DNA from: an uncultured Butyricicoccus sp.
GTDB lineage: Bacteria > Bacillota > Clostridia > Oscillospirales > Butyricicoccaceae
Assembly (NCBI GenBank): GCA_900544475.1
Contig: UQVU01000019.1
Location: 1-20,214 of the forward strand
Reading direction: 5' to 3'
Length of the DNA: 20,214 bases
Each line of letters begins with the position of its first letter. The stretch's first letter is position 1. Under the pieces are notes generated by a model that saw nothing but the letters and a program-made list of their open reading frames with translations, ran no database searches and was not told the origin of the DNA. A program made the translations under genes and the position numbers. Below are positions 1 to 20,214 of the stretch, in pieces.

Positions 1-1443
1 CAGCGTGATGAGCACCAGAGCGCTCAGCAGCTGGTTTGCCGAACCGAACAGCGGCCAGATGTTCGCGTAGCCGACCTTGGTCAGGATATAGCCGAAGGCA
101 AGGGTAAGGATGGTCGAGAAATAGACGTTGCAGAACAGCTTTCTCCAGCCCTCTGCGTGCTCCATGTCATCGACCGAGAACAGCTCCTGGAAGCTCATGC
201 GGCCGATACGGGCCACGGCGTCCAGACTGGTGAGCGCCAGCGCGGAAACGCACATGGTCATGAATACAGTTGCGACATAGACCGGAACGCCGAACATTTC
301 GAAGAAACCGGCAACGCCGCGGCTGAAAATCTGGAACGGAGTGCCGTCCGCCGGGGTACCGTCCACGCCGGCTGCCGCACCGGCAACGCACAGCGCGAGA
401 ACCGCGAGCAGGCTTTCGAGCACCATGGCGCCGTAGCCGACCTTGGGCATATCCTTTTCATTCGCGATGGTCTTGGAGGACGTACCCGAGGATACGAGGC
501 TGTGGAAGCCGGAAACCGCGCCGCACGCAACCGTTACGAACAGAATCGGGAACATCGTGCCGAGCTTTTCATTGGTGAAACCGGTGAATACCGGCAGGTT
601 CATGGTCGGATGCGCAACCACCAGACCGACGACCGCACCGGCGATCATGCAGATGAACATGAAGGTCGTCATGTAGTCGCGCGGCTGCTTGAGCAGCCAC
701 ATTGGGAGAACCGCTGCGAAGAAGATGTAGATAAAGGTGATGTAGCTCCATGCCGCCTTGCCGAAGATCAGCGGGCAGTTCGCGCCGATAACGAAGGACA
801 GAACGATGAACACGATGCCGAGAACGGCTTCCTTCCAGCCCTTGAAGTCAAACTTCTTCTGGATAAGGCCGAATACAACGGCGAACACCATGAACATGAT
901 GGAAACCATGCCGGCCGCGCCGTTGGTCTGCGCCGCCGGAGAAAGCTCCATGACGCCTGCATCATTCGCTGCGAAAGCGTTGAACGTGCCGGCAACCATA
1001 TCTGCGAACGCCGCGATAACGATGCAGCAGAAAATCCACGAGAAAATAAGGAACAGCTTGCGGCCGGTCTTGCCGATGTACTTTTCAATCAGCATACCCA
1101 TCGACTTGCCCTTGTTCTTGACCGAGGCGTACAGCGCACCGAAGTCGGTGACCGCGCCGAAGAATACGCCGCCGATCAGCACCCAGAGCAGCACCGGCAG
1201 CCAGCCGAACGCTGCGGCCTGAATTGCGCCGGTTACCGGGCCGGCACCCGCGATGGACGAGAACTGATGGCTGAATACCGTCCAGCCGTTGGTCGGAACG
1301 AAGTCCTTGCCGTCGTTCAGCTCGACCGCCGGGGTCTTGGCTTTCGGGTCGATGCCCCATTTGTTGGCGAGCCAGCGTCCGTAGAAAACGTAAGCGCAGG
1401 CAAGCACAACGGCCGCGATCAGCACGATTGTGAGTGTGTTCAT
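1..1443 (-). CDS. cstA: CstA-family carbon starvation protein / pyruvate or peptide transporter (3' end outside window)
   Basis: Translation from the ATG at 1443 gives 481 open codons to the window edge, so the C-terminus is missing. The product starts MNTLTIVLIAAVVLACAYVF and is almost entirely hydrophobic helices. It carries CstA-family stretches such as FSSIAGAGPVTGAIQAA, GGVFFGAVTDFGALYAS and ACGAVSGFHSLVSSGTSSK. CstA proteins are inner-membrane symporters; the E. coli members CstA and BtsT import pyruvate, and peptide uptake has also been proposed. The ribosome site is weak (GAGAAG about 10 bases before ATG). The gene is transcribed leftward from a promoter at 1840-1868 through a T-box leader, so expression should rise when one tRNA is uncharged. 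The family call is firm; the substrate is not shown by the sequence. Confidence 0.95.
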   Translation of the reverse strand, partial: MNTLTIVLIAAVVLACAYVFYGRWLANKWGIDPKAKTPAVELNDGKDFVPTNGWTVFSHQFSSIAGAGPVTGAIQAAAFGWLPVLLWVLIGGVFFGAVTDFGALYASVKNKGKSMGMLIEKYIGKTGRKLFLIFSWIFCCIVIAAFADMVAGTFNAFAANDAGVMELSPAAQTNGAAGMVSIMFMVFAVVFGLIQKKFDFKGWKEAVLGIVFIVLSFVIGANCPLIFGKAAWSYITFIYIFFAAVLPMWLLKQPRDYMTTFMFICMIAGAVVGLVVAHPTMNLPVFTGFTNEKLGTMFPILFVTVACGAVSGFHSLVSSGTSSKTIANEKDMPKVGYGAMVLESLLAVLALCVAGAAAGVDGTPADGTPFQIFSRGVAGFFEMFGVPVYVATVFMTMCVSALALTSLDAVARIGRMSFQELFSVDDMEHAEGWRKLFCNVYFSTILTLAFGYILTKVGYANIWPLFGSANQLLSALVLITL

Positions 1444-1509
1444 GGTTTTTCTTCTCTTTTCCGTTTGGATTTGCGGCGTTTCCGTCAAAATCAAGGCGTA
1501 CAGAGCATT

Positions 1510-1568
1510 AAAAAAGCCCTCGTCTTTACCTGCTCTCCCCAAATGGGAGAACCTGCAAAGACGAAGGC
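1510..1568 (-). terminator. Intrinsic terminator of the cstA T-box
   Basis: On the minus strand GCCTTCGTCTTT (1557-1568) pairs with AAAGACGAGGGC (1516-1527), enclosing a second small hairpin, and is followed by six T residues (1510-1515). Its 5' arm contains the TTCGTCTTT segment that would instead pair with the T-box core at 1594-1608 to form the antiterminator when uncharged tRNA is bound. Confidence 0.9.
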
Positions 1569-1815
1569 ATTTCCGATATTTTCGGTTACACTTCCGCGTT
1601 ACCACTCTGCTTGCCGGAGAAAATCCGGCCGCTCATCCGCCGCCCGGTGCCGCTGCGCCGGAAAGCGTGACCCTGTAACGGAGGCTTCCGTCCCGAACTA
1701 CTTCTGCCTTTCGTTCGAGCTGCTCGCAGGGGATAATTTCTCCGCGCCTTGCTGCCGTCTTGCACGACCGGCGGCTTTCTGAAAGCGGTGATGCGGGAAA
1801 CCGTGTCCTGTTCAA
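1510..1815 (-). promoter_or_regulatory. T-box riboswitch leader of cstA, probable isoleucine specifier
   Basis: Read on the minus strand, all T-box landmarks are present in order. Stem I has its distal arm around GCCGCCGGTCGTGCAAGACGGC-like sequence near 1745-1770. The specifier region reads GAA-ATT-A-TCC (ATT at 1735-1737), followed by a GAGC closing strand. A stem III hairpin ACGGA-AGCC-TCCGT lies at 1678-1691 and is followed by TTAC. The T-box core AGAGTGGTAACGCGG is at 1594-1608. The leader ends in the terminator at 1510-1568. In known T-boxes the codon after GAA and before a purine is the specifier, which points to isoleucine (AUU). The overlapping reading ATC is also isoleucine; TTA (leucine) is less likely because U, not a purine, would follow. 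The T-box call is firm, the amino acid moderately so. Confidence 0.93.
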
Positions 1816-1839
1816 AGCATTTATCCTTTCGACGATTAC

Positions 1840-1868
1840 ATGATAGAACTTCGCACCCGGTTTGTCAA
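1840..1868 (-). promoter_or_regulatory. Sigma-A promoter of the cstA transcript
   Basis: On the minus strand there is a consensus -35 TTGACA (1863-1868), a 17-base spacer and a -10 TATCAT (1840-1845). Transcription would start near 1833, just before stem I of the T-box. The rest of 1869-1975 shows only AT-rich sequence. Confidence 0.85.
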
Positions 1869-1972
1869 TCCATTTTCGTTCGATCCGCCAATTTTCGGCA
1901 GGCAGTATAAAGATTGTATAAATATGCGCTGTAATGTTTGTACATTTTTAAGGAATTTTCCTGTGTCCTGCA

Positions 1973-2005
1973 CAAAGAAAGGGACTCCCGTTTGTAGAGA
2001 GTCCC
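1973..2005 (-). terminator. Terminator after the SPFH gene
   Basis: Seven bases after the SPFH stop codon, GGGACTC and GAGTCCC (1981-1987 and 1999-2005) form a hairpin. On the minus strand it is followed by TTTCTTTG. It separates the nfeD-SPFH operon from the cstA promoter. Confidence 0.8.
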
Positions 2006-2012
2006 CTAAAAT

Positions 2013-2927
2013 TTACTTAGTTTCCTTCGGCTCGGTCATGACTTCCTTGAACGAGGACGCCAGTCCCGCAAGGCTCTGGATCTCGCTCGGAATGATGATC
2101 TTGGTCGCCTTGCCGTCGGCCGCCTTGCCGAAAGCCTCGAGCGACTTGAGGCGGATGACCTGCTCGGACGGCGCGGCTTCATTCAGCAGCGCGATAGAAT
2201 CCGCAAGCGCCTTCTGTACCGCGAGCAGTGCTTCCGCTTCGCCCTGTGCTTCCTTGATTTTGGACAGGCGGGTCGCCTCAGCCGCCAGAACGGCCGCTTC
2301 CTTTTCGCCCTCCGCTACCAGAATAGCGGACTGCTTTTTGCCCTCTGCCACCAGAATGGCTTCGCGGCGTTCGCGTTCAGCCTTCATCTGCTTCTCCATC
2401 GACTCCTGAATAGCAGCCGGCGGAATGATGTTCTTCAGCTCAACGCGGTTGACCTTGATGCCCCACGCATCGGTCGCCTCGTCCAGAATGGAGCGCATTT
2501 TGGTGTTGATGATGTCGCGGCTCGTGAGCGTCTGGTCGAGCTCAAGGTCGCCGATGATGTTGCGCAGCGTGGTTGCGGTCAGGTTCTCGATGGCCGCCAT
2601 CGGACTTTCGATGCCGTAGGTGAACATCTTGGGGTCGGTGATCTGGAAGTACACGACCGTGTCGATCTGCATGGTGACGTTATCCTTGGTGATAACCGGC
2701 TGCGGCGGGAAGTCCACAACCTGCTCTTTGAGCGTGACCTTGCGTGCGATGCGCTCGAACAGCGGTACCTTGAAGTGCAGGCCGGTGTGCCACGTATCGC
2801 GGTAGGTGCCGAGACGTTCAATGACGTAGGCGCGCGCCTGCGGCACGATAACGATGTTGCTCGCGATGAACGCGATAAGCAGGACCAGCAGAATGATCCA
2901 GATGATCGGAACGATAAATAAAGGCAT
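2013..2927 (-). CDS. SPFH/stomatin-like membrane-anchored protein (QmcA/paraslipin type)
   Basis: A 304-residue protein with an N-terminal membrane segment (about residues 5-25). An SPFH (band 7) domain follows, with the stretches RAYVIERLGTYRDTWHTGLHF, KVTLKEQVVDFPPQPVITKDNV and IGDLELDQTLTSRDIINTKMR. From about residue 175 a charged, alanine/glutamate-rich coiled coil (KQMKAERERREAILVAEGKKQ, then a second VAEGEK repeat) supports oligomerisation. Stomatin-family proteins form large ring or cage assemblies in ordered membrane patches and often partner with an NfeD-type protein. The start ATG at 2927 has AAGGAG at good spacing and lies 3 bases after the stop of the NfeD-like gene, so the two are translated from one message. 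Family call firm; exact cellular role unknown. Confidence 0.95.
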   Translation of the reverse strand: MPLFIVPIIWIILLVLLIAFIASNIVIVPQARAYVIERLGTYRDTWHTGLHFKVPLFERIARKVTLKEQVVDFPPQPVITKDNVTMQIDTVVYFQITDPKMFTYGIESPMAAIENLTATTLRNIIGDLELDQTLTSRDIINTKMRSILDEATDAWGIKVNRVELKNIIPPAAIQESMEKQMKAERERREAILVAEGKKQSAILVAEGEKEAAVLAAEATRLSKIKEAQGEAEALLAVQKALADSIALLNEAAPSEQVIRLKSLEAFGKAADGKATKIIIPSEIQSLAGLASSFKEVMTEPKETK

Positions 2928-2930
2928 AAA

Positions 2931-3395
2931 TTACTCCTTTTCTCTGTTGATTTCGGTTTTCTCTCTGACGATAGCCTTGACGCCGCGGATTTCGGCAACG
3001 GTCACGAGGGTGCCGGCGGCAATCGTCCTGCCGTCCGCCGAGCGTGCCGTCCATTCCTTGCCGAGCACGCGCACCGCGCCGGTTTCACGCAGGTTGTCGA
3101 TCGGCTCGCTGACCACGGCGGTCTGACCGATAATGCGGTCGGCGTTGGTCGGCTGTGCGCCGGTTTTGAGAAAGCGGCGGCAGAACGGCCGCAGAAGCAG
3201 CAGCATGACGGCGGACAGCACCGCGAACAGCAGAAGCTGCGGAGTCGCGCCTGCGCCGCACGAGGCCGCGACCAGCGCCGCCACGCCGCCTGCCGCGAAC
3301 CAGATTGCGCACAGATCAAGCGTGAATGCCTCGACCGCCACACTGATTATGATGACAGCCAGCCAGAAATACAGGCTGTCTATTCCAAACAGCAT
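2931..3395 (-). CDS. NfeD-like membrane protein (short form)
   Basis: A 154-residue protein. The first half contains hydrophobic helices (about residues 7-27, 31-48 and 52-70). The second half (about 85-150) is a small beta-rich OB-fold domain: IIGQTAVVSEPIDNLRETGAV, then VLGKEWTARSADGRTIAAGTLVTV, which is the NfeD C-terminal pattern with the conserved G-x-W/E-W-x-A segment. It lacks the serine-protease domain of long NfeD proteins. NfeD proteins pair with stomatin/SPFH proteins encoded next to them, as here. GGGAGG lies just upstream of the ATG. A -10-like TATACT is present at 3422-3427 but no convincing -35, so the operon promoter is only tentative. Confidence 0.9.
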   Translation of the reverse strand: MLFGIDSLYFWLAVIIISVAVEAFTLDLCAIWFAAGGVAALVAASCGAGATPQLLLFAVLSAVMLLLLRPFCRRFLKTGAQPTNADRIIGQTAVVSEPIDNLRETGAVRVLGKEWTARSADGRTIAAGTLVTVAEIRGVKAIVREKTEINREKE

Positions 3396-3479
3396 ACTCG
3401 ATCCTCCCTTCCTTTGCCCTCAGTATAGCATATTGAAAAGGAAAAGTATAGTTACAGAGCGGATTTTTTCAGCAGTTTG

Positions 3480-3808
3480 ACGAAAAAAACTGTTTCTTCC
3501 CCGAAACGAAAACGCCCCCGGCCTTACCGCGGATAATTGTGCAAATTGACGAGCAACCCATTTGCTGGCAAAAATCCTACATTTCCTACATTGAAGAATT
3601 TTCCATGCGGTAAGAAAACCGGAAAAACGAACCCCCGACCCTTTTTCATTTCCTACATTTTTCGCGAAAAAAATCCTACACGTTTCCTACATGGGTCAGC
3701 ATTTTTAGGCTATTTTGTCGCGTATATCACGCCTGACGCAGAAAATCACGCGACCGGAAATCAGAACAATTTCACCCCGTAAAACAAAAATAGCGTATAA
3801 ACAAAGAA
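3480..3808. repeat. Gene-free AT-rich stretch with five TCCTACA heptamers and two inverted repeats
   Basis: I see no credible gene here. Five identical TCCTACA heptamers, all in one orientation, begin at 3575, 3584, 3651, 3674 and 3685. Two of them flank a palindrome, TTTTTCGCGAAAAA (3658-3671). A longer inverted repeat, CTTACCGC (3523-3530) and GCGGTAAG (3607-3614), brackets the first pair. The stretch lies directly downstream of tRNA-Val in its direction of transcription, a common position for integrated elements. It looks iteron-like and may be the remnant of a mobile replicon, but no element gene or attachment duplicate is visible. Confidence 0.55.
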
Positions 3809-3832
3809 AACCCCGTCATTTCTGACGGGGTT
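3809..3832 (-). terminator. Terminator after tRNA-Val
   Basis: A ten-base-pair hairpin AACCCCGTCA / TGACGGGGTT with a four-base loop (3809-3818 and 3823-3832) lies 5 bases after the tRNA 3' end. On the minus strand it runs into TTTTCTTTG. Confidence 0.88.
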
Positions 3833-3837
3833 AAAAT

Positions 3838-3913
3838 TGGTGGACATTAACGGGTTCGAACCGCTGACCTTCCGCACGTCAAGCGGATGCTCTTCCAGCT
3901 GAGCTAAATGTCC
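3838..3913 (-). tRNA. tRNA-Val (anticodon GAC)
   Basis: The minus strand folds as a full cloverleaf. The acceptor GGACATT (3907-3913) pairs with AATGTCC, and the D arm is GCTCAGCTGGAAGAGC. The anticodon stem TCCGC/GCGGA holds loop TTGACGT, anticodon GAC. The T arm AGCGG-TTCGAAC-CCGTT is followed by an encoded A-CCA end (3838-3841). It lies about 50 bases downstream of efp on the same strand with no clear U-tailed terminator between, so cotranscription is possible. Confidence 0.97.
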
Positions 3914-3921
3914 AGATACAG

Positions 3922-3950
3922 GGGGGCAGCGGACACTGTCCCCCTGTGAC
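3922..3950 (-). other. GC-rich hairpin between efp and tRNA-Val
   Basis: The segment folds as CAGGGGG/CCCCCTG around an 11-base palindrome GGACACTGTCC. It lacks a U tract, so it is a weak candidate for a terminator. It may be an mRNA 3'-end stabiliser or a processing point that frees the tRNA from an efp transcript. Confidence 0.45.
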
Positions 3951-3966
3951 CAATTTTAAGTTATAA

Positions 3967-4527
3967 TTACTTCTTGCTGCGACCCAGATACTCACCGGTA
4001 CGGGTGTCGATCTGAATGCGCTCGCCCTGCTCGATGAAGATCGGAACCTTAACAACAGCACCGGTCTCTACGGTAGCCGGCTTGAGCACGTTGGTCGCGG
4101 TGTTGCCCTTGACGCCCGGCTCGGTCTCGGTGATCTCGAGCTCTACGAACAGCGGCGGCTCAACAGCGAATACGCTGCCCTTATAGGACAGAACCTTGAC
4201 GTTCTCGTTCTCCTTAACGAAGCGGAAGTCATCGCCGAGCGTGTCCTTGCTGATCGGAATCTGCTCGTAGGTTTCGTTGTCCATGAAGTAGTAGAGGTCA
4301 CCCTCGTTGTACAGATACTGCATTTCGCGGCGCTCAACAAAAGCTTCCTCGAACTTAGCAGTCGGGTTAAAGGAGGTCTCAGTAACCGCACCAGTTACGA
4401 CGTTCTTCATCTTGACACGAACAAAAGCAGCGCCCTTGCCCGGCTTTACATGCTGGAACTCAATAACCTGCTGTACCTGACCGTCCATCTCAAAAGTTAC
4501 GCCGTTACGAAATTCGCCTGCGGTCAT
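3967..4527 (-). CDS. efp: Translation elongation factor P
   Basis: A 186-residue protein of normal EF-P length with the three beta-barrel domains in order. Domain I is [20 protein letters not shown] with the KPGKG tip loop at residues 28-32. The middle domain contains [19 protein letters not shown]. The C-terminal OB domain ends [24 protein letters not shown] binds the ribosome next to the E site and relieves stalling at proline runs. The loop lysine K31 corresponds to the residue modified in E. coli (K34) and B. subtilis (K32). No lysyl-lysine type modifying enzyme is encoded in the window. The ATG at 4527 is preceded by TTGGAGGAT. A promoter lies at 4595-4623. Confidence 0.98.
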
Positions 4528-4561
4528 AATCGGTATCCTCCAAAATCATAAATCCAGATTT

Positions 4562-4623
4562 CTGTTCGCAGTCGCCTCCGAACAGTGCTTATTTAGAATA
4601 CCACACTTCTGCCTCTTTGGCAA
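4562..4623 (-). promoter_or_regulatory. efp promoter and 5'-UTR hairpin
   Basis: The minus strand has -35 TTGCCA (4618-4623), a 17-base spacer and -10 TATTCT (4595-4600). Just downstream, CTGTTCG (4579-4585) and CGAACAG (4562-4568) form a seven-base-pair hairpin whose ten-base loop contains GGAGGCG. It would lie at the very start of the message, which suggests a stabilising or translational role. Confidence 0.75.
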
Positions 4624-4704
4624 GAGGAAATCTGAATTTTTCCCGATTTTTTTCCGAGAGCGACAAAACCTGCGTTTTCGGCCGGTTTTCCGCAGACATG
4701 GAAA

Positions 4705-4739
4705 CGGCGCCGCCCTTTTCCGGACAGCGCCGCTTTTTT
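4705..4739. terminator. Strong hairpin after the cysteine-rich peptide gene
   Basis: GGCGCTGTCC pairs along its whole length with GGGCGGCGCC, including G-U pairs, around loop GGAAAA. The six-T tail is on the plus strand (4734-4739). On the minus strand, the direction of the nearby gene, only TTTCC follows. It can act on the minus strand, but its better tail faces the other way. Confidence 0.6.
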
Positions 4740-4742
4740 CTG

Positions 4743-4886
4743 TCAGCAGCCGCAGCAGCCTGTGCCGCAGCAGCTGTTTCCGTCATTGCAGCAGCCGTTC
4801 TGTCCGCCGCAGACCCAGATCAGGATGATAATAAGGATGATCCACCAAAGCCAGTTGTCGCCCCAGAGAGAGTTCGAGTTGCACAT
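4743..4886 (-). CDS. Small cysteine-rich single-pass membrane peptide, 47 residues
   Basis: This short reading frame starts at an ATG with AGGAGG eight bases upstream and ends in TGA at 4743. The product begins MCNSNSLWGDNWLWW, has a hydrophobic helix IILIIILIWV (about residues 16-25), and ends in a tail rich in C, G and N with pairs CC at 32-33, 39-40 and 44-45. Nine of 47 residues are cysteine. Short Firmicutes proteins of this layout (tryptophan-flanked helix plus Cys/Gly tail) are sometimes labelled chorion-class high-cysteine or sporulation-associated; a function is not established. The gene follows mtaB by 75 bases with a small hairpin between. The good ribosome site and placed hairpins favour a real gene. 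Confidence 0.8.
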   Translation of the reverse strand: MCNSNSLWGDNWLWWIILIIILIWVCGGQNGCCNDGNSCCGTGCCGC

Positions 4887-4904
4887 GTGCAGTTCCTCCT
4901 GTTG

Positions 4905-4927
4905 AAAAAGTGCGGCGTTCTTCGCCG
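4905..4927 (-). terminator. Small terminator-like hairpin after mtaB
   Basis: CGGCG-AAGAA-CGCCG (4913-4927) followed by CACTTTTTC on the minus strand. The stem is only five pairs, so read-through into the cysteine-rich peptide gene is likely. Confidence 0.5.
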
Positions 4928-4961
4928 TTCACTTCATTCTATGGAGCGGGCCGCGTTTTGG

Positions 4962-6239
4962 TTACTCGATGATTTCGCCCATGAGTCCATCCTTATATAA
5001 GGTAGAAAGCCGCACGCGGACCGGGTGGTTCTTGCGCACGCCCTCGCCTTTGAGGTAGACCGGGAAGCCGTAGCGTCCGTGCGCGGCCCACACGCCGCCC
5101 GCCGGGTGCTCGGGGAGCACTTCCAGTGCTGCGCCCTCAAAGCGGCGGCGGTACTGCTCGCTGAGCGCCGCAGCCGTCTGCTTCGCCCGTTCGGCGCGTT
5201 CGGCCTTTACCGCCTTGTCGAGCTGTCCCGGCATGGCGGCCGCCTTTGTGCCCTCGCGCGGCGAATACGGGAATACGTGCACGGACGCGAACGCACATTT
5301 ATTAAGGAAGCGCAGCGTGGTCTGAAACTCCTCCTCGCTCTCGCCCGGGAAGCCGACGATCAGGTCGGTCGTGATCGAGCAGTCCGGGAACGCCGCCCGC
5401 AGCCGCTCACAGCAGGCGTAGAACTCGTCCGAGGTATACTTTCGTCCCATGCGCCGCAGCACGCTGTCACAGCCGCTCTGCATGGACAGATGGAAGTGCC
5501 GCGCGAGGTTGTCGAAGCCGCGCAGCCGCTCACAGAACGCATCATCTATCATACGCGGGTCGAGCGAGCCGAGGCGGAAGCGCGTTTCCGGCTGCGCCGC
5601 AAGCAGCTGCTCAAGCAGGCCGGTCAGCGTCAGGCGCGGTTCCAGGTCTCGGCCGTAGGAGGCGATTTCGATGCCGGTCAGCACGATTTCGTGCACGCCT
5701 GCCGCGCAGAGCCGCGCCGCCTCGCGAAGCACCTCGTCCGGCGGCAGAGAACGCACCCGTCCGCGTGCATACGGAATGATGCAGTAGGTGCAGAAGTTGT
5801 TGCAGCCGTCCTCTATTTTAAGGAGGGCGCGGGTACGTCCCTGCGGAATGCCGGCCGGAAGCAGCTCGTAGCCATGGCTCTCGGGTATAGGCGCCGCCTC
5901 CCTGCCCTGCACCGCCGCCTCGCAGCGCTCGATAATCTGTGCGCGGTCGGTCGTGCCGCATACGATGTCGATTTCTCCGGTCGCCCCCACGCGCTCCGGG
6001 TCGATCTGCGCGAAGCAGCCGCACGCCGCAATGACCGCGTCCGGGTTGTCCCGACGCAGCTTGTGGAACGCGCGGATATTCTTGTGGTCAGAGACCGACG
6101 TCACCGTGCAGGTGTTGACAATGACCGCGTCCGCGCCGCGCTCGACGATCTCGTGTCCGCGCTCGGCGGCCAGCTGCGTCAGCGCCTGCGTTTCGAACAG
6201 GTTGACCTTGCAGCCGAGCGTAAAGAAAGCAAATTTCAT
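4962..6239 (-). CDS. mtaB: tRNA t6A37 methylthiotransferase (MiaB-like radical SAM enzyme)
   Basis: A 425-residue protein of usual MtaB length. The N-terminal UPF0004 domain starts MKFAFFTLGCKVN and holds the auxiliary-cluster cysteines C10, C44 (NTCTV) and C75 (GCFAQ). The radical-SAM cluster is C146, C150 and C153 in GCNNFCTYCIIPYARG. A C-terminal TRAM-like domain ends the protein. MtaB converts t6A to ms2t6A at position 37 of ANN-decoding tRNAs. The LGCKVN start and length fit MtaB better than MiaB or RimO. I chose the ATG at 6239 because it has GGGGAG upstream and begins exactly at the conserved motif; the open frame continues 46 codons upstream without support. An extended -10 promoter lies at 6271-6279. 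Confidence 0.96.
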   Translation of the reverse strand: MKFAFFTLGCKVNLFETQALTQLAAERGHEIVERGADAVIVNTCTVTSVSDHKNIRAFHKLRRDNPDAVIAACGCFAQIDPERVGATGEIDIVCGTTDRAQIIERCEAAVQGREAAPIPESHGYELLPAGIPQGRTRALLKIEDGCNNFCTYCIIPYARGRVRSLPPDEVLREAARLCAAGVHEIVLTGIEIASYGRDLEPRLTLTGLLEQLLAAQPETRFRLGSLDPRMIDDAFCERLRGFDNLARHFHLSMQSGCDSVLRRMGRKYTSDEFYACCERLRAAFPDCSITTDLIVGFPGESEEEFQTTLRFLNKCAFASVHVFPYSPREGTKAAAMPGQLDKAVKAERAERAKQTAAALSEQYRRRFEGAALEVLPEHPAGGVWAAHGRYGFPVYLKGEGVRKNHPVRVRLSTLYKDGLMGEIIE

Positions 6240-6270
6240 GCTGTACTCCCCTAATTTCTTCTTGCTGTCT

Positions 6271-6279
6271 ATTGTAGCA
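6271..6279 (-). promoter_or_regulatory. Extended -10 promoter of mtaB
   Basis: On the minus strand TGC-TACAAT (TACAAT at 6271-6276) forms an extended -10 element 32 bases before the ATG. No good -35 is visible, as is usual for TGn promoters. Confidence 0.6.
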
Positions 6280-6306
6280 CAAACGAGGGAAAGAGTGAAG
6301 AAGCCT

Positions 6307-6480
6307 GTCGAAAAACTTCGTTTTTCCGACAATCTGTGTTTTGACTTCGCAAAACACGGACGTCCGAAAGTTCCCATTCGGAAACTTTCTCCCTCTATAA
6401 GTATAAAAACCGTGATACATGCTCCCGGTTTTTATGATTTTGCTTTGCAAAATCTATTTTATGCGCGCTCACGCGCGTAA
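6307..6480. repeat. Gene-free array of six consecutive hairpins
   Basis: Between the mtaB promoter and the kinase terminator there is no gene, but almost every base can enter a simple hairpin. H1 is GAAAAAC-ttc-GTTTTTC (6307-6330 with flanking GTC/GAC). H2 is GTGTTTTG/CAAAACAC (6334-6359). H3 is TCCGAA/TTCGGA (6363-6382) competing with GAAAGTT/AACTTTC (6366-6389). H4 is AAAAACCG/CGGTTTTT (6405-6433). H5 is GATTTTGC-ttt-GCAAAATC (6436-6454). H6 is TTATGCGCG-ctca-CGCGCGTAA (6459-6480, one G-T pair). A palindrome TTATCGATAA follows at 6504-6513. It may be a composite extragenic repeat; no known family was recognised. Confidence 0.65.
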
Positions 6481-6516
6481 ATCAAGATTTTCAAAAATGG
6501 ACTTTATCGATAATCA

Positions 6517-6557
6517 AAAAACCAGCCAATCCTCTAAAACGGGAACGGCTGGTTTTT
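6517..6557 (-). terminator. Terminator after the hybrid histidine kinase gene
   Basis: AAAAACCAGCC (6517-6527) pairs with GGCTGGTTTTT (6547-6557). On the minus strand it ends in a T-run and lies 5 bases after the kinase stop codon. The A/T-flanked stem would work in both directions. Confidence 0.9.
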
Positions 6558-6561
6558 GTAT

Positions 6562-8442
6562 TTACAGGTATTTCTGAATGGTCGAGAGCAGCTGCTCCAT
6601 GTCGAGCGGCTTGTTCAGGTGCTCGTTCATGCCGGCGTCCAGACTGCGCGTGACGTCCTCGCGGAAGGCGTTCGCCGTCATGGCGAAAATCGGAATGGTT
6701 TTCGCGTCCGCGCGGTCGAGCGCACGGATGGTTTTCGCGGCGGTCAGACCGTCCATGACCGGCATCATGATGTCCATCAGGATAAGGCGGAACGTGCCCG
6801 GCGGATTGCTGCGGAACAGCTCGACCGCCTCCGCGCCGTTGACGGCGTTCGTGACGAGCGCACCCTCTGCGCCGAGCAGGGTATCCGCGATTTCGCGGTT
6901 TAGCTCGTTGTCCTCGACGAGGAGAATGTGTACGCCGGAAAGGCTGATGGCCGGGGCTTCCTGCGCCGGGGCTTCCTGCACCGGGGCGTCGGCGGGGGCG
7001 CTGTCCGCCGGGGGCAGGGAAAGGGTCACGGCAATCGAAGTGCCGCTGCCCGGGGTGCTGTCTACCGTGATGCGGCCGTCCATCAGCTCGACCAGACGCT
7101 TGACGATAGAAAGGCCCAGACCGGTGCCGGGCGTGCTGCTTTCGGTCGAGGTGCGCTCGCGTTCGAACGCCTCGAACATATGCTCCTGAAAGCTGCGGCT
7201 GATGCCGATGCCGGTGTCGCGGACGGTGAAGCGGTAAGCATCCTCGCCCGTCTGCTCGAAGGCAAGCGAAACCGTGCCGCCGCTCTGGGTGAATTTCTGG
7301 GCGTTTCCGAGCAGATTGACAAGAATCTGCCGCATTTTGCTCTTGTCGCAGAGCACGACCGGCGTGCGGAGCACCGAGGTCACGCGAAACGAGATGCCGC
7401 TGCGCTGCATTCCCTCGGTGAGCATGGTTTCAAGCTCGTGCGCCATCGCGTCGAGGTCGGTCGGCTCGGGAACGAGCTGCGTCCGGCCGTTTTCGATGCG
7501 GCTCAGCTCAAGCACATCGTTGATGAGGCTGAGCAGGATGTTGCCCGACACCCGTATCTTGCCGACCGCATTTTCGACCGCGTCGGCGTTCGTCGGGTCG
7601 TCGGCAATGATACGCGAGAAGCCGAGAATGGCGTTGAGCGGCGTGCGGATGTCGTGCGACATATTCGCAAGAAAATCGGATTTGACCTTGCTGGCGGTTT
7701 CGGCCTGCCGGGTGGCGATGCGTGCCTGCTGAAGCGCAAGCTGAAGGCTTTTCCGGTACTGCGACTGGATGTTCTTGCTCTCGCGCTCGACGATGAAGAA
7801 GTACGCAAGCGCCGTCACGATGACCAGACAGAACGGCTGAAACGGGTAAACGACCGTGACCGGAATGATGTAGCTGTTGACCAGAATGCCCACGAGCGGG
7901 ATGCAGGAGATGAGGACCGACTGGAGTAGATACGGCTCCCGGTTCTGCCGCCGCCGTAGGCAAATCACGAGCGCGTTCGCGAGCGACTCGACATAATAGA
8001 ACAGATTGAGCACGGCAAAGGCCGAAAACCACGGGCCGCGCGTGTAAACGCCCTCGTCGCTGACCGACCAGAGCACGCCGGTGAACGGCGTGGAGAGCAC
8101 CATCGCGAGCAGCGCCGCAAGCGGCACGCACTCGAGCCGACGGATGGCCTTTCCAAGCGTACCGCCGACAAAATTGCGCACGAAGGTGTGCCAGACAAAG
8201 GGCAGGACCACGTATATCACGTAGAAAACGAACACGACTGCCCGGTAGCCCGGAAGGTGAAAGGGCGAAATGAAGTTGATGATGAACGCCGCATCCATCA
8301 GGACATAGACCGCGACCATGCCGATGAAGCACAGGCAGAGATGGCGGCTCTGCGGCTGGTGGATGTCCGAACAGGTCTTTTTCGCGAAGATAAGCAGAAC
8401 GATGAGCATGAAAGCGGAGCTCATCAGGTAGTTTCCGGTCAT
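6562..8442 (-). CDS. Hybrid sensor histidine kinase with seven-helix membrane sensor and C-terminal receiver
   Basis: A 626-residue protein. About seven hydrophobic helices fill residues 5-217 and form the sensor; no PAS or HAMP domain is evident. A short coiled coil leads to the HisKA domain with phospho-accepting H263 in SHDIRTPLNAILG. The ATPase domain has the N box (LVNLLGNAQKF, about 374-384), G1 (DTGIGI, 409-414) and G2 (GTGLGLSIVKRL). A proline/alanine linker (about 478-500) joins the receiver, with acidic pair E510/D511, phospho-acceptor D557 (LILMDIMMPVMDG) and K611. All catalytic residues are intact. No output regulator or HPt gene is next to it, so the phosphate target is unknown. 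ATG at 8442 has GAGGTGA upstream. It is monocistronic, with its own terminator. Confidence 0.95.
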   Translation of the reverse strand: MTGNYLMSSAFMLIVLLIFAKKTCSDIHQPQSRHLCLCFIGMVAVYVLMDAAFIINFISPFHLPGYRAVVFVFYVIYVVLPFVWHTFVRNFVGGTLGKAIRRLECVPLAALLAMVLSTPFTGVLWSVSDEGVYTRGPWFSAFAVLNLFYYVESLANALVICLRRRQNREPYLLQSVLISCIPLVGILVNSYIIPVTVVYPFQPFCLVIVTALAYFFIVERESKNIQSQYRKSLQLALQQARIATRQAETASKVKSDFLANMSHDIRTPLNAILGFSRIIADDPTNADAVENAVGKIRVSGNILLSLINDVLELSRIENGRTQLVPEPTDLDAMAHELETMLTEGMQRSGISFRVTSVLRTPVVLCDKSKMRQILVNLLGNAQKFTQSGGTVSLAFEQTGEDAYRFTVRDTGIGISRSFQEHMFEAFERERTSTESSTPGTGLGLSIVKRLVELMDGRITVDSTPGSGTSIAVTLSLPPADSAPADAPVQEAPAQEAPAISLSGVHILLVEDNELNREIADTLLGAEGALVTNAVNGAEAVELFRSNPPGTFRLILMDIMMPVMDGLTAAKTIRALDRADAKTIPIFAMTANAFREDVTRSLDAGMNEHLNKPLDMEQLLSTIQKYL

Positions 8443-8476
8443 TAAGTCACCTCGAAGCTACGGCAGTGGAGAAAGT

Positions 8477-8493
8477 GTACAATAGTATTGTAC
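8477..8493. promoter_or_regulatory. 17-bp perfect palindrome in the kinase promoter region
   Basis: GTACAATAGTATTGTAC is a perfect 8+1+8 palindrome 35 bases before the kinase ATG. It contains the best -10-like sequence on the minus strand (TACAAT, or TACTAT overlapping), with no strong -35. It is a candidate repressor or activator operator; the binding protein is unknown. Confidence 0.5.
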
Positions 8494-8535
8494 CACACTG
8501 GGGTTCATTTGGGAAGAATAAACAGAAAATAAAGG

Positions 8536-8573
8536 AAAAACCGCCCGGAAGCTGAAAATATGCTTCCGGACGG
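8536..8573 (-). terminator. Terminator after the anti-sigma gene
   Basis: CCGTCCGGAAGC (8562-8573) pairs with GCTTCCGGGCGG (8541-8552) on the minus strand and is followed by TTTTTCC. It sits 15 bases after the stop codon. Confidence 0.92.
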
Positions 8574-8587
8574 AAAAAAGGGGTATA

Positions 8588-9658
8588 TTATTCGATCGGG
8601 ATGGTGACGCCGCCGATGGTGAGCGAGGCCATGTCCTCAAGCGGGAGAATGCGCTCGAACGTGCCCTGACGGACGCAGTATGTTTTGCCGTCCTCCGGGT
8701 CCATGCTGCCGCCGCTCGCGAGGTCGATGGTCGTGCCGTCCTTCAGGGTGATGAACTGCTCGCCGGTAAACTCTTTCCATGTGTCGCGGTGCGAGGCCGG
8801 CGCCTGGCCGCTCTCCGCGTCCTCGAACTGTACTTCGTCGTCTACCGTGTAGGCAATATTGTAGCCGATGGGGGAGAGAACAAGTTTGTCGAGCACGGCG
8901 GTCTTGCCATTGATGGTGAGCTTCTGACCCGCTGGCAGCTCCTTGGAGCAGTTTTCCGCGTCGAGCTTGAATTTCAGATGCCATGTGCCATCGACAAGCG
9001 AGATCGGGCGCTGGTTATCCTCCGAGAAGTCACGCAGGTTTTTCAGCGTGATTTTCGCCGTGCGGCCGGATTTCACCACATCGTCATACGACATGGTTTC
9101 AACGTACTGAATGGCGTTGTCGTCCGGGTTTTCGTCGTAGAACCAACTGCTGCCGATGAAGCCGCCGCTGCGGATGCCGACGTCGCTGGTCGAGTCCTCC
9201 CAGAGCAGGTCGAGCAGGTTGGTGTCCGGGTTGGTCTGGACGCCGAACGAGCTGCCGTCTTCCTTTTCGAGGGTGTAGGAGATGAGGTAGTTGTAGCCGT
9301 CGAACAGAATGGCGTCCGCCGTGACGGTCACGCCGTTTACCGTATCGCTTGCGCCGATGGGGCGTCCGATTTCGTCGATGACCTCGGTGTCGGCTGTCGG
9401 GCCGAATACCCCGGCAAAGGCTTCGCTCGCGGACTTGAGTACGCCGGTCGCGCCCGCGCCGATGCTGAGCACGAGGGCCGCCGCGACGCCGACCGCCGCG
9501 ATGCGCGGGAAACGGCGCACCCGATGCACGGCCGGCTTTTCGGGCTGCTCCGCGCTTTCGAGCAGGCGGTCTACCATGTGGTTTTTTGCCTCCTCGGAGA
9601 AATGCAGCGCGTCCATTGCGTTTTTATACTCTCTGTTATCATTATACTCTTTGTTCAT
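8588..9658 (-). CDS. DUF4179 membrane protein, probable anti-sigma factor
   Basis: A 356-residue protein. A short cytoplasmic N-terminus (residues 1-50, basic end HRVRRFPR) is followed by one membrane helix (about 52-70) and a large extracytoplasmic domain. That domain starts with a DUF4179-type segment (GVTVTADAILFDGYNYLISYTLE) and continues in a beta-rich region to the C-terminus. Such proteins are regularly encoded just after an ECF sigma factor and are thought to hold it inactive until a signal arrives outside the cell. I use ATG 9658, which has GGAGGAG seven bases upstream; the longer TTG start would swallow that site. It overlaps the sigma gene by 17 bases, pointing to translational coupling. 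The anti-sigma role is inferred from context. Confidence 0.85.
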   Translation of the reverse strand: MNKEYNDNREYKNAMDALHFSEEAKNHMVDRLLESAEQPEKPAVHRVRRFPRIAAVGVAAALVLSIGAGATGVLKSASEAFAGVFGPTADTEVIDEIGRPIGASDTVNGVTVTADAILFDGYNYLISYTLEKEDGSSFGVQTNPDTNLLDLLWEDSTSDVGIRSGGFIGSSWFYDENPDDNAIQYVETMSYDDVVKSGRTAKITLKNLRDFSEDNQRPISLVDGTWHLKFKLDAENCSKELPAGQKLTINGKTAVLDKLVLSPIGYNIAYTVDDEVQFEDAESGQAPASHRDTWKEFTGEQFITLKDGTTIDLASGGSMDPEDGKTYCVRQGTFERILPLEDMASLTIGGVTIPIE

Positions 9659-10133
9659 AAAATTCTCCTCCAAGCGTTCCGCGCAGACTTTTGCGTCCGC
9701 GGCTCAGGTGTGCGGAAACGGCGGCCTCGCTCTGTTCAAGCATGGAGGCGATTTCGCGCACGGAATATCCTTCGTAGTAATACAGGTACACGGCTTCGCG
9801 GTACTTTTTCGGAAGCGCCATCACGGCGTCGAGTACGGTCGAGTCGGGCGCCTCGGGGGCGGCGGTTTCCGCGACCGCTTCCAGCCCTACGCACCGGCGG
9901 TGCGAGGCGCGGAGCGCATCCTTGCAGGCGTTCGCCGTGGCGCGGATAATCCACGCCTTTTCGTGCTCGGGCGAGTCAAAGACCGTGCCGCCGGTCAGCA
10001 GCTTGAGGAAAACCGTCTGGCAGATGTCCTCGGCGTCCTGTGTGGATTTCAGATAGGTCCAGGACAGACGCAATATCATATCGGAGTAGGTCTGTACCAG
10101 ACGTTCCGCCTCCGTCCTGTCGATTGGTTTCAT
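9642..10133 (-). CDS. ECF-type RNA polymerase sigma factor
   Basis: A 163-residue protein of typical ECF length. Region 2 is seen at about residues 10-75, with TYLKSTQDAEDICQTVFLKLL and EHEKAWIIRATANACKD. Region 4 is at about 105-155, with LPKKYREAVYLYYYEGYSVREIA and a helix-turn-helix SEAAVSAHLSRGRKSLR. There is no region 1 or 3, as expected. It directs RNA polymerase to a small stress or envelope regulon, normally including its own gene. AAGGAG lies 12 bases before the ATG, a slightly long gap. Upstream, a 12-base palindrome AGCAACGTTGCT (10154-10165) lies in the leader. No ECF-type promoter could be assigned with confidence. Confidence 0.95.
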   Translation of the reverse strand: MKPIDRTEAERLVQTYSDMILRLSWTYLKSTQDAEDICQTVFLKLLTGGTVFDSPEHEKAWIIRATANACKDALRASHRRCVGLEAVAETAAPEAPDSTVLDAVMALPKKYREAVYLYYYEGYSVREIASMLEQSEAAVSAHLSRGRKSLRGTLGGEFYEQRV

Positions 10134-10214
10134 TTAAGGTTTCAGCTCCTTTCAGCAACGTTGCTTTCACCTGTAATACGAATGAGGAGCGCGATTCCTG
10201 ACAATTATTTTTCG

Positions 10215-10243
10215 TTGACTTTTGATTTTTCGGACGGTATAAT
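10215..10243 (+). promoter_or_regulatory. Sigma-A promoter of the first MATE gene
   Basis: TTGACT (10215-10220), a 17-base spacer and TATAAT (10238-10243). Transcription should begin near 10250, so the message starts directly at the first leader hairpin, 146 bases before the start codon. Confidence 0.9.
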
Positions 10244-10253
10244 TACATTGTAA

Positions 10254-10368
10254 ACGAGTAGCACAACTGCGTAAATCCAGTTTTCGTGCGGCTCGTTTTA
10301 TTTTTTTGTTTTTTGAGCGTGCAGCATTCTGCGTAAGTCCAGCTTTCGGGGAGCAGCACGCTCTTTTT
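10254..10368 (+). promoter_or_regulatory. Tandem-hairpin RNA leader of the MATE gene (candidate riboswitch or attenuator)
   Basis: Two long hairpins, each followed by a U tract, fill the 5' leader. Hairpin 1 (10254-10296) has stem blocks ACGAG/CTCGT, GCAC/GTGC and ACTG/CAGT and runs into TTTATTTTTTT. Hairpin 2 (10315-10363) has GAGCGTGC/GCACGCTC and CTG/CAG and runs into TTTTT. Both carry the same apical core: CTGCGTAAATCCAGTTTTCG at 10267-10286 and CTGCGTAAGTCCAGCTTTCG at 10329-10348, identical at 18 of 20 positions. The flanking stems differ in sequence but still pair, which is what a conserved RNA structure predicts. Guanidine-IV (mepA) riboswitches are known upstream of MATE genes in Clostridia; I could not match this core to that consensus from memory. 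Confidence 0.7.
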
Positions 10369-10395
10369 GCGCAAAAGAAGGAGGAATTCAAAAAA

Positions 10396-11763
10396 ATGAC
10401 GGAAAACAACAGAATGAAAGAGATGCCGGTAAACCGGCTGATGGTCGCAATGGGCATCCCGATGATACTTTCCATGGCGCTCCAGGCGGTTTACAACATC
10501 GTGGACAGCGCCTTCGTCGGCAATATGCGCGAGGGAAGCGAGGCGGCGCTCAACGCGCTGACGCTGGTCTTTCCGGTGCAGATGCTCATGGTCGCCTTCG
10601 GTATCGGTACGGGCGTCGGCGTGAATGCGCTGCTTGCGCGCACGCTCGGTCAGAACAACCGGAAAAAGGCGTCGGCTGTCGCGGGCAACGGCCTGTTTCT
10701 CGGCGCGGTGATCTATGTGCTGTGCCTGCTGTTCGGCTTTGTCGGCGTGCGGGCGTATATCGTGTCGCAGACCTCGGATGAGCAGGTCATCAGCATGGCG
10801 GTCGATTATCTGTTTATCTGCTGCGTGCTGTCGTTCGGCATCATTTTCTTCTCGCTCTTCGAAAAGCTGCTTCAGGCGACCGGCCGCTCGGTCTACTCGA
10901 CCATCGGTCAGGTCACGGGCGCGGTCGTCAACATCATTCTCGACCCCATCATGATCTACGGCCTCGGCCCGGTGCCCGAAATGGGCGTTATCGGCGCGGC
11001 GCTCGCGACCGTTATCGGCCAGATCGCGTCTGCGGTGCTGCTGTTCTACTTCCACCTCAAATTAAACCGCGAATTCGACCGCGGCGTCAAGTACATGAAG
11101 CCGTCGTTTGCCGTTATTCGCGAAATTTACACCATCGGCCTGCCGGCTATCATCGCGCAGGCGCTCATGTCGGTCATGGTTTACGCAATGAACCTGATTT
11201 TGAAGTTCGACGCCTCGGCGCAGACCGCCTACGGCCTGTTCTACAAGGTGCAGCAGTTCGTGCTGTTTCTCGCGTTCGGTCTGCGCGACGCGATTACGCC
11301 GATCGTGGCGTTCAGCTACGGCATGGGCAACCGCAGGCGCATTCGGGACGGCATCAGGTACGGCCTTATCTATACGGCGGTGCTGATGGTGGTCGGCATC
11401 GCGATTACGGAGTGCTTCCCGGGTGCGTTCGCGACGCTCTTTAACGCGGGGCAGTCGAGAACGTATTTCATCGGCGCGATGCACATTATCTCGCTGAGCT
11501 TTCTCTTCGCCGGCATCAATGTCGCGTTTCAAGGCATCTATCAGGCACTCGGCGGCGGCATGGAATCGCTTGTTATCTCGCTGCTGCGTCAGCTGGTTAT
11601 CATTCTGCCGCTGGCTTACGGCTTCTCCGTAATGGTGCGGAGCGGCTCGGCGGACGTTTCGCTCATCTGGTGGGCGTTCGTTATCACCGAGGCGGTATCG
11701 TGCGCGGTCGGCTGCGTATTCCTGCGCCGGATGCAGCGCAAAGTCGATACGGTCAGGGCTTGA
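10396..11763 (+). CDS. MATE-family multidrug efflux transporter (MepA-like)
   Basis: A 455-residue protein with twelve predicted membrane helices in two related halves, the MATE length and layout. The start [21 protein letters not shown], then [17 protein letters not shown], is the MepA/NorM-type N-terminal signature. The second half repeats it in [23 protein letters not shown] and a conserved [18 protein letters not shown] stretch. These proteins export cationic or aromatic drugs and metabolites using a sodium or proton gradient. The ATG at 10396 has AAGGAGGAATTC upstream; longer in-frame starts would lie inside the leader hairpins. The stop codon overlaps the -35 of the next promoter. Substrate is unknown. 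Confidence 0.95.
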
Positions 11764-11803
11764 CATATGGTGCGGCCCGCTTTATAATTATCAACGATAA
11801 TTA
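11760..11803 (+). promoter_or_regulatory. marR promoter with palindromic operator over the -10
   Basis: TTGACA (11760-11765), a 17-base spacer and TATAAT (11783-11788) give a fully consensus promoter whose -35 includes the MATE stop codon. Overlapping and following the -10 is a perfect inverted repeat TAATTATC-AAC-GATAATTA (11785-11803). A further TAATTA half-site pair lies near 11800-11816. Such AT-rich palindromes are typical MarR operators, so autorepression is likely. Confidence 0.88.
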
Positions 11804-11830
11804 ACTTTGGTAATTACAAGGAGAAAACTC

Positions 11831-12283
11831 ATGACCATCGAAATGATCAAGGCGATGTTCGATGCGTGCTATCTCGCGGGGCGCACCCGCGCGATGCTTC
11901 CGGCGCTGCCCGAGGGCGTCACATCATCGTACATCCACTATCTCGACGTAATCGACTCGCTCGAACGTCAGGGGCTGCGTGTCCGGGTATCCGACATCGG
12001 AGAAAAGCTCGACATTCCGCGCCCCGGCGTGACGCGGACGGTCAAGGAGATGGAAAACCGCGGCTATCTCCGCAAAACGGCGTCCGAAGAGGACGGGCGC
12101 GTGGTCTACATCACCGCGACCGAGGAAGGAAAGCAGTTGTCAAAGCGCTATAATCAGGACTATTTTGCCTGTCTTGCGCCGCAGCTTGCGGATATTTCGG
12201 ACGAGGACGCGGCGTGCACCATCCGCACCATCGAGAGGATGCACCGCGTGATGAGCGAGAGGAGGGGTCGCCTTGACGGATAA
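11831..12283 (+). CDS. MarR-family transcriptional regulator
   Basis: A 150-residue protein of normal MarR length. The winged helix-turn-helix is seen at about residues 50-100: LRVRVSDIGEKLDIPRPGVTR as helix-turn-helix, then a recognition helix and the wing SEEDGRVVYITATEEG with the conserved D-x-R of the wing. Flanking helices should form the dimer interface. MarR proteins usually repress their own promoter and linked efflux genes and let go on binding a small aromatic ligand. ATG 11831 has AAGGAG nine bases upstream. The 3' end overlaps the next MATE gene by 11 bases, so the two are translationally coupled. Confidence 0.95.
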   Translation: MTIEMIKAMFDACYLAGRTRAMLPALPEGVTSSYIHYLDVIDSLERQGLRVRVSDIGEKLDIPRPGVTRTVKEMENRGYLRKTASEEDGRVVYITATEEGKQLSKRYNQDYFACLAPQLADISDEDAACTIRTIERMHRVMSERRGRLDG

Positions 12284-13625
12284 CAAAGCGGATTTTACGC
12301 AGGGAAGCATACTCAAAAAGCTGTGCCGGTTCATGCTGCCGGTGCTCGGCGCACTGATTTTGCAGGCGGCCTACGGCGCAGTCGATCTGCTCGTTGTCGG
12401 GCGGTTCGGCTCGACCTCGGGTCTGTCGGCGGTTTCGACCGGCAGTCAGCTGCTCAATCTGGTCACGTTCGTCGTGACACAGCTCGCAATGGGCGTTACC
12501 GTGCTCATCGCGCGGTATATCGGTGAAAAGCGCGAAAAGGACATCGGTGCGGTGCTCGGCGGCGCGGCCGTCGTGTTCACGATACTCGCAGCGGTGCTGT
12601 TCGTGCTGCTGGTCGGCTTTGCGCGGCCTATCGCAGTGCTCATGCAGGCGCCGGAGGAGGCGGTGTCGCTGACAACGAGCTATGTGCGCATCTGCGGCTG
12701 CGGCATTTTGTTCATCGTGGCGTACAACCTGCTCTCGGCGGTGTTCCGCGGTCTGGGCGACAGCCGTTCGCCGCTGCTGTTCGTGCTCGTGGCGTGTCTG
12801 GTGAACGTGGCGGGCGACCTCATTCTGGTTGCCGGTCTGCATCTGGACGCGGCGGGCGCGGCAATCGCAACCGTGCTCGCGCAGGCGGTCAGCGTCGTGT
12901 GTGCGCTCGTTATCCTGTTCCGCAAGAACCTGCCGTTCACCATCACGAAGCGCGACGTCCGCCTGAACGAGCAGTGCGGCCGCTTCCTGTCCATCGGTCT
13001 GCCGCTCGCGCTTCAGGAATTCCTGACGCAGCTGTCCTTCCTCGCGCTGTGCGCGTTCGTCAACCGTCTGGGGCTTGCGGCGTCCTCCGGCTACGGCGTC
13101 GCGAGCAAAATCGTCAACTTCGTCATGCTCGTGCCGAGCGCACTGATGCAGTCGATGGCGTCGTTCGTGGCGCAGAACATCGGCGCAGGCAATCCCAGAC
13201 GCGCGAAAAAGTCCATGCTGACCGGCATCGCGGTAGGCGTGGCGTTCGGCTGCGTGATGTTCGTGCTCGTCATGCTGAAGGGTGATGTGCTCGCGGGTCT
13301 GTTCTCGACCGACGCCGAGGTCGTGCGCAAGGGATTTGCGTACCTGCGCGGCTTCGCGCCCGAAACCATCGTCACCGGCGTGCTGTTCAGCATGGTCGGT
13401 TACTTCAACGGCAACAACAAAACGCTCTGGGTCATGATTCAGGGTCTTGTGCAGACGCTGCTCGTCCGACTACCGCTCGCGTATTACATGAGTATGCAGC
13501 CGAATGCAAGTTTAACGAAAATCGGTCTGTCCGCACCGGTGGCGACCGTTGTCGGCATTTTACTGAACATTATGTTCTATATCTATTTGAACCGGAAAAA
13601 TGCGGAAGAGAGGCGCGTTCGGTAA
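12273..13625 (+). CDS. Second MATE-family efflux transporter, TTG start
   Basis: A 450-residue protein with about twelve helices. It has MATE features ILKKLCRFMLPVLGALILQAAYGAVD, VVGRFGSTSGLSAVSTGSQL and AVFRGLGDSRSPLLFV in the first half and MQSMASFVAQNIGAGN in the second. It differs clearly from the upstream MATE, so it is not a recent duplicate. No suitable ATG is present; TTG at 12273 sits six to seven bases after AGGAGGGG and matches the family N-terminus, so I chose it. It overlaps marR by 11 bases and shares its promoter, so it is the most direct target of the repressor. No clear terminator follows within 80 bases. Confidence 0.94.
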   Translation: MTDNKADFTQGSILKKLCRFMLPVLGALILQAAYGAVDLLVVGRFGSTSGLSAVSTGSQLLNLVTFVVTQLAMGVTVLIARYIGEKREKDIGAVLGGAAVVFTILAAVLFVLLVGFARPIAVLMQAPEEAVSLTTSYVRICGCGILFIVAYNLLSAVFRGLGDSRSPLLFVLVACLVNVAGDLILVAGLHLDAAGAAIATVLAQAVSVVCALVILFRKNLPFTITKRDVRLNEQCGRFLSIGLPLALQEFLTQLSFLALCAFVNRLGLAASSGYGVASKIVNFVMLVPSALMQSMASFVAQNIGAGNPRRAKKSMLTGIAVGVAFGCVMFVLVMLKGDVLAGLFSTDAEVVRKGFAYLRGFAPETIVTGVLFSMVGYFNGNNKTLWVMIQGLVQTLLVRLPLAYYMSMQPNASLTKIGLSAPVATVVGILLNIMFYIYLNRKNAEERRVR

Positions 13626-13712
13626 ACGCAAGCGTTTTTGTGCGCTGTTTACAGTTTTGGGAGCGAAAAGAACCGGTAAAAGACGAAAAATCACGAAACG
13701 GGCTGCGTTTGA

Positions 13713-13741
13713 TTGACATTATCGAGCGGGAGGCATATAAT
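13713..13741 (+). promoter_or_regulatory. Sigma-A promoter of the lysine-riboswitch operon
   Basis: Fully consensus TTGACA (13713-13718) and TATAAT (13736-13741) with a 17-base spacer. The transcript begins just before helix P1 of the riboswitch. Confidence 0.93.
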
Positions 13742-13754
13742 TAGTAAACAGAAC

Positions 13755-13909
13755 GGTATGATTTAGAGGCGCGGAGCGCATCAGTAGCCGCCAAAGCGGT
13801 GAAAGGGCAATCCGCCGAAGACAGCAAAGACGCTGTCTGGGGTCGAAAGCGAACAGCTTCGGCACTGCTTCTGCCGGTTGCCAGCCGACAGGAGAGAGCT
13901 GGTCATGCC
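13755..13909 (+). promoter_or_regulatory. Lysine riboswitch (L box) aptamer
   Basis: P1 is formed by GGTATGA (13755-13761) and TCATGCC (13903-13909). Between them the L-box conserved blocks appear in order: TTAGAGGCGC, ATCAGTA, GTGAAAGGGCAATCC, GCCGAAG, CTGGGGTCG and the final GGAGAGAGCTGG. The spacing and paired arms fit the five-helix lysine aptamer. An intrinsic terminator follows, which fits the common arrangement where lysine switches the operon off. An inverse response cannot be excluded by eye. Confidence 0.95.
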
Positions 13910-13931
13910 CGGCAGAAGATAGGCACCCGCA

Positions 13932-13964
13932 GGGCACTGAGGTCTTTTGCTTCAGTGCCCTTTT
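13932..13964 (+). terminator. Riboswitch expression-platform terminator
   Basis: GGGCACTGA (13932-13940) pairs with TCAGTGCCC (13952-13960), followed by TTTTCG. It lies between the lysine aptamer and the first start codon. Confidence 0.9.
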
Positions 13965-14011
13965 CGTATGCCTGCGTAAATATTTATACAAATAAATCGG
14001 AGGTAATTTCA

Positions 14012-15193
14012 TTGGTTTTCGGACTGCTGAAGGACATCAAGAACGGAGAATACCGCACCATTGCGACTCCGGGAGAAATCGCGACCATCGTTGCGGACGG
14101 TCACACGGCGCTCGTGCAGCGCGGCGCTGGCGCCACGGCCGGCTTCGCTGACGAGGCGTATGAGAAGGCTGGCGCGAAGCTGGTCGATACCATGGAGGAG
14201 ATCTACGCACAGTGCGACTTCGTGACTAAGGTCAAGGAGCTGGAGCCGTGCGAGTTCCCGCTGCTGCGCGAGGGTCAGATCATCTTCACCTGCATCCATC
14301 CGGCGGCGCACCCGGAGGAGGTTCAGGCCATCCTCGACAGCAAGTGCATTGCGTTTACCGCCGAGGACTGCCACCGCTACGGCTCCCCGAACTGCGAGGC
14401 GGCCGGCAAGCAGGGCGCTCTGTTCGGTCTGGAGTCCATGCTGTCCATCAACGGCGGCAAGGGCAAGTTCGTCAGCGGCCTCGGCGGCGCTCCGGCGATG
14501 AACGTTCTCATCCTGGGCGGCGGCACGGTCGGTCAGGCGGCCCTGTCCGTTCTGTACGCGCTCGGCGCTCGCGTTACCCTCATGGACATCAACATCGGCC
14601 TGCTGCGCACCACCCAGCGCCAGTATCAGGAGCGCATCGACACCATGCTCTGCACCAAGGAGAATATCGCCGCTCTGCTGCCGCAGACCGATATGGTCCT
14701 CAACTGCGTCAAGTGGCCGAAGGGCCGTCATGACTTCCTCATCGACCGCGAGATGCTGAAGCTCATGGAGAAGGGCAGCGTTATCGTCGATATTTCGAAC
14801 GATGACGACGGCGCGATCGAGTCCTTCCACGAGACCACCCACGAGAACCCGCGCTACATCGAGGAGGGCGTTGTGCACTACTGCGTCAGCAACATCCCGG
14901 GCGCTATCGCAAACTCCACCTCCATCGCCTATGCGGCGTCCGTCATTCCGCACTTCCGCTCCATCCTGAACAACGGCATCGCTGAGGCCTGCGCACGCGA
15001 CGGCTTCCTGCGCCGTGCGCTGACCGCATACAAGGGCTATCTGACCCATGAGGAGACCAGCGCGCTCCAGAACCGTCCGTGGGTTCGTCCGGAGGACATC
15101 CTCGGCATCGCGGACCGTCAGCTCGACCAGGCGCCCCCGGCGACCGTTACCCGTTCGGACAACAAGCTGCCGCTTGAGCAGGTCAAGCTGTAA
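14012..15193 (+). CDS. Alanine dehydrogenase-family (AlaDH/PNT) NAD-dependent enzyme under lysine control
   Basis: A 393-residue protein, slightly longer than typical alanine dehydrogenase. The N-terminal domain keeps the known substrate residues at standard positions: R15 (NGEYR), K75 (KVKE) and H96 (CIHPAAHPE). The NAD fold has GGGTVG (169-174), and the conserved aspartate is D264 (VIVDISND). VVHYCVSNIPGA is the family C-terminal signature. Alanine dehydrogenase interconverts alanine with pyruvate and ammonia. The loop VKWPKGRHD (233-241) differs from the usual VLIPGAKAP, and the gene follows a lysine riboswitch, so a lysine-related substrate is possible. N5-(carboxyethyl)ornithine synthase is a relative that also condenses lysine with pyruvate. 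No ATG is available; TTG 14012 has GGAGG eight bases upstream. Confidence 0.88.
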   Translation: MVFGLLKDIKNGEYRTIATPGEIATIVADGHTALVQRGAGATAGFADEAYEKAGAKLVDTMEEIYAQCDFVTKVKELEPCEFPLLREGQIIFTCIHPAAHPEEVQAILDSKCIAFTAEDCHRYGSPNCEAAGKQGALFGLESMLSINGGKGKFVSGLGGAPAMNVLILGGGTVGQAALSVLYALGARVTLMDINIGLLRTTQRQYQERIDTMLCTKENIAALLPQTDMVLNCVKWPKGRHDFLIDREMLKLMEKGSVIVDISNDDDGAIESFHETTHENPRYIEEGVVHYCVSNIPGAIANSTSIAYAASVIPHFRSILNNGIAEACARDGFLRRALTAYKGYLTHEETSALQNRPWVRPEDILGIADRQLDQAPPATVTRSDNKLPLEQVKL

Positions 15194-15245
15194 TCTCTTG
15201 CCGCTGCGGCGGCTCGGCATACATTCACAACAAGGAGAGAAATAA

Positions 15246-16682
15246 ATGGAAGAACTCACAAGTATGGGGATTATTTCGATCATTCCCGCCCTGCTTGCCA
15301 TTGCACTGTCCTTCCGCACCAAGAATACCATCGTAGCACTTGCGGTTGCCTGCATTACGGGTACTGTGCTCGTCGGTATTCATGAGGGTCAGGGTCTGGT
15401 AGATATTCTGCTGCTGAACTTTCCGACGCTGCTCAAGGAAAATCTGGGTACGACCAGCTTTTCGTGGGTCATGCTGCTGAACACGATGATCGGCATTCTG
15501 GTTGCATATTTCCAGAAAACCGGCGCAATTCAGGGATTTTCTCAGTGGGTACATGACAAGAAGCTGAGCCGCAAGGGCTCGCAGCTCATCGCATGGGTGC
15601 TGGGTATGTTCGTATACTTCAGCGACTCGTTCAGCCCGCTGTTCGTCGGCTGCACCATGCGCAGCATTACGGATAAGGCGCGTATCTCGCGCGAAAAGCT
15701 CGCGTACATCGCGGACTCCACCTCGGCTCCGGTCAGCGTGCTCGTTCCGATCACCGGCTGGGCGGCTTACCTGAGCGGTCTGGCGGTCGGCGTCGGCTGC
15801 ATCGCAACGCAGGAGGACGCTTCCGCGCTGTTCATCAAGGCAATCCCGTTCAACTTCTACGCTCTGTTCGCGGTTGCGTTCGTCGGCCTTATCGCGTCCG
15901 GCATCGTCAAGGACTTCGGCCCGATGAAGAAGGCGGAGAAGCGCGCCATGGAGACCGGCAAGGTCCTCGCGGACGGCGCTCAGCCGCTGACCGGCAAGGA
16001 ACTGACCAGTATGGAGCCGTACCCCGGCTTCAAGCCGCGCGTTTTCCTGAACTTCCTTCTTCCGGTTCTCGTTATCATCACGGTCGCCATGAGCACCTAT
16101 GTGGCGTTCAAGTCGGCTAAGACCATGGAAGCGTTCACGCTCGTTGTTATCCTCATGAGCATCAGCATGATGATCCAGGGCATCCCGTTCAAGGAAGTCA
16201 TGGACACCCTGACCAACGGCATCAAGGGCGCTCTCCCGGCCGTTATCCTGCTCGCGCTCGCGTACTCGGTAAACGGCTTGTCCAAGACCATGGGTACCGC
16301 AAACTTCATCATTTCGGTCACGGAAGGTCTGCTGACGCCGCATCTGCTGCCGGCAGTCATCTTCATCGTTTCCGCTATCATGGCGTTCGCTACCGGTTCT
16401 TCCTGGGGCACGTTCGCAATTTGCATGCCGATCGCTCTGCCGCTCGCGTTCAACATGACCGGCGGCCAGCTGACCACCATCGTAGTTGCGGTGTTCGCAG
16501 CTGTTGCAGGCGGCGGCGTTTTCGGCGACCACTGCTCGCCGCTGTCCGATACCACCATCCTCTCCTCGATGGGTTCGGCGTCCGACCATCTGGATCACGT
16601 TAAGACCCAGCTGCCGTATGCGGTTGTCTGCGGCACGGTCGCGCTCGTCGCTTATCTCGCTGTCGGCCTTATCGCCGGCTGA
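15246..16682 (+). CDS. NhaC-family transporter, probable lysine transporter (LysW type)
   Basis: A 478-residue membrane protein with about twelve helices. It has the Na+/H+ antiporter (NhaC) signature segments SFSPLFVGCTMRSITD, STSAPVSVLVPITGWAAYLSG, ATGSSWGTFAICMPIALPLA and GGGVFGDHCSPLSDTTILSSM. NhaC-family members found next to lysine riboswitches have been named LysW and proposed to move lysine, which fits here. It starts 52 bases after the Ald-like gene, with CAAGGAGAG before the ATG, and ends at a strong terminator, so the two genes form one lysine-controlled operon. Direction of transport (uptake or exchange) cannot be told from sequence. Confidence 0.9.
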   Translation: MEELTSMGIISIIPALLAIALSFRTKNTIVALAVACITGTVLVGIHEGQGLVDILLLNFPTLLKENLGTTSFSWVMLLNTMIGILVAYFQKTGAIQGFSQWVHDKKLSRKGSQLIAWVLGMFVYFSDSFSPLFVGCTMRSITDKARISREKLAYIADSTSAPVSVLVPITGWAAYLSGLAVGVGCIATQEDASALFIKAIPFNFYALFAVAFVGLIASGIVKDFGPMKKAEKRAMETGKVLADGAQPLTGKELTSMEPYPGFKPRVFLNFLLPVLVIITVAMSTYVAFKSAKTMEAFTLVVILMSISMMIQGIPFKEVMDTLTNGIKGALPAVILLALAYSVNGLSKTMGTANFIISVTEGLLTPHLLPAVIFIVSAIMAFATGSSWGTFAICMPIALPLAFNMTGGQLTTIVVAVFAAVAGGGVFGDHCSPLSDTTILSSMGSASDHLDHVKTQLPYAVVCGTVALVAYLAVGLIAG

Positions 16683-16701
16683 TAAGTCTGAAAGAAAATA
16701 G

Positions 16702-16750
16702 AAAAGCTGCACGGCTTTTTCCCGGAAACGGGAGGCTGTGCAGCTTTTTT
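16702..16750 (+). terminator. Terminator of the lysine-regulated operon
   Basis: AAAGCTGCAC...GTGCAGCTTT with an inner CCCG-GAAA-CGGG hairpin, followed by a six-T run (16745-16750). Confidence 0.93.
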
Positions 16751-16830
16751 GTTTGGGGGAATGAGTGGAGCAGGGGAGGGGAGAGATGGTTTTGCAGGAC
16801 GGGAGACGGCTTTCGGAAGCCTGTCCCCGG

Positions 16831-16862
16831 GAGAAGCGCTTTTGGGTTTCAAGCGCTTTCTC
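16831..16862. other. Isolated hairpin in the spacer between lysW-type gene and tRNA-fMet
   Basis: GAGA-AGCGCTT and AAGCGCT-t-TCTC form an eleven-pair hairpin with one bulge. No gene, promoter or U tract is tied to it. The rest of 16751-16885 is purine-rich with no visible function. Confidence 0.4.
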
Positions 16863-16885
16863 TGCCGTGGAACGCTCTCCGGACG

Positions 16886-16918
16886 CAAAAAACCGCCGAT
16901 TTCAACGAAATCGGCGGT
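16886..16918 (-). terminator. Terminator after tRNA-fMet
   Basis: ACCGCCGATTTC (16892-16903) pairs with GAAATCGGCGGT (16907-16918) around a three-base loop. On the minus strand it is followed by a T-run (16886-16891). Confidence 0.92.
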
Positions 16919-16924
16919 GAAACG

Positions 16925-17000
16925 TGGTTGCGGGGACAGGACTTGAACCTGCGGCCTCCGGGTTATGAGCCCGACGAGCTACCAACTGCTCTACCCCGCG
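16925..17000 (-). tRNA. Initiator tRNA-fMet (anticodon CAT)
   Basis: The minus strand folds as a cloverleaf starting CGCGGGG and ending CCCCGC-AA-CCA. The mismatch of the first base C with A72 and the three G-C pairs in the anticodon stem (GGG-CTCATAA-CCC) are the marks of the initiator tRNA. T loop TTCAAGT is present, and CCA is encoded (16925-16927). Confidence 0.96.
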
Positions 17001-17040
17001 ATATTCACTTGCGCTTTTGTTCTCACTCAGCGTAATTTAT

Positions 17041-17069
17041 ATGTTATCACAGCTGCGGCGATTTGTCAA
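17041..17069 (-). promoter_or_regulatory. Promoter of tRNA-fMet
   Basis: On the minus strand TTGACA (17064-17069), a 17-base spacer and TAACAT (17041-17046), about 40 bases before the mature tRNA. Confidence 0.85.
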
Positions 17070-17128
17070 CCGCTCAGGGAGAAAAAATCGAATTTTTCCG
17101 CAGAAATGCTGCGCGGCGGCACGTCCTC

Positions 17129-17157
17129 TTGTCAAACGCTGCCGCTGTGCGTATAAT
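17129..17157 (+). promoter_or_regulatory. Promoter of the small acidic protein gene
   Basis: TTGTCA (17129-17134), a 17-base spacer and TATAAT (17152-17157), 46 bases before the ATG. It is divergent from the tRNA-fMet promoter. Confidence 0.87.
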
Positions 17158-17203
17158 GATTACATCAAGTTCAACGGACGAAAAACAGAAAGGACGGACA
17201 CAT

Positions 17204-17572
17204 ATGGAACGGAATTTTCTCAAGCAGAGCATTCGCCGGGAGCTGGACTACTACCGCGACGGCCTGTTTAACGAGGACGAGAGCGAGGACTGGGAGCGGG
17301 CGTGGTCCGCGCCGGACGACGATGACAGCATGGCGGAAAACGGCTTTCTGAACGTTGCTATGGCGCATATGTCGGGCGACGAATGCGACGAAATCGTGCT
17401 GCTCGGCACGGAATACGGCTATCACGAGCCGGATTACGACAGCTACATCGACATCGGTGCGGCCTTTGTCAACGACATGAGCACCGGCTTTCTCCAGACC
17501 GAGGGCACCGAGGACGACTGGGAGCAGCTCATCGATGATATTGCGGATATTCTGGGGGGAAATGCGGAGTAA
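17204..17572 (+). CDS. Small acidic protein of unknown function
   Basis: I do not recognise this 122-residue protein. It starts MERNFLKQSIRRELDYYRDG with a basic amphipathic helix. A very acidic body follows (NEDESEDWERAW, PDDDDSMAEN, GDECDEIVLLGTEYG) and the end is ...DDWEQLIDDIADILGGNAE. It has no signal peptide, membrane helix or cysteine cluster. The sigma-A promoter at 17129, the ribosome site AAGGAC and the ATG at 17204 support a real gene. The open frame runs farther upstream, but the promoter sits there. Its stop lies 2 bases from the stop of the convergent TfoX-type gene with no room for a terminator, so the two transcripts probably overlap. Confidence 0.85.
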   Translation: MERNFLKQSIRRELDYYRDGLFNEDESEDWERAWSAPDDDDSMAENGFLNVAMAHMSGDECDEIVLLGTEYGYHEPDYDSYIDIGAAFVNDMSTGFLQTEGTEDDWEQLIDDIADILGGNAE

Positions 17573-17574
17573 GG

Positions 17575-17895
17575 CTACTTTTTCTTCTTCGGCTTCGGGA
17601 CGGGCAGTTCGTCGTACATCGCCTCGAACAGACCGGTCAGGAATGCCTTGTCATCGACTTCCTCGACCAGCAGCATTTCCTTTGCGCCCTCGTAGGGCAG
17701 CTCGCGGGGCGCCTCCGGCAGACAGCGGACAGCCGCGTTCACCGGCTTGACCAGCAGGCGGTCGTCGTAAATTCCGCCGACGATGCGGCCGCGGTAATAG
17801 AGGATAAATTCGCCCATCATCGCGCGATAGCTGACGTCCTCCAGTCCGGACAGCTGCTCCAGAATAAAGGCCAGATATTCTTTGCTTGACGCCAT
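17575..17895 (-). CDS. TfoX N-terminal domain protein
   Basis: A 106-residue protein with the TfoX-N pattern: MASSKEYLAFILEQLSGLED, then VSYRAMMGEFILYYRGRIVGG with the central R-x-M-M/F-G-x-x-x-x-Y block, IYDDRLLVKP and a lysine-rich tail KPKKKK. Full-length TfoX/Sxy activates competence genes in proteobacteria. This protein is only the N-terminal domain, which is common in Firmicutes and has no settled role there. AGGTGAAAAC precedes the ATG at 17895. A promoter with TATAAT (plus-strand 17948-17953) and weak -35 TTGCGG lies upstream. Confidence 0.92.
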   Translation of the reverse strand: MASSKEYLAFILEQLSGLEDVSYRAMMGEFILYYRGRIVGGIYDDRLLVKPVNAAVRCLPEAPRELPYEGAKEMLLVEEVDDKAFLTGLFEAMYDELPVPKPKKKK

Positions 17896-17947
17896 GTTTT
17901 CACCTCAAATTCGTTTTCCGGCGGTCGGCCGGGATGGGGATAACCTT

Positions 17948-17976
17948 ATTATACAGGCAGGCGTGACAGACCGCAA
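17948..17976 (-). promoter_or_regulatory. Promoter of the TfoX-N gene
   Basis: On the minus strand TTGCGG (17971-17976), a 17-base spacer and TATAAT (17948-17953). The -10 is consensus, the -35 only partly. Confidence 0.7.
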
Positions 17977-18032
17977 GGGCGCGGACGAGGGAATTACACC
18001 ATCTGCCTGCTCCGCTCTTTTTCCGGGCACGG

Positions 18033-18073
18033 AAAAGGGTCTGCCACAGAATTCTTCATTCCGCGACAGACCC
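18033..18073 (-). terminator. Terminator after the Gfo/Idh/MocA gene
   Basis: GGGTCTG (18037-18043) and CAGACCC (18067-18073) form a stem followed on the minus strand by TTTTCC, 15 bases after the stop codon. Confidence 0.75.
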
Positions 18074-18088
18074 ATATTTATTACTTTC

Positions 18089-19261
18089 TCAGCGTTCCGC
18101 CGTGTCGGACGGCAGAGGGGCAGGCTGTGCAAACGAGGTAGTTGGCTCGCAGAAAACGTGCTCGTGGGCGCTTTTCAGAATGCACTCCATGACTTCGAGC
18201 GAATGCAGCGCCATATCGCCGGAGGCGCGGGGCGTACGACCCTCGTGCAGGGCCTGCACCATGTCGATAAGGCCGATGCCGCGCGGATTTTCCGCATGGC
18301 TGACCGAATTGAACGGATGGCTGTGCGGGACGACCGGCCAGGGAGTATTGACATTTTCCGGACGGCGTTCGGGGTCGGCCCAGCGGTACTGCTCGGGCGT
18401 CCGCATCAGTGTTTCGCCGCCGAACAGATTGGGGCCGGAAATCGGGTCCTTCTCGTTGATGAGGACGGTGCCCTTTGTTCCGTAAAGCTCCATGCGCGGC
18501 AGCTCGGAATCCCATACGTCAAAGCTGCACGTCAGCGTCACCTGTGCGCCGCAGACGAACTCGAGAATAGCGTTGATATGGGTATCGACATCGACCGGGA
18601 GCACCTGTCCCTTGCTCGGGCCGGAGGGAACGGTGCGCGTTTCGCCTGCCTTGGTCGCCATGGCGCAGACGCGCTTTACCGGGCCGAGCAGGCTGAGCAG
18701 CGCCGTCATATAGTAGGGCCCCATGTCGTACAGCGGACCCGCGCCCGGCTGATAGAAGAAGGCAGGCGCCGGATGATGGAACTCGTGGCCGTGACCGACG
18801 AACCATGCGCCGCCGCCCGTAATACGGCCGAGCTTGCCGCTGTCGAGCAGCTCACGGATATTCTGGAGCCGTCCGCCGAGGAAGGTGTCCGGGGCGCAGC
18901 CGATGAGCAGACCTTTTTCCTTCGCGAGCGAAACCAGCTCCTGCCCCTCAGCAAAGGTCATGGCAAGCGGCTTTTCGGTATAAACGTGCTTGCCGGCCTT
19001 GAGCGCCGCGAGGTTGTACTCGTAGTGCGCCTGCGGCGTTGTCAGGTTGAGAATCAAATCAATGTCCGGGTCGGAGATCAGCTCCATGCCGGAGGCATAG
19101 GCTTTCGGGATGCCGTGCTCGGCGGCCTTGCGCTGCGCCTTTTCCAGACCGCGCGACGCGCAGGCCGTAATCTCGATCATATCGTTATATTTTTTTAGAT
19201 TATTCAGATAAACGTTGCTGATGTCACCGATGCCGATGACGCCGATGCGGATTTTCTTCAT
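18089..19261 (-). CDS. Gfo/Idh/MocA-family NAD(P)-dependent oxidoreductase
   Basis: A 390-residue protein. The N-terminal Rossmann domain starts MKKIRIGVIGIGDISNVYL, with the nucleotide loop at residues 8-14. The family motif EKP is at 96-98 (YTEKPLAMT), the conserved lysine being K97. The C-terminal alpha/beta domain has GPLYDMGPYYMTALLSLLGPV, where tyrosine (Y183) replaces the usual histidine of D-x-G-x-H, a change seen in some subfamilies. These enzymes oxidise or reduce sugars, sugar acids, inositols or related polyols. No sugar transporter or kinase lies nearby to suggest the substrate. ATG 19261 has GGAGG seven to eight bases upstream and begins at the Rossmann motif, so I prefer it to the longer frame. 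Confidence 0.94.
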   Translation of the reverse strand: MKKIRIGVIGIGDISNVYLNNLKKYNDMIEITACASRGLEKAQRKAAEHGIPKAYASGMELISDPDIDLILNLTTPQAHYEYNLAALKAGKHVYTEKPLAMTFAEGQELVSLAKEKGLLIGCAPDTFLGGRLQNIRELLDSGKLGRITGGGAWFVGHGHEFHHPAPAFFYQPGAGPLYDMGPYYMTALLSLLGPVKRVCAMATKAGETRTVPSGPSKGQVLPVDVDTHINAILEFVCGAQVTLTCSFDVWDSELPRMELYGTKGTVLINEKDPISGPNLFGGETLMRTPEQYRWADPERRPENVNTPWPVVPHSHPFNSVSHAENPRGIGLIDMVQALHEGRTPRASGDMALHSLEVMECILKSAHEHVFCEPTTSFAQPAPLPSDTAER

Positions 19262-19289
19262 AGCAGATAACCTCCCTCGCAGTATCTCC

Positions 19290-19318
19290 ATTATACCGCG
19301 TATTCTCCGGTTTGTCTT
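19290..19318 (-). promoter_or_regulatory. Promoter of the Gfo/Idh/MocA gene
   Basis: On the minus strand AAGACA (19313-19318), a 17-base spacer and consensus TATAAT (19290-19295). Confidence 0.75.
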
Positions 19319-19371
19319 GCAGAAATTTTGAAAGGCGGCGAAAGGACACTCTGTTTCTCCGCCAATGCGCA

Positions 19372-19645
19372 GGTAACTCTTTTTCCTCGTCAGGTAACCG
19401 TTTTCCCGCCGGAGAGAAAATGGTTACTTGGTTACCCTTTCTCAAAAAGCAAGACCAACAGAGAAAATATGGAAACGCATTTTTCAGGGAACCCTCTCCA
19501 AAGGGAATAAAATACCCTATCTTCTCCACAGGTTGGGGATAACTCTCCTTGTGAGCAAACCTCTCTCCGCTCCGCCTGTGAGATGCTTCCTAAGATACCC
19601 GGGTAACCAAGTAACCAAATTTCTGCTTTACGGAAATCGGTTACT
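19372..19645. repeat. Iteron-like GGTAAC/GGTTAC repeats with two DnaA-box-like sites
   Basis: Seven heptamers of type GGTAACY, its complement GGTTACY or the variant AGTAACC occur at 19372, 19393, 19422, 19430, 19602, 19610 and 19639. Two pairs form a perfect inverted repeat: GGTTACTTGGTTACC (19422-19436) and GGTAACCAAGTAACC (19602-19616), 165 bases apart. Between them, TTCTCCACA (19522-19530) and TGGGGATAA (19534-19542) each differ by one base from a DnaA box and face each other. I see no gene from 19296 to 19760. The arrangement resembles an iteron-type replication origin or its remnant, or a short inverted-repeat element. Confidence 0.55.
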
Positions 19646-19760
19646 TTTCCGCCATTTCGGTTGCCTCGGCGTATGAAGTGGGTCGGCATCCATTCCTCCT
19701 GCGCCGGCAGACCGAACTGCTCCTTGCCGAGCTGAATGCCGCACCGAGCGCAGGCAATGC

Positions 19761-19987
19761 TTACGCCGCCTTGAATTTCGGGGAAAGCTCGTTCGCGATG
19801 TCGGTAAAGACGCATTTTCCGGTCGTAAAGCAGCCGTCGCAGCCGTGAATATCCCGGTTGCCGCGAAACGGTCTCGGACTCAACACCGTTTTCACGGAAT
19901 ACGTTTTCCATCTCGCGCAGCACAATCGAAGTGTTGACGTTCGGGTTCGGACTGCCGTTCAGCATCAGCACGTTCTTTTTTTCGTTG
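19761..19987 (-). pseudogene. Decayed NAD(P)H-dependent FMN reductase / flavodoxin-like gene fragment
   Basis: On the minus strand KKNVLMLNGSPNPNVNTSIVLREMENVF, then RENGVESETV, is the clear N-terminus of a flavodoxin-fold NADPH-dependent FMN reductase, with the phosphate loop GSPNPNVNTS. Near 19855-19870 the frame shifts. The next family block, RDIHGCDGCFTTGKCVFTD, with the usual cysteine cluster, continues in another frame and stops at TAA (19761-19763). The remaining C-terminal half of the usual 180-200-residue enzyme is absent. AGGAG is present upstream, but no ATG, GTG or TTG follows it in frame. The gene is therefore broken at least three ways. The neighbouring sequence, 19680-19760, has no recognisable coding content. 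Confidence 0.75.
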
Positions 19988-20168
19988 TAACTTCTCCTGT
20001 ACAGCCGGTTTCTGCAAAAAAATCCGGTATCAAATCCGCGCAAATGACAGCGCACACTGCACTGTTCTCGCTCCATCATAAAGCGCCTTTTCGCCATTGT
20101 AAATAGCTTCGAGGCACGGACTGCGTAACGCTCCCCGCAGGGAAATGCAGGAACACGAAAATTACCGC

Positions 20169-20197
20169 TTGACACAGGGCCCCGGATATGGTATTAT
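20169..20197 (+). promoter_or_regulatory. Strong promoter directed out of the window
   Basis: TTGACA (20169-20174), a 17-base spacer and TATTAT (20192-20197). It should drive a gene or RNA that begins after the window end. Confidence 0.82.
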
Positions 20198-20214
20198 ATA
20201 TAAGCACTCTGATG

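Follow-up and report, generated by a model that had tools for sequence, protein, structure and literature searches.

What do two look-alike terminator hairpins do in the leader of a MATE family efflux gene? The question is raised by a stretch of 20,214 nucleotides from an uncultured Butyricicoccus sp. (assembly GCA_900544475.1, contig UQVU01000019.1), the whole of which is called the window in the following. We compare its leader with related leaders in other genomes, and also with the known classes of exporter-linked RNA. This comparison supports a conserved unit with a covarying helix, a predicted terminator that excludes it, a place next to the promoter, and an association with efflux genes. 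We propose, with a probability of about 0.7, that 10252-10368 holds two tandem copies of a cis-acting RNA class absent from Rfam 15, each forming either an antiterminator or a terminator and each most likely a ligand-binding ON aptamer. That the RNA switches, that the direction is ON, that the effector is a small molecule, that the two copies act independently and that the ligand is a gut compound is what we infer.

The conserved element is an antiterminator of 31-33 nt, composed of a helix P1, an asymmetric internal loop GNG/ARUCCR, and a helix P2 with a bulged G. The parts of the window leader are as follows.

10215..10243, + strand: promoter-like site TTGACT-17 nt-TATAAT, one base off consensus
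10252..10283, + strand: unit 1, candidate antiterminator/aptamer, 48.4 bits with the covariance model; P1, 10252-10255 with 10280-10283; GNG, 10256-10258; P2, 10259-10262 (+10263) with 10269-10270/10272-10273 (+10268), bulged G at 10271; conserved AAAUCCA, 10273-10279
10252..10307, + strand: terminator 1; AAACGAG (10252-10258) with CTCGTTT (10292-10298), GCAC (10261-10264) with GTGC (10286-10289); U-rich tract up to about 10307
10315..10345, + strand: unit 2, candidate antiterminator/aptamer, 39.9 bits with the covariance model; P1, 10316-10318 with 10342-10344, and a G10315-U10345 wobble; GUG, 10319-10321; P2, 10323-10325 with 10331-10332/10334, bulged G at 10333, C10322-A10335 a mismatch
10315..10368, + strand: terminator 2; GAGCGTGC (10315-10322) with GCACGCTC (10356-10363); U tract, 10364-10368
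10396..11763, + strand: MATE family efflux transporter, 455 aa (MatE Pfam, E 8.7e-37); Shine-Dalgarno GGAGG at 10380-10384

The original prediction, of two hairpins that each end in a U tract ahead of a MATE gene, was borne out by folding and shuffling. The region 10250-10310 has a minimum free energy of −18.9 kcal/mol (z −3.9), equalled in 0 of 200 shuffles, and the region 10310-10375 one of −25.1 kcal/mol (z −2.4), equalled in 6 of 200. The shared core was likewise found as described: a direct repeat of 20 nt (10267-10286 and 10329-10348) is 90% identical (18/20) with starts 62 nt apart, and its consensus, allowing up to 3 mismatches, has 2 matches in the window and none in 100 shuffles. It was also right that the outer stems of both hairpins differ in sequence yet stay paired. 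The idea of two copies of a sensing unit, each acting as an attenuator, held in part: one conserved unit does occur twice, each time with its own terminator, but the conserved part is an antiterminator that competes with the hairpin, and not the hairpin itself. In terminator 1, the stem uses the 5′ strand of the unit 1 aptamer. From the position of the promoter-like site, the RNA is predicted to start near 10250, so that unit 1 would form the extreme 5′ end of the transcript.

Other features surround the leader. An ECF sigma factor gene lies divergently on the − strand (8588-10133), with an ORF without NCBIfam family behind it. On the + strand, 11760-13625 holds a MarR-type regulator and then a second MATE gene, with a perfect promoter-like site at 11760; the covariance model finds no copy of the unit at this second MATE locus. 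Further on, a lysine riboswitch (RF00168, 62.2 bits) occupies 13756-13909 of the + strand, with a perfect TTGACA-17-TATAAT site upstream at 13713; the ORF 3′ of it matches alanine dehydrogenase below the cut-off (262 vs 392 bits).

Relatives of the leader were found in several searches. A plasmid search of distant DNA gave MATE genes on a Roseburia plasmid and on three Eubacterium (Lachnospira) eligens plasmid records, and the two plasmid loci inspected carry one copy and two copies of the unit. The pattern TAGCN4-7GCGTAARTCCAGYTT matched at least 119 stretches in public genomes; among the matches listed, nearly all are Clostridia, Lachnospiraceae, Oscillospiraceae or other Bacillota records, a good many of them named after gut, rumen or faecal samples. 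Judged by organism and context, nine were taken to be chance matches and left out (L013, L035, L052, L055, L069, L070, L094, L105, L111). The listed matches, the two plasmid loci and the window provided 137 units, of which the 83 distinct ones were aligned; the extraction rule missed 2 further units. One strict pattern, CTGCGTAARTCCAGNTTTC, had no match in viral contigs.

The covariance model built from the 83-unit alignment detected weaker copies in the same leaders and units in further genomes. The related leaders before other MATE genes that the original prediction called for are present in many genomes. Matches occurred in 30 of 391 genomes of a class-level sample centred on Blautia (3 judged chance by eye), 22 of 296 of a class-level sample centred on a Bacilli MAG (5 chance), 16 of 197 of an order-level sample centred on an Oscillospiraceae MAG, 14 of 196 of an order-level sample centred on Blautia (1 chance), and 3 of 148 of a class-level sample whose Spirochaetales MAG centre is one of the 3. 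Group names are inferred from the centre genome, and samples of more than 40 genomes were scored with stricter filters. A Caballeronia-centred control gave 2 of 143 genomes, both without terminator and chance-like by eye, and a Carboxylicivirga-centred one 0 of 149, in a sample with no known carrier to show that the search works. Eleven model matches with neither promoter nor terminator by eye were dropped (L152, L157, L163, L179, L180, L181, L183, L185, L193, L194, L218). The loci include the human gut bacteria Roseburia, Blautia, Coprococcus catus, Anaerobutyricum hallii, Eubacterium ramulus, Lachnospira eligens and Holdemanella biformis. Units also occur in records titled Spirochaetales or Treponema, or in the spirochaete-centred sample (L064, L095, L195, L196; MAGs, with hosts as assigned).

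We now consider the fold of the unit. The 5′ end (AARY) can pair with the core-closing GYUU in nearly all units, and among the 137 units the third 5′ base stands against Y as A-U in 78, G-C in 58 and G-U in 1. Distant members have other forms of P1, namely AUC:GAU (9), AGU:ACU (8) and AAU:AUU (5), with GUC:GAC, GAU:AUC, GUU:AAC and AGA:UCU seen once each. When 111 distinct rows were aligned to the model, 99.4% of the P1 cells were paired and each of the three pairs showed changes on both sides; pair 3-56 is AU in 59, GC in 38, UA in 8 and GU in 3 (unpaired 0/108), and pair 4-55 is CG in 78, UG in 19 and UA in 13 (unpaired 0/110). The whole structure is 96.3% paired, compared with 17-48% when slid and 86.1% when shuffled, in an alignment that leans towards the model because its rows were fitted to it.

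With model-free anchoring, the first P1 pair is formed in 210 of 214 units, the middle one in 207 and the third in 203, where the shuffles average 93%, 67% and 93%, respectively. A clear excess is seen for the middle pair alone, whose shuffled maximum is 73%; the first pair exceeds its shuffles by a narrow margin (98.1% vs a maximum of 95.8%), and the third equals the shuffled maximum. A few odd triplets in this set are probably mis-anchored, like the first copy of L062. On a tree of the MATE proteins with 106 tips, at least 26 changes of the P1 pair state are required, compared with a shuffled mean of 33 and a shuffled minimum of 28. This count follows the MATE tree and not the leaders' own history, and it is an indication only, because part of it comes from leaders that have lost one of two tandem copies. 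P1 is missing from the prediction made by RNAalifold alone. The covariation that the original prediction demanded is there, in P1.

P2 is formed by UAGC with GC-G-UA and varies little: G-C becomes A-U in 2 of the 214 rows and C-G becomes U-A in 3, and the inner pair 10-45 is GC in 109 and AU in 2, a scarcity that is partly due to the search pattern having fixed these bases. The unpaired bases are near-invariant. Both G of GNG and the bulged G are present in 211 of 214 units, and in UAARUCC the counts are U 214, A 214, A 214, U 211, C 214 and C 214; this conservation comes partly from selection of the units, because the pattern and the model demanded much of it. As is asked of a riboswitch, a conserved aptamer-like fold with covarying helices is found here in the 5′ leaders of functionally related genes.

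Two other pairings were considered and rejected. An inner core hairpin AAR:YUU has its sole variable pair broken in 10 of 83 rows, while the competing 5′-end pair 3-31 is broken in 0 of 83; for the outermost pair of that competing helix, 1-33, which 28 of 83 rows break, no claim is made. The minimum-energy fold of the isolated unit shows a helix between 5′ ACG and core CGU, but the 3′ side of this helix stays the same when the 5′ side changes, as judged from the alignment by eye.

The relation of this fold to the terminator is the next point. A stem of at least 7 pairs running to a U run follows 210 of 214 units (it would be 210 of 225 if the eleven dropped matches were counted as failures). 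The terminator partner is the 5′ strand of the aptamer in 153 of the 214, the 3′ core in 56 and unclear in 1, and the remaining 4 have no or a weak stem by the criteria used, two of them (L096, L140) with a visibly complementary arm. With shuffled downstream DNA, a stem arose in 276 of 1070 trials, 223 of them using the aptamer and 53 not. In an example of the 3′-core type (L020), GGCGUAAGUCC pairs with GGACUUACGCC. Of the 153 5′-type terminators, 145 have the variable N of GNG in a pair (T-A 61, A-T 56, T-G 18, C-G 10), and this base changes in step with its partner, which indicates that the terminator follows the changes of the aptamer. The two structures are mutually exclusive as an expression platform would be: in each of the 153 + 56 units, the predicted terminator takes at least three bases of the aptamer helices. 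RNA-level attenuation is well supported.

The energies of the two states are very different. By a rough estimate, the window aptamers alone amount to about −0.1 and −2.0 kcal/mol (copy 2 with its mismatch), compared with −18.5 and −25.1 kcal/mol for the terminators, and when a unit is folded in isolation, P1/P2 is not its lowest-energy structure. Something must therefore stabilise the antiterminator, and its calculated weakness is as expected if a bound effector is needed to hold the fold.

Of 178 leaders, 152 have a −10 box (at least 5/6) no more than 22 nt upstream of the first unit, against 20 of 201 in the control. In 120 of those 152 the box is 6-9 nt from P1, which makes it likely that the unit begins among the first bases of the RNA. 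Among the 115 single-unit leaders to which a gene was assigned, 83 have at most 60 nt between the unit and the start codon. At least 36 of the 178 leaders are tandem and 142 were counted as single-unit; the former number is a lower bound because pairs fetched as separate loci were counted as single (for instance L220/L222, on the same contig at a distance of 135 nt). In tandem leaders, the second copy begins 55-225 nt after the first. Over 26 positions with the loop left out, first copies are 92.6% identical to one another and second copies 94.1%, whereas the first and second copies of the same leader are 77.5% identical; at least one first copy (L062) is mis-anchored in this set. Being alike across leaders and unlike within a leader, the copies point to the tandem as an old, maintained arrangement. 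They also keep different P1 and terminator stems, mostly AAC:GUU followed by AGY:GCU or AGU:ACU, which explains the differing but paired outer stems of the window. To judge from the sequences, such a difference would hinder cross-pairing between the copies.

The genes behind the leaders were grouped by single-linkage clustering for 155 leaders, only the representatives being scanned with Pfam. A MATE protein is next in 105 of the 155, by direct BLAST match to Pfam-checked members; the cluster itself has 106, because a cytidylate-kinase-like protein (L049) was drawn in through a MATE-kinase fusion (L068). A CarD-like cluster is next in 16 leaders, a DUF2798-like one in 12 (its representative just under the Pfam cut-off, 23.4 vs 23.5), a 79-aa protein without Pfam family in 4, and a cluster whose scanned member has a copper-amine-oxidase-N domain in 2. 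Singletons follow 11 leaders (AraC, rubrerythrin and MFS among them, several others being probably spurious ORFs), L049 accounts for 1, where an ABC transporter membrane gene comes after the kinase-like gene, and 4 have no downstream ORF by the rule used. The occurrence of several exporter families under one RNA points to the efflux of a harmful compound.

Some of these loci have a particular organisation. The conserved 79-aa protein stands between the leader and the next gene in L043 (2215-2451), L025, L100 and L113, with MATE as that gene in 3 of the 4; the L043 copy has no Pfam match, and a second unit precedes the MATE gene there. In L006, one unit (3676-3708) comes before a CarD-like gene and another (4351-4382) before the MATE gene that follows. 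The 664-aa ORF of L068 is a MATE sequence continuing in frame into cytidylate-kinase-like sequence, and in L001, L002 and L018 the two are separate neighbouring genes. After the unit of L156, a repeated sequence KANELGFLARTPGLKFG... is encoded ahead of an MFS-like ORF below the Pfam cut-off.

Is the element already known? The original prediction could not match it to a consensus, and our search agrees: with Rfam 15 (4227 models), the window leader has no match above thresholds and none on its strand at E 10, a guanidine-IV model in Rfam 15 being not confirmed, and seven related loci also give no family above threshold. A sub-threshold Atu_C9 match overlaps the unit in L151 (21.8 bits vs 40, E 0.054). 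Lack of relatives, lack of covariation and a match to a known riboswitch were the outcomes named beforehand as refuting the prediction, and none of them was observed. Leader-peptide-type antibiotic-inducible attenuators are a further form of terminator-based control of a drug-export gene. They resemble the unit in this control and differ from it in that no start codon preceded by a Shine-Dalgarno-like site lies in or before unit 1 of the window, which makes a leader peptide unlikely there; the sole such start upstream of the MATE gene opens a TTG frame of 10 codons at 10367, past unit 2.

Guanidine-II (mini-ykkC) consists of two small tandem hairpins and is exporter-linked. The unit shares the tandem form and the exporters, and is distinguished by its conserved GNG, bulged G and UAARUCC and by the absence of an Rfam match, where guanidine-II has two conserved ACG trimers in the part of PMC7736828 available to us. 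A variant of guanidine-IV (GGAM-1, mepA motif) was the class suggested originally. According to the available parts of PMC7736828 and PMC9788692, it has a Rho-independent terminator, shown ON regulation and MATE among its targets, and in guanidine-IV/Gd4v a pseudoknot links two hairpins, of which the 3′ one is the terminator. As far as these parts go, the terminator and the MATE targets are common to both. The unit differs in that aptamer-like fold and terminator lie together in a single stretch of about 50 nt, and in that the 3′ arm of the terminator pairs with the antiterminator itself. The suggestion was accordingly abandoned: most leaders need one unit only, without a second hairpin (142/178 are single-unit, with at most 60 nt to the start codon in 83/115), and the two-hairpin pseudoknot so described is not found. 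Among the other motifs, GGAM-2 to -5 belong to other lineages (Actinobacteria or Proteobacteria), GGAM-6 occurs in one Firmicutes species, Selenomonas ruminantium, and GGAM-2, -3, -4 and -6 lie upstream of sugE only.

In the open-access literature (main texts, without supplements) no description of the motif was found, and one may exist in print or in an unpublished list. MATE, multidrug, CarD and efflux are absent as whole words from the motif-discovery papers PMC11109978, PMC6429828 and PMC8632094, and PMC2864571 matched in its reference list only. The available part of PMC2965389 mentions other leaders and not this motif, and that of PMC12934955, on flavins, offers no ligand lead. On the comparative evidence, the element is probably a new candidate class of terminator-controlling leader RNA set apart from the Rfam 15 families, and probably a riboswitch.

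The antiterminator might instead be held by a protein, with a compound-responsive, trans-acting RNA-binding protein stabilising P1/P2 as LicT/BglG do at RAT sites; we regard this as possible and rather unlikely. The RAT is a short imperfect hairpin that overlaps and excludes a terminator, usually before sugar-transport genes, and the unit follows the same logic at a similar size and is weak alone. CarD-like genes are found downstream, CarD being a family that binds RNA polymerase, and the second gene of L177 has a YlmH-type RNA-binding/S4 domain. However, the targets here are mostly exporters, and CAT_RBD is present in 1 of 28 chosen carrier genomes and missing from the other 27 (controls, 4/14), and ANTAR in 8 of 28 (controls, 0/14), where single absences mean little as completeness is not given. 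Neither LicT/BglG-type nor ANTAR proteins are thus likely to be the general effector; no antiterminator family was seen among 20 Pfam-scanned neighbour proteins, and strongly conserved loop bases next to a freely covarying P1 fit a ligand pocket. Another RNA-binding protein could stabilise the antiterminator equally well.

The two remaining explanations are far less probable. Plain tandem terminators that sense nothing and serve to reduce basal expression or to insulate the gene would account for the strong terminator-like structures of both window hairpins, but there is a second, competing fold that is conserved and covaries, and it persists even where the terminator is made with the other strand; the conservation of UAARUCC would not be expected either. 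An operator in the DNA of the promoter region, bound for instance by a MarR-type repressor and resembling an RNA by chance, is just as improbable: the motif is close to the −10 box and a MarR gene follows MATE in the window, but second copies begin 55-225 nt past the first, loop length varies, compensatory changes follow RNA pairing, and the terminator tracks the motif.

We therefore return to the ligand-binding RNA. In the mechanism proposed, each unit would form either the small antiterminator of about 32 nt or the much stronger Rho-independent terminator, which takes one antiterminator strand. Without ligand, the terminator would form and end transcription ahead of the MATE gene. A small molecule bound to the aptamer, probably a toxic substance that the MATE protein exports, would keep the aptamer in place until the polymerase has passed; from the mutual exclusion of the two structures, binding would turn the gene ON. 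In the window leader, the polymerase would have to clear two switches in series.

A wider proposal, which we hold with somewhat less confidence and still consider reasonably likely, is that of a new riboswitch class in which an aptamer of about 32 nt at the first nucleotides of the RNA would sense a compound of the animal gut and induce MATE and other exporters across common gut Clostridia. It would be wired to terminators in two opposite ways, by capture of the 5′ or the 3′ strand, and its old, conserved tandem form would have different P1 helices, which would prevent cross-pairing.

If a small molecule is sensed, the leader points to a compound that these gut bacteria must pump out, and itself supplies a ready reporter with which to find that compound. 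One fold connected to terminators in two opposite ways lends itself to a comparison of how expression platforms evolve, and the conserved tandem form makes it possible to test what two switches in series are worth.
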